Origin: Hexactinellida sp. DTS-2022 | Lineage: Eukaryota > Porifera > Hexactinellida | DNA length: 64,000 nt | Direction: 5' to 3' | NCBI GenBank assembly: GCA_028753945.1 | Contig: JAPNXP010000002.1 | Span: 12,276,001-12,340,000, forward strand | Part shown: positions 1 through 64,000 of the stretch, piece after piece | How positions within the stretch are numbered: the first letter of the stretch is position 1 | Layout: each line of letters begins with the position of its first letter | Program-made: the position numbers and the translations under genes | Notes under the pieces: generated by a model | Databases searched by the model: none | Told to the model about the DNA's origin: nothing | What the model saw: only the letters and a program-made list of their open reading frames with translations

Positions 1-822
1 TAATACCAAGTTTTACATCCAGGTAATAATAAACAGTCTGTCCCCTCACTTTGGCAATTTTTGATCTATCAACTATTTCAGCTATTAGTCAGTACTTCCC
101 AGAAGAAAAAACAACTTATTCGTTCCTCAATTTAATAAACAGCTGGTGGTTGGTGGTAAATGCTAAAGAAAGGTTTCACCCTATTATAGTCGGCAATGCA
201 CAAGTTGCGGGTGATGGAAAAATCAACTTTTTACATATTATGAGTGATTGGTTGACTACATGGAGAGATTCAGCTAAACTCGGTTTATCCAAACAAACTT
301 TTAATGCCCTCATTAGTACAAATCGAGCTATTGCAGATCTCACAACCGATTTGTATAATGAAGGATATAAATATGTTCTCACGGGGCGATTACAGACTGA
401 TCCTCTTGAACGATGATTCTCACAATATCGACAAATGTCGGGAGGTAGATTTTTAATGAGTCTAAAAGAGATCTATCGATCTGAATCTATCGTAAAGTTG
501 AAAACATTTTTAGAAATGAATATTGAACTTACCACAATCACTTCTACCATAACAGATGAAGAATCAATCGCGCTTCATGATTTCGTTCAAGAGACCACTG
601 GTGAAGATTTGAACCATATAACCATCTCTCAAGACGCTATTGAAGTGATTACGTTCCTTTCAGGGTATATATCTCGTTCACTACTCAAGAATATAGACTG
701 TGAGGAATGCAAAAGAGCCCTCAATATCGATCCAGTTTCCAGTTCCCAGTTCATATCTTGATGATTTGAATAAAGGGGGCCTCAAGCTACCAACATCGTC
801 ACTAAACAACTATACATTACAG
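1..822 (+). pseudogene. P-element (THAP9-like) transposase, C-terminal part, broken
   Basis: This is the C-terminal half of a P-superfamily transposase whose 5' part lies outside the window. The diagnostic block reads LTGRLQTDPLER, then an in-frame TGA at 414-416, then FSQYRQMSGGRF in the same frame. Two other P copies here (32.6 and 53.6 kb) have PLEHHFGLYR and MSG at this place. Further on, CEEC near 700 matches the paired cysteines of the other copies (CHVC, CRDC). A frameshift near 735 moves the reading to YLDDLNKGGLKLPTS, which ends at an inverted-repeat element at 823. Stops upstream of 51 add to the damage. The protein would have been a DDE-type cut-and-paste transposase acting in the nucleus. 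It is inactive as it stands. The family call is firm; the exact limits are not. Confidence 0.85.
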
Positions 823-2609
823 CACGGACTACTATATTACCGGACGCGACAAAGCCGAACCACAGTCAAAAATGCGTAGGCTGAACATTGTATGACTGAA
901 AATATGGTCAATTCTGTATTTTTAGTCATTAAATTTGGTATCTAACAGAATCTTTGGGCGCTGAATTAAAAATGGCAATTTCAAGGTTCAAAAACTCACT
1001 CCCCGCCTTAATTTTGGCAAAAAGGCGTGGTCACACCCAAATATGGTCAATTCCATATTTTTGTTCTATTACTTCATCATAACACTAAATTCGAAATATC
1101 CTCTTAACTAGGATCGATATTGATGAAAATATGATTAATAAATTGTTCAGCTAAATATATATTACTACGTGACGGTCGTGACCTTCGGTATACAAGGCCT
1201 GCATTGCTAGGCGAAAATTTGTGTACCATGGATTACTTAAAGTTCATTAAAAATTGGAGAATTGATCCATATTCCAATAATTAGCAATGATAGAGCTGAA
1301 AAGTGTATTATAACTATATAGGAATATGGTATCCAGGTATACATATCACCCTCCAGAATTGTGATATGTCATCATCTGATGACGTTATGGTTATTTGGTT
1401 GCGAATTATCTTGTTTTTCTAGCATACTTTTAACATAGTTAAACGCGTTATAAATGTTCAAAATTGGAACATGGTTATACCCAGAAGTAGTTGAATAAAA
1501 TATATCGAAATTATAAATGGAATGTTGACACATTCCTCGGTTGCCATGGAAAATGTATATTTCCTAAAATGTGCCATGACTCAAAAACTATGAATGTTAT
1601 GTAAACTAGACTGGTACTGATCTATCCGCAATAGGTAACTTCCTATTCATTGATAATACATTTTCTATGCCTAACTTCAATAATCTTTGAGATAATGAGA
1701 TAATTAACACTTAATTCATTATTAGGTAATGACTCACTATCTCAAAGATTATTGAAGTTAGGCATTGAAAATGTATTATCGATGAATAGGAAGTTACCTA
1801 TTCCGGACAGATTAGTACCAGCCTAGTTTACATAACATTTATAGTTTTTGAGTTATGGCACATTTTAAGAAATATACATTTTCCATGGCAACCGAGGAAT
1901 GTGTCACATTCCATTTATAATTTCGATATATTTTATTCAACTATTTCTGGGTATAACCATGTTCCAATTTTGAACATTTATAACGCGTTTGACTATGTTA
2001 AAAGTATGCTAGAAAAACAAGATAATTCGCAACCAAAATTACCATAACGTCATCAGATGATGACATATCACAATTCTGGAGGGTGCTATGTATACCTGGA
2101 TACCATATTCCTATATAGTTATAATACACTTTTCAGCTCTATCATTGCTAATTATTGGAATATGGATCAATTCTCCAATTTTTAATGAACTTTAAGTAAT
2201 CCATGGTACACAAATTTTCGCCTAGCAAGTCAGGCCTTGTATACCGAAGGTCACGACCGTAACGTAGTAATATATATTTAGCTGAACAATTTATTAATCA
2301 TATTTTCAACAATATCATTCCTAGTTAAGAGGATATTTCGAATTTAGTGTTATGATGAAGTAATAGAACAAAAATATGGAATTGACCATATTTGGGTGTG
2401 ACCACGCCTTTTTGCCAAATTAGGGCGGGGAGTGAGTTTTTGAACCTTGAAATTGTCATTTTTGAATTCAGCGCCCAAAGATTGTGTTAGATACCAAATT
2501 TAGTGACTAAAAATACAGAATTGACCATATTTTCAGTCATACAATGTTCAGCCTACGCATTTTTGACTGTGGTTTGGCTTTGTCGCGTCCGGGTATCTAG
2601 TAGTCCGTG
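823..2609. mobile_element. Long palindromic (foldback) element with ~878-bp arms
   Basis: The two arms (about 823-1700 and 1732-2609) are inverted copies of each other over their whole length, separated by about 30 bases. Tips are CACGGACTACTA and TAGTAGTCCGTG. The arms look about 95% identical by eye and contain no coding sequence. The element interrupts a P transposase reading frame, so it is an insertion. No matching target duplication is visible at the immediate edges. It could be a non-autonomous foldback transposon or a head-to-head dimer of a MITE. Arms of equal length and a tiny loop mean the single strand would form one very long hairpin. Confidence 0.85.
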
Positions 2610-3839
2610 ATTTGGCTAATCGCAAAGGTCCAGGCTTTTTGGTTTGGGGTATATTAAGTGGAAAAAAAAATCAGACCGCAATCTTTGTAATCTCCTCAGG
2701 ATTCTTAGTAGTTGCACCCCTCCGCCGGAATTTCCATCATATTGTGAAAACGACCAAATGGGATACCCAAACGTTTCATTATACGAAACAGTAATCGATA
2801 ACTATACCTTCAAACTTGAAATGGATTATTGATGTTACTAGGCAGTTAGAGCTAAGCTCTAGCTTATATTTTAATTTCAAGGAATATGGTCAGATCACTG
2901 AAATGACACCTCCATATATGGGCATGTGAAATCATATTCTAGTAACCATTTGGAAAATAGTCTCATTTGTACTTCTAATGAATATGTAATGGGTTATTGA
3001 TGTGAATAGAAGGTTAGAGCTAAGCTCTAATGTTTATACTTTAGGAAAGAAGAAATTTGCTGTGTCATCAAAATTGGGCACATTACATGACCATATAGGG
3101 ATCATTTTGAAAACGGAGGGTGTTAGGGTCCCAAAATGTATTATGAACGTATAGGAAGTCGGGTATTGCGAGCATTTTGAGACGAACATCTTGATTCTAG
3201 CTGCTCGGGTGTCTGAGACAAAAATGGTCAAGAAAACGTACCCTCGAATGAGATTATAGACCATAAATGTTTAGATTTTCACTTTTTGCGAATTTTTTTT
3301 GATCAATTGTTGTTTATTTTCGTCATTGATTGCTAGGATAGAGTAATGATACCACCAATCTTACCATTGTTGAGGAATACAGTACTGATAATAGTTCAAA
3401 GTGGAGAAACCAGTGATCCGCTGTACAAAATAGCTCATAACTCTGAAAATACGCGTGGACGTGGCTCAAAACCATATACAAACGTTAGTTATGGTCCATC
3501 GTCAGTGTTTGGTACAAAAAAAAAAGTATGCTATATTGTCTTCTGGAGCAAAATTTCCGATTTTTCCCTATAAGGGACACCCTTGTAAGTTTGTACTATT
3601 TTTAAAATTCCAATTTTGTTAACGTCATCATTAAATGGCGTCTAAACCACTTAACCACAATCCTACGAACCTCAAAAAGGTTCCCAATGGATTCCCAGCA
3701 TCCGAATACCCTAATAAATGTACAATCTGTACATATAAGAAGCATAGTTTGTCTAAAAATGCCAAATACAAAGTGGCCTTCTTTCTTGGCCTTCTCGGGA
3801 ACATATCTAGCCGTATATTAAGTAGGCCATGGATACGTT
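2610..3839. other. Non-coding stretch with a short repeated palindrome and a P-type MITE end
   Basis: No convincing gene. A motif TTAGAGCTAAGCTCTA occurs twice, near 2847 and near 3015, each followed by similar AT-rich sequence. At about 3806-3832 the sequence TCTAGCCGTATATTAAG, followed by TAGGCCATG, closely matches the right end of the P-type MITE at 54369-55167. This suggests that a relative of that MITE ended here just before the gypsy remnant. Its left end was not found. Confidence 0.4.
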
Positions 3840-5530
3840 AAGTGAAAGGGATAAATAACTCAGCAGCTGATTTCCTTTCCAGAATCGACTGCGAAATCGA
3901 CATCCTAGTGAACAAGGAAAGCGAGTTCATCGACAGTTTTGTCTAATCGCAACCTCCTAGATGAGATACTTGAGGAACAAACCAACGACCCAGCGATCGC
4001 ATTCGTAGCTAAGCAAAATAAACGAGCGGGGGATTGTACGGTCTGGGCGTTACAGAAACCAGCGCCTCGTACCATCCAACGGATTCGTAACACTTGAACA
4101 CCGTATTTTGGTACCTGATCGCTTACATGACACAGTCCTTACGCGCATCCATTATGTCTCTCATCCAGGAATCAAGCGAACGCATTACCTCCTAAAAATT
4201 TACCGGGACCAGTGGTGGATCTAGAGAGGGGGTGCGGGGGGGTGCACACCCCAAAAATTTCATCCTATTTTCTATTGTTGTCCTAATTTTTGAACACTTG
4301 GCCGATAATATTTAATGAAAAAATCCCATCCAAAATTTGTCCCACCCTCGATTTTTTGTGGTTAGATCCACCCCTGCCTGGAATGGCATGCATAGCGAAG
4401 TCCGGAAGTTTTGCAATTAATGTGGTATCTGCCAGCGAGAAAGGGCATGACTAAAGCAAGAGAACCACTCGTGCCTAACCGCGCTGCAACGAGCCTCGGA
4501 AAATTGTAGCTTATGATGTAGCACCGCTCATGGGGAAGCGATCAAAACAGGTATTTTCTGCTCATGAGTCATGACAGATTTATTTTTCAAGTGGGTGGAA
4601 ATCGCGCCCATGCGCGACCAAACCTCGAGTTCAATTATGGCAGCTCTAAATACATACTGGATTTACTGTCACGGCCCGCCTCAGCGCGTCCTGAGTGATC
4701 AGGGGCCCAACGTGGATGACACTCCGAAATTCGCGAAGCCCTGGACTTTATAGGGGTAAAGAAGTTACGATCGTCCCACTATCACCCAGAGGGTGACGGC
4801 CAAGCTGAGCGCAATATCCAAACAGAAAACAGACCCTATTGTGTATTATTTCCGATCGAGAACTGGAGAAAGACTGCTGCCCTATTTTACTCCAAGAGGT
4901 TGCACACACACTCAAGAGTCAATACCCTCCCTAATTCCAGCACCTGATTAACTCCGTTCAATATCATGCATGGTGTTGAACCGATCTCCAATCCTAGGCC
5001 TCCTGCCAACGAGCTGGATTCGAGAATGACCACAGACTGCTGGTATGAGGAGGCCTCTCACAGTGTCGAGATTCAGCACGAAATAGCGCGCATACGAATA
5101 TAGCGAGATGATGAAGAAAACAAACGATAGAGGGAAAGAACAAACAAATGTCACAACAGGCGACCGAGTGTATCTTCGAAATTTCGAAAAAGTAGACAGC
5201 CTAGACCCCCGATAAAACGGACCCTTCACTGTAATCCACGCAAGTAATCCGAATGTTGAATGTTGGGAAAAGACGATGGTAGTGATTTGAACCAATATAA
5301 GGTCTCTAAGTACCAAGATTACTCCTGTCAATGCACACGGAAATGCCAGCGAGGGCACACATTCTCCGCAGGTACCAACCAACGATTCACATGAATTGAA
5401 TGAATCCATTCATGCTGAGGAATTACAGACTATTCAGCGATTCCAGTTACTACAAACCCCGGGCAGGAGGGAAACCACCGAGACACCCGCTCAGGACGGA
5501 TCAGTGAAAAGCCCCTACGCTACAGAGTAA
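3840..5530 (+). pseudogene. Ty3/gypsy retrotransposon remnant: RNase H end, integrase and C-terminal tail
   Basis: Broken plus-strand pol sequence. Near 3848 the frame reads NNSAADFLSRI, the usual end of the gypsy RNase H region. Around 4110-4215 a His-rich zinc-binding start of integrase follows (HYVSHPGIKRT), and the paired-cysteine part resumes after an inserted MITE. The catalytic core is visible at about 4571-4825: VMTDLFFKWVEIAP with the first Asp, VLSDQGPNVD with the second Asp, and HPEGDGQAERN carrying the catalytic Glu in another frame. After 4950 come FNIMHGVEP and GDRVYLRNFEKV, typical of the integrase C-terminal region. Several stops and frameshifts make it non-functional. It is more GC-rich than its surroundings. 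No LTR was identified. Confidence 0.85.
4210..4376. mobile_element. Small hAT-like MITE inside the gypsy integrase
   Basis: The ends are near inverted repeats: CAGTGGTGGATCTAG at the left and TAGATCCACCCCTG at the right. They interrupt the integrase zinc-binding region, and the gypsy frame continues on both sides. Tips of the CAG...CTG kind with a GGATCTA core are common in hAT-type MITEs. No clean 8-bp target duplication is visible, so the superfamily is a guess from the tips. Confidence 0.55.
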
Positions 5531-6640
5531 CACTCATCATCAGGACTTCTCGAAGAGGAAGTGATGTTAGATCACATTGTGACTAAACAGACCTCCCACT
5601 AGTACGCACTTAGTATATAACTATCATTAGTTATATAATACATCTAGTAGCTGCATTTAGAAATGCAAGCGAATCTTAATTCTGTTAATCTTTATCAGTC
5701 AATAAACATACCTTATTACAGGAAATTAACGCGCCATGCGCTATTTGACTTTGTTTACACATAAAGATTTGAAACTCCAATTCTTTGTAAATGGCAGAAA
5801 ATACTTTTAGGAACCCAATATCCAACATTGTAAAATTTGGGTAGCTCTTACGAATAAAGTTTCCATTTGTTGTATTTGGAAAAAAACTAATACAACTAAC
5901 TATGAAGTTATTGTATTTCGTTTGAAGTAGATTTTTATTTATAGTGATGTTTAATTTATAATTGCTTACTAGACTCATTTTTCACTACCATATTATGAGC
6001 AGATTGAAAGTTTGCATATATAATAATAAAATACCTTGAATGATTTCGCTACTGAATACTTTTCAAATTGGGCCTCCCTCAGAAATGTAGTTGCAAATTA
6101 TGGTAGTGATTCAACAATTTACTATTAATTAAATAATACTGATCTATAATTTAGCTACTGCATAATGAATGTTTTGATAATAATTAATTAATGGTGAGAT
6201 TCTTTTTGTTTATTATTATATTACTTCGAATGAAATTAAATAATTTACTAACGAAATTAAATGCGAATTTTTCCAAATTGCGTTAATTTCCATGACCTTA
6301 ATTTCCTGCTATTTAGCAAAACTATACAATGGTGGACAAACTTCCGAGCTACATATTTTCAGATGAGCAACTAGGTTAAAAGGATATACCATGTATATAA
6401 AGTAGATTGGAAGCCTATTAGGGCACAATAAATAGTATTTAATCATGAGATTAATAATCTTGAATTTTTTTCTAAAATTTATTCGCTTTAATATCATGTA
6501 TTTGAAAATGTTCTGCTCCAATTCGCGTTAATTTCCTTCGCGTTAATTCATGGCGCGTTAATTTCCTATAATAAATAAGGTATCTCTTAAGTCTACGACG
6601 CACAACAGTTTGTTTAATAACCGAATTTTTCTCTTTGATA
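5531..6640. other. AT-rich non-coding stretch
   Basis: No gene, RNA or clear repeat recognised. Short frames here have no family motif and lie in low-complexity AT sequence. The phrase GCGTTAATTTCC recurs near 6279, 6525 and 6553, which hints at a decayed short repeat. Confidence 0.5.
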
Positions 6641-6642
6641 AA

Positions 6643-7325
6643 TTGCAATAACCTGATTCAATAATGTAAAGACTACTTGAACAAAACAATGAAGTAGTGA
6701 CAATTATACAAAATGACTTGGTAACTATTTCAACTTGGTAATCCCATATTTCTACCCAGGTTTTCTACCAAATACTTGGAACTAATTTGAAGCTCTAACT
6801 CTTATTTGTCATTAAAATGGTTAATTTCGAATAAGACTAAATAAAGTTTAATCAAAAAATACTCTTATTTATTATATTACTAGTACAGTACACCCTCGCT
6901 AATCCGAACAGGAGAAACAAAAATATTCTTCTAATAAATGTGGGAAAAAATCGTAAATTGCAATGGAAGTATAAAAAATAAGTCTCAGTAAAGTATTTTA
7001 AGGAGTACACTAGATGTTTAGTGCGGATTAACAATGTTTGTACAAGTTTGGTTCGGATTATCGAGATTCTCATAATCTCATTTATAGATGCCCATAGAAA
7101 ATGCATTACTTCACTAATCCGAACGAATTCACTAATCGGAACAGAAGATTTTTGAATCGGAACACCTCTGTTTGGATTAGCGAGGGTGTACTGTACCAAC
7201 AAATATAAATAGTACATTGCCAGAAGAAGTATTCAGTTAATTAACATAGTTGCCAAGTCATTTTGTATAATTGTCACTACATGATTGTTTTGTTCAAGTA
7301 ATCTTTTCATTATTGCAATGACAAT
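6643..7325. repeat. Inverted repeats flanking a pogo-type MITE
   Basis: Sequence at about 6643-6745 (TTGCAATAACC...AAAATGACTTGG) reappears inverted at about 7245-7320 (CCAAGTCATTTTG...TTATTGCAA). The arms are roughly 80-100 bp and enclose about 500 bp that includes the MITE at 6886-7193. This is either an older foldback element that received the MITE or the ends of a larger decayed transposon. No coding potential inside. Confidence 0.6.
6886..7193. mobile_element. Tc1/mariner-pogo type MITE (copy 1)
   Basis: Terminal inverted repeats start CAGTACACCCTCGCTAATCC and end in its complement with one or two changes, directly flanked by TA on both sides (6884-6885 and 7194-7195). TA target duplication and CAGT...ACTG tips are the hallmark of pogo/Tigger-like elements. 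It is 308 bp with no open frame. A diverged second copy lies at 31196-31483. Confidence 0.85.
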
Positions 7326-8580
7326 GCGGAAATTTATGAGGTCATTTTCTCACGGGGCTTGCATAATGAAATGACCCCTCGTGAGAAAATGATATCCATG
7401 GTCCATATGAAGGGGGGGGGGACAATTTCTCAAGGGGGTCCATATCTCATGCAGCAGGCCTAAATTTTACACTATAATAGCACTCCCTAGGATTTTATAT
7501 GGGGATGATTTAGCATTACAAATTTAAACCATAATCGTTTTTTTTTTCGCCACTTTTTGACAGTTTTTTTCACAATTTGTCTTAATTGACCAGGATTTAG
7601 AATTTTTGTATTGTTGATGTGCTAAATTTAGGTCTATTACCGAGATATATATATGTAAAGATACTACATGGCCAGTTTTAAAGTTCTTGTATACAAAATC
7701 TACAAATATATATTCAAAGTCCTGCTGAAATTTGAATAAATGGGCCTCCCATGTTGTCAATTGACTTAGGAATGTTCACAAGGTCATAACTTTGAAAGTA
7801 TTGTTCCGATTCACTTGAAAATTTAACTTTAGCTAGATCTAGCTTGATGTTGTCCAAAACACTTTAATCTCAACTTCTCTCTTTTCATATAAATGAGTAG
7901 AGAGGGGCCTCAACAAGAACAAGTGTTTAAGGGTGATCTTGGTGCATAATATACGTACAGAAAATTTTATTAGTTGGGGACATAAAGAAACATCAGCTAG
8001 CCAGTTAGGAAGCTTGAGGTTTGAAATATTGCATGTATAAAATCAATAAATAGATAAATAAGCAACATAGAAACTCACATGGCGTGTAGGTTAACAGGTT
8101 TGGAGTAGTAGAAAATAATATAGAAGTTGTCCAGCAAATGGAGTGGATAGAACACACAATTTAATTTCTAGAACACAACCACTATATTGTGTGTTTATCT
8201 CACAGCTTCTTTATAACACCCACAACCAAATACAATTGTATGTCACGTGTCTCAACAAATATCACACGGTATTCTTGTTGAAATTCCTTTCTATAAAACC
8301 TTGCGAAGATTTACTAATATTATTATAAATTATTCTGCTTCACTAAACCAACGAATATTATACTCATTCCGTTTTCAAACGATTCAGAGATTCAATGGAT
8401 AAAGATAATCAAGGTAAACCCAGAAACATTACTTATCTGTTTCTGACAATTTCCAGGTACGTATGGGCTTAGATTTACTTTCCATTGAAAGTAGAACTTC
8501 CTTAAGCTGTTAACAGCCAATTAAAGCTTTTAAATTCAATAATTGTATCAGTAAATTAAGGAAAAGGAACAAGCAAATAA
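7326..8580. other. Non-coding stretch with one near-palindrome
   Basis: No gene recognised. At about 7349-7393, CATTTTCTCACGGGG and CCCCTCGTGAGAAAATG form a short inverted repeat, followed by a G-run near 7415. A 61-codon frame at 8143-8328 has no recognisable domain and was not accepted. The segment CTGTTAACAGCC near 8510 reappears inverted near 22355, just outside the far end of the hairpin array. Confidence 0.45.
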
Positions 8581-8594
8581 AGTATTATACTCAA

Positions 8595-8693
8595 AATCCA
8601 AAATTGCAGCCTGTGCCGACGCATGTTCCTTTGGTGGCACTGTATTTTGATGGTGTTTTATTGATAGTGCCGCCAAAGGCTGCAATTTTGGAT
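8595..8693. repeat. Array hairpin 1 (shortened)
   Basis: Left arm ATCCAAAATTGCAGCCTGTG, then the loop region. The right arm lacks the segment GGAACATGCTGTCGGCACA, so this copy has lost part of its stem. Confidence 0.8.
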
Positions 8694-8854
8694 TTGTTTT
8701 TGCCAAGTCATCACCGCCTCAAGTTGTCAAGAACCATTTGTTAATTGCACCGAGTCACAAGGAACGGTAGATAAATTTGAAGTTTGTTTCTATCATAAAT
8801 CATCTAGAGTTTAATGCCATTCATTCATTATGTATTGATAATAAATTATATTAT

Positions 8855-9330
8855 TACTGTGCCGACTATACTATAGTATAATGGCCCAGTATTGGAATAA
8901 CTGCCTTTATTTTTATTTTTACTGTGCCGACTATACTATAGTATAGTGGCCCAGTATTGGAATTACTGCCTTATTATTATTATCGATATTATTACTGTGC
9001 CGACTATACAATAGTATAGTGGCCCAGTATTGGAATCACTGCCTTTATTATATTTACTGTGCCGACTTAGTCACTCTACTATAGTATAGTGGCCCAGTAT
9101 TGGAATCACTGCCTTTATTATCGATATTATTACTGTGCCGACTATACTATAGTATAGTGGCCCAGTTCTAATCTTACTGCCTTTAATATTATTATTATTA
9201 CTGTGCCGACTATACTAAACTATAGTGGCCCAGTTGTAATCTTACTGCCTTGGTTAGTTATTATTATTATTACTGTGCCGACTATACTATAGTATAGTGG
9301 CCCAGTTCTAATCTTACTGCCTTTATTTTT
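8855..9330. repeat. Tandem array of a ~65-bp palindromic repeat, seven copies
   Basis: Each unit centres on the perfect palindrome CTATACTATAGTATAG inside CTGTGCCGA...GTGGCCCAG, followed by TATTGGAAT or TCTAATCTT, then CACTGCCTTTATTATT. Seven copies are seen. One (near 9057) has a short insertion and one (near 9202) has a changed centre. AT-rich trinucleotide runs link the units. The same repeat lies in opposite orientation at 21950-22203 and as single copies near 16980 and 23080. Confidence 0.9.
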
Positions 9331-10060
9331 ATTTCTATTTCTCCGTAGCAGGTGCCCTGGCCACACCTATATACATAGAGGGCTGAAACTTGGCATGTAG
9401 GTTCGAAGTCGACGTCTAATTTGCACCTGGGGTTACGATTTTTTATTAACAAATTTTGGACACATCTTTAACACCTTTCAAAATTTGTCTGGTCCATAAC
9501 TCAAAATATGTTTTACTAAAGCCCCAAATTTTATTTCACATTTGGATTCACCATAAAATTCTGCGTCTGATGAGTTAAGAAATTTTTTAATAATGGGTTG
9601 AATTTCTGCCATAAATGGGGTTGAAATTTCTTTGTTTACTCACACTTCAATTTCAGTAAAACTGTGAAATATAATTCTATTGTTTCAACTTGTAATAATT
9701 ATACACGTATTGATTTAACTTGTTGAATCCTACTCTAGTGATTCAACGTGCGATAATTATATTGATTTAACTTATAAATTCCAGCTGGCTTCTATTTAAT
9801 TCTAGTATTACTATACAATGGATTAAATTAATTAACATAATATATGGAATTTGTTGACTCAACTCAACCAACCATGGATAACATTGCTAAATAAATAACT
9901 AATAATATAACTTATTATCAATACATAATGAATGAATGGCATTAAACTCAAGATGGTTTATGATAGAAACTAACTTCAAATTTCTCAACCGTTCCTTGTG
10001 ACTCCGACCGATTAACAAATGGTTCTTCACACCTTGGGCTTTGATGACTTGGCGAAAAAA

Positions 10061-10174
10061 ATCCAAAATTGCAGCCTGCGCCGACAGCATGTTCCTTTGG
10101 AGGCACTATCAATAAACCACCAACAATATATAGTGCCACCAAAGGAACATGCGTCGGCACAGGCTGCAATTTTG
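10061..10174. repeat. Array hairpin 2 (inverted orientation)
   Basis: Arms ATCCAAAATTGCAGCCTG and CAGGCTGCAATTTTG around a stem with CATGTTCCTTTGGAGGCAC and GTGCCACCAAAGGAACATG. It is complete apart from the last bases of one arm. Confidence 0.85.
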
Positions 10175-11457
10175 TTATTATTATTATTATTTATCCGTAG
10201 CCACTCCACAGAACAGAGTTTTATCAACTAAGAGCCCAAATTTTTAGGATTGCTGTCTCATGGGTTACAGACGTGCACCTGGGCTACGATTTTTGATTAA
10301 CAAATTTTGGACACATGTTTAACACCTTTCAAAATTTGTCTGGACCATAACTCAAGAAATGTTTTACTAAACCCCCAAATTATATTTCATATTTGGATTC
10401 ATCTTAAAATTCTGCGTCTGTTGGGAGAAGAAAATTTTTAAAAATGGGTTTAATTTTTGCCATAAATGGGGGTTGAAATTTCTTTGTTTACTCACACTTC
10501 AATTTCTGTAAAAGTGTTAAATCTAATTCCATTGTTGTAACTTGTAATAATTATATTGATTTAACTTGTTAAATCCTACTCTATTGATTCAACTTGCGAT
10601 AATTAAATTGATTCAACTTATAAATTCCAGCTGGCTTCTATTTAATTGTAGCATTACTATACAATGGATTAAATTAAATTAATTTATATAAGGAATTTGT
10701 TGACTTTACTCAACTCACCGTGGATAACATTGCTAAAATAAATAACTAATAATTTAATTTATTATCAATAAGTAATGAATGAATGGCATTAAACTAAAGA
10801 TGGTTTATGATAGAACCGTTAAGATTTTACATTCCACAACAACGACAGATTTAGTGATTATATTTATTTCGGCGAGAATATTCTTGCACAATTAATGTAC
10901 TGACGTAATTAATTATAATTAATTCCTATTGTATTCAACTTATAGACGGTTCCAATTGGATTATTGGGGTTATCGAGTGCGCTGAATTCAAATATGATAG
11001 TGAAATTCGATTTAAATTAATAATAAGTGCAAATAATTGAACTTTATTTATTTTGCTGTACATGTTAAATTATTAATTTATTTATTAAATATTTATACTA
11101 ATTAGCTAAATTTCATTAATCTCAGAGATGATACAAGATAGAAACAAACTTTCAATTTATCAATTGGTCCTTATGCCACGTACCACCTAAACAAGTGGGT
11201 CTTGACACCTTAAGGTGATGATGACATCGTCAAAAAAATGTATTTTTACAATTTTGTGAATTAAATAATTCGCATGGGTTGGTTGGAGTTGGGTGAATAC
11301 CCAACATGCACTTTATTATATTCTACTGTAACTTGAATATCTCTAAAATGAAGTGAGCTAAATGGAAACTTCCACCACTCTAAGGCTCGTTGCCTACTGA
11401 AACACCTTTCTGTAATAATTTATCACCTTCATAGTGATGATGACTAGGCGAAAAAAA

Positions 11458-11574
11458 ATCCAAAATTGCTGCTTGTGCCGACAGCATGATCCTTTGGATG
11501 TACTATCAATAAACCACCACCAAAATATAGTGCCACCTAAGGAACATGCGTCGGCACAAGCAGCAATTTTGGAT
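11458..11574. repeat. Array hairpin 3 (inverted orientation)
   Basis: Same hairpin with CTTGTGCCGACAGCATG and CATGCGTCGGCACAAG as stem segments, so the base changes in the two arms (CTTG/CAAG) compensate each other. Confidence 0.85.
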
Positions 11575-12694
11575 TTTTATTTTTTTCTCCGAAGCAGGTG
11601 CCCTGGCCACACTTGTATACATAGAGGGTTGAAACTTGGCGTGTAGGTTCGGAGTCGACGTCTAATTTGCACCTGGGGTTACGATTTTTGATCAAATTAT
11701 TTTAATACCTATATAAACTAATTATGGCTGTTACATGAAATCATACCTTGTGAACTTGATAAGATTTTCATATTGGATAGCTAATTAAATTCTACACCTT
11801 TTGGAAAATCAAAAAGATTCAACTTACCGTTAATTTCTGCCACAAATCGGGGTTTAAATTTCTTTGTTTACTCACACTTCACTTTCAGTAAAACTGTTAA
11901 ATCTAATTCCATTGTTTCAACTTGTAATAAATATATTGATTAAACTTGTTAAATCTTACACTATTGTTTAAACTTTCGATAATCATATTAATTCCACTTG
12001 TGAAATCGAGTAGGCTTCTATTTAATATTTGAAAACTAAGATTTTACATTCCATAACAACAACAGATTATGTGATTATATTTACTTCTGCGTGAATATTC
12101 TGCACAATGGATACACTGACATAATTAATCGCTCTGTCTTTAACTTATAGAGACTGTTCCAATTAAATTATTGGGGTTATCGAGTGTGCGGAATTGAAAT
12201 TTTATAGCCAAATTAATTAATTAATTATCTATGTCAAAATAATTTAGTTAAATTATTGTAAGTTGACATTGAAATTGGTGTTATATTATAAATAATATTA
12301 ATAATTATTTATACTAATTAAATAAATATCATTAATTCAGAGATTATAGAAGATAGAAACAAATTTCAAATTTATCAATTGATCCTTATGCCACGTAACA
12401 CCTCTACAAATGGGTCTTGACACCTTGAGGTGTAGATGACATCGTTAAAAAAATGTGTTTTCACAATTTTGTGAATTATATAATTTAAATGGGTCGGTTG
12501 GTTTGCGGTGATCACCCAACACGGACATAAATAATGCTGACTCATCACTTATTATATTCTAATGAAACTTGAATATCTTTGAAATGAAGTGATCAAAATC
12601 GAAACTTCCAACTCACTAAGGGTCGTTGCCTTTTGAAACACCTTTCTGAAATAATTTAACACCTTCATAGTGACGATGACATGGCGAAAAAAAA

Positions 12695-12811
12695 ATCCAA
12701 AATTGCAGCCTGCGCCGACAGCATGTTCCTTTGGAGGCACTATCAATAAACCACCATCAAGATATAGTGCCACCAAAGGAACATGCGTCTGCACAGGCTG
12801 CAATTTTGGAT
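12695..12811. repeat. Array hairpin 4, at the orientation switch
   Basis: Full hairpin. Units to its left run on the minus strand, and the sequence right after it (GTTATGGACCAGACAAATTT) is the plus-strand unit end, so the array changes direction here. Confidence 0.85.
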
Positions 12812-13011
12812 TTTTTTTTAGTTATGGACCAGACAAATTTTGAAAGGTGTTAAAAATGAGTTAAAAATGTGTTAATCAAAAATCGTAACCCCAGGTGCAA
12901 AGTAGACGGTCCATCCGCACCTGCATGCCAAGTTTCAGCTTATCAACTATGAAGCTCTGGCCAGGGCACCGTCTACGGAGAAATCATTATAATAATAATA
13001 TTAATAAAAAA

Positions 13012-13128
13012 ATCCAAAATTGCAGCCTGTGCCTAAGCATGTTCCTTTTGTGGCACTATATTTTGATGGTGGTTTATTGATAGTGCCTCCAAAGGAACAT
13101 GCTGTCGGCACAGGCTGCAATTTTTGAT
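13012..13128. repeat. Array hairpin 5 (first of the plus orientation)
   Basis: Full hairpin only about 200 bp from hairpin 4 and followed by TCGCCATGTCATCATCACTA, the mirror of the sequence before hairpin 4. Confidence 0.85.
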
Positions 13129-13689
13129 TTTTTTTCGCCATGTCATCATCACTATGAAGGTGTTAAATTATTTCAGAAAGGTGATTCAAAAGGCAACGAC
13201 CTTTAGTCAGTTGGAAGTTTCGTTTTAGCTCACTTCATTTCAAAAAATTCATGTTTCAGTAGAATATAATAATGATGAGTCAGCATTTTTTATGTTCGTG
13301 TTGGGTGATCACCCAACCCCAACCAACCCATTCGAAAAATATAATCCCCAAAATTGTAAAAACACATTTTTTTGACGATGTCATTAACACCTCAAGGTTT
13401 CAAAACATATTTGCAGAGGTGCTACGTGGCATAAGGATCAATTGATACATTGGAAGTTTGTCTCTATCTTCTATAATCTCCGATATTTATGATATTTAAT
13501 TAATTAGTCTAAATTATTATTATTATTATTTATAATATAACACCAATTTCAACGTCAACTTACAATTATATTATTAAGTTAAATTATTTGTCATAAATAA
13601 TTAATTAATTGATTTGGCTATCAAATTTCAATTCCGCTCACTCGATAACCCCTAATAAACAAATTGGAAGCATCTATATAAGTCATATA

Positions 13690-13884
13690 CAGTACATAAA
13701 TAGATATAGTGTTATATAATGGATATAGTGATATATTGGATATAGTGATGATTTTGAAGCTTTAGGTGCGTCCCCGAGCAAATCCCATACAAATGTTATT
13801 GGATATAGTGATATATTGGATAGAGTGATAATTTGACCACAAATCAGATGTTCCCACCTTTATCACTATATCCAATATGTACTG
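13690..13884. mobile_element. Pogo-type MITE with TA duplication (copy A)
   Basis: Ends CAGTACATAAATAGATATAG and its partial complement CTATATCCAATATGTACTG, flanked by TA at 13688-13689 and 13885-13886. The interior carries repeats of GGATATAGTGATATATT and the segment GGTGCGTCCCCGAGCAAATC. The same array sequence without the insertion is present near 20240 (GTCATATACTGACTG), which proves the insertion and its TA duplication. A second copy is split across 24236-33948. Confidence 0.9.
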
Positions 13885-13919
13885 TACTGACTGAATTAAT
13901 TATAATTAATTACGTCAGT

Positions 13920-16468
13920 CATAGCCTACTATACATAAGGCCTCACAGTAAAATATGATATCTGGACCAGGGATGCGGTCGCCGCCGGGAAACGAAATTG
14001 CAATTTTTTATCAAATTTAGTGACATTCCGCTTGAAAACAGATATTCCGGTGACTAGCAACTGTAATAAAGTAATACGTATACTCTCATTATACCATTAA
14101 TCTTATTACTTTGTGAGTTTGAATAACATACACAATACAAAACTACTAGAAAACCTCTATTTAGGTAGATATAGTTACTTCACATAAGACAACTAACTCG
14201 TATCTAAATAATCAGGAATCGAACTTTTTCAATTTCCGCTTTTCTAATCCCTTTAAAGTAAGGCTCGAATTGTAATTCTTGACAAGATTTGCAATTAGAC
14301 AATTTGCTCACTCCGAACGAGACTTGATAGAATGGTTGAACCTTTCACATTACAAGAAGGACAAGTAGTTCTCCAACCTTCAAAACTACTATCAAGACCA
14401 GTTAGGGAGCCAAAAGCAAGTGTTACTAAAATCTTTCTAGTTTGACCTTCTATCAACAGGGACATAAGTTCACTATTACTTTGGATTATAGTTAGAATCT
14501 TCCAAACAATAATTAACGATTCCAATGCAAGCTCTGAAGGATACTTTAGACCACCACGATCAGAAAGCTGCAGTAGTTGGTACCGGAATTCGAAGGATTC
14601 CTGTTAGGAACACAAGGATGAGGTACACATGTTTCAAGCTTACCAACAGGAGAGAATAGTTTGAATAACTTGACGTTAAGAGGATAGTTATCTGTTGAGA
14701 TTACATCCACACATAAACCACAAGTTTCGATATCTTTAATACAAGCGAGTATGATGGGGAATATCTCCTCAGCGGAAAGCGAGGCACATGGTAATAGACG
14801 AACTATAGTAGACCATTTTTTCTGGAGACTTGATACCATAATCTTTATTGGATCTTCTGGGCTTAGACTAGAGCCATATATCTTGCCTCCTTTATATGTG
14901 ACATCAGATTTTACGTGAATTTCGTCCATTTGCATAACGATATGTTTCTCAGCTTCAGTGAAAGAATTTGTCGCTTGCTTGAGGAAAGGAAAGAATTCAC
15001 ACTCAAGTCCGAATGAAGAATACAACTTCTCCAAAGTGTTGACATGAGGCAGAGATAGACAAGCCATTTGTTGAAGATACTTATAACATGCTGGTGAAAT
15101 TAAATGTGCTTTAAGTGCCATAAGCTGTGTGAGGATGTTGTACCTCCGCCTGTTTTTGGGTACAATACTGTTTTCAAGCTGACATTGGATGAATTGAAGC
15201 CTGGATATTTCGGGGGAATCAGTTAGTTAATAAGTTATCTCTAATTCACCATTAGATGAAAGTACTTTGTTAATGAGTAGTTGGATATTGTCCTTCGCTA
15301 AAGATAAAGTCTCATTAACGGTCTTTGAAACAGATTCAGTGGACAGAACAGGACGAGGGGATATAGAAATCTCACAGAGAATTGATTCAAGGTGTCGTAT
15401 ATCGCTGATTGAGCAAATTGGAATTGGTAAAATTTCTCCATTACGATAAGCTCTAACTGACAAATCGAAGGACACTAATATATGGGTGTTGACAATGATA
15501 TTGTGTTCTGTCAGTAGAGGTAGCATATAAATTAGACTATGATCATCTGGGTACCATAAAGACCATGTTTTAGGTAGGGAAATCAAAGGTAACTTAGCTT
15601 GGGTATCCTGGAAACAATTGATCTGATATTTATCTTTCTCTTCGCTCTCAGATGCCAGGCTAAGTGTTAATGCTTCATTGAACATTTCCTCATCTTTTGA
15701 TGTAGGTGACACACATCTGCGCTATTTGGAGCTAATAGATTGAGAACAGATTGAAGGGTGTCCTGGTAGAAAAACTGGAACGGCACCATCTTTTAGCTTT
15801 GGGTTGACTCTTGGAATTTCACGATAAGTACCATCTCCGTTTGGAACTTTGTGAGTATACTCAACATCCTCCTGGCGAAAATGATTTACACTCACGTAAA
15901 CCCCCTTGAATGATAGTAAATCGTCTCTCCGAAGAACCTGAAGCCATCTGTGTCTTAGGTCATCTGGTTTCGTAGGTAGTTTAAAAACTGGGACACGGTG
16001 ATCGTCGTTGTAGTTGATTTTGCATCCGAAAATGGCACAACTGTTGGGCATCGTTAGAAAAAAACTAATAAATTAATGGTAGTAGCATAAATCAAATTAT
16101 AAGGTTAATTTTTAATAGGGAAATGGGCTCTGTAGGGGTATTGTACTAATGAGAATGAGATAAATAAATAACAAGATGGATTATTTAGCTCTAGAGCGTA
16201 ATAAAAGTATAAATTTGCTATGTATGTTATATACCATAAACCACTTATTTATATTATGGGTGAATAACAACACAAAATTCTAAAATTAGCTTTGTGGTTA
16301 ATATGCATATTTTTCGATATATATCGACTGCTAGTCACCGGAATATCTGTTTTCAAGCGGAATGTCACTAAATTTGATAAAAAATTGCAATTTCGTTTCC
16401 CGGCGGCGACCGCATCCCTGGTCCAGATTTCATATTTTACTGTGAGGCCTTATGTATAGTAGGCTATG
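13920..16468 (-). mobile_element. P-superfamily transposon (P2), 2.5 kb, with long inverted ends
   Basis: Inverted terminal repeats of about 130 bp begin CATAGCCTACTATACATAAG at both ends and run to GGAATATCTG and beyond. The element is flanked by the 7-bp repeat CGTCAGT at 13913-13919 and 16469-16475. Uninterrupted copies of the target occur near 20271 and, inverted, near 10900. CA...TG ends and 7-8-bp duplications fit the P superfamily, and the minus-strand transposase inside confirms it. The copy has lost the C-terminal part of its gene, so it would need transposase from elsewhere. Confidence 0.93.
14295..16051 (-). pseudogene. P-element transposase with THAP domain (P2), two in-frame stops and a deletion
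   Basis: Translation starts at the ATG at 16051. Residues 1-90 form a THAP domain: MPNSCAIFGC gives the first cysteine pair, FKLP follows, and the block VYVSVNHF should read VCVKHF as in copy P1, so the third zinc ligand is lost. AVPVFLPG ends the domain. After an in-frame TAG (15722-15724) the same frame continues through a helical region, an in-frame TAA (15227-15229), then the catalytic part: HIVMQMDEIHVKSD with the first Asp, TYKGGKIYGSS, IMVSSLQKKWS, and a later Asp in STDNYPLNVKLFKLFSP. Near 14560 the frame jumps to the insertion-domain region (ALESLIIVWKI) and stops. The C-terminal LTGRLQTDPLE block is missing. Expected product: nuclear DDE transposase; dead here. Confidence 0.9.
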
Positions 16469-16979
16469 CGTCAGTATATTAACAGTGCAAGAGTATTCTT
16501 GCAGAAGGAAATATAATCACATAATCTGTCGTTGTTATGGAATGTATATTCTTAATTGTCAATTAGAAAATAGATGCCTACTCGATCTCACAAGTTGAAT
16601 CAATATAATAATCACGAGTCGAAACAATAGAATTAGATATAACACTTTCAATTAACTGAAGTGTTTGTGAACAAAGGGAAATTGCAAGTCAATTGTGGCA
16701 CAAACTAAGCCCAATTTAAAAATTCGTGCACTGTGAAAAGGTGTAGAATTAAATTGTCTATCGAATGCATATAAATTTATTATTCGGGTGCTATTTATTG
16801 TTCCTTTTCTAACATTAAACAGGTGTAGAAATGTGTCCATAGAAATGTAATCAAAAATCCTGACCCCAGGTGCACATCTGTAACCCATGAGACACGTATC
16901 TGAAAATTTGGGCTCTTAGTTAGTAAAACTCTGTTCAGTAGAGAGGCTACGGACCAATGTTAATAACCAAAGCACTAAG

Positions 16980-17015
16980 ACCAATACTGGGCCACTATAC
17001 TATAGAATAGTCGGC
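16980..17015. repeat. Single copy of the ~65-bp palindromic repeat
   Basis: ACTGGGCCACTATACTATAG, then AATAGTCGGCACAGT, next to hairpin 6. The orientation matches the right-hand array. Confidence 0.8.
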
Positions 17016-17027
17016 ACAGTAATAAAA

Positions 17028-17144
17028 ATCCAAAATTGCATCCTGTGCCGACGCATGTTCCTTTGGTGGCACTATATTTTGTTGGTTGTTTATTGATAGT
17101 GCCTCCAAAGGAACATGCTGTGGCACTGGGTTCAATTTTGGATT
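17028..17144. repeat. Array hairpin 6
   Basis: Full-length hairpin, with arm changes (GCATCCTG against CTGGGTTC) that weaken the base of the stem. Confidence 0.85.
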
Positions 17145-17876
17145 ATTTTCGCCAAGTCACCAACGCCTCAGGGTGTCAAGAACCATTTGTTAATTTGTCC
17201 GAGTGACAAAGAAATGTAGATAAATTTGAAGTTTGTTTCTATCATAAACCATCTAGATTCTAGAGTTTAAAGCCATTCATTCATTATGTATTGATAATAA
17301 ATTATATTATTAGTTAGTTATTTTAGCAATGTTATCCATGGTTGGTGAGTTGAGTCAACAAATTCCTTGTATTATATTATTTTATCTAATCCATTGTATA
17401 GTAATACTACAATTAAATAGAAGCCAGCTGGAATTTAAAAGTTAAATCAATATGATTATCGCAAGTTGAAACAAAAGTGAAGGATTTAACAAGTAAATCA
17501 ATATAATTATTACAAGTTGAAACAATGGAATTAGATTTCACAGTTTTATTGAAATTGAAGTGTTGAGTAAACAAAGGAATTTCAACCCCCATTTATGGCA
17601 GAAACTAAACCAATTTTAACAAATTTTCTTCTCCCATCAGACGCAGAATTTTAAGATAAATCTAAATATTAAATAAAATTTTGGGGTTTATTAAAACATA
17701 TTTTGAGCTATGGACCAGACAAATTTTGAAAGGTGTTAAAGATGTGTCCAAAATTTGTTAAAAAAAAATCGTAACCCCAGGTGAAAATTAGACGGTCCCT
17801 CCGCAACACATGCCAAGTTTCAGCCCTCTATGTATACAAGCATGGCCAGGGCACCTGCTACGGAGAAAAAAAAAAA

Positions 17877-17994
17877 ATCCAAAATTGCACCCTGTGCCGA
17901 CGCATGTTCCTTTGGTGGCGCTATATTTTGATTGTGGTTTATTGATAGTGCCTCCAAAGGAATATGCTGTCGGCACAGGCTGCAATTTTGGATT
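17877..17994. repeat. Array hairpin 7
   Basis: Full hairpin in a run of A before and a run of T after, 849 bp from the previous one. Confidence 0.88.
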
Positions 17995-18723
17995 TTTTTG
18001 GCCAAGTCACCAACGCCTCAAGGCGTCAAGAACCATTGTTAATTGGACCTAGTCACAAGGAACGGTAGATAAATTTGAAGTTTGTTTCTATCATAAACCA
18101 TCTTGAGTTTAATGCCATTCATTTATCATGTATTGATAATAAATTATATTATTAGTTATTTATTTTAGTAATGTTATCCACGGCGAGTGAGTTAAATCAA
18201 CAAATTCCTTATATTATATTATATTATTTAATCCATTGTATAGTAATATTACAATTAAATAGAAGCCAGCTGGAATTTACAAGTTAAATCAATATATTTA
18301 TCGCAAGTTGAATCACTAGAGTAGGATTTAACAAGTTAAATCAATATAATTATTACAAGTTGAAACAATAGAATTAGATTTACACTTTACTGAAATTGAA
18401 GTGTGAGTAAACAAATAAATTTCAACCCCCATTTATGGCAGAAATTGACCCCTTTATTGAAAAATTCCTTCTCCCATCAGACGCAGAATCTTATGGTGAA
18501 TCCAAATGTGAAATAAAATTTTGGGGTTTAGTAAAACATTTTTTGAGTTATGGACCAGACAAATTTTGAAAGGTGTTAAAGATGTGTCAAAAATTTGTTA
18601 ATACAAAATCGTAACCCCAGGTGCAAATTAGACGTCGACTCCGAATCTACATGCCAAGTTTCAGCCCTCTATGTATATAGGTGTGCCCAGGGCACCGTCT
18701 ACGGAGAAAGAATAATAATAAAA

Positions 18724-18841
18724 ATCCAAAATTGCAGCCTGCGCCGACGCATGTTCCTTTGGTGGCACTATATTTTGTTGGTTGTTTATTGATAGTGCCT
18801 CCAAAGGAACATGCTGTCGGCGCAGGCTGCAATTTTGGATT
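18724..18841. repeat. Array hairpin 8
   Basis: Full hairpin, CTGCGCCGACGCATG pairing with CATGCTGTCGGCGCAG. Both arms changed from GTGCC/GGCAC to GCGCC/GGCGC, a compensating pair relative to most copies. Confidence 0.88.
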
Positions 18842-19565
18842 TTTTTTCGCCAAGTCATCAACGCCTCAAGGAGTCAAGAACCATTTGTTAATCGGTCCGA
18901 GTCACAAGGAACGGTAGATAAATTTGAAGTTTATTTATATCATAAACCATCTTGAGTTTAATGCCATTAATCCATTATTTATTGATAATAAATTATATTA
19001 TTTGTTATTTATTTTAGCAATGTTATCCACGGTTGAGTTGAATTAAGTCAACAAATTTCTTATTTAATTTAATTTGTTTTAATTCATTAAATAGTAATAC
19101 TGCAATTAAATAGAAGCCAGCTGCAATTTCTAAGTTAAATCAATATAATTATCGCAAGTTGAAACAATAGAGTAGGATTTAACAAGTTAAATCAATATAA
19201 TTATTACAAGTTGAAACAATGGAATTAGATTTCACAGTTTACTGAAATTGAAGTGTGAGTAAACAAAGAAATTTCAACCCCCATTTATGGCAGAAATTGA
19301 CCCCTTTATTGAAAAATTCCTTCTCCCATCAGACGCAGAATTTTATGGTGAATCCAAATATGAAATAAAATTTGGGGGTTTAGTAAACATTTCTTTAGTT
19401 ATGGACCAGACAAATTTTGAAAGGTGTTAAAGATGTGTCCAAAATTTGTTAATCAAAAATCGTAACCCCAGGTGCAAATTATACGTCGACACCGAACCTA
19501 CATGCCAAGTTTCAGCCCATCAACTATAAAGCTCTGGCCAGGGCACCGTCTACGGAGAAAAAAAA

Positions 19566-19683
19566 ATCCAAAATTGCAGACTGTGCCGACGCATGTTCCT
19601 TTGGTGGCACTATATTTTGTTGTTTGTTTATTGATAGTGCCTCCAAAGAAACATGCTGTCGGCGCAAGCTGCAATTTTGGATT
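19566..19683. repeat. Array hairpin 9
   Basis: Full hairpin with a few arm mismatches (CAGACTGTG against GCGCAAGCTG). It is followed by the longer 1.2-kb unit type. Confidence 0.87.
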
Positions 19684-20763
19684 TTTTTTTTTCGCCAATT
19701 CATCATCACTATAAAGGTGTTAAATTATTTCAGAAAGGTGTTTCAGAATGCTACGACCCTTAGAGTGGTGGAAGTTTCCATTTAGTTCGCTTCATTTTTG
19801 AGATATTCAAGTTTGAGTAGAATATAATAGCTAATGACTCAGCATATTTTATGTGAGTGTTGGGTCATCACCCAACATCAACTAACCTATTTTAAATATC
19901 GAATTAGCAAAATTGTAAAAACAAATTTTTTTAACGATGTCATCATCACCTCAAGGTGTCAAGACCCACTTGTATAGGTGGCACGTGCCATAAGGACCAA
20001 TTGATAAATTGAAAGTTAGTTTCTATCTTCTATGATCTCTGAGATTTATGATATTTAATTAATTAGTATAAATAATTATTAATAATATTTATAATTTAAC
20101 ACCAATTTCAATGTCAACTTATATTTATTAAGTTTAATTATTTTGTCATAAATAATTAATTAATTAATCTGGCTATCAAATTTCAATTCCGCACACTCGA
20201 TAACCCCTAATAAACAAATTGGGAGCATCTATATAAGTCATATACTGACTGAATTAATTATAATTAATTTCGTCAGTATATTAACAGTGCAAGAGTATTC
20301 TTGCAGAAGTAAATATAATCACATAATCTGTCGTTGTTATGGAATGTAGAATCTTAGTTTTCAATTGGAAAATAGAAGCCTACTCGATCTCACAAGTTGA
20401 ATCAATATAATAATAACGAGTTGAAACAATAGAATTAGATTTAACACTTTCAATTGAACTGAAGTGTTAGTAAACAAAGGAAACTTGCAACTCAATTGTG
20501 GCACAAACTAAGTACAATTTGAAAATTCGTGCACTGTGAAAAGGTGTAGAATTTAATTCTCTATCGAATGCATATAAATTAAATATTCGCGCACTATTTA
20601 TTGTTCTTGTTTAAATATTTAACAGGTGCAAAAATGTGTCCAAAAAAATGTAGTAAAATCGTGACCCCAGGTGCACATCTGTAACCCATGAGACACATAT
20701 CCTGAAAATTTGGGCTCCTAGTTAATAAAACTCTGTTCTGTGGAGAGGCTACGGATGAAAAAT

Positions 20764-20882
20764 AATCCAAAATTGCAGCCTGTGCCGACGCATGTTCCTT
20801 TGGTGGCACTATATTTTGGTGGTGGTTTATTGATAGTGACTCCAAAGGAACATGCTGTCGGCACAGGCTGCAATTTTGGATT
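20764..20882. repeat. Array hairpin 10
   Basis: Full, well-paired hairpin (CAGCCTGTGCCGACGCATG with CATGCTGTCGGCACAGGCTG). The unit after it runs to the small palindrome array at 21950. Confidence 0.88.
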
Positions 20883-21949
20883 TTTTTTCGCCATGTCATC
20901 ATCACTATGAAGGTGTTAAATTATTTCAAAAATGTGTTTCAGAAGGCATCGACCCTTAGAGTGGTGGAAGTTTCCATTTAGTTCACTTCATTTCAGGGAT
21001 ATTCAAGTTTAGTAGAATATAATAGCTGATGACTCTGCATTTTTTATGTGAGTGTTGGGTCATCACCCAACACCAACCAACAAATTTTAAATATAGAATT
21101 CACAAAATTGTAAAAACACATTTTCTTAACGATGTCACTTCACCTCAAGGTGTCAAGACCCACTTGTATAGGTGGCACGTGCCATAAGGACTAATTGATA
21201 AATTGAAAGTTTGTTTCCATCTTATATCATTTCTGAGATTAATGAAATTTAGATAATTTGTATAATATTTAATTAATCTATTAATAATTTAACACCAATA
21301 TTATGGTCATCAAAATAAATTAAGTTCAATTATTTGTAAGTATTATTAATCTAAATTGAATTTCACTATCATATTTGAATTCAGCGCATTCGATAACCCC
21401 ACTAATCTATTTGGAACCATCTCTATAAGTTAAACACAGAGCGAATTAATTAGAATTAAATTTGTCATGTATCCATTGTGCAAGAATATTCGAAGCAGAA
21501 ATAAATATAATCACATAATCTGTCGTTGTTATGGAATGTAGAATCTAGTTTTCAATTATAAAATAGAAGCCTACTCGATCTCACAAGTTGAATCACTAGA
21601 ATTATCGCAAGGTGAAACAATAGAATTAGATTTAACACTTTCAATTGAACTGAAGTGTTAGTAAACAAAGGAAACTTGCAATCAATTGTGGCACAAACGA
21701 AACCCAATTTAAAAATTCGTGCACTGTGAAAAGGTGTAGAATTTAATTCTCTATCCGTACATCTAAATTTTATCAAGCTCAATATTAATTATTTCATGTT
21801 ATGAGCTATAATTAGTTTAAATAGGTGTTTAAATCATTTGATAAAAAATCGTAACCTCCGGTGCAAATTAGACGGTCACTCCGCAACTACATGCCAAGTT
21901 TCAGCCCTCAATGTATGCAGGTGTGGCCAGGGCACCTGCTACGGAGAAA

Positions 21950-22203
21950 TAATAATAAAGGCAGTGATTCCAATACTGGGCCACTATACTAAAGTATAGT
22001 CGGCACAGTAATAATAAAAATAATAATAATAAAGGCAGTGATTCCAATACTGGGCCACTATACTATAGTATAGTCGGCACAGTAATAATATACAATAAAG
22101 GCAGTAAGATTAGAACTGGGCCACTATACTATAGTATAGTCGGCACAGTAATAAAGGCAGTGATTTCAATACTGTGCCACTATACTAAAGTATAGTCGGC
22201 ACA
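21950..22203. repeat. Tandem array of the ~65-bp palindromic repeat, four copies, opposite orientation
   Basis: Four copies of AAAGGCAGTGATTCCAATAC, then TGGGCCACTATACTATAG and TATAGTCGGCACAGTAATAA. This is the reverse complement of the array at 8855-9330, so the two arrays mirror each other across the large hairpin array. Confidence 0.9.
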
Positions 22204-22399
22204 ATAAAAATGTTTAGATTCGAATTGCATATCGTATTTACATAACAGTGAAAATTAAACTATGATTATATAATAATATTTCAATTATTGCATTGGTCAG
22301 CATCTAGCTGTTAAAAGCTTCGATTTTAATTTGCTGTTACAACCAGTGGCTGTTAACAGCTTGGCTGTTTCCATCCCTGTTAATGTTTGAATTATGTAG

Positions 22400-24030
22400 A
22401 CTTCAAATGTTAAAATGAATTTAAAGATTAATTATTACAAATATAAATTAGGAATACGTGTAGTATTTACGTCACTATTTTGAATAATAAAATTTGACAT
22501 CATCATCAACTTCGTAAAATGTTCCAACTTCAAGTGTTTTAATTTGCACTTGTATGAAACACACATTCACTTACTAACCAATCAATATCAGTGATTATCT
22601 AGCAATAGTAGGCATAATTATGTAATATGTTCAATAGTATTCAGTATACTATAGTGAGTAATTACAATATGAAGAAGATGACTGATTTACTTAAAAAACC
22701 GTTAATAAAACGTAGAATTGATTAGCGACCTAATAATTTTAATTTATATATAGAAAGAACATCCTTAGGAGAATACAACCTCTATATTTTCAATAACTAA
22801 TTCGGATTATTAAAGAGTCACTGGACCAGAATACAAATTTCTATATAACTGACGAACAAAATCGAAATTGAGAAATCGGGCTTCGAGGTGATCATCTCCA
22901 GCAAATTCTATATCTACTGTACAAATTTTAAATTTCTATCCCTAATGGTTTAGTCAGGCCATCGCGTACGGCCGGCCGGAAGTCCGACAGAGGTAAATTT
23001 AGTACTGTGCACTTATAGTATAAAACTATAGTAGGACCCTACTATGTATAACGTTTGTACTAGAATAAGCACACTAAAAAGGCAGTAAGAATAGAACTGG
23101 GCCACTATACTATAGTATAGTCGGCACAGTAAAAACTTTATAGTAGGGTCCTAATATAGATTTAGACTATAAGTGCACAGTATTGAATTTACCTATGTCG
23201 GACTTCCGGCCGGCCGGCCAGCCGTACGCGATGCCTGACTAAACCATTGGTAATAGGGCTGTACCGGATATCCGGTTCTAATCCGGTATCCGTCTGTATC
23301 CGGCCGGAACTGGATATGAACAACTATCCGGCCGGATAACGGTCCCAATTGTATTTGTGTATGAATTAAAGAATAACTATCTCTCCGAATATAAAGTGAA
23401 TTTCCATAGCTCTAGGGTCATTAACTGTCCATTTCTTCTGTCGTTCTAATGTCTGGTACAGGTTTTCTTGTATATATAATTTGGTAATAGAGATTTCAAA
23501 TTTGGACAGGAGATATAGAATTTCCTGGAGATGTGCACCTCTATATACGATTACTCAATTTCATTTTCGTTCGTCAGTTAAATCGAAATTTGTGTTCTGG
23601 TCCAGTGATTCTTTAATAATTCGAATTAGTTATTGAAAATATAGAGGTTAACAACTTGTATTCTCCTAAGGATGTTCATTCTATTTATCAATTAAAATTA
23701 TTACGTCGCTACCAATTCTACGTTTTATTAACGGTTTTTTACATAAATCAGCCATCTTCTCCATATTGTAATTACGCTATAGTATACTGATACTATAGAA
23801 CATATTCAATAAGACTATACTGCCATGACTGTTATTTGATTGGTTGTAAGTGAATATGTGTTTAATACAAGTGCGATTAAAACACTTGGAACATTTTACA
23901 GTTGATGATGATGTCAATTATATTATTCAAAATAGAACGTAAATACTACACGTAATCCTATTTCCTATTTGTAATAATTAATCTTTAATTAATTTAAACA
24001 TTTGAAGTCTTCACAAATTCAAACATTAAT
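22400..24030. repeat. 1.6-kb palindrome with a palindromic-repeat unit at its centre
   Basis: The left arm (about 22400-23060) and right arm (about 23140-24030) are inverted copies, roughly 88-90% alike by eye. Paired landmarks are CCGTTAATAAAACGTAGAAT, AGGAGAATACAA, CAATAACTAATTCG and GGCCGGCCGGAAGTCCGACA. The loop holds one copy of the ~65-bp repeat (23079-23137). The right arm is longer because of an insertion at 23257-23490. A third, partial copy of the arm lies at 34385-34620. No coding sequence. Confidence 0.85.
23257..23490. mobile_element. Small insertion with a 10-bp direct repeat
   Basis: The segment lies between direct repeats TTGGTAATAG at 23247-23256 and 23481-23490 and is absent from the mirror arm near 22945. 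It begins GGCTGTACCGGATATCCGG and is rich in CCGGATA words at its left. No matching inverted end is visible on the right. It may be a hAT-type or other small element; the superfamily is open. Confidence 0.65.
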
Positions 24031-24129
24031 TAAATTCTATTACACTAAGATTAAATGTAATTTGAATATTGAAATTCTAGTTAAATTAAACATTCGTGAA
24101 GTGCAATCAGAAGAAGCACACTCCCATCC

Positions 24130-24235
24130 CGTCTGTGAGGGGCTTTTAAAGTTAAAATAATACAGCAAGCTATTACAATAGCATTCCATACTTAAGTACT
24201 AAGTTCGACTTAGTTAAGTACATTCTTAAGTAGTA
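24130..24235. repeat. Left member of an inverted pair around the 24-34 kb nest
   Basis: AAAGTTAAAATAATACAGCA, AATAGCATTCCATAC and CTTAGTTAAGTAC reappear inverted at 33955-34090. The two copies sit immediately outside the split MITE at 24236-33948, so the MITE landed in the loop of this older palindrome. Confidence 0.8.
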
Positions 24236-24544
24236 CAGAATATTTGATATAGTGATAATGGTGGGGACATCTGATTCGTGGCCAAATTATCACTATATCC
24301 AATATATCACTATACCCATTATATCACTATATCCACTGTATCACCGCATTTAATATATGACTGTATACATTGTCAATACTTATATTCTGAAAAGAATAAT
24401 CAAATTCCTTATCAAATTCAAGTGGTAACGATATTTATACAGTAAAATATGAAATTATGGGGTCCAAGGAAGGTCAAAAATCCAATATTCTTGTGTAATC
24501 CGTACACAAATTATCACTATATCCAATAATGATATCACTATAAT
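24236..24544. mobile_element. Pogo-type MITE (copy B), left part
   Basis: Starts CAGAATATTTGATATAG after TA (24234-24235) and continues with the ATCACTATATCCAATAT words of copy A. It is cut at 24544 by a P element and resumes at 33654. Together with the right part it forms one MITE with TA on both outer sides. Confidence 0.8.
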
Positions 24545-24798
24545 CATAGCCTACTCTATATTTGGCCTACCATCAAAGCTAATATTTTGCACCAAGGATG
24601 AAGTAGTGTACGATATTTTTATTGACCCATAGTTATTTACATTTATCTCTGTACAGTTAGAAATATTTTAAATTTAGTTGGATCAACTTGTTACTGATTT
24701 TTGTTAATTTTTAGTAATTAATTAATCCAATTCTCCTTCCACCGATATTTTAAGCACTTCCTAGTACTATATTTGACTTTGTTTCTTTTTAATAAATA

Positions 24799-24992
24799 CA
24801 GTCAGGTCTGCTTATTATGAACAAGATTTCGTCTGCTTAATATGAAGATTTTTTATTATGAACAAACCCTACGGTCCCAATTTAACAACTTACATAGAGT
24901 TTGTTTTAAGTTGAGTTCGCTTATTATGGAGTCTCTCTATTATGAACACAATTTTTGGTCCCTTGAATGTTCATAATAAAAGAACTTGACTG
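24799..24992. mobile_element. Pogo-type MITE with Tigger-like tips
   Basis: Begins CAGTCAGGTCTGCTTATTAT and ends TTCATAATAAAAGAACTTGACTG (positions 24970-24992), flanked by TA on both sides (24797-24798, 24993-24994). It is 194 bp, non-coding, and sits in the 5' non-coding part of P1. Confidence 0.85.
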
Positions 24993-25016
24993 TAGTTAGA
25001 TATTTAATTTTTCTCA

Positions 25017-26123
25017 ATGCCGAACTGTTCTGCCCCTGGTTGTAGGGGTAATTATACCCCAGAAGAGCGCGTCCCAGTTTTAACTTCCAGATGGTTCACC
25101 TGAGTTACGACATGCCTGGATACGTGCTCTCCATCGTGAGGATATTTCTGACCTCAAAATGGTGTATGTGTGTGTTAAACATTTTCCGAAGGAAGATATT
25201 GAATATTTTCACACGATATCCAGAGGAGATGGCACATCCTATGAGGTCCCGCGAGGAAGACCCAAATTAAATCCTTGCGCTGTCCCCTCTCTCCTTCCTG
25301 GTTGTCCGTCTTATTATTCCTCTACCCCTTCAATTAGAATCAAACGAACTCGGTTCTCTTACTACTCCAAAGAGGAAGATTTATTGAACCAAGCAACTAA
25401 TCTCAGCTTGAGATCAGAGAATACAGAAATGGAGAAGTTTCGTGTTGGTTGTATACAAGAAATACGAGATAAGTTAGCTTTGATAACAATCCCAACTGAC
25501 TGGTTAGTTTGGATTCAAACAGATAATTGTGTGAGATTTTTTTTCCTAAGATGGAAATTCATAATATTTGTGCAGGTGTTTCTCTTGAAATAATTCTTTT
25601 TATATGTGAACGGATATATATGGGGAGTCCATTTCTCTCTCACTTATCTCTATCACTGATATCCGACAAATTGAAACGCTGTTTACAGAGATTACTCTGA
25701 AAAGCTCTTCCCCTCAGAAGAAACATCCTCCCATATCTCTAAAGCAAAATAACATATTGAGGAGGCCATTTGTAATCTATTAGATAGTGATGAAACAGAA
25801 TCCAATTGTTCCGATTTGCCAAGATTACAATTTATTCTTGGCCAACTAGAGAATGTGGGTATTTACAAGAAGAGAAGGAGATATAATGTTCTTACACAAA
25901 TTCTGGCCATAAAAACGCATCTGGTTTCTCCTGCTAGTTACAAATTCTCCAAAGTTCAGAATGCATTTCTTTTCCACATGTTCACACACTAGAAAAGTTG
26001 TACTCTTCTTTTGGGCTGGAAAACGGCTCTTGTACTTACCTTAGCCAGGTAACTTCTTCTTATAGTTCTCAAGAGAAGAATGTAATTATTCAGATGATGA
26101 AATCCACGTTAACTTCAGTCTGA
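25017..26123 (+). pseudogene. P1 transposase, part 1: THAP domain to catalytic start
   Basis: The ATG at 25017 opens MPNCSAPGC, the first zinc pair of a THAP domain. A frameshift near 25080 moves the frame to LPDGSPELRHAWIRAL, with the invariant Trp, and VYVCVKHFPKEDIEYFH keeps the Cys and His ligands that copy P2 has lost. CAVPSLLPG closes the domain near 25300. The helical part follows (EEDLLNQATNLSL) with stops after 25590. Around 25820-25950 LPRLQFILGQLEN and RRRYNVLTQ match copy P2, and near 26080-26115 the catalytic QMDEIHV is reached with a one-base loss. The Mutator-like element begins at 26124. Best copy for the zinc ligands, but disrupted by several shifts and stops. Confidence 0.88.
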
Positions 26124-26220
26124 GGGGTGGGAAGCCCCGGAAGGGTGGGAAAATATTTGGGGGTGCATGCATTAGTTAGAATTTTGAAGTTGCCATTAGT
26201 AAGAATATCGAGAACTGTCG

Positions 26221-26375
26221 TTAGTCAGAATTTCTATTAGGAAAATTGGCATTAGTCAGAATTTCTATTAGGAAAATTGGCATTAGTCAGAATTTCTATT
26301 AGGAAAATTGGCGTTAGTCAGAATTTCTATTAGGAAAATTGGCGTTAGTCAGAATCATTTTGTGGAAGATTGACA
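26221..26375. repeat. Left subterminal tandem repeat of the MULE, period 31 bp
   Basis: TTAGTCAGAATTTCTATTAG followed by GAAAATTGGC repeats with starts at 26221, 26252, 26283, 26314 and 26345. The copies are nearly identical, with CATTAG or CGTTAG variants. Confidence 0.92.
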
Positions 26376-26495
26376 TAGACTCTTAAGTAAGAAAACATAT
26401 ATTTGTATGCATAATAGTAAGTGTGTAATTGTAGTAAAAATAGGTAGGTATTAGTTAGCACAACCAAATAAGTACGAAAGGCTATATGAATTGAA

Positions 26496-28088
26496 TTAAT
26501 TAATGAATATTTGAAATCTGGTCTCTATAGTCGATCGGCATACCGGACACTGTTGTCCCAAATCTACCAAAGTCTGGCTGCATCCAGCACAACAATTTGC
26601 ATGCCTACAAGGCATGAAAATCCAAGTTTCGTTTCGGATCCTAAGGCATACAACACATATATTTCCAGCTGCATCATTTTGTATTTCTTCATCATCTGAA
26701 ATCTCTGAATCGCTCGAGAGGTCTTCAGTAATATTCATATTCCCAATGGTGTGACTGACTGCTTGCAAATATTCCCATGGAGTATAATGTCCATCACTAA
26801 GCTTCTGTTTGCAAATTCTCCTTTGGTCTTCATTTTTAATACTATGATTTTTCCTTGGCCTGCTGATCTGTTTACCAAGGTGCAAGCGGCCTATATCATT
26901 ATCTGTATCCTGTATTATGTTATTGATATTGGCAATGAAAGTCCAGATTCTGGGATGATTCGTCTTGATTACAGATTTGAGTTTTGAGTGATAACTCTCT
27001 GCTGAGTTATTTGTGGTAATATTTGCATCGTAAATAGAGAGCTCTTCTGGTGTTATTTGAGTCAACCAACGTTTTTTGAAATATTTCTTCATTTTCTCCA
27101 GTTTAATCATCTCGATATCTTCTAGAGACGGCATTTGGAGTAGACTATACGTAGGGTAGATCAAAGAAGGTGGTAAAAAAGGAATTGCCATCAGTTGTTT
27201 TACAAATTTTTGGATGAGGAGATTATTCTTGAAACCGTCGCTGAGGCCCACTTTTTGAGTTTTAGCCCATATTCGCTGGGTAAAATGGAACCAGCAACCA
27301 TAAACTTGAATTCCAGGATATACTTCTTTGATCGCATTACGAGATCCAGCTTCCCAATCTGACATGGATGTCAAAGGCTTAAACTGTGGAATAGTAGCCC
27401 GTATCTTCTCCAATATTTCTTGGTATAGCTCCTGTGTCTTTGAAGTCATCAGACAGTGTAAGGCGGGTAGCGTATGCCTTCCCACAGTAACAAATATAGT
27501 CCACAGCTGATAAAATTGAGCTGGAACAGTATAGAATGTTCCATCAAATTGGATGTTGCTAATCTCATTTAAACGATCCACCATTTTGTTGGAAAAGAAG
27601 ACGACTGCAGTTTCATTCCCACAGGTAACGGAAAATTTATAGTAATTTGCTAAATTTGATGTAGGCAGAATTGCACAAAATTGGGAAGCGTTTAACGGAA
27701 TTTTAGGTTGTAAAGTTCTTCGCGCACGGTACATTGCCGATTCACATTCTCTGAAGGATATATCGCATGCGCAAGGATCTGTTCTTGTTACATCATCGAA
27801 TGCCTTTCTGAGATTAATTTGAGTATGTTTCGCGATTGTTTTGCACTTAGTTTTTAGTTGGAAGATTTCAGCTTTATAGTCTTCAATGCCATGGTTGTGT
27901 TGGTTTAAAGGAGAGATTAAATTTCTCTCGCGATTAAATTTACCGGATCCTTTACAACACTCTCTAAATAATACGCACTTGAGGTATATGTATTTCTCCA
28001 TGATTTTGGAATGGATATACTTGTGTCCATCCGAAGTTGTATATATTTTTCTTGCGGTCCTTCTGTATTCTTCAACAGTGTATTCCAT
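26496..28088 (-). CDS. MULE transposase with C-terminal RING finger, 530 aa
   Basis: Uninterrupted frame. Residues about 30-70 look like a FLYWCH-type zinc module (YIYLKC, RECCKG, HNH). The MULE transposase core follows: IQFDGTFYTVP with Asp182, MSDWEAG with Asp244, the CWFH pair (Cys265, His268) and NNSAESYHS with Glu364, the DDE triad. After an acidic Ser/Asp linker (about 455-470) comes a RING-HC finger: Cys478, Cys481, Cys494, His496, Cys500, Cys503, Cys514 and Cys517, ending CPVCR. Such fingers usually recruit E2 enzymes as ubiquitin ligases. Expected role is DNA cutting and joining of the MULE ends in the nucleus; what the RING does is inferred only. The intact frame inside a broken P gene points to recent insertion. 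The start is the first ATG; none better is seen upstream. Confidence 0.93.
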   Translation of the reverse strand: MEYTVEEYRRTARKIYTTSDGHKYIHSKIMEKYIYLKCVLFRECCKGSGKFNRERNLISPLNQHNHGIEDYKAEIFQLKTKCKTIAKHTQINLRKAFDDVTRTDPCACDISFRECESAMYRARRTLQPKIPLNASQFCAILPTSNLANYYKFSVTCGNETAVVFFSNKMVDRLNEISNIQFDGTFYTVPAQFYQLWTIFVTVGRHTLPALHCLMTSKTQELYQEILEKIRATIPQFKPLTSMSDWEAGSRNAIKEVYPGIQVYGCWFHFTQRIWAKTQKVGLSDGFKNNLLIQKFVKQLMAIPFLPPSLIYPTYSLLQMPSLEDIEMIKLEKMKKYFKKRWLTQITPEELSIYDANITTNNSAESYHSKLKSVIKTNHPRIWTFIANINNIIQDTDNDIGRLHLGKQISRPRKNHSIKNEDQRRICKQKLSDGHYTPWEYLQAVSHTIGNMNITEDLSSDSEISDDEEIQNDAAGNICVVCLRIRNETWIFMPCRHANCCAGCSQTLVDLGQQCPVCRSTIETRFQIFIN

Positions 28089-28229
28089 TTTGATTTCTCT
28101 GAAAAGTGATGCATAAGAATTTATATACTTTCAAGATTACCTCACCCATTTTACACACATGGAAGTTGATATACATTACAAGGATTCCATAAATTGAAAC
28201 TCAAAATACAATATCATTGACGAGATTCT

Positions 28230-28445
28230 GACAAATCATAATAATCGTTGAAGGGATTCTGACTAATGCCAATTTCCTAATAGAAATTCTGACTAACGCC
28301 AATTTTCCACAAAATAATTCTGACTAACGCCAATTTTCCTAATAGAAATTCTGACTAACGCCAATTTTCGACAAAATGATTCTGACTAACGCCAATTTTC
28401 CTAATAGAAATTCTGACTAACGACAGTTCTCGATATTCTGACTAA
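28230..28445. repeat. Right subterminal tandem repeat of the MULE, inverted
   Basis: Repeats of ATTCTGACTAACGCCAATTT alternate with CCTAATAGAA and CCACAAAATA or CGACAAAATG spacers. They are the inverse of the left array, but with a two-spacer alternation that the left side shows only once. Confidence 0.9.
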
Positions 28446-28515
28446 TGGCAACTTCAAAATTAGGACTAATGCAGCTTCCCCAATATTTGGTCCTAACTTA
28501 TCCCCTGAATACCCC

Positions 28516-29431
28516 ACAAGAACTGTATTTGCTATCATGGTTTCTAGTTTACACAAAAAATGGTCCTGTATTTCTCGTTTGATACCTTGCGCATCTATAT
28601 CTGCTGAATACCTTTCCTATAATTAAGTGTTGTATTTTGGATATCGAATCTTGCGGTTTGAAAGTACAGATTATTTCTACCGACAATTACCCTTTAAAAG
28701 TGAACTTATTCAAGTTATTTTCTCCACTAAACAGTTAGAGACTAGTGTACCACACCCTTCTGATACTAAAAGAAAACTCTATGTTACTTTTGACTTTGTG
28801 CACATTTTCAAAAGTATTCGAAACAACTGGTTGAATCAGAAAGATATTCGGAAAACCTTTCACTTTCCCAACTTTCAGAACATTAAGCTGGATTACTGTG
28901 TGTATCCTGTTCAAGTTTACTCTGCATCTTTTAGTGTTGTGCGTCTCCTCTATAATTTAGAGAAAGAATCCTTAGCTAAGTTAGCACCTAGCTTGACTAT
29001 CAAAGCTTGTTACCTTCTGCTATTGAGCGCCAAAATATGAAACTTGTTTTAAAAGTATTCAACGAATTAACTGTTGCAGCTCTGAAGTTACTGAATGAAC
29101 TCCGTAACCAAGAAGACCGAAACAATACACACGACTTTGTTGAAATGCTTTTTCAAATTTGGAGACTTTTCAACATAAATTCTCCACTTAAAGGTAAACG
29201 TTGGAATGATGATATCTCAAGACCTCTAACATACCAGGGCGAACGATTTTCATTCTTAGCTTGTGTTGTTATTTGGTTAGAGACTTGGCTGGTCTTGCCA
29301 GGAAATGTAGGAAAGTTAAGTAAACAAACGTTTACCAGTTCTAAACATGCTTGTACTGTATTGCTTCAGATAACTAAGCATTTAACTGGATTTTGTGGAT
29401 TTAACTATCTTTTGACATCCTTTTTACAGAC
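28516..29431 (+). pseudogene. P1 transposase, part 2: catalytic middle and insertion domain
   Basis: Resumes after the MULE as FAIMVSSLHKKWS and IPCASISAE, matching copy P2. A shift near 28620 follows, then TDYFYRQLP replaces the STDNYPL block and LETSVPHPSDTKRKLYVTF and VHIFKSIRNNWLNQKDI continue. Near 29000 a shift leads to AIERQNMKLVLKVFNE, the start of the region that in P elements interrupts the catalytic core, then LNELRNQEDRNNTHDFVEM and SKQTFTSSKHA. The frame reaches the last codons before LTGRLQT and is cut at 29431 by an inverted-repeat element. There are two or three lesions, otherwise well preserved. Confidence 0.87.
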
Positions 29432-30822
29432 GGGGAATTCCATGTCAAGTCAACCAGTCATTTCACCACTATCAATCGATTTGTCTGTAAATTGCTGTGT
29501 AACAAGCTACAAGCAAGTTTATACTTTCCTCAAAATTTTAGACCAATCGGTTGAGTGGTTTTTGATTTATGACGTCACAGATTTTCATTTTTTTGTTGAT
29601 TATCCAAACATTTTTCAAAATGTTGAAGCACCATCTCACTTCAAACTCGTATAACTTTTGATATAATTATACAATTCTTTAAAAAATTGCTATACTTTAT
29701 GTTTTTATATATGGAGAATTCAAATTAGATGGATATATTAAGTTATCAGTTGTTTTTATTAGTGAAAATTAGAACTGAAACCAATACCGGAAGTAGAACC
29801 AAAACCATGACGTAACAAAAATCTATATTTTCGGATCTCTTTTATTTTTTGGTAATTTATTGTATGTAGTCTTAAGTCATTGTCTAGAAAATTTCATTAT
29901 GGTTTCCATATCTTCCCATTGAGTTATTCACATTTTTGTCCTCTAAACGCTATTTATGTGATACTACAACTTATTAATGTTCTTTATAAAAATAGAATAC
30001 TGGCTAGAACCTTACTCTATTTCTATCATATTGATAAATATTTCATATTTAAATAATTATTATCACCAGTGTATTATACAGCCATTTGTAAATACGCTCC
30101 TAATCCTGGTCTGATGCAATTTCATACGCCTAAATCACAAATTATTGTTACCGTATAGGAGAGGATTCCAAATTTTCGCGCTCCTAAATTCCAATTTTCC
30201 AAAAATCATACTCCAAAAGGAGCGTCTCGCGCTCCTGGATAATTCCTTGATTATCACTCATTCCAACAGCATTATACACAATTGATATACGTGTGTATCA
30301 GAAATTTGTGGTTTGTGGTATGTTTGACCTCCGATACACTACCATGTAAATTAAAATGCATTAGTATTGTTGCTATGTTTAATAAGAATGCAATTTATTA
30401 AACTATTGAGCTGTGAAGTTAATATTACAGCATAAAAGTTATGAAACTTGATTATTATCTATTGATTCTATTTATTTGCATCACTTCGAATTCTGAATTT
30501 AGAAATCAATTTTTTTTGTTACCTCCCACTGAAAATTATCTTGTGATGACATTGGAGGTACAGTAAAAAAAAGTTACCGCCCGAGCAAGTTTACAGCAAT
30601 CAAAAGAAGGTAATATATTATCACTTATTCAAATGTTTAATATAGAGCTCTTAGATTATGTTGTAGTACACTTAATTATGTTTTAGATATGATAACATCA
30701 AAACTATACCAGTGACACGTACTTACCATAAATACACTCCAATAAGTGCAAAATTTATAGGAGGAAAGTGAATTAGTGACCAATTAGATTCCACAATAAC
30801 ATATGAATTTAAATGAAATCGT

Positions 30823-31119
30823 GTGACAAACTCTAAATATTCTACACAGCTGCCATACTTAACTATAGGTAATTATGTCGCATGTATGTATGACAAAGAT
30901 TGGTGTATTTGTGTGATTAAAGAAGTCTGTGAGGAAGAAGGTGATATAGAAGTCAGCTTTATGCATCCAAAAGGACCAGGGCGTCCTGAAAATAGTTTCT
31001 ATTGGCACTCAACAGAAGACGTTTGTTATGTCCCTCAAAATGATGTAATAGGCTATATATCCACTCCAAAAACTTCTTCAAAACGTGCAAGGAAGTCAAA
31101 ATCTCATCTATGGACATGA
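30823..31119 (+). CDS. Small Tudor/SH3-like barrel domain segment, probably a captured exon
   Basis: About 95 residues: YVACMYDKDWCICVIKEVCE, then DIEVSFMHPKGPGRPENSF, YWHSTEDVCYVP and a basic tail. The pattern (YVAC, D-W, D-x-V-F-M-H-P-x-G-P, F-x-W, C-x-V-P) is one I associate with a short beta-barrel found at the end of many invertebrate transposon-related proteins. I cannot give it a precise family name. The frame opens at a non-ATG codon here, and an AG just upstream could be a splice acceptor, so it may be the last exon of a lost transposase gene. It lies between the inverted repeats of the surrounding element. Function unknown. Confidence 0.55.
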   Translation: MTNSKYSTQLPYLTIGNYVACMYDKDWCICVIKEVCEEEGDIEVSFMHPKGPGRPENSFYWHSTEDVCYVPQNDVIGYISTPKTSSKRARKSKSHLWT

Positions 31120-31195
31120 AGCTAATTACTGATTTTCAAATGTAGCAAGAGATTAAATTGTAAATATATAAACGTACGTAATCCATTTGGAAATA

Positions 31196-31483
31196 CAGTA
31201 TACCGTCGCTAGTCCGAACAGGAGATACCAAAATATTTTTCATATAAAAGAGGGTAAATCATAAATATTTGTATATATAATACATTGAAATTATACAAAA
31301 ATAAGTATCAGGTAGTGTACTATATGATTTGAATGGATTAAAAAGAGTGGGTCGGATTATTGGGGTCTCATTTTATAGATGCCTATAGAAAATGTACTAC
31401 ATCCCTACCCGGAACGAATTCACTAATGGGAAGAGATTTTAGTTGAATCGGAACACCTATGTTAGAATTAGCAGGGGGTACTG
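31196..31483. mobile_element. Tc1/mariner-pogo type MITE (copy 2)
   Basis: Begins CAGTATACCGTCGCTAGTCC and ends AATTAGCAGGGGGTACTG, with TA on both sides (31194-31195, 31484-31485). The interior matches copy 1 at 6886-7193 (CGAACAGGAGA, TTTTATAGATGCC, CGAACGAATTCACTAAT). Confidence 0.85.
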
Positions 31484-32638
31484 TATACGTATATGAATAT
31501 TACATCAAAGACAATTATCAAATCATGAATTATAAGCAATCTTAATTATTTGAATAATAATGTAAATAACAAATACATTGGTATTAAGTAGGCCCAAAAA
31601 TAACAGTGTGACAACGACTATTAGCTAACGTAAGTAAGTTCACAGTTCATTTGTTTAATCAATTGTATTCCAATTATACATTGCAACAATACTAATGCAC
31701 TTAATGCATAATGTACTTAATTAACATGTGTAGTGTATCGGAGGTCAAACATACCACAAACCACAAATTTCTGATACACACGTATATCAATTGTGTATAA
31801 TGCTGTTGGAATGAGTGATAATCACGGAATTATCCAGGAGCGCGAGACGCTCCTTTTGGAGTATGATTTTTGGAAAATTGGAATTTAGGAGCGCGAAAAT
31901 TTGGAATCCTCTCCTATACGGTAACAATAATTTGTGATTTAGGCGTATGAAATTGCATCAGACCAGGATTAGGAGCGTATTTACAAATGGCTGTATAATA
32001 CACTGGTGATAATAATTATTTAAATATGAAATATTTATCAATATGATAGAAATAGAGTAAGGTTCTAGCCAGTATTCTATTTTTATAAAGAACATTAATA
32101 AGTTGTAGTATCACATAAATAGCGTTTAGAGGACAAAAATGTGAATAACTCAATGGGAAGATATGGAAACCATAATGAAATTTTCTAGACAATGACTTAA
32201 GACTACATACAATAAATTACCAAAAAATAAAAGAGATCCGAAAATATAGATTTTTGTTACGTCATGGTTCCGGTTCTACTTCCGGTATTGGTTTCAGTTC
32301 TAATTTTCACTAATAAAAACAACTGATAACTTAATATATCCATCTAATTTGAATTCTCCATATATAAAAACATAAGTATAGCAATTTTTTAAAGAATTGG
32401 ATAATTATATCAAAAGTTACACGAGTTTGAAGTGAGATGGTGCTTTAACATTTTGAAAAATGTTTGGATAATCAACAAAAAATGAAAATCTGTGACGTCA
32501 TAAATCAAAAACCACTCAACCGATTGGTCTAAAATTTTGAGGAAAGTATAAACTTGCTTGTAGCTTGGCACACAGCAATTTACAGACAAATCGATTGATA
32601 GTGGTGAAATGACTGGTTGACTTGACATGGAATTCCCC

Positions 32639-33402
32639 AGACAGATCCATTGGAACATCACTTTGGCCTATATCGTATGATGTCAGGTGCAAACTATCAT
32701 ATCTCGTATCTTCAAATCCTTGAAACTGAACGCCGCCTCAAGTTATCCAACATAATAAAGATTTTTGCTTCACCACAAGATTGTGGCTTATATTCAATTC
32801 AGAAATTTATTGATTCATACTCATCCCTTGATACGAATAATGGCGATGAAATCGATGTCCAACTAGTCTGGGATGAAATTGATGATCTAACTTCCATTGA
32901 ATGTAGTTTACAGACTCTTCACTCATTAGCTTTTATTACTGGTTATGCAGTACATAAATATATTTTAAAAACTCAGCCATGTCATGTTTGCATTGATCTT
33001 TTGACCATTGACAAATACTATATTTTGATGAAGATTCACAACCCGAGTTCAGGCTTTTGCAATTAACTGACCGTGGTGACCTAAAGTATCCATCTGATTT
33101 ATCCTCGAATCTATAGTAACTTTATGGAAGACGTTAATTGCAATTGAAAGCAAAGACAACTTGTTGGCGATATTGAGGGAAGGATCATCCAGAAATTTTT
33201 TGTGAAAGTAACCTTGATATTCTTAGAAGAGGCGATTGCTAAATTGAGTTGCATTTCTTGTGGTGTCTCTATTTTGACTATCCTAAAAAATCTTATTTTC
33301 ACTTGCGCCAACTGTTTACTAGCTAACAAGGTTAATAATTATAACTCCGCTGTTGCATCTAAAGGTATAGAAAAGCGAAAACTGAAGAAGTTCTCACATT
33401 AA
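32639..33402 (+). pseudogene. P1 transposase, part 3: C-terminal region
   Basis: Continues from the interrupted site with QTDPLEHHFGLYRMMSG, the block that follows the insertion domain in P transposases, then ETERRLKLSNIIKIF. Further C-terminal landmarks are FITGYAVHKYILK and the paired cysteines of QPCHVCIDLL. A frameshift near 33040 leads to LTDRGDLKYPSDL, then CNCN-like and FTCANCLLANKVNNYNSAV, ending KRKLKKFSH and a stop at 33400-33402. The same end (KLKKFST) closes copy P3. The right inverted end of P1 begins about 175 bp later. Confidence 0.87.
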
Positions 33403-33653
33403 TGAAATACACCAGAAGGCTACTCTTCTATTATTATTATTGTTATTATTATTGTTATTTGAACCCACATTATTATTTATGTATTCTTATCATTGTTGTT
33501 AAGTAAGCAATAAAGACTCAATAGAGAAAATCTATTAATTTAGTAGAATTATTTATTATAACAGATTAATTTCTAAAATTAATCTCATCGTACACTACTT
33601 CATCCATGGTACATTTGATGGTAGGCCTTATATAGAGTAGGCTATGCTATAAC

Positions 33654-33948
33654 CAATAAATTTGTATGGGATTTGCTCGGGGACGCACCTAAAGCTGCAA
33701 AATTATCACTATATCCAATATATCACTATATCCATTATCTCTACAGTAGAGCCTCTGAACAACGGACACCTTCGGACCGGAACCGTTGTCCGTTATTTAG
33801 AGGTTGTCCGCTATTTAGAGGTTGCTTTTCTATTAGACATATGCTAATTAAATAAATCCGTGCCACGAGGGTTGTCCGTTATTTAGAGGTTGTCCGCTAT
33901 TTGGAGTGTCCGTTATGGGAGGCTCCACTGTATATCTATTATGTACTG
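33654..33948. mobile_element. Pogo-type MITE (copy B), right part, with a nested MITE
   Basis: The segment ATTTGCTCGGGGACGCACC and the ATCACTATATCCAATATATC words match the inverse of copy A (13690-13884). It ends TATGTACTG before TA at 33949-33950. It is interrupted by a different MITE at 33744-33930. Confidence 0.82.
33744..33930. mobile_element. Pogo-type MITE nested in MITE copy B
   Basis: Starts CAGTAGAGCCTCTGAACAAC and ends GTTATGGGAGGCTCCACTG, flanked by TA (33742-33743, 33931-33932). Inside, TTGTCCGTTATTTAGAGG is repeated. It is 187 bp and non-coding. Confidence 0.85.
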
Positions 33949-33954
33949 TATTCA

Positions 33955-34090
33955 CTAAGAAATATTGTTGTACTTAAGTACATACTTAACTAAGTACGAA
34001 TTTGAATTTAATAGCACAGCATAATAGTGTATGGAATGCTATTTTAATATTTTGCTGTATTATTTTAACTTTAAAAATAATATTCTCTTT
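33955..34090. repeat. Right member of the inverted pair around the nest
   Basis: TACTTAAGTACATACTTAAC and TGCTGTATTATTTTAACTTT are the inverse of the segment at 24130-24235. The sequence between the two members is entirely inserted mobile DNA. Confidence 0.8.
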
Positions 34091-34384
34091 GAATTTCCTG
34101 CGATTTGTGTGCTTGAGAAAAACAGTATCTTTTAGAAAACAACAACTAATAGTAATAAATGTTGAAAATAGAATCATAAACTTCCCCTATGGTAAAGCAA
34201 GCACTACAGAAATCTAATACAATGTTCATTTAAATACCAACGTCTAAGGGTCAATAACAGAAAGTTCTTATAAGTTAAGTTAACTTAGTAGGCTACTTAA
34301 GTTTTGTACTTTAAGTACACACTAAAATCTTAGCGAATATGACTTAAGTACTTATTTAACTTTAAAGTGAATACGGGCCGCGAA

Positions 34385-34620
34385 CACAAATTCGATATAA
34401 GTGACGAACAAAGACAAAATTGAGAATTCGGGCTTCGAGGTGATCATCTCAAAGAAATTATCTATCCCCTATCTAAATTTGAAATCTATGCCGGCTGGCC
34501 GGAACTCCATCAGAACGATTTTAGATTGTACATCTTATAGCATAAAACTATAGTAGTACCCTAGTACCCTACTATAAAGTATTTACTAAAATGCGCATAT
34601 GCTAAATAGCTATCAGAAGC
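34385..34620. repeat. Partial third copy of the 22.4-24.0 kb palindrome arm
   Basis: TGACGAACAAAG, GGGCTTCGAGGTGATCATCT, GGCTGGCCGGAACTCC and AGCATAAAACTATAGTAG match the left arm near 22850-23050, diverged and without the mirror arm. Confidence 0.75.
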
Positions 34621-34715
34621 ACATTTTAGCAGTAACCGTTCGATTTAAAATGGGAGTTTAATTAAATATTTATTTCGGTATCAATCAGAAAAATTTATCC
34701 CGGAAATTCTAATAA

Positions 34716-34805
34716 AAATCGCGACCACAGGTCTGGTGCACAGACCCTGAAAGTTTGAGCCTCAGATAATCAAACTCTGGCCTGTACAGAGGATACGGAC
34801 AAACT
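34716..34805. repeat. Diverged fragment of the hairpin-array unit end
   Basis: ATCGCGACCACAGGTCTGG, CCTGAAAGTTTGAGCC and AGAGGATACGGACAAA resemble the unit-end variant seen at 20650-20760. No hairpin follows; the sequence runs into AACTAACTAACTAA. Confidence 0.5.
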
Positions 34806-34885
34806 AACTAACTAATCAAGGTTTCATTGCTGACAAAAGGACACTTAGCCAGAAAAAAAAGACATATGATCACCCTTCACTAAAT

Positions 34886-35170
34886 CATAGGCGTCGTTGC
34901 AGGGGGGGGCAGCATACCCAGATTTCGTCCTCAGATGGCGTTTGTCTTGAAAATTAGTTGAAACAGTGGATGATAACAGGTTTTTAATTTGCCCCAATAT
35001 GTCAAGTTGCATAAAGCTTTCTCAGTAAATTTAAATCTCACTTACGTTATTAATTTAAAAATTATGTGTAATTTTTGCGTATTAATTGCAACATAAAATA
35101 AATGTCTTTTAAATGTTCTCTGGCTGCCCCCCCAGATTTTCAGAAAAATTGGAAAGTTCGACGCCTATTG
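34886..35170. mobile_element. hAT-type MITE with 8-bp duplication CACTAAAT
   Basis: Tips CATAGGCGTCG and CGACGCCTATTG; direct repeats CACTAAAT at 34878-34885 and 35171-35178. Internally GCAGGGGGGGGCAGC and GGCTGCCCCCCCAGA extend the inverted ends. It is 285 bp and non-coding. Confidence 0.88.
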
Positions 35171-35467
35171 CACTAAATACATCACAAACTCAGTATATCA
35201 AGCTTGACATGAAAGTGACAAATAATCTATGTTATTAAACTCGATTGTTGTGTGTTTGTGTGTTTGTTTTTCGGATTGTATCAAAGTGATAGGGGAATAC
35301 AAACCGGCATTTATAATTGAGATAAGTATTCAAATAAATACCATATTTAGAGGGCAAAATGATTCAAGGCTACAGAGTCTAATAGCGTATAAAAAGCTGA
35401 TCGAGGAGTTATAATATATTCGAGGTGTTAGGCTCAATATACATTAAACGCAAACCCAGTGTAGACT

Positions 35468-35811
35468 CAGGGTTGATAAAAATCATGATTTAAAAAAAAA
35501 TCAAAAAAATCCGATTTTTTTGATTTAAATCAGAGTTTTGATTTTAATTGTTTTTTTTGCAATCTAGATCACACTGGCGTATATTATTTGGCTAATAGAT
35601 TAATTACATTGTTCATGACTCATTATCAATGTATTTCTTTTCTTTTCACAAAAATTTACAATAGACATAAAAAATCTGATTTAAATCAAAAAGTCTGATT
35701 TAAATCAAAAATATCCGATTTTTTTTATTTAAATCAGATTTTTGATTTAAATAATGATTTTTATTAATAAAAATCATTGATTTAAATCATGATTTAAATC
35801 AAACAACCCTG
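35468..35811. mobile_element. hAT-type MITE made of GATTTAAATC words
   Basis: Begins CAGGGTTGATAAAAATCATG and ends AAATCAAACAACCCTG. The flanks AGTGTAGA and AGTGTAGT form an 8-bp duplication with one change if the element starts one base earlier at CT. The inside is made of ATTTAAATC repeats. It lies just beyond the 3' end of TAF2. Confidence 0.82.
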
Positions 35812-35883
35812 AGTGTAGTATTCAATATATCATCTATTTTAATATAATTTGAATAATTACACTAGTAACGCAGAAGAATATGA

Positions 35884-38800
35884 TTAATTTGGATGCAAAC
35901 TACTGTGAGCTGTCTTTTCTTTTAAATCAATTACAACTCCTAAAGACTGTGGAAGACAAGCAGGAGTAACACGACCGTACAAAACTAGATAGAGATTAGT
36001 TAAAAGCATTCGTATTTGTGGATTGAAAGCTGTAAAGAAATTCATTAATTTCCACAATCGTTCAACTAATTCCGGTTTGTTCATTCTAGAAGATTTCTTT
36101 TTTATAAAAGGTGGAGTGTTAATTAACAATTGAACAGCTTTTGATCTAAAACTGATTGTATTATGATTTTCAATTAAATCTAGAAAATACTCGAATATCT
36201 GTTCATCCTGTAGGGATGCTAGAACATCTGTTATAGCAGTTAGAGCTGCATATTGTACATTAGAATACTGACCATGGATGTAAGAAGTAAAAAAGTCCAC
36301 GTTTGTAGGTATAAAATCATAAGATTGGAAGAGCCTTATGGTAGCTAAACAACTGCAGGTGATTACATACTTGTAGGATGGCAGCAGTTTTTCAATGTTC
36401 ATTAAATGTATTATTGTTCTTACTATTTCTATTACTTCTTTCGAGAGAGATAAAAAATGTTGTTGAGTAGATATCGTGGTTGGCTTTGAGGATAAATAAG
36501 TTAATGGAATCGTAAGCGAAAATGACATTGCTTTAACTAATGAAGCTATGTAGAAATCATCTGAATAGTCATTGGAGGTATTTTCATTGTATTTCAAGAG
36601 GTCAAGTAGAAAATTCAAAATCTCTTTAGGCGTTTGTTGCTGCTGATTACGAATACCAGCGATTGCAATAGGCATTTCTTTTTGCAAGAAATAATAACCA
36701 AAATTAGAGAAATCATTTGGTGCTATAATGTTTGGAGATTCTTTACTCCCGTATAGTTTGTAAAAACAGTCCAGCATATTCATAGAGGTATCATCATAAT
36801 AGTATTTGTTGAGAAGTGGAATAAGAGATTGTATACACATAATCCTTACTCGGTAGAATATACTCGTGTCCAATAACATCTCGACTAATTGAGCAATCAC
36901 TTCTTTGTTATAACCTTGTGTCAGAGTATTGATCGAGTCTCTTTGGCTAAGGACATCTCTGTCATGTTTCAAAAGGTTCATCCACATGAGAGTAGGCTGA
37001 TCCACGGATATCTTACTCAACCAATACATTTGAGGGTCGGGTTTCACCCAAAGAAGTGGATATTCAAGCTCATTTGCCGTCAAATCCACTTCAATCTCGA
37101 GGCTGTTGTATAATACGCATTTCTGCTTACGTTTTGTTCTCTTTAACTTAGAGTGAAATTGAATCTCATGTTTGGTTATTACATCTTCAATTTGTATCGT
37201 ATGTAGATAGAAAGTATCTAACTCCTGTACGACAATAGCTAATGGACCAGTAAATTTGGCTTTTGTATTAGAAGATTCTTGCTTAATTTCAATGTCCAGG
37301 CTATTTTTTCGGCGATTAAACTCGTATCGAATTGAGATCGACGGAATGCCGTCTGAACATACCCAGTTGTACATAAAGCTGCTAATATCCTTCCCAGAAA
37401 CTGTCAAAATAAGGCGTACAAATCCAACAGTAGAGACGAGCATAGTGCCCCAATCTAATGAGTTCGAGCTTTTCGAGGCCTGAGAACAGAGAGCTAAGAT
37501 TTTCTGTAGTACTTTCAGAAGTATATCTTTCCCAATACGCAGTGATAACATTCTCATTACTAAAGATGCCCTGTCGAAAAATGCATTAAGTTCTTCGCTT
37601 GTAGCAAGCAAGGGGTGAAAAAAATTATCGGTATAAGTTGTATGTCGCCTATCAGTCGAACTTTGAGGTTTAGTAGAATTTATTGAAAGTGGTGCAAGCG
37701 TTGGTAGCTGTTCAGGACTGGAATAAAGAGCGAATGTGTTTGTTCCAGGTTGTGCATAGAACTCTGACACAGATTCTATTTTATCTCTGATAGCAAAATT
37801 GTACTCATTTGTTCCAAAAACACTTTTGAAAATTAACCCTGAAGCATATCCATTTATACCATGGATAATCCAGTAGTCATTCCAAGAAGCAGAACATAAA
37901 AAACAACCGAAATATTGAGCAGTTATCGCTTGAATAAATACTTTTCTAGTCTCAATAGCTTGATCAATTATTTCCCTGGGGTGGAGTAGATCTACACTGC
38001 AAATAGTAAGGGAAGAGTAAGACAACCAGTTTGGTATACAATCAGATACAAATACAATTTTATACATTGGATATGGTAGTACTAAGTTCAGTAGGTCATG
38101 TAGATAGTCATATACTCTCTGAAGAAAGGATACTGTGTGTTCTACTATATGGAACATACCAGGAAGATAGAAATAGGTTGCTTGTCGGTTAACAGGATCT
38201 GGGTACACCTCGAAGGTACCCACAACTAATCCTATGTTCGGTGCGGAAGTAGGTATATTATTCTGATACTTGAATATCTTTCTTTTAGTTTCTACCATAA
38301 ACTTATGGTCAATGAGTTCACCTGTAGCCACTGCGAAAGAAGTGCTAGGACAACAAATATTAATCTCCCAAGTACACAGCTCAGAATAGCAATCCACACA
38401 AGGAAACCAAAGCCTAGAGTTATTTCCTTGTGTAGTAGTGTACATATGACAGCCCTGAGGTGGTGCTATATTATCTATTAGTAGGGACGTATGGGGAATG
38501 ATAAACTGAATTCCACCCTTCGGTTTATCAAGTTTACATTCAATGTTCAACTTGATTTTGTTAGAGGAATATAATTCTGACGGAGGCAATGAGATTATGA
38601 GCTCTCCCAAAGCTTTAGGTAAATCCAAATCTGAAGTGAAAACATTTTCTTTGTTCGATTGGAAGAAAAACTTCGCGTCTCTTCGGATCTTATTGTTATA
38701 ACAAACCTCTAAACAGGGGTCAATATAAGTGAATTTAGCTTCTTTATTATTTACCAATAGTTTGATAATGCTGAGCTGTTGGCAGTTCAGAAAAATACGG

Positions 38801-38967
38801 GGTGGCTTTGAAGGGTTTTGTTGGATAAAGTTTAACTGTGTGTTTAGGCTAATAGAGCGCTTCTTGAAGTCTATATCTGTAATATTTATCACTTGTGATA
38901 CTAGCTTGAAACCTCGTGAGCTAGTGGGTAACTGAGGTTCAGATATAAACGAAGTTTGGCGACGCAT
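35884..38967 (-). CDS. TAF2: TAF2, TFIID subunit 2 (1027 aa, single exon)
   Basis: TAF2 is a subunit of the general transcription factor TFIID and contacts core-promoter DNA around the initiator. The protein has the M1-aminopeptidase-like fold of TAF2. The N-terminal beta domain includes GGIQFIIPHTS (about 151-161) and NSRLWFPCVDCYSELCTWEI (about 183-202). The region where active peptidases carry HExxH reads AITAQYFGCF (about 348-357), so the zinc site is absent, as expected for TAF2. SWNDYWIIHGINGYASGL (about 361-378) follows, then a C-terminal HEAT-like helical half. The first ATG, at 38967, fits the usual start of the family. Animal TAF2 is typically near 1200 residues, so this one is short at the C-terminus. 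No frameshift or intron is seen, which could mean an intron-poor gene or a retrocopy. It is the only clear host gene here. Confidence 0.93.
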   Translation of the reverse strand: MRRQTSFISEPQLPTSSRGFKLVSQVINITDIDFKKRSISLNTQLNFIQQNPSKPPRIFLNCQQLSIIKLLVNNKEAKFTYIDPCLEVCYNNKIRRDAKFFFQSNKENVFTSDLDLPKALGELIISLPPSELYSSNKIKLNIECKLDKPKGGIQFIIPHTSLLIDNIAPPQGCHMYTTTQGNNSRLWFPCVDCYSELCTWEINICCPSTSFAVATGELIDHKFMVETKRKIFKYQNNIPTSAPNIGLVVGTFEVYPDPVNRQATYFYLPGMFHIVEHTVSFLQRVYDYLHDLLNLVLPYPMYKIVFVSDCIPNWLSYSSLTICSVDLLHPREIIDQAIETRKVFIQAITAQYFGCFLCSASWNDYWIIHGINGYASGLIFKSVFGTNEYNFAIRDKIESVSEFYAQPGTNTFALYSSPEQLPTLAPLSINSTKPQSSTDRRHTTYTDNFFHPLLATSEELNAFFDRASLVMRMLSLRIGKDILLKVLQKILALCSQASKSSNSLDWGTMLVSTVGFVRLILTVSGKDISSFMYNWVCSDGIPSISIRYEFNRRKNSLDIEIKQESSNTKAKFTGPLAIVVQELDTFYLHTIQIEDVITKHEIQFHSKLKRTKRKQKCVLYNSLEIEVDLTANELEYPLLWVKPDPQMYWLSKISVDQPTLMWMNLLKHDRDVLSQRDSINTLTQGYNKEVIAQLVEMLLDTSIFYRVRIMCIQSLIPLLNKYYYDDTSMNMLDCFYKLYGSKESPNIIAPNDFSNFGYYFLQKEMPIAIAGIRNQQQQTPKEILNFLLDLLKYNENTSNDYSDDFYIASLVKAMSFSLTIPLTYLSSKPTTISTQQHFLSLSKEVIEIVRTIIHLMNIEKLLPSYKYVITCSCLATIRLFQSYDFIPTNVDFFTSYIHGQYSNVQYAALTAITDVLASLQDEQIFEYFLDLIENHNTISFRSKAVQLLINTPPFIKKKSSRMNKPELVERLWKLMNFFTAFNPQIRMLLTNLYLVLYGRVTPACLPQSLGVVIDLKEKTAHSSLHPN

Positions 38968-39294
38968 AATTAATTATAATCTCAAAAAGGAAAATCAAAA
39001 TAATAAATAGATTGTTTTCTGATAAATAGTTCCTAAATCTATACAATTATTCTGATACATAAAGTAAACCTGACTAGAAGTTTCGAATACATGGAGGCCT
39101 TCATCTAGGTGCGCAGCGCGCACCCATAGGATTTCAATACTAATTTTGGTCTTTTTAGCTAAATGTACTATTTTGGTAAATTTGGGTGCGCTGTTGAAAA
39201 ATCTATACACGTATCACCTATGGCCCTGTTGTATGAGATTTTACTACCAAGAGATTCTTTCTACTTTAAATACAAGGACCATGGATGATTCATT
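38968..39294. other. Upstream region of TAF2
   Basis: About 330 bp with no gene. This is where a TAF2 promoter and 5' leader would lie. No clear TATA box or initiator could be chosen with confidence. Confidence 0.3.
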
Positions 39295-40518
39295 GCTATG
39301 AGATTCTTACTATCACTGATATTAATTATCACCTGTTTTCTCAACATCTATACTACTTAATATAATTGCGTGTGTTAACCACATGAATTATAAGCAATTT
39401 ATAAAGGAATAACAAGAATTTGATTGCGATATGTAATGGATTAAATTCCATTTACTAATATAATTAGTATTACTATAGTTAGTGACTAACTGCATTAGCT
39501 GTTGTTTTCTCCACGCGTTCATTGTATCGAAATGATAACTGACGAACAAGTCCACGTCTAGCATCAATGTAACATCCACTAATCCTACGTCTGGTTCTTT
39601 TGACTTTATGTAATTTTTAGCACGAAAGAAAAGACATCGGTCTCCCAAATCTGACCATAATCGATTTGAGATTTCAGAAGGTATTCTGTTTGTGAGTGTC
39701 CACTAACTTGACATCCAAGTAAAGCAAATAAATCCAGCTCCCTGTATTCCAATCAGGGATGCAAATGAGTCAATGGGTCAGATGGGTCATGGGTCATGCA
39801 TGACCCATCAATAATTTGTTAGAATTTAATGTATTCGGGGGAAATACAATTATAATGCGTAGTTATATGCGAATTGCCACACATAAATATTTAATCAAGG
39901 AGTTATTATCAACAATTATGTTTTGCCACATTAACATTATTGTCCAAACCTATTCAAGTTTAACGATGATCCAAAATGCATGGAGGAAGTTTCGATTGAT
40001 TCAAATCAAAGATAGCAAATGAGTTGGTATATAGTTGAACAGACTCGTATCAAGTTCAAAATAAAAACAAGCCGACGATTCTGTTAAATTGTATGGTAAT
40101 TATAATCTTATTACAAAAAGTTGCACCATCAAAATGTATAATCCATCTTCATTTAAATATTTCTTCTAGAGTGCCTTTAAAGCTCGGAATATTATAAATT
40201 ACCAACGAAATTAGATGTTGCCAGACACTGTGGAAGCTGTCTCTGTAGTTTTGGAAGGGTACAAAACAACATAATTTCTTGAGTTAAATTAAAACATTTT
40301 AAACAATATTCTCTTACAATTAAACTGTGCTGTATTTTAATATAATGGATCAGGGTGGGTAACGAGATAATGGATGGGTCATGGGCACTTCATGTGAACC
40401 ATTTGAAGCTCTGATACCAATGAATTTGTATATCTTGATACGTATACATGTAGAGTATTTTTTCCGAATACAGCAGATATTGTTAGAAAAAAAACAATTC
40501 ACATCGGGTTCAATAGAC

Positions 40519-40765
40519 CATGGCCTACTATATAATACGGCTAGATAAGTCAAGTATTTGCCATTTTATTTCCAGGCCAGTGTTTACTTTCTAATTGCTC
40601 GTAAAATAAATCACCTATTGTCATGGAATAAACTAACTTAGGTTTTCAAATACGCTGGAAACATCTAAAATATTAATTACCATATATGGGTATGTATATT
40701 TGATTACGTCATTGTGGTTAAATCCGATGAGAAATCATTCTCAAAAGTATTTTAGATGTTTCATA
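40519..40765. mobile_element. P-type MITE, truncated second copy
   Basis: Starts CATGGCCTACTATATAATAC and follows the left arm of the MITE at 54369-55167, then jumps directly into the inner part of the right arm (GATTACGTCATTGTGG) and breaks off after TTTTAGATGTTTC. The loop and the outer right arm are missing. Confidence 0.85.
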
Positions 40766-40817
40766 GTTGGTTCTCCCAGCATAGCTGTTGTAAACAACTT
40801 TATACGAACCTTTTTAA

Positions 40818-40864
40818 CATTTTGAAAATAGATACGCATAAAAAGCGTATCTATTTTCAAAATG
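40818..40864. repeat. Perfect 20-bp hairpin
   Basis: CATTTTGAAAATAGATACGC, 7-base loop ATAAAAA, then the exact complement. The role is unknown; it may be a MITE core or a replication-slippage product. Confidence 0.85.
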
Positions 40865-41055
40865 AATTTTTTGAAAAAATTACCTAAAATATTTGGATAG
40901 AGAAAATATTACTCTATGAATTGTTTTCATTTCTTAGCCGATCAATGTAATTGCAAACAAACAAACAAATACAAAGAAAACATAACAAAGCATCATAAAA
41001 TATAAATTGATGCTGTACAATAACAACAATACTGTAGTATTAATTATACAAAATA

Positions 41056-41193
41056 CTTATATGGAGCTGAGTTACTGGAAACTGAAGTGGTTTTTATTTA
41101 TGTCTAAATTCCATTTCTGAGGTTATGAGTCTTTTAGAATTCAAAAACTTCTTATATGGCAGTTCAGTTACCAGTAACTGAGCTCCATATAAG
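41056..41193. mobile_element. Small MITE with TA flanks
   Basis: Ends CTTATATGGAGCTGAGTTAC and its near complement GTAACTGAGCTCCATATAAG, with TA on both sides. It is 138 bp, non-coding, and differs from the CAGT-type MITEs. Confidence 0.75.
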
Positions 41194-41667
41194 TAATCTG
41201 TTAATTATATTAGCAAATTTTTATATTGCAATGGAATTTATTTCATTACATATCATAATCAAATTCTTGTTAATCCTTTATAAATTGGTTATTCATGTGG
41301 TTAACACGAATTATAATGAGAACAGATATTGAGAAAAAAGGTGATAAAGCATAACAGTGGTATGTAGTAACAAAATTCGAGCTGTGCCGACAGCATATTC
41401 CTTGGAGGCACTATCTTTAGGTGGCCACAGGCTAGTTAATTGATAGTGCCTCCAAAAGAACATTCTGTCGGCACACTTGTAATTTTGGATGTTTTCGCCC
41501 TGTCATCAACGCCTCAGGGTCTTAAGACCCATTTATCAAGTGTTGACGATTCAAAGAATGATTCATAAATTGGAAGTTGATTTCTATCTCAATTAAACCA
41601 TCTTGAGTTTAATGCAATTCATTGATTTATCTATACTATTAAAACACAAGCCTGGGTGGGTGGGTAT

Positions 41668-42776
41668 TAGGGGTGTCGACGAATCCTCAAATTCTAACAG
41701 CCGGTTCTCGAACCCTTTGCCAAGCTAATACCCGGATATACTCGGGTACCCGGGTATTATTTTTAAGTTCATAGAATACTTTACAACATGCCTTTAATAA
41801 ATAGTAAGATCATTGTATACACATCGAATCATGGATTTTTCAATTTTTATAAGAAAGACTCGTTAGCAAATTAACAAAAATGATTCTTTATTTACTATCA
41901 GTATAGTAAATTAATTTTAGGGCTGAAACGAATATTCGAAATGTAACGAACGAACCTTTTTCTAAACGAACGAATATTCGAATATTCGTTCGTTTGGATG
42001 ACTAAGCATTAAATCAATTTCTAGGAACAAAATACATTGGAAAATAGGTTTTTGATCATGTTACAATGGTATAATAATAGTTACAAAGTGTATTATACAC
42101 AAGTTAACTAATAATCAGCTAGTTTAGGTAGGAATTTATATTTACGATCTCTCTAAGCTATACAAAAGTATTGTGTTGTCCAAAATTACTCAACTTATAT
42201 CCGTTTCAATCTAATATTCGTCCAAACGAATATTCGTTCAATCATTTCGAACGAATATTCGAATATTCAGTATATTCGTTTCAGCCCTAAAATTAAATAT
42301 GAGAAATAACAAAGAAATATTGATATTGTTGATAAGAAAATGTTCTAACTTCTATGTATCTCTGTCTAACTAAATGTTATTCTAAAATAATCTGAAATAT
42401 ACTATTTACTGTAAACTTTTGAAATATCCTTTTAGAAATACTAAGGAATCTAAGGATGAGTCACTCAAACTTGACCTTAATTTAGTAATGAAGAGCCCAG
42501 CAGAAGAAAAAGCTCTTTCAGCTTCTACACTGGTACACGAAATATTATAGAGGGCTTGCTCTAACAGGAGTATATTCTTTGATTTTGTTCCGGTTAGCTC
42601 ACAAAGTTTGAATTATTTGTTCAGTGTATCGAATTCACTCTCCAAATTTTTCCAAAGTCTTTTATATAATGCGCAATACTCGGGCATTCGAATTAAATTA
42701 CCCGGGTATCGAATCTCATTCGATTTTTTGGAACCGAGTATTTACCCGGGTATCTGAGAACCGGTTGACACCCCTA
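41668..42776. mobile_element. hAT-type element with perfect 8-bp duplication, inside the Helitron
   Basis: Tips TAGGGGTGTCGACG and GGTTGACACCCCTA, flanked by GTGGGTAT at 41660-41667 and 42777-42784. CCGGTTCTCG and ACCCGGGTA words near the left end are mirrored near the right end. It is 1.1 kb. No transposase is recognised, and a second MITE sits inside. Confidence 0.9.
41918..42289. mobile_element. MITE with TAGGGCTGAAACGAATAT ends, nested in the hAT element
   Basis: Inverted ends TTTTAGGGCTGAAACGAATA and its complement, followed by many CGAACGAATATTCG words. The flanking bases are themselves AT-palindromic, so a target duplication cannot be called. The tips resemble hAT MITEs. Confidence 0.8.
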
Positions 42777-43599
42777 GTGGGTATGTGTATATATTTGTTT
42801 GTATGTTCCGAGTTAATTGAAGAAAGTGGACGGTTTCCAAATGTGATTTTTGGCATATAGGGGTAACTTTTGGCACCCGCCAACAGTTGAAGTTTCCACT
42901 CAAAATTTCTCACACCTCGACAATTTATGACGTCATTGTCACTTTTCGAGAACCCTGAAAATTCACTTAATCGCACATAATTCGCGCCCTCTAAGAGATA
43001 AAAATCTGAAAATTTAATAGAACATGTACATTAATGATGCGGACACGTTGGTCACACCAGATCACCAATATGCTTACTCATTATTTCGTGATGACGTATT
43101 CACTAAAATTTCACATTGTTAAATTAGACTATTTAGGCCTATTTACGCTTTATAATCAATGTTAGAGGTGTATAAACCACACACCAACCGCGAAACGGTT
43201 GGTGTGTGGTTGTGTTCTGCCGCGAAGCGACCTAGCAAGCGAAGCGCGCTAGTAGATAATAAATTAAAGAAATAGTTAATTATTTTGCAATGTTATCCAC
43301 GGTTACTTGAGTTAAGTCCACGAATTGCTTATTAAATTTTTTTTGTTCAAGTCCATTGTAAAGTAATACAATGTACAATTAAATAGAAGCCGGGTCGAAT
43401 TCACAATTTAAATCAATATAATTATCACATGTTGAAACAATGGAGATTGATTTAACAGTTATACCACAGTGGCACGAAACAGCCCTAACCTGGAACTAGG
43501 CATTTAGGTTGCAGATAACATTATAAACTATATTATTGACCTATGGGAAATCGACCCCAAGGAATCATTTGGTGTAATCAGAATTATTCCTTCGTTTCA

Positions 43600-43934
43600 G
43601 GTGTGAAATTTATGACGTCATTGTCACATTTCCAGAATCCTTAAATTAACTTAATCGCACATAATTCGCGCCTCTAAGAGAGAAAAATCTGACAGTTTAA
43701 TAGAACATGTACAATAATGATGCGGACACGTTGGTCACGCCGGATCGCCACTATGCTAGCTCAATATCGAATGATGACGTAATCATAAAAATTTTACATT
43801 GTTAAATTTGACTATTTCGGCCTATTTACGCTTTATAATCAATATTAGGAGTATATAAACCCACACCAACCGCAAAGCGGTTGGTGTGTGGTTGTGTTCT
43901 GCCGCGAAGCGACTAATCAAGCGAAGCGCGCTAG
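43600..43934 (+). mobile_element. Second Helitron copy, 5'-truncated
   Basis: From ATTTATGACGTCATTGTC to GAAGCGCGCTAG, about 327 bp aligning with the last part of the first Helitron, including the stem CACACCAACCG and CGGTTGGTGTG. It is followed by T at 43935. The 5' end is not found. Confidence 0.83.
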
Positions 43935-43999
43935 TAGTTTAATGAAAGGACAATGCTAAAAATTGAAAAACTATCAATTATTATATGTTAATATTATAT

Positions 44000-44625
44000 G
44001 CTATCCCCCTTAAGTAATCTAGAAGATTGCGATTTGAGTAGGCAGCAACTAATGTGAAGATCCTCTCTTCTCTTTTTCGGGACAGCTTGGAAATTTCTTT
44101 GTGTTTCCCCCTTCCCATTTCGAGTAAACTGCCTCATGAAGTGATTAATCCCGCTTCAAATGTTTTAGTAATTTTGGTAGGCTTGGTGTGAATGAGAAAT
44201 TCCAGATCCAAAGGCGTTGTGCCAGCCTTCCACAGAGTTGTTGGTACTCGCTTGCCTGTTGATAATTCGCATATACATATTCCATACCCTCATAGGAAAT
44301 GGCGGCATTCTTCTGGAATTATTAGGTAACTTCTTTCCTACTTAATCTCGAAGTATTTAGCTACTCCCATAGCTGATTGTGGATATTCTTCCATCGTCAT
44401 ATTGAATGAATCAATAACATCATTCTCAGGTACAAAGGTCAAACAAGGTAACATCTTGAGTTTCAGAGAAAACTCTTTATCTTGTTGGTACCTTGTAGTT
44501 AATCCTTCGGCTTGAATTTTTCTGTAAACACTCTGAGCTAATTGGAAGAAGCAGCCAGATACTGAAGCATTGAAGTGATTTTCGAAATAATTAATTGCGG
44601 CTTTCTCAAAATCTATAATAAATTA
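44000..44625 (-). pseudogene. MULE transposase remnant (FLYWCH-type family)
   Basis: Read on the minus strand from about 44620: AINYFENHFNASVSGCFFQL is the CxxH region with its His lost or shifted, then AQSVYRKIQAEGLTTRYQQD, LPCLTFVPENDVIDSFNM and GVAKYFEI. After frameshifts come the NNS-x-EGWHNAF region, which carries the catalytic Glu, and a basic C-terminal part. The pattern is typical of animal Mutator-like transposases and differs from the RING-bearing copy at 26.5 kb. Many stops; dead. Confidence 0.75.
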
Positions 44626-44907
44626 ATAATGGATTTCGGATTTAATTCGGGCTCTAGTTCGAGTATAGTTTGAGATTCATTTGACCATAAGTTCGTTCAT
44701 TCTTAGCCTCAAGCAACTATATACACAAGGGAATATGTAACCATCTTTTTCAGCATCATAACAAAACCAGTATTGACTTAATTTAAAATAGATAGAAATT
44801 GCGAGTTCAAAAAAAGAATGAGTCTGTGTACATCGCCTTCTCCAGAATCAAAAAGTAAGAAACTACCTCCCTTGTGAGAAAACTTTAGAGAATTTGGAAT
44901 GATCTGA

Positions 44908-45044
44908 CAGGGCTGGCGCCACCGGGGGTGTCCGGACACCCACTGTCTCAAGGAAATGAAGCGGTGCTTGTACAGTGACACCCACTAGACTATACAGTGG
45001 ACACCCACTACACCCACACCTCATAATACGTGGCGCCGGCAATG
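44908..45044. mobile_element. Possible hAT-like MITE
   Basis: CAGGGCTGGCGCCACC at the left and GTGGCGCCGGCAATG at the right form inverted ends around GGACACCCACT repeats. No target duplication was found. Confidence 0.5.
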
Positions 45045-45124
45045 GATCACTTCAGCACAACAAGAAGGATTGCCAAAATATTCTACCGCTGTACTTTTGC
45101 AATTTCGTATTGTTCATTTAATTT

Positions 45125-45285
45125 CGTATTTTCATTGGCGTCCTTCTAGTCAAATCGGGTAATATTTTTCCTAATTAAGTATTTATTTTCGAAATATTTA
45201 GCTATTTCTATAGCCTCGTCAGGAAATGATTGCATTAAAATACTGAAACAATCGATATCGTCTATTTCTGAATAAAAGCCTTTTT
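45125..45285 (-). pseudogene. Second MULE transposase fragment
   Basis: Minus-strand reading FYSEIDDIDCFSILMQSF, PDEAIEIAKYFENKYL matches the region FVPENDVIDSFNMTMEEYPQ of the neighbouring remnant. It is about 50 codons from a different, diverged copy. Confidence 0.6.
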
Positions 45286-45289
45286 TCTA

Positions 45290-46809
45290 GGGGGGGCGCG
45301 GGGGAGCAATTACCCCCCCCCCCCCTCCCGGTTTTCTGCCCCAGTAGGATATTTCAGCATGCCCCCCCTTATACTAATAATTATTAATCTTTCAAATTGA
45401 CCCCCCTTTTAAACAATCCTAGAAAAATCACTGAAAGCCATTTAGTAAGCATCCTAATACTAATAGCGAAAACATTATCCACGTGATATCGTGCAACCAA
45501 GCAAAAAAAAAAGCATCCCGTGATAACAGAAATAAAATTATCCTCCAGTGTATTAATTGCAGCCTATTTTAACAATAGGGATTTTAATCCACACAAAATA
45601 CTCGACTAGTAACTTATTAACGGCTATCTAAACTACTCTGAAATGACTATAAATATCTTATTTATATAGATATACTACATTACAAAATGGTACAATTGCA
45701 CTATCTTACACCCCCCTAATTTTTTAATGATGGCCAAAATCACTGTATGCCACGTGATAGAACACGTCGAGACATGAAGATTGAGCTAAAGATCACTAAA
45801 ATCGGTCAAGAAACAAAAAAGTTTAAATTTTTCTAGCTCATAAGCCAAACTCTATGGGAAAAATTGAAATCATCACTGAAGCGAAATATACAATAAAATA
45901 GTATTGTAGTAGCATAGTTATTTGCATACAAGCCAATTCGCATGTCTAACACTTCAATTCGTTATTAGGGTGTCAGATTCATTTTATAAGATTCCTATTC
46001 TGAATTTCAAATCTCCAGTTTCAAATTATTCTACAAAATGCTAAGCGACAATATTCATTATTTCAACTGGTATTAGATTCTTATTTAATTATTAGTCTGT
46101 ATCAGTGTTTCTCAAACTTTTTGCAGCCCGGACCAAAAATGAGATACCTCCGCGTACCACTAGAAGGAGCTCGCGTACCACAGGTCTGTATAAAATTGAA
46201 AACCGATAACTTGAGACGCATACCGCCATGCTGTAGCTAGCTACGACGATGCGTTTAATATAGGCATACCAAGTTTAAATTGCTTCCTCTGCCCCTCATT
46301 GTAAACCTGATCAACTGAAAGTACTATCTGGTCAACTGAATATATCTGGTTGCCAACCAAATACCAAATACTGATATTCTGCATCAACCCGAATATTGAA
46401 CTAATAGGTTTCAACATTGCTTATTAGCAACTTTTCTCATTATCAACTAATTTTCAGACACTGATCATTTAAGAAAGTTCTCTTAGTAGCAACAGATTTA
46501 CAGTTTATAGAAACTCGAATGAATGTATATTTATTTAAAGGTGCTTATCCATTAACTTCTGTTTAGATCTGATGGAAAATATTCAGTGACGAGGGCAGGG
46601 GGGGGGCTTTGGGGGCTAAGCCCCACCAAATCCGAAATTTAGCCCCCCTAAATTTTATAAAGTTAGCCCCCTAATTTAATTACTGATGGTGTTTACGTAT
46701 AAAATAGTACAACATTTCTATATTTAATTAAATAATTTCTGAAATTAATATTTTAGATATCAATGTTCTCATATACTTTAGTATTGTTTCTTTAATTAAT
46801 TCTTTAGAC
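45290..46809. other. AT-rich stretch with G/C runs and a hAT end
   Basis: No gene. Near 45295-45330 there are long G and C runs. At 46104 CAGTGTTTCTCAAACTTTTT with GCAGCCCGGACC is a typical hAT MITE tip without a visible partner. Near 46590, GGGCTAAGCCCCACC with TTAGCCCCC looks like another decayed MITE. Confidence 0.5.
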
Positions 46810-47115
46810 CAGGGGTCTCCAAACTTCGGCCCGCAGGAGCAAAATATGCAGGCCCGCCAAATAATTTTGCCTATTGAAATATTTCGTTATGCATCCAATT
46901 GCATTTTTGTTCCATACTGATCTAATTTGAATGGTAATGACAATGTTTCGAGTGTTTCAAATTTACAATTAGAAATTGACAAATTAGTTACCTACAAATA
47001 GAAGCAGAACTCAAAAAACTGAAATATTTCTGTCGAGGGTATTTTTTCTACGTATTATGATCTTGCGTCCTCAATCATGTTTTAATACACTAATGAAAAC
47101 GGTTGGAGAGCCCTG
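46810..47115. mobile_element. hAT-type MITE
   Basis: Tips CAGGGGTCTCCAAAC and GTTGGAGAGCCCTG. The flanks CTTTAGACC and CTTTGACC are near-duplicates with one base lost. It is 306 bp and non-coding. Confidence 0.75.
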
Positions 47116-49440
47116 CTTTGACCAAATAATTCATATATAATTAGTCAATATTCCTTTGTAATCAGGTTGTCAATCCAATCCAACCGATATCGTGGGTTGC
47201 ACAATAGACGCTGCACCTGAGAAATCCAATTGATATTGACCATCGATAATCGCATTCGATTTGATAAGGTTTTTCTATCGATTTCTCTAATGGTTTTTAT
47301 CGATTTTTCTAAGTTATTTAGGTCGGTTGATCATAATATTTACATGTTGTTAGCTTATTACCTAGATATATTTTATTTTAGTTGAAATTATAATCGATTC
47401 TTTATTAGTCACATCAGAGGCAACACTATTTATGCATTTCAGTAGTAACTAGATACTATTCGCATTTGAACATACCCTTGGATTAAAGAATCGAATTATC
47501 GAAAATTATGATGTTGATTTAAATTAATAATGAAAAAGGGTATACACATTGTCTGAAACTGACAACCAAGTTGCAATAATGATTTGAGATAAATGTTAGA
47601 TCTTATTTTATCCATCAATTTGGGTAAAAATATTTCACCAATCGAGAAACAGAAATAAAATCGATCCAGGTCCATTGATTGCGTTCCAATCTATCTAAAC
47701 TATGGACAATCCAATTGATTCGAAAAATCAGCAATCGAGTATCGAAAATAATCTCGATTGGATTGGAAAGTAAAATGTAGTATAATACCGCTGTGGGATT
47801 ACTAAAAAATTGTTAGATTCTTTTGAGGTTCTCGTTGGACCTCTATTTTTGAGTGATTGTCCAGGACTCCAGGGGCTTAAGCCCCACAAAACAGTTGAGG
47901 CTGGCCTCGCCCCTGAAAATATTGTTCCAAAAAATGTCAAATATGAGTGCTCCGTATTTCGGAATTTCGATTGTATCCTCATTTTGAAGAGACTGAGTTC
48001 GAAAGAATCAAATATATACTAGTTGCATATTGCTTAATGCCTGTTTTATAATACATTTTATATTTAATATACTGTTTTGACCAAATGACCACAGTACAAT
48101 TGTCTTGGAGATCAAATTTGTCAACATTCATAATATTTTGTAAATAAGCTCCTCCCAGATTACTACAATATTATTACATGTGTTGAAATTCCTATTAATA
48201 AATACTAGAATGGAAATAAAATCAGAATCCTATGCGCCTTGGTATCATGTAAAGCAGTGTTGTCTGTTATGATAAATCCCAAAAGAGGTAGCCACACATT
48301 AGTTTGTCTAGAAATACTTAGATAATATGAGAAGCGTTTGCGGATTTTCGAAAATATTAGAAGGATCACATTAATTAATTAAAACTTATTCACAATTTCT
48401 TCATATCAAATAACATCATTTACATCACTAGTAAACAATTCTATAACATTTAAATCAGGCTTATCAGGGTATTAAATCAAATCAAATATTTCAAATTATT
48501 GATTTTGGAAAATAATCATTTATTTATAGCCATGCAACTGATACAATTATTTATATGTCATACAGAGTAAACAAACTTCATGTAGTGTATATGGATTTGT
48601 TTTAATTACTCAGAGGATAATTAAAAATTAAATCCTATCTGTTTTTACCGACTATTATTTCTGCAAACTTCTTGAGCCTAAATAGTGTGATTCTAATATG
48701 TTGTAAATTTATTTCTCAAAGTAACAAATCCTGCTTAATAGTCAATATTAATTAGTGTGCTATCGCGAAACGACAGACTCCGAAGAGCTTTACCAAATCA
48801 TTAGTAAAAATTGAACATGGATTTCATAAATTAATAGCATTTATCACGATTCTTGATTTCCTAAGAATTGTTAAAAATTTTAACCAATGATTTAAGAGAT
48901 TCTTTTGAATCATGAATCATTAGGTTGGATGGAGTCTTCTTTTTGAAATAAATTAAGATTGGCATGAGTGATTTTTCCTGAATGATTTGTAATAATTAAT
49001 TTTAAAAATAACATTTATAATTTGGAGCGCCGCGCCGGCTCCTGCTCCCCAAATACAAACTAGCTTCCTCCTGAAATTCGAAGTACGTAATCCTATAATA
49101 ATATTGTTCTGTTTTCTGTTATTACCAAACAGAATTATACATATTTTGCAATCATTTCAATGGTTTTTATGCAGTAATGAAACATTATAATACAATTCAA
49201 TCAGAAACCCTCTATCTAATTGGAAGCACTCTAAATTAGTCAATTGTAAGTTTTACAAATTACAATTGGAATGATTATTGTTAAACAATTGTTGGTTTCA
49301 TAAAAGTGTCATACAAACCACAAGTGGTAAAGACCTTAGATAACTCAAATTCCAAAATGGCATACAAATCACCACTTATATGAATATAAAAGAGTTTCAG
49401 AGAAGACAATTCTAAAATTGCACATTTATATATCACACTT
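47116..49440. other. AT-rich stretch, no gene seen
   Basis: No coding signal. A small CAGGGGC...GCCCCTG inverted pair lies at about 47868-47915. A GC-rich hairpin GGAGCGCCGCGCCGGCTCC stands out near 49024 in otherwise AT-rich sequence. Confidence 0.45.
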
Positions 49441-49559
49441 AATTATTCTTTCATTGATCATTAATGGCAATTGCTCCTTCATTCCAACCTTTGATGGTTC
49501 CTACTATCTTCCCTACTGATAATGAAATGACATTAAAGCAACTTTTTCGTGCTGTCACT

Positions 49560-50318
49560 ATAGTATAGATTAAGATACCTGTATCACGTGGTTGCAGACA
49601 AATAGGATTTTAGCTAGAGGAATGCTATGTAAATGCGGTAGCATGATGCGTCCTGGAGCATTTGCAGCTATATCAGAAGGAAAGGGGTGATGTCCGGAAA
49701 AACTGCAAAAGTTCGCGTCACTAAGGATTGGTTCATTTTCGAAGGTTCCAAAGTACCATTAACGTATTGGTAGAATTTCTCTATTTCTGGGCAGATAATC
49801 TGCAAACAACGGCATTTTTACACAATAATCTTGGTTGGGGAGAGCATACAATCACTGATTGGAAGAACTATATTCGTGACTTGTGTGTTTAAGTATTTTT
49901 AATTAATCCCAAACCAATTGGCGGTCCTGGACATATTGTTGAAATAGATGAATCTAAATTCGGGCACAGAAAATATTCCAGAGGTCGTTTACATTCAGGT
50001 CAATGGGTATTTGGAGGGATTGATAGAGAAACAAAGGAGGTTTTTATGATCCCTGTACTTGATCGGACAGCAGCAACTTTAGTCCCGATCGATGAATGGG
50101 CGTCGTATAATTTAATTCCTGCTAGCACATTCCAACACTTAACCGTTAACCACAGCGTAAATTTTGTAAATCCCACCACTGGTGTACATACCCAAACTGT
50201 GGAAAGTACTTGGGGTCAAGCCAAAAAAGGGATGAGGAACTCCATGACTACAAACCCGGAACTATTGGACACCTATCTGGCAGAAATATGTTGGAGAAAA
50301 AAATATGTAGAAGAATAG
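49560..50318 (+). pseudogene. Merlin transposase remnant (IS1595/ISXO2-like)
   Basis: After a cysteine-bearing part read in mixed frames (CGSMMRPGAFAAIS near 49650), an open frame from about 49910 shows HIVEIDESKFGHRKYSRG, with the first catalytic Asp and the usual basic RG turn, then WVFGGIDRETKEVFMIPV. About 15 codons seem lost before IDEWASYNLIP (second Asp). Then come FQHLTVNHSVNFVNPTTGVH and VESTWGQAKKGMR, the E/W block of this family. It ends at WRKKYVEE, where the P3 element begins. Merlin elements are cut-and-paste transposons related to bacterial IS1595. The N-terminal half is broken, so it is inactive. Confidence 0.85.
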
Positions 50319-50662
50319 CATTCTATACATAAGGCAATGGTGCTGATTGATGGACTTGGACCAGGGATTTGTTAGGTCAGTCAAATTAAATTTTGCGTAA
50401 AGCTTATTTCATGCTGGCATTTAGCATTGTACACCCTAAACTAACCATTATAATTCATTCTACACCAATTTGCACCAAAAATGGTACATCGGAAGGAATG
50501 TCGAAAACTTGTGATTATCTAATTTTTAACCAACCATAATATTTATATATTATTTTACTACTTAGTTAAAAGTTTTTTAAATCACTGTTAAATTCATTTC
50601 ACGACACTTATCTCATCAGAAACTTTCCCCAACAGTACAATTCATTTGAAACTTCTAATAGC

Positions 50663-51422
50663 ATGTCTAGTGTTGTTGTCCCAGGCTGCAAGTCTAATTA
50701 TAAAAGCCAAGATGAGTCTACCTTTGCTTTTCATTTCCCAAGAGACCCGAAGTTACTTGAAGAATGGTTCAGGGCAATTCCACTGCCAAGGAAGGACTAT
50801 GAAACCAACAAGCAGATGAGGCTAAGTATCTATAATTTCAATTTATTGATTGCCCAATTTATATTAGTTCTTTAGGTATGCATTCGTCATTTCAAAGAAG
50901 ATGACATCGAAAGGACTATATCCTACAATGACGGGGTTCATACTGTTACAGTTTCCAGAGAGAGAATAGCTCTGAAGAAGACAGCAGTACCCAGCATTTT
51001 CCCAACTGTCCTTCCTATCTTTCAGAATTCAATTCCAAGCCAAAGAGACTATGCCTAGATGACAAAGAACGACTGCTGATGGAATCTGCATACTCCAAGA
51101 GCATAACTGACAACGAAGAAACGGTGGATAAGTTCCTAGTTAATTCATATTCTGATCTTCTTTCTAAGCTAAATTTAATCGACCTACCAAACGGCTGGAT
51201 AACTAATGTGTCTAATAACACCCCTTTATTTTTTATAAAAATCGTTATTTTAGAAACCGGACCTTTCATCGACCGATCTGTATTAGTTAACGATGATTTG
51301 TAGATCAAAGCATTTAATAATAAAAACGTCACCATTCCGATCTCGCGAATTTTTATTAATGACACTCGCCAAACTGAGACCATCCTCGATGAAGTAGATA
51401 CATTTTCACTCTTAGTTCAAAC
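50663..51422 (+). pseudogene. P3 transposase, part 1: THAP domain
   Basis: MSSVVVPGCKSNYKSQDEST opens at 50663. The first zinc cysteine is missing (VVV before PGC), FHFPRDPKLLEEWF has the Trp, and a stretch of about 55 bp with stops separates this from VCIRHFKEDDIE at 50877, which keeps the third Cys and the His. That stretch could be an intron or a small insertion, but no clean splice pair fits the frame. AVPSIFP closes the domain. After a stop the frame continues MESAYSKSITDNEETVDKFL and DLPNGWITNVSN, matching the helical part of P2, until the hAT MITE at 51423. Confidence 0.83.
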
Positions 51423-52150
51423 CAGTGGCGGTGCGTGTGCTCCACCACTAGGTGGTCACCCATGGGTCAGCAAGTATATTTAGGGTCAAACACCAAATAT
51501 AGTATAGTTAAATCATGTTTAATCTAGCTTCTCGAGCTATACACCATATGCTACGCATATGCAGGATATGCCCAGAATAGCATTCACGCCTAGTTTTTCT
51601 AATATATTTAACGAAATAGGGGTTGTAATTTTTCCACTATGCTGAATACTAGACTTCAGGGATTGGGAGTTCTCGGAGTTAATAGAGCGAGAACTCTTAA
51701 CATTGATGATGCCGTTTTAATTGACAAATTTGCTAATAATAAGAGACGGATCATTCTCAATTAGTGTATAAATACTTCATAGTCTAAATTCCTTGTTTGA
51801 TCAATTAGAATAGCCAAAAGAAAGGATACCCAATAAATAAAACAAAATTAATGTAGCTGTACATCTTACAGGGTGGTCAGGAGGGTGGTCAATCACTTTG
51901 ATAGGGTGGTCATCTGCAGGGGCGCCCGCAGGCATACGCACTATACGCACGTGCGTATAGTAAATTTTATCTGTAATTAATTTTAACACTCTTTTGTGCT
52001 AACATTTTTTGAAATTAGTCACAAGAGTCATGAGTTTGGAAATTGGATACAGAAACTTCCTGAAAAAACATATTGTGCGTACATTAATTTTTAACCTGCG
52101 GGCGCCCCTGGTCATCTGACCACCCTGGACCACCCTTGGCGCCGCCACTG
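51423..52150. mobile_element. hAT-type MITE in the P3 gene
   Basis: Tips CAGTGGCGGTGCG and GGCGCCGCCACTG. The flanks GTTCAAAC and CTTCAAAC form an 8-bp duplication with one change, and the P3 frame is continuous on both sides (LLVQT, then LQTINSQTE). It is 728 bp and contains another MITE. Confidence 0.87.
51917..52110. mobile_element. hAT-type MITE nested in the previous one
   Basis: Tips CAGGGGCGCCCGCAGG and CCTGCGGGCGCCCCTG are perfect inverted repeats, flanked by GTCATCTG at 51909-51916 and 52111-52118. It is 194 bp; the interior carries a TATACGCACGTGCGTATA palindrome. The identical duplication suggests it is young. Confidence 0.93.
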
Positions 52151-54368
52151 CTTCAAACTATTAACTCTCAAACTGAATGTTCTATTAACAACCATATAAA
52201 ACTTGCTATCCATGAACTCGAAAGTGCAATTAAGCTTGTTGATGGTGACTCGATAGACCTAGACAAAGATTATTTACATTCCAGTAGCGAATTTCTGAGT
52301 ATTTCATTCCACTTTTTAGTGGGCAACTGATAAATTTGATAAATGCTGAAAGTCGTCGACGGTATAATATTTTAACTCAAGTATTTTCACTAAAAATTCA
52401 TGGAATATCAACCTGCATGTTACCGACTTATTCAATCATCCAATTGCTTAATCTTGCCTCACGAGAGAAATTTGATTGGTATAAAAAACACTCTGGGTAT
52501 TGAAGGTGATTACTTTCAAATTCTAAAGGAAATAACTTCCAAATTTAGCCATAGGGAACGCCATGTGATACTTCAAATGGACGTAGTTCACATCCGTAGT
52601 GATGCTTCATATAAAGGAGGTAAAGTTTTGAGCGCCATCGACAACCCTAGCGACCCACCCACAACTGTGTTTTCAATGATGATTTCCAGTCTTATGAAAA
52701 ATTTTTCCACCATTTTTCGTACTGATTTCGTTAGGGTCTTCCAACGCGGCTGATTTATATCCAATAATTAAAAAAACAATTGGTGATATAGAGAGTTGTA
52801 ATTTATTTGTTGAGGCAATATGTACCGATAATTATCCTTTAAATGTCAGTGTATTTAAATTATTTTCATATGACGCGAAAATATTGCAACCGCGAGTTGT
52901 ATCCATGTAACCCAACTTCGCAACCTTATTTTATTCTTTGACATAGTCCACATTATGAAATCTATTCGTAATAACTGGTTAAATTTAAAGGACTTTGAGA
53001 AAACTTTTATTTATCCTGATTTTGAGACTTGCACCGATGATATTCCACTACCAGTAATCATACCATCTACTCAGCTTAAAGTTTCTATACCTGTTGCTAA
53101 TATTATTTTGGATCCGAGGGAATTGACTAAGTCAAAATACCCTCCAATATGCTTTGCAGCATTTGACGACCTCAGAAACTTATTTAAAAGCTGACAAATT
53201 TTCTATAATTAATAGAGCCCCCAAACTAACATCAAAAGCATGTTGGCCATCTCGTTTAGAGCGACAAAATGTAAACTTAGCTCTTAAGATCATTCATGAA
53301 TCAACAGCAGCGGGGCTCTCTAGTTTCTATAATCGCCATATCGTCAAATTCATACATTTGATAAATAAAATCTGGAACATTTTCAATGTTAATTGGGTCG
53401 GAAAAGATATTCGCTTCACTATCCAAATTTTGATCCGCTTCGCTTGAACGATCTGAGATTATCCTTTTGGACCATGTAGTTAAATGGCTGGATTGTTGGA
53501 AATTACTTCCCACGCCTAGAGGGAAGCTTACACCACAAACATTCACTAGTTTTAGACATACTTATATTGCCCTCTCTTAGTACAAAGATTGACCCTTGAA
53601 TGCGGTTTTGAATATTTGCTGACGTATCGAATACAAAATTACCCATTAGAACATCATTTCGGGCTATATCGTCAAATGTCTGGTTCAAACTATAATACAT
53701 ATATCTTACTGTCAAATTTTGGAGAGTGAACGTCGACTTCAATTATCTAATCTCTTCAAAATTTTTAACATAATCAACAGTCTGATAAAATATCTCTTAA
53801 ATAATATTTGAAAAATTTTACACAGGAGGACGATGAAGAAATGCACCCAGAGTTTGATTTTGAGTATGTTACAAGTGAAATACTTAACATTCCTAACCCT
53901 ATATTTGATAATTCGCAAATTGAATGCCTAAATTACGTGGCTGGGTATGCAATCTTTTCGTACCTTAAAAATTCTAAAGAATGTCGAGACTGCAAAGATT
54001 TTTTAACATCTCCGAAAGATATTCAAGTGTTTAACGACACCGGATTTTCAATGATTGAATTCCTTGATAGAGGCTCAATTAGGTATCCATCTGAAATTAT
54101 CTACCAATCTCTCATCATAATGTATGAAATATTTTTGAAAATCGATAACCATTCACATTTAATAAACTATTTACGAGGGATCCTGCCGTCGGAATTTGGT
54201 TCAGTTGTCACTTATTATTGTAGAAGAAAAGAATAGTGAAATATGGAGGCAATGGTGTGTTTGTATGATTCCAAAATGGGAAATTCTTAATTTTTTAAAT
54301 ACTACTGTAGCTAATTTTATTTTATCGAAGAAGGTTAGAAACTTTAATTCGATAGTTATTGGTCGAGA
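52151..54368 (+). pseudogene. P3 transposase, part 2: catalytic core, insertion domain and C-terminus
   Basis: Begins LQTINSQTECSINNHIKLAI. The core shows RHVILQMDVVHIRSDASYKG (first catalytic Asp) near 52560-52620. A shift near 52740 follows, then a TDNYPLNVSVFKLFS reading near 52830, IVHIMKSIRNNWLNLKD near 52940, and SRLERQNVNLALKIIHESTA at 53250. A gap and stops around 53400-53600 separate this from PLEHHFGLYRQMSGSN (53650) and ERRLQLSNLFKIF. The last long piece (53808-54236) has YVAGYAIFSYLKNSKECRDC, with the paired cysteines, then FLDRGSIRYPSE. It reaches RNFNSIVIGRD, where the P-type MITE is inserted at 54369. Broken but nearly full length. Confidence 0.85.
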
Positions 54369-55167
54369 CATGACCTACTATATTATACGGCTAGATAAGT
54401 CAAGTATTTGCCATTTTATTTCCTGGCCAGTGTTTACTTTCTAATTGCTCGTAAAATAAATTACCTAACATCATGGAATAAACTAAACTTAGGTTTTCAA
54501 ATACGCTGGAAATATCTAAAATACTTTTGAGAATGATTTCTCATCGGATTTAACCACAATGACGTAATCAAATATACATACCCATATATGGTAATTAATA
54601 CTAATTATGAAGTAGAGATTTGAGTGGAGATTGAAGTAGAGATTCAGTGAACATTAGCTAAATAAGTCACAATAAGGGTCATTAAACTGACTGGGCAACA
54701 TTTACGTCGTCAAACAGCACTTTTAAGACTTAGATTAAAATCTAACTATACATTTAAAAAAAATACAAAACATATGGTTTGATAACAATAGTATAATTAT
54801 TGCCGTTGAAAAGAATTTGAGTGAAATGAATGACATAATTTGTTACTGTAGTTAGTTTTTTTACAAGAAAAATGCTTTAGGATAAAAACGGCAAAGTTAG
54901 ATTCTCAAATTAACCAAAAAATTAACATTTATTTAACATCATTGCCATATATGGGAATGTATATTTGATTACGTCATTGTGGTTAAATCCGATGAGAAAT
55001 CATTCTCAAAAGTATTTTAGATGTTTCCAGCGTATTTGAAAACCTAAGTTCAGTTTATTCCATGACAATAGGTAATTTATTTTACGAGCAATTAGAAAGT
55101 AAACACTGGCCTGGAAATAAAATGGCAAATACTTGACTTGTCTAGCCGTATTATATAGTAGGCCATG
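54369..55167. mobile_element. P-type MITE, 799 bp, with 7-bp duplication GTCGAGA
   Basis: Begins CATGACCTACTATATTATAC and ends in TATATAGTAGGCCATG; arms of about 230 bp enclose an AT-rich loop. The flanks GTCGAGA (54362-54368 and 55168-55174) are identical. CA...TG ends, the CCTACTATA subterminal word and a 7-bp duplication match the autonomous P elements here, which probably mobilised it. Relatives: 40519-40765 and an end at 3806-3832. Confidence 0.9.
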
Positions 55168-55205
55168 GTCGAGATAATAGCAAACTTAAAAAATTCAGTA
55201 CATAA
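55168..55205 (+). pseudogene. P3 transposase, last codons
   Basis: After the MITE the frame reads NSKLKKFST and TAA (55203-55205). P1 ends in the same way with KLKKFSH and a stop. Confidence 0.8.
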
Positions 55206-55971
55206 TTTTTATAATCTTATAGATATTTTCCTCACATGCCGATATACCAGTGCCCATCTACTACCATCATTTACTGTATTCTCTACATTACTATCGTTTA
55301 GCCAGGTCACGAGCAGCTCCACTAACACCTACAATCAAGCCGCTCATTCAGGACACATCGTAACCACATTCTCGTCCCCTGTCGTCATAGATGTACTACT
55401 GCCTAACTGCTCTTCTAGTAACTCAGATCACTATTCTATTAATTTACCTTCATACTGTGTATTATCTTGATTGTTGCTATACTTATTTTATGTTATGATT
55501 CGTATATTTATATATATAAAATACGTTAAATAAATAAAATATCCTTACAATTCGTAATTTTCTTAGAAGGGTGGTGGATTATCAATTATTTCCCTTCACA
55601 TTGATAGTCTACATTAATTTAGAGCTGTATTGGGATTTAGATCTAAAACCAAAGTAACTGACCTAACCAATCCCTGGTCCAAGTCAATCAATCAGCGCCG
55701 GGCACCTCCAGCTCCCATATATTTAAAAATGAGTAGCGCATGCGCTGCATTTCAAGTGACGCATGCGGATCTCGCGATTTTCAGCTGATTGATCATTGTA
55801 TAGTTAAAATGAGATAGGCTTGCAATTTTCACCCTATATTAATACCACATTCTTGATCTCTAGTATTGAACTTGACTGGAAAAAGTAAGACCTTAAATTG
55901 AACTTAATTAACATATATTCCTGAATGTTTCGTTTGTTCATTTCCTTTCTATACCCTTGATTAGAATAGAT

Positions 55972-56974
55972 ATGCCTAAGATACCTAAGATGACAAAGGC
56001 CAATGCTCTAATTGTATTGACGAATACTTTGAAACAGTTTCGTTCTGTTACTGGAGAATATGCAGGAGCTGTATTTTCATGGCATGGCAGGCTTGGTTCT
56101 TTGGGTCCCGAAAATTTTCAAAAGTTCATTAAGGAGAACAACGATGAGGTTTCGCGAACTTTGCTGACAAGCAGGATAGTTGAATCAGCTAGTTCAAAAC
56201 CTGCCCGTGACCATGAACTTCTCAAGCTCTTAGATGGAAATATCTATAGCTACAATGTCCAGACACTGAGAAAGCTTGTTTCAGCAATCACGAAAGAGTC
56301 AACTGGTAAGTCCAAGTTATATTACAGATTTTAAGGCTATTTGATTTGACAGAATCTTGCATTTAGGGAAAGATATGTTTTTTTGGAATGATCCCGCTCT
56401 TAAACCGCTTTTTTGGCCCAAACGTGTCCCCTTCGAAAACATAAAAAGGGCAACTAAGATTAATCTGCTTAGGATATTGCAGTCCTATAAGGAATTTACT
56501 ATGAAAGAGCAAGTATCAATTAGCCCCCGATCTCGATCTCCTAAATCTCCAAGCTCTTCTGAAGTATCGCGAAATACCGACTACCGAGACCGATCTCCTC
56601 TCGCTACCACTACAAAAACTACAGAATTATTACACCAAGAATCTGATGTTGATACGAGTAGTGATTCCTTCTTACAAATTTTTCGGCAACCCGAATTCAC
56701 TTCAGATGAACTTAGTCCAGTTCCTCAATCACCTACTCCTAAATCCAGTCTGGTCTCACTACTCAACATCAAGCCATTGGATCCTATTCATATATTTACA
56801 CCTTCTATTTCTTCAAATGTAAAACGCTTATCTATCTCAGAATTGTCAAATCGGAATACTTTTCCAACAGACACAACCATTAACGCATTTTGTGTGAGTT
56901 TAATAAATACTAGCCCTTCGCCTCGGTTAAAAAACCAGCATACTTGTTCACCTATAATACCCGTTGGAAGCTAG
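55972..56974 (+). CDS. Spliced 313-aa protein of the putative transposon
   Basis: Exon 1 runs from the ATG at 55972 to 56305, the intron from 56306 to 56366 (GTAAGT...TTTAG, 61 bp), and exon 2 to the stop at 56974. The spliced frame joins KESTG to KDMFFWNDPALKPLFWPKRV. I started at this ATG because the longer frame upstream opens only at a TTG. The N-terminal half is predicted helical and ends in a conserved-looking WNDP...WPKRVPFENIKR segment with basic residues. The C-terminal half is Ser/Pro-rich and low-complexity (SPRSRSPKSPSSSEV). I recognise the W-x-x-P segment only as something common beside cysteine-cluster transposon genes. It may be an accessory DNA-binding protein; function unknown. 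The intact frame suggests recent activity or selection. Confidence 0.6.
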
Positions 56975-57380
56975 CCCACTTCGTTCATTTTGAAATTTCA
57001 TTAATTTGTTCACCTATTTTTGTAAACAACAACAATAAATATTCATAATAGAAATTATTAATGCAAAATTCGAAATCAGCATACTTGTTTACATAGTTTT
57101 CAGCTGAATATTCACCCCGATTTTCGTATACTGGAATCCTGAAGAAGATAGATGTCAAAAATAGAATGTGTAAATTTAGCTAGATTTGGGGAAAACGTCC
57201 AGTTTAATTTAAAACAAACTCAAGCTAACTCTAAGAATCTACAATTCAATATTAAAAAACGAATCTACCCACCTATGCTATCTCAGTGTGAATAGTTCCC
57301 AAAGTACTTGTGTATTTTGTAATTTTTAATAAGTATATAAAAATCTAATTATTATAACTACGAAATTAACAAATTTGAAC

Positions 57381-57596
57381 TTACTTATAGCTTGTTGTAA
57401 AAGTTGGGAAATAGTTGAAATAGTTGTTGCTTTCTGGAAAAAATTCAACTAATCTTCTTGATGTTTTGCTAAATAGACTTTCAATTTGTGCCAAGATGCT
57501 TTGCAATAGCGTGGACACTGTCGGGTGTAAAGTGACGAGACCTGTTTTATCTTTTGTAGGTTGGATAGAATTGAATAATATATCCAACGTAGACAT
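57381..57596 (-). CDS. Possible further exon or C-terminal piece of the minus-strand gene
   Basis: Frame MSTLDILFNSIQPTKDKTGL to a stop after SYK, with a good GTAAGT donor pattern near its end (57383). It lies 18 bp downstream of the stop of the conserved exon at 57614. No domain recognised. Confidence 0.35.
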   Translation of the reverse strand: MSTLDILFNSIQPTKDKTGLVTLHPTVSTLLQSILAQIESLFSKTSRRLVEFFPESNNYFNYFPTFTTSYK

Positions 57597-57613
57597 TTTT
57601 TGGTAAATTGAAA

Positions 57614-58181
57614 CTAAGGATCTTCACTAACTGATTTTCCATGGGCAATGAGAGCTATGTCTTTTCGCTCATTCGGTCCCAGTATAGATAATTGGAATAC
57701 TCCGGAAATAGGATCTGTATGACAGAGGAGTTCTATCGCTTTCTTAACATTTCTATGATCTCCACTTATAGTCACCAAATTTTCAGTCCTACTGGAACTA
57801 AATAAAATATAGTTGGCCATTTGTTGGTTAAGAGAATTCAATAGGTCATTGAAAATATCTTTTGCCAAGCCTTCAGAACAATATTTAAGGAGCTGTTTTC
57901 TAATAGAAGTGTCCGGAATAAATACACGATCGGAAAAAGGGATCATGGGGTAGTGCTGATCCTGGTCGAAATTTGCAGCCACTTCTGGAACCGCTTTCAT
58001 TGTTCCCATCGCTATGCCATCTAAAATTATCACTTCTGGTTGATCTTTACACTTGGGACATGTGTAGTGCGAGGTATAATCTATGTCAACCATTCTCAGA
58101 TATGCATTCCATGCTTGATAGAATATGTGATAATGGAATGTATTAGTTCTACCCATTCTGATGAGCTTCCTGTTCTTTGCA
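57614..58181 (-). CDS. Conserved exon with a CPKC cysteine motif and DGIAMG
   Basis: A TTTAG acceptor at 58182-58186 precedes AKNRKLIRMGRTNTFHYHIF and YQAWNAYLRMVDIDYTSHYT. The motif CPKCKDQPEVIILDGIAMG joins a zinc-type cysteine pair to an Asp-Gly segment. About 110 residues of helical sequence follow (LNQQMANYILF, RNVKKAIELLCHT), then a stop. I associate the W-x-FL-x-IDY and CP-C-x-P-x-V-DG pattern with proteins related to vertebrate HMGXB3 and with transposon genes, where the Asp may belong to a catalytic site. The family name is tentative. It is likely one exon of the gene that starts at 60936. Confidence 0.55.
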
Positions 58182-58589
58182 CTAAATAATAAAAATCAAA
58201 TAGATCGTGTTTAACTCAAGTACATAAGTGAATTCACTAAACATACCTCAAGTATCCATACAGAGTATTTCGTGACATAGTCATCAACTCACTTTAGTCG
58301 TATAACAAGCTGTAATGAACGAAGTATCTGTTGTTGATGTTTAATAGTAAACTGCTATGTCCTTCGAATACTGCCAGGCAATTGCAAGGGCCATTGCATA
58401 TTGCTGTAAACTAGATAAATAATCACATTATTCACTAATGAATCAATGAGTTACGAAGTAAAAAGTTGTTAATTATAAAGTACATTTTCTGATGCGAAAT
58501 TAGCTCTGAAAAAAATCACACCTAAATAGATGTGAGAAGCACACGAAACTTTCCCATATAAACGGGTACAACTAATTACCTTATTATTA

Positions 58590-59255
58590 TAAACAAGCTG
58601 CTCGTCCGCGCTACGCGCGTTCGTACAACTTGCAATCGGGCCTGCGGCCCTCGCTTGTATTCATGGCAAATATATTTTCAAATGTTATACCAGTTGTATT
58701 TAAATACAGTTGAAACCGGATATTTTCAACCCCGGATATTTTTAACAATCGGATATATTTTACACCTTTTCTTGTAAATAATTAATTATTGTTGTTGTTG
58801 TAAAATCGGGTATTTCTAACAATCGGATATTTTTAACAAATCTCCGTTAAAAGAATGTGTTAAAAATATCCGGTTTCAACTGTACTGTGGAATGTAACGG
58901 AAATTTAACGAAAATTATACATCCCTTTCCTTACGTCAATTTTTTTCCATTTTGGAATAAAAACTACGGTCTGTGACATTCGTTATCCTTCTCCTCCCTC
59001 GAAAGAGATACTTAAATTTCGAAAGCCTCGTACGCAGGTTATATTATGGGAAATCTTTTAGGAATTATAATAGCTTGCCGCTAGCCGATGTACAAATGAC
59101 CGTTGTATAGAGTACCCTTTAGCAGATTCTACTATACAGTATGTAGGTAGCAGATCCCAACCTTATTGAGCTGTGGCCCCTAAGCAGTATATTAAGCTGA
59201 TCGACCGCACTACGCTACGCACGTTCTCACTCGATCCTTCGGTCCTTGCGTGTAT
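58590..59255. repeat. Two diverged GC-rich motif copies and a MITE inside the minus-strand gene
   Basis: At 58598-58665, AAGCTGCTCGTCCGCGCTAC and GGGCCTGCGGCCCTCGC; at 59180-59250, AAGCTGATCGACCGCACTAC and ATCCTTCGGTCCTTGCG. The two are related and look like short hairpin-rich insertions in an AT-rich intron. A MITE (58707-58882) lies between them. Confidence 0.45.
58707..58882. mobile_element. Pogo-type MITE with CAGTTGAAACCGGATATTTT ends
   Basis: Inverted ends CAGTTGAAACCGGATATTTT and its complement, with TA on both sides (58705-58706, 58883-58884). Internal repeats of CGGATATTTTTAACAA. It is 176 bp and non-coding. Confidence 0.9.
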
Positions 59256-59954
59256 TTACAACAATTTTGATTCCTTAATTGGATTAGACAAATTTGTTAC
59301 TTCAGAAAGAAAGTAAACAGCTCAAACTTTTAGACTAAATCATAATAATATATGCTCATGATTCTCATGCTAAAAAAGTCATTGATACGAAAATTATTCT
59401 TAACTTGATACGATTGATACGAAAATTATTCTTTTTTCGGGTTTATGAGTAGCAAATCTGAAATCAAATTGATTAATTAATCAAAAGTTTGGAAATGAAG
59501 ATTTTATAAGGTGGAATGAGAGGTTTTAGTTTAACTTTTACTAAATAGACTATTTATGCGATTAATGGGACTATTAAAGTAATAACTTATAGGGTGAAGT
59601 TTATTAGTAAATGTATTGACCCAGAATTATTTGTGTTTATTTTTTCAGCCAATTAGATTGCAGTCTCAGTTGGGCTTTCTATGAGCATACTTAACAGCTG
59701 ATAGTTTTGTCACCTTCAGGGAAGGGAAGATGTGAATATTTTTCTTAGATATAAGAACTTGTTTCTAGATACAGTATTCCCTATCCCCCTGCCAAATTTC
59801 AAGTCTGTAGCTCTTACCAGTTCCTCAATCAATTCTGAACAAACAAAAAAAAAAAAAAAAATCATTGTGATTTAATATATAAGATAAATATATGTACCTT
59901 TGTGTTCTTTTAATTCATTGACATCATTTTCCATATACGGTAGATAATTATTCC

Positions 59955-60095
59955 GACCTTTTCCAATTTTAGTTGCTCTTCTTCATTGAATTTGTAACCA
60001 TAGTCACAATAATTCTTTTCAGGATAGATATTTACAGGCAAGTTGATGCCATGTCGAAGTTGGTTGTTGTAAATTGATATTTGGTTCTCATCTAG
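59955..60095 (-). CDS. Exon fragment of the minus-strand gene
   Basis: Minus-strand reading DENQISIYNNQLRHGINLPV then YPEKNYCDYGYKFNEEEQLK. The C-x-Y-G-x-x-F pattern fits a finger next to the cysteine-rich exon at 60210-60470. Splice sites not settled. Confidence 0.4.
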
Positions 60096-60209
60096 ATTGA
60101 ATGGTATTGGAATGGTTGATGTAGTTTTGTATTCAATTTTATTCTGGTTTTTGATTGGTGTATCAGATCCAATTTTATCGAGAATAATATGGAGTCTGAA
60201 GGATGCTTA

Positions 60210-60470
60210 CATTTTGACAAGAGCTACAAAACCAACGGTCATTATTCAATTGGAAATTGTGAAAAGTACCATCTGCCAACAAAAATATATTCTTAGCATT
60301 AGGAAGATAATAAATTATGTTTTCCAGGTTGTTTCCGTCACAAACTTGCAAGGAATCATTTCTTGAACACAGTTCAAATGCTTGATAGTGAAGACAAGTT
60401 CCACTAGAACAATGGGTGCATATATGGGCGTTTTTTTTTCAATTAAGATTCTCCTCTTGTTTAGTACAAC
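60210..60470 (-). CDS. Cysteine-rich exon of the minus-strand gene (SWIM-like?)
   Basis: Minus-strand reading after a TTTATAG acceptor near 60477: an in-frame TGA, then HICTHCSSGTCLHYQAFELC, SLQVCDGNNL, IFLLADGTFHNFQLN and RWFCSSCQN, with a GTAAGC donor near 60210. The C-x-C-S-x-GTC-x-H-Y core resembles SWIM or similar cysteine clusters seen beside transposases. The stop codon suggests decay or a wrong exon start. Confidence 0.45.
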
Positions 60471-60761
60471 GGTTCCTATAAATGAAGAATTGTTGTTATT
60501 ATTATTAAGGTATAATGACTTGAGTAGAGAAATTTTGCATCAAAAATTGAAATGCCATTTTATTTACCTTGTTGAGTGATCAAAATCAGCAATTACCACA
60601 TATTTACTATCCTCTAACTGATATACACGAGACTTCAATATCAACAGTCTGACATATTGATCAATTGTAGGTATTTCATTAATTTATAATTCTGAGAAGC
60701 ACTGACCTACGGGAAAACGTCATATAAAAATAACAAATATCCTTAATTAGTAAATTATTAC

Positions 60762-60936
60762 CTGAGCCTGACCAAGTTGATATATCTGATTCTAACAGTT
60801 TAAATTGCTCACCTTCTGATAGACATACTTTGTCGATGTCAAATGTCAGGAAGCTGGTATCTTCTTTATCAGATATTTTTCGTTTTTTTGGGAACATATT
60901 AACCGACTCCGTTGAAGAAGTTAGTTTTTCTGCCAT
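60762..60936 (-). CDS. First exon of the minus-strand gene
   Basis: ATG at 60936 opens MAEKLTSSTESVNMFPKKRK, then a short basic, nuclear-type segment and LTFDIDKVCLSEGEQFKLLE, to a CAG/GTAATA donor at 60762. A second exon with IPTIDQYVRLLILKSRVYQL and VVIADFDHST (about 60555-60680) follows, but its acceptor does not join cleanly. Confidence 0.45.
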
Positions 60937-61345
60937 TTCCTCAGATATAATGATATATTATAATTTATAACTAATGGATATCTCTTTAATTTAGAGCATA
61001 TATGCGTAAATTAATTAACTACTTGCATTCCAAAGGTAACTTATCAAAATCTGGTGAGCAAGCTTCACTAAATAACATTCCAATCAACGTATTGGTTAAC
61101 TATGTTTAATTATTAGGAAATACACTTAGATATAATATGGCTTATCTCATAGCATTACTAGGTAGTAATAGTATTACTATGTAGCTATAGCATTACTAGT
61201 ATGTAGTTATAGCAGCGCATGGGATATTATTGAAATGGAGCGCATATTCCACTTGAAATGCAGTGCATGTGCCACCGCATCTGTCACTTGAAATGCAGCG
61301 CATGCGCTACTCATTTTTAAATAGCTCCCTCCAGTGCCTCCACAT

Positions 61346-61562
61346 CCTTCGACCAGGATTGAATTTTTATTGTAAGATATCCATAGTTCCTAAGCGGAGG
61401 AGACCACCCACTAAGATATCAATAGCCGTAGTTAGTATTTATTTGTTATTTTTCTATTAGGTCATTGTAGGAATTTCTTAATTCTCTTATTCTTCAGCAT
61501 AGCAATAAACTTCTTTAGTCACTTGCGTTCCCGGCTCACCACATAATAAGAGAATTAATCTC
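61346..61562. other. Leader of the gypsy element, possible 5' LTR end
   Basis: About 215 bp before the gag ATG, with an AATAAA near 61503 and CACTTGCGTTCCCGGCTCAC near 61522. An LTR boundary or primer-binding site cannot be fixed because the 3' LTR is outside the window. Confidence 0.3.
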
Positions 61563-62330
61563 ATGGCAACTAACTACCCAGTAATTCCCCCTATTGGGAA
61601 TACGGAGCGCATCTCAGACTGGCGCATATTATTCGAAGCCAGTACGGAACAGATCAGGGCTCAAGAGGAAGGAGAGAAGCGAGTCATTCAAATGCTCCCC
61701 GCTTACATTAACCGATCATTCGCAGACCGCGAGTGCGTGCGAGAAATTACGAAAACGGCTCAAACCGCGGTTGAGGGACTAGATGCACTGGCTGCTACGC
61801 TTGACCCACCCACGGACCAGTATAGCCACGACAAGCCCTGTGCAGGCTTACATGGCAGCCCGGGGAGTCTATCGACTGCTTTTTATTTAAAGTGAAACGT
61901 TTGGCCGCCGAATCAGGCGTAGACTTCAAGTTCGCAGCCTCGCTAGTGGCTTCCCAGCTTCCACGTGATGTAGAGGGCAAAATCAAGGCAACTGTAGTAA
62001 GCGCCGATGGTGACCTGGATAGCGCCGCAAGTCGTAAGCTGCTTATTGATATAAAGCGTGAGCTAAACGACCGTGGGTATGCACTTGACAAGGGTAACAT
62101 CGACCTAGAACGGATCGTTAAGGTCGCGGTAGTATCAGAGCCGGTCAGAGCTGATACGAGTTCCTGAACCAGCGGGTGACTCACGAGCACCAGATGCACC
62201 GGATGGACTAGCCACTCACGAGCAGTCAGTAGCCTATACCCAACACCAAAGAAATTGGAAAAGAGGGACAAGCAAAGCACAACCTCAGCACCGCCAGTCT
62301 GGATGTTACGTCTGTGGTGAAGATCATTCA
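61563..62330 (+). pseudogene. Ty3/gypsy gag, frameshifted
   Basis: MATNYPVIPPIGNTERISDW opens a capsid-like reading with DWRILFEAS and ALAATLDPP. The frame shifts near 61890 to FKFAASLVASQLPRDVEGK, and near 62160 to a Pro/Gln-rich tail that ends in a first zinc knuckle, CYVCGEDH. That knuckle is completed only in the next frame. Gag would package retroelement RNA into cytoplasmic particles. At least two shifts break it. GC content is clearly above the surroundings. Confidence 0.8.
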
Positions 62331-64000
62331 TGCGCTTCTGCCCACAGAAATGCTGCCCAGTGTGTGGTACCCGTGGACACTCTCTTAGCAACTGCCCCCG
62401 GAAGAAGCGCGGGCCGAAACAAAGAATCATGCAAGTAAAAAACCGTACACTCGGCTCAGAGCTGTTCGTCATACTCACTGTGAAACTAGACAACGCAGCA
62501 TTAGAGATGGTACTGGACTCCGGAGCGGGACCCTCGGTGATCGACCTGGGAACTGTACGATACCTTGGGCTGGAACGAGAGATAAATCTCCGCGCAGGGA
62601 TGGTGTACGGCGTCGGCCAAAATCCGGTACACCTTATCGGGAACATCACCTTGGACGTCGACATCGGTGACAACCAGATTGCCCGGCATTCATTCGGAGT
62701 ACTGGCAGATACCAACAAAACTCGAATATTGGGGCGGGACCTGCTTAGAAAATTTGGTCCCACAGAATTCGACTGGGACAGTCACCGCGTGCGCCTGGGA
62801 TCCGTGTGGAAAGATACCCGTGCAATCCTCCAGGGAGGCGATGCAATATCGCGTTCTGCCGTCGCTGCACTTGAAACCGAAACCAATAAGCAAGTACACA
62901 TTTCAAGTGGTTCCGCAATAGAAGGGGAACAACCCAAAATTTCGATCAACCCGGAATTACCAGAGCGAATCAGAAGGGAACTGGGTTCCTTAGTTTACGA
63001 GTTCTCCGAAGTATTTGCTCACAACCCTAAGTCACCAAACGTCACTCCTTTCGCTAAACACGCGATCCTAACAGGGGACAACCTGCCTGTTAAGAACAAG
63101 CAACGGCGCGTCTCCCCATCCACCCAGACGATGATAGACGATCAGATTACAGAGATGTTGCACAACGGGATCTGCAGTCCATCCAACTCACCGTGGAGCA
63201 GCCCGGTCATACTCATCACTAAGAAAGACGGGGGTACCCGATTTGTGGTAGACTACCGGGGACTCAACGACCTAACAAGGAAGGATGCATACCTAATGCC
63301 GAACCCGCGCGATATACTGGATACCCTCCTTGGAAATAACTATTTCTCTTCCCTCGACTGCGCAAGCGCATATTGGGCTGTAGGCATCGAAGCGGAGGAC
63401 CAACCGAAGACAGCCTTCTCTACCCCGCGGGGGCACTTCGAAATGACTCGAATGGCCTTTGGGCTATGTAACAGCCAGGCAACTAATCAACGGCTTATGG
63501 ATCAGACTCTGCACGGCGTAAGGCACTCCCACTCATACGTAGACGATGTCTTAATCCACTCTCCAAGTTTCGGCTACATATCAGCGATATCCGTGAGGCT
63601 CTTATGCGTATCCGCAGTGCGCGGATACAGCGACGCGCCGACAAATGCCGACTCGGATATCAACAGATCGAATTCGTCGGGCACTTGATTACTCCCAGCG
63701 GCCATAAACAACTCGCTAGCAACGTAGAGAAATAGTAGCTTATGAACCCCCTAAGGACAAGCTAGAACTACAGCGCTTCCTGGGCCTCGTAAATTTCTAC
63801 CGGGATTATAGATAGATAATATATAGATATATGATATCCCTAACATGGCCACCATTGCCGAGCCCTTGTACGCACTGACTCGGAAAGGCGTCACATACTC
63901 CTGGAACCCAGCATGCTACGAGGCTTTCAACACTCTAACCCAAACGTTAACTCGGGACCCCGTATTAATCTCTCATCCCGACTGGGACAGCCCGTTCTAT
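62330..64000 (+). pseudogene. Ty3/gypsy pol: zinc knuckle, protease, reverse transcriptase, RNase H start
   Basis: A 452-codon frame (62330-63688) starts within the zinc-knuckle region (CPVCGTRGHSLSNCP). The aspartic protease follows with VLDSGAGPSVIDL near 62513, ending ILGRDLLRKFG. The reverse transcriptase runs from about 63080: SPWSSPVILITKKDGG, FVVDYRGLND, SSLDCASAYWAV with the first catalytic Asp, and SYVDDVLIHSP with the YVDD pair near 63537. A shift near 63570 moves to IREALMRI and FVGHLITPSGH. Two stops near 63735, a small AT insert near 63808-63835, and then EPLYALTRKGVTYSWN and PVLISHPDWDSPFY open the RNase H region at the window edge. It is a recent but decayed copy. Confidence 0.88.

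Follow-up and report, generated by a model that had tools for sequence, protein, structure and literature searches.

A Mutator-like element whose transposase ends in a RING finger and may act as its own ubiquitin ligase

Here we describe a complete cut-and-paste Mutator-like element (MULE), probably of the FLYWCH type, in which a single frame encodes the transposase and a C-terminal RING finger resembling those of IAP proteins, MDM2 and MGRN1. We put at about 0.68 the probability that this RING makes the transposase its own ubiquitin ligase. The anatomy of the element, its insertion signature, and the family-wide presence and constraint of the RING were read directly from the DNA; ligase activity, dimerization, substrate and timing are what we infer from it. 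The first-pass annotation of the window (the whole stretch of 64,000 nucleotides that was analysed) had proposed that an intact MULE transposase carries a fused RING-HC finger, and this fusion proved to be common to a large family in the same genome and to be under purifying selection, which indicates that the module does something for the element.

Anatomy of the window element

The element and its surroundings comprise the following features.

25008..26160, plus strand: decayed P-element-like (THAP) target gene, left part (THAP PF05485, 8.2e-8; similar to the P-like copy at 14546-16072, minus strand)
26152..26160, no strand: left copy of the target-site duplication (TSD), 9 bp, identical to the right copy
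26161..28481, minus strand: complete RING-MULE element, 2321 bp, between the TSD copies (from TSD and inverted repeats; the target gene resumes beyond)
26161..26355, no strand: left terminal inverted repeat, trimmed at the TSD, with 31-nt tandem units towards the inside
26496..28088, minus strand: transposase-RING open reading frame, 530 amino acids and a stop
26499..26663, minus strand: C3HC4 RING and short C-terminal tail, residues 476-530 (Pfam, family conservation and solved-structure matches)
26664..26768, minus strand: acidic, serine-rich linker, residues 441-475, the fastest-evolving part (copy comparison)
26997..26999, minus strand: E364, beyond the PF10551 domain (position in the window copy)
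27276..27554, minus strand: MULE transposase domain PF10551, residues 179-271, including D182 and D244 (Pfam)
27891..27977, minus strand: FLYWCH-like Cys2His2 motif, residues 38-66 (C38, C45, H64 and H66 invariant in 16 of 16 members)
28286..28481, no strand: right terminal inverted repeat with 31-nt units (inverted-repeat arms and TSD)
28482..28490, no strand: right copy of the TSD, 9 bp
28482..29654, plus strand: P-element-like target gene, right part (similarity at 28483-28773; the remainder from an open frame and inference)

The frame had been reported without a strand. Its coordinates and its 530 codons stood, and it is read on the minus strand; the plus-strand reading of 26496-28088 contains many stops. 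Both domains proposed from the letters match Pfam above the curated cut-offs: the MULE domain (PF10551) spans residues 179-271 and scores 51.8 bits (cut-off 27.6; E 1.1e-13), and the RING (zf-C3HC4_3, PF13920) spans residues 476-523 and scores 44 bits (cut-off 27; E 1.9e-11). The MULE type was the sole catalytic core matched in the window protein by Pfam at E≤1, and a Transib/RAG-type core with a RING on its N-terminal side was not found at that threshold. The catalytic residues D182, D244 and E364 lie where they had been placed, with 61 residues between the two aspartates and 119 between D244 and E364. All eight RING ligands claimed for this copy are present (C478, C481, C494, H496, C500, C503, C514 and C517), in the spacing of a C3HC4 RING. 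The FLYWCH-like N-terminus is the weaker part of the proposal: PF04500 has no match in the window copy at E≤0.1, but weak matches at this threshold occur in 9 of the 16 aligned family members (best 2.9e-4). PF10551 is matched by all 16 (E≤0.1).

The element interrupts a dead P-element-like gene. In a related P-like copy at 14546-16072 (minus strand), similarity to the left flank runs as far as residue 382 and similarity to the right flank starts again at residue 398. The gene thus resumes past the element, which is a good check on the boundaries, and the insertion is an ordinary one for a MULE. The strand, the inverted repeats, the TSD and the nesting in a P-element-like gene are additions to the first-pass annotation. 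The untrimmed inverted arms (26148-26355 and 28286-28493) are 208 nt long and 87% complementary, and the terminal inverted repeats measure about 195 nt, so that the element has the long inverted repeats usual for MULEs together with a TSD (9 bp) within their range of 8-11 bp. The P-like copy at 14546-16072 is itself a second P-element-like gene with a THAP domain; it too contains stops, and its RNase H domain is of the P type (PF21787).

Other features of the window include a TAF2-like gene at 35884-38973 (minus strand), a single open frame of 1029 codons with the two C-terminal TAF2 domains (Pfam); a single exon of this size is unusual for an animal. A fragment of an IS1595/ISXO2-like transposase of Merlin type (49893-50318, plus strand; PF12762, 1.3e-10) and a fragment of an LTR-type retroelement with aspartyl protease and reverse transcriptase matches (62321-63688, plus strand) lie further along. 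Numerous short copies of a TATCACTATATCC-like word were seen by eye at 24240-24560.

A family of RING-bearing elements

In the 112-Mb genome, the whole protein found at least 89 places (81 of 2,533 candidates scored) and the MULE domain at least 150. The RING on its own gave at least 150 matches (150 of 601 candidates scored), a number filled by the family's own copies. Fifty-eight MULE-bearing loci were examined: the 30 best whole-protein matches, 20 of the 59 others, chosen by length, and 8 of the 150 MULE-domain places, picked for long frames and a spread of scores. The RING family accounts for 53 of these 58 loci, including three of the eight picked by MULE domain; this set favours long copies, since the query that found 50 of them was the entire protein with its RING. 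At 51 of the 53 family loci RING-coding DNA adjoins the transposase part, at times partial or in another frame; at the other two (L019 and L024) it is absent from the stretch examined. The five loci outside the family (L051-L054 and L058) have no RING in the stretch examined. The possibility that the RING occurs in no other copy, which the first-pass annotation had named as fatal to its proposal, is thus not what the genome holds. Searches for relatives beyond this genome, in collections without animal genomes, gave 63 pattern matches in viral contigs and 34 in prokaryote genome contigs, none of which was confirmed. In the genome itself, searches for the insect-type cuticle family PF00379 and for COX1 gave no match, which for PF00379 is no proof of absence.

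An open frame of more than 500 codons (stop to stop) that ends in the RING is present at 21 loci. Conservation counts over 17 copies leave out the near-copies L014, L042, L045 and L046, and the 16-row alignment also omits L037, whose first usable Met is late. Element ends were sought at 30 loci. Many of the top-ranking repeat pairs were internal repeats, and only pairs with GGG ends were counted; on this basis GGG ends with a TSD of 8-9 bp are present at seven loci, the window copy included (L001, L010, L011, L014, L041, L042 and L055; for L014 the accepted pair is the second-ranked one). The other 23 scanned loci have no convincing element ends or TSD, and for L032, L036 and L056 no TSD pair was found. 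L041 and L042 are nearly identical elements with different TSDs and are therefore separate insertions. L013 and L014 (G000:C13:4110534-4118550) lie in opposite orientation about 3.4 kb apart, with identical coding parts (dN and dS 0).

A search with the left terminal repeat found at least 53 places (40 of 75 candidates scored). Several of the matches form inverted pairs about 0.4-0.9 kb apart (for example C10:2686791-2687409, C16:3700278-3700828 and C4:1235354-1235794); these are probably internally deleted elements, which could be moved in trans.

Conservation and origin of the RING

Among the 17 distinct open copies, D182 and D244 are kept in all and E364 in 16. The RING is held to the same degree: seven ligands are kept in 17 of 17 copies and C481 in 16, and V/I480, Pro515, Arg518 and Ile521 are invariant in the same sense. 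The copy with the changed ligand is L011, an open full-length copy in which C481 is replaced by Phe; it still has a clean end and a TSD, so a terminal copy, at the least, tolerates loss of the RING.

The RING and the DDE part have nearly the same mean identity (0.49 and 0.48), and that of the linker is 0.26. Across 136 pairs, the ratio of change at codon positions 1 and 2 to that at position 3 comes to 0.56 in the RING and 0.58 in the DDE part, against 0.68 in the N-terminus and 0.79 in the linker. Almost every pair is saturated at synonymous sites (7 of 210 have dS below 1.2, and 5 of those are near-copies), and dN/dS was taken from the other two pairs. For L010-L015, dN and dS are 0.156 and 1.74 in the RING, 0.173 and 1.18 in the DDE part, and 0.270 and 0.92 in the linker; for L036-L037 they are 0.147 and 1.03, 0.179 and 1.56, and 0.548 and 1.05, respectively. 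These values correspond to dN/dS of about 0.09 and 0.14 (RING), 0.15 and 0.12 (DDE part) and 0.29 and 0.52 (linker). Distances in the RING and in the DDE part are correlated (r 0.82; none of 5,000 permutations was as high), as is expected of a single fusion inherited together. This match in divergence and constraint indicates that RING and core have descended together under equal constraint, and that the acidic, serine-rich linker drifted freely. A RING tail under the same constraint as the cutting core probably has a helping or controlling part in transposition.

The RING was probably gained once, before the present subfamilies split. Three RING-less MULE relatives from this genome (L054, L058 and the second frame of L026) align as far as the transposase extends and terminate at the start of the linker. 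In a tree of 37 rows with these three as outgroup, a branch with 100/100 support sets the 34 RING-family rows apart, a weak test given three RING-less rows. When far MULEs are included (42 rows, 34 of the RING family and 8 without), the label needs two changes, and one change in 24% of 200 bootstrap trees; for two of these rows (L019b and L029) the sequence ends before the C-terminus and absence of the RING was assumed. The 37-row tree is the same set without L019b, L029 and L051-L053. A labelling by open frames alone required 13 changes; it had counted broken copies as RING-less and was superseded by RING calls at the DNA level. A single gain is the simplest reading, drawn from few RING-less relatives, and the RING may have been lost in the sisters. 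Other FLYWCH-type MULEs without a RING in the stretch examined are present in the same genome (L054, L058, the first frame of L026, and the second frames of L019 and L029), and some of them sit directly beside RING-MULE copies. As to a host source for the RING, the genome has seven BIR matches, and the stretches examined from two BIR genes contain no RING.

Kind of RING, proposed role and known systems

The solved structures closest to the RING are those of MGRN1, CGRRF1 and XIAP when the single sequence is used, and those of BIRC3, BIRC2, MGRN1 and CGRRF1, followed by MUL1, MEX3C, MYLIP and MDM2, with the family profile. These nearest RINGs are E3 ligases, several of which (IAP, MDM2) require a C-terminal tail for dimerization. 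The family likewise keeps a C-terminal tail, consisting of I521, I527, F/Y528 and then one or two residues. We take the hydrophobic residue 480 and Pro515 to be E2-contact residues and Arg518 to be the linchpin. Judged by its residues, the RING seems suited to partner an E2: these three are invariant among the distinct copies, and the nearest solved relatives are E3s. Some RINGs merely dimerize or bind, and conservation of ligands and linchpin is no proof of activity.

We propose that the N-terminal zinc motif and the transposase would bind the repeat-bearing inverted ends and that the DDE core would cut, insertion creating the 8-9 bp duplication. The RING, held at the cut by the transposase and presumably dimerizing through its C-terminal tail, would then attach ubiquitin to the transposase, to chromatin and repair factors close by, or to both; the first-pass annotation had suggested repressors, the transposase itself or repair factors as targets. 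By analogy with the RING of RAG1, this ubiquitination may clear the complex, aid repair and limit dosage.

An unlikely alternative is that the RING serves the transpososome in dimerization or protein binding and has no ligase activity, the two end-holding subunits being joined through their C-terminal RINGs and tails. The conserved tail does recall the tail-dimerizing RINGs of IAP proteins and MDM2, and the counterpart RING of RAG1L is termed a dimerization domain in PMC7204232; a pure dimer would nevertheless have no need of the E2 and catalysis residues that all 17 copies keep. The dimer and the ligase readings are compatible. Less probable again is an attack by the transposase on the host's defence, in which the RING would target a repressor or silencing factor for degradation. 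The strong burst of the family is a possible outcome for such an evader, but apart from the short linker there is no fast-evolving substrate-binding part, and RING and core diverge in step. These two alternatives fit the conservation less well or have no direct support. That the window copy is a domesticated host gene derived from a transposase is very improbable: it is an intact single lineage with no close sibling (the next-best relative is 63% identical), but the inverted repeats, the perfect TSD, the dead P-like target and the numerous dispersed copies, some of them almost identical, are what a mobile family shows. Chance read-through of the transposase frame into an adjacent RING exon, confined to a single locus, is ruled out by the RING-coding DNA at the other family loci and by the same frame-end tail in divergent copies.

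RING-bearing transposases are already known, and RAG1 and RAG1-like proteins (Transib group) are likewise DDE transposases or recombinases with a RING of their own. By Pfam they belong to an unrelated superfamily, and the RING lies on the N-terminal side in RAG1 as against the extreme C-terminus here. The RAG1 RING is described as an E3 ligase that ubiquitinates RAG1 at K233 and histone H3, and its point mutants as poor in joining but not in cleavage (PMC3949197). In Chapaev, a RING is fused to the transposase in two subgroups (PMC4411706); by that description it follows the Chapa domain, which sets it apart from the combination of MULE core, FLYWCH-like motif and C-terminal RING found here.

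Among MULEs, the Ghost element of Myzus cerasi contains a RING zinc finger, reported on a separate 420-bp open reading frame beside a truncated transposase frame, with no inverted repeats or TSD found (PMC6446971), whereas here one frame carries both parts within inverted repeats and a 9-bp TSD. Membership of Ghost was rejected on one feature, the 61 residues between the first two aspartates as against the 84 given for Ghost (PMC13359780). The spacing from the second aspartate to the glutamate (119) falls just under the 120-135 residues given for most families. The Phantom/Muta group is described as having FLYWCH in some members, TSDs of 8-10 bp and inverted repeats of more than 100 bp with subterminal tandem repeats (PMC6446971, PMC5225508). 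The window element shares the TSD length, long repeat-bearing inverted ends and a similar transposase size, and weak FLYWCH matches occur in 9 of 16 members of its family, though not in the window copy; the likeness is one of description, the MULEs compared by sequence being those of the same genome, and the passages on Phantom/Muta in these sources do not mention a RING for its members. RING annotations also appear in the gag of Isis-like elements and in a fly Pao element (PMC3630058).

No RING fused to a MULE transposase was found in the open-licence PMC literature searched. The word RING has no occurrence in the main text of a 2026 survey of arthropod MULEs. The fusion may be catalogued in supplements or Repbase under a neutral name.

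Accessory modules listed for MULEs include OTU and SET (PMC6446971), and the RING-MULE extends this catalogue. We are evenly divided on a broader proposal, a convergence with RAG1 in which a second, unrelated transposase superfamily would have become a ubiquitin ligase through an IAP/MDM2-like C-terminal RING, the ligase functioning in transposition itself (by removing the post-cleavage complex, directing repair or setting dosage) and not being a passenger. Work in lymphocytes has had difficulty in explaining why RAG1 keeps a RING ligase next to its recombinase core. A transposase unrelated to RAG1 that shows this pairing, with the RING at the opposite end of the protein and with RING-less sisters in the same genome, offers a natural comparison. 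Since the Muta1 MULE is reported to move in yeast (PMC5225508), the function of the RING should be addressable in a simple cell. If the convergence is true, cut-and-paste transposases would share a problem to which ubiquitin ligase activity is a recurring solution.
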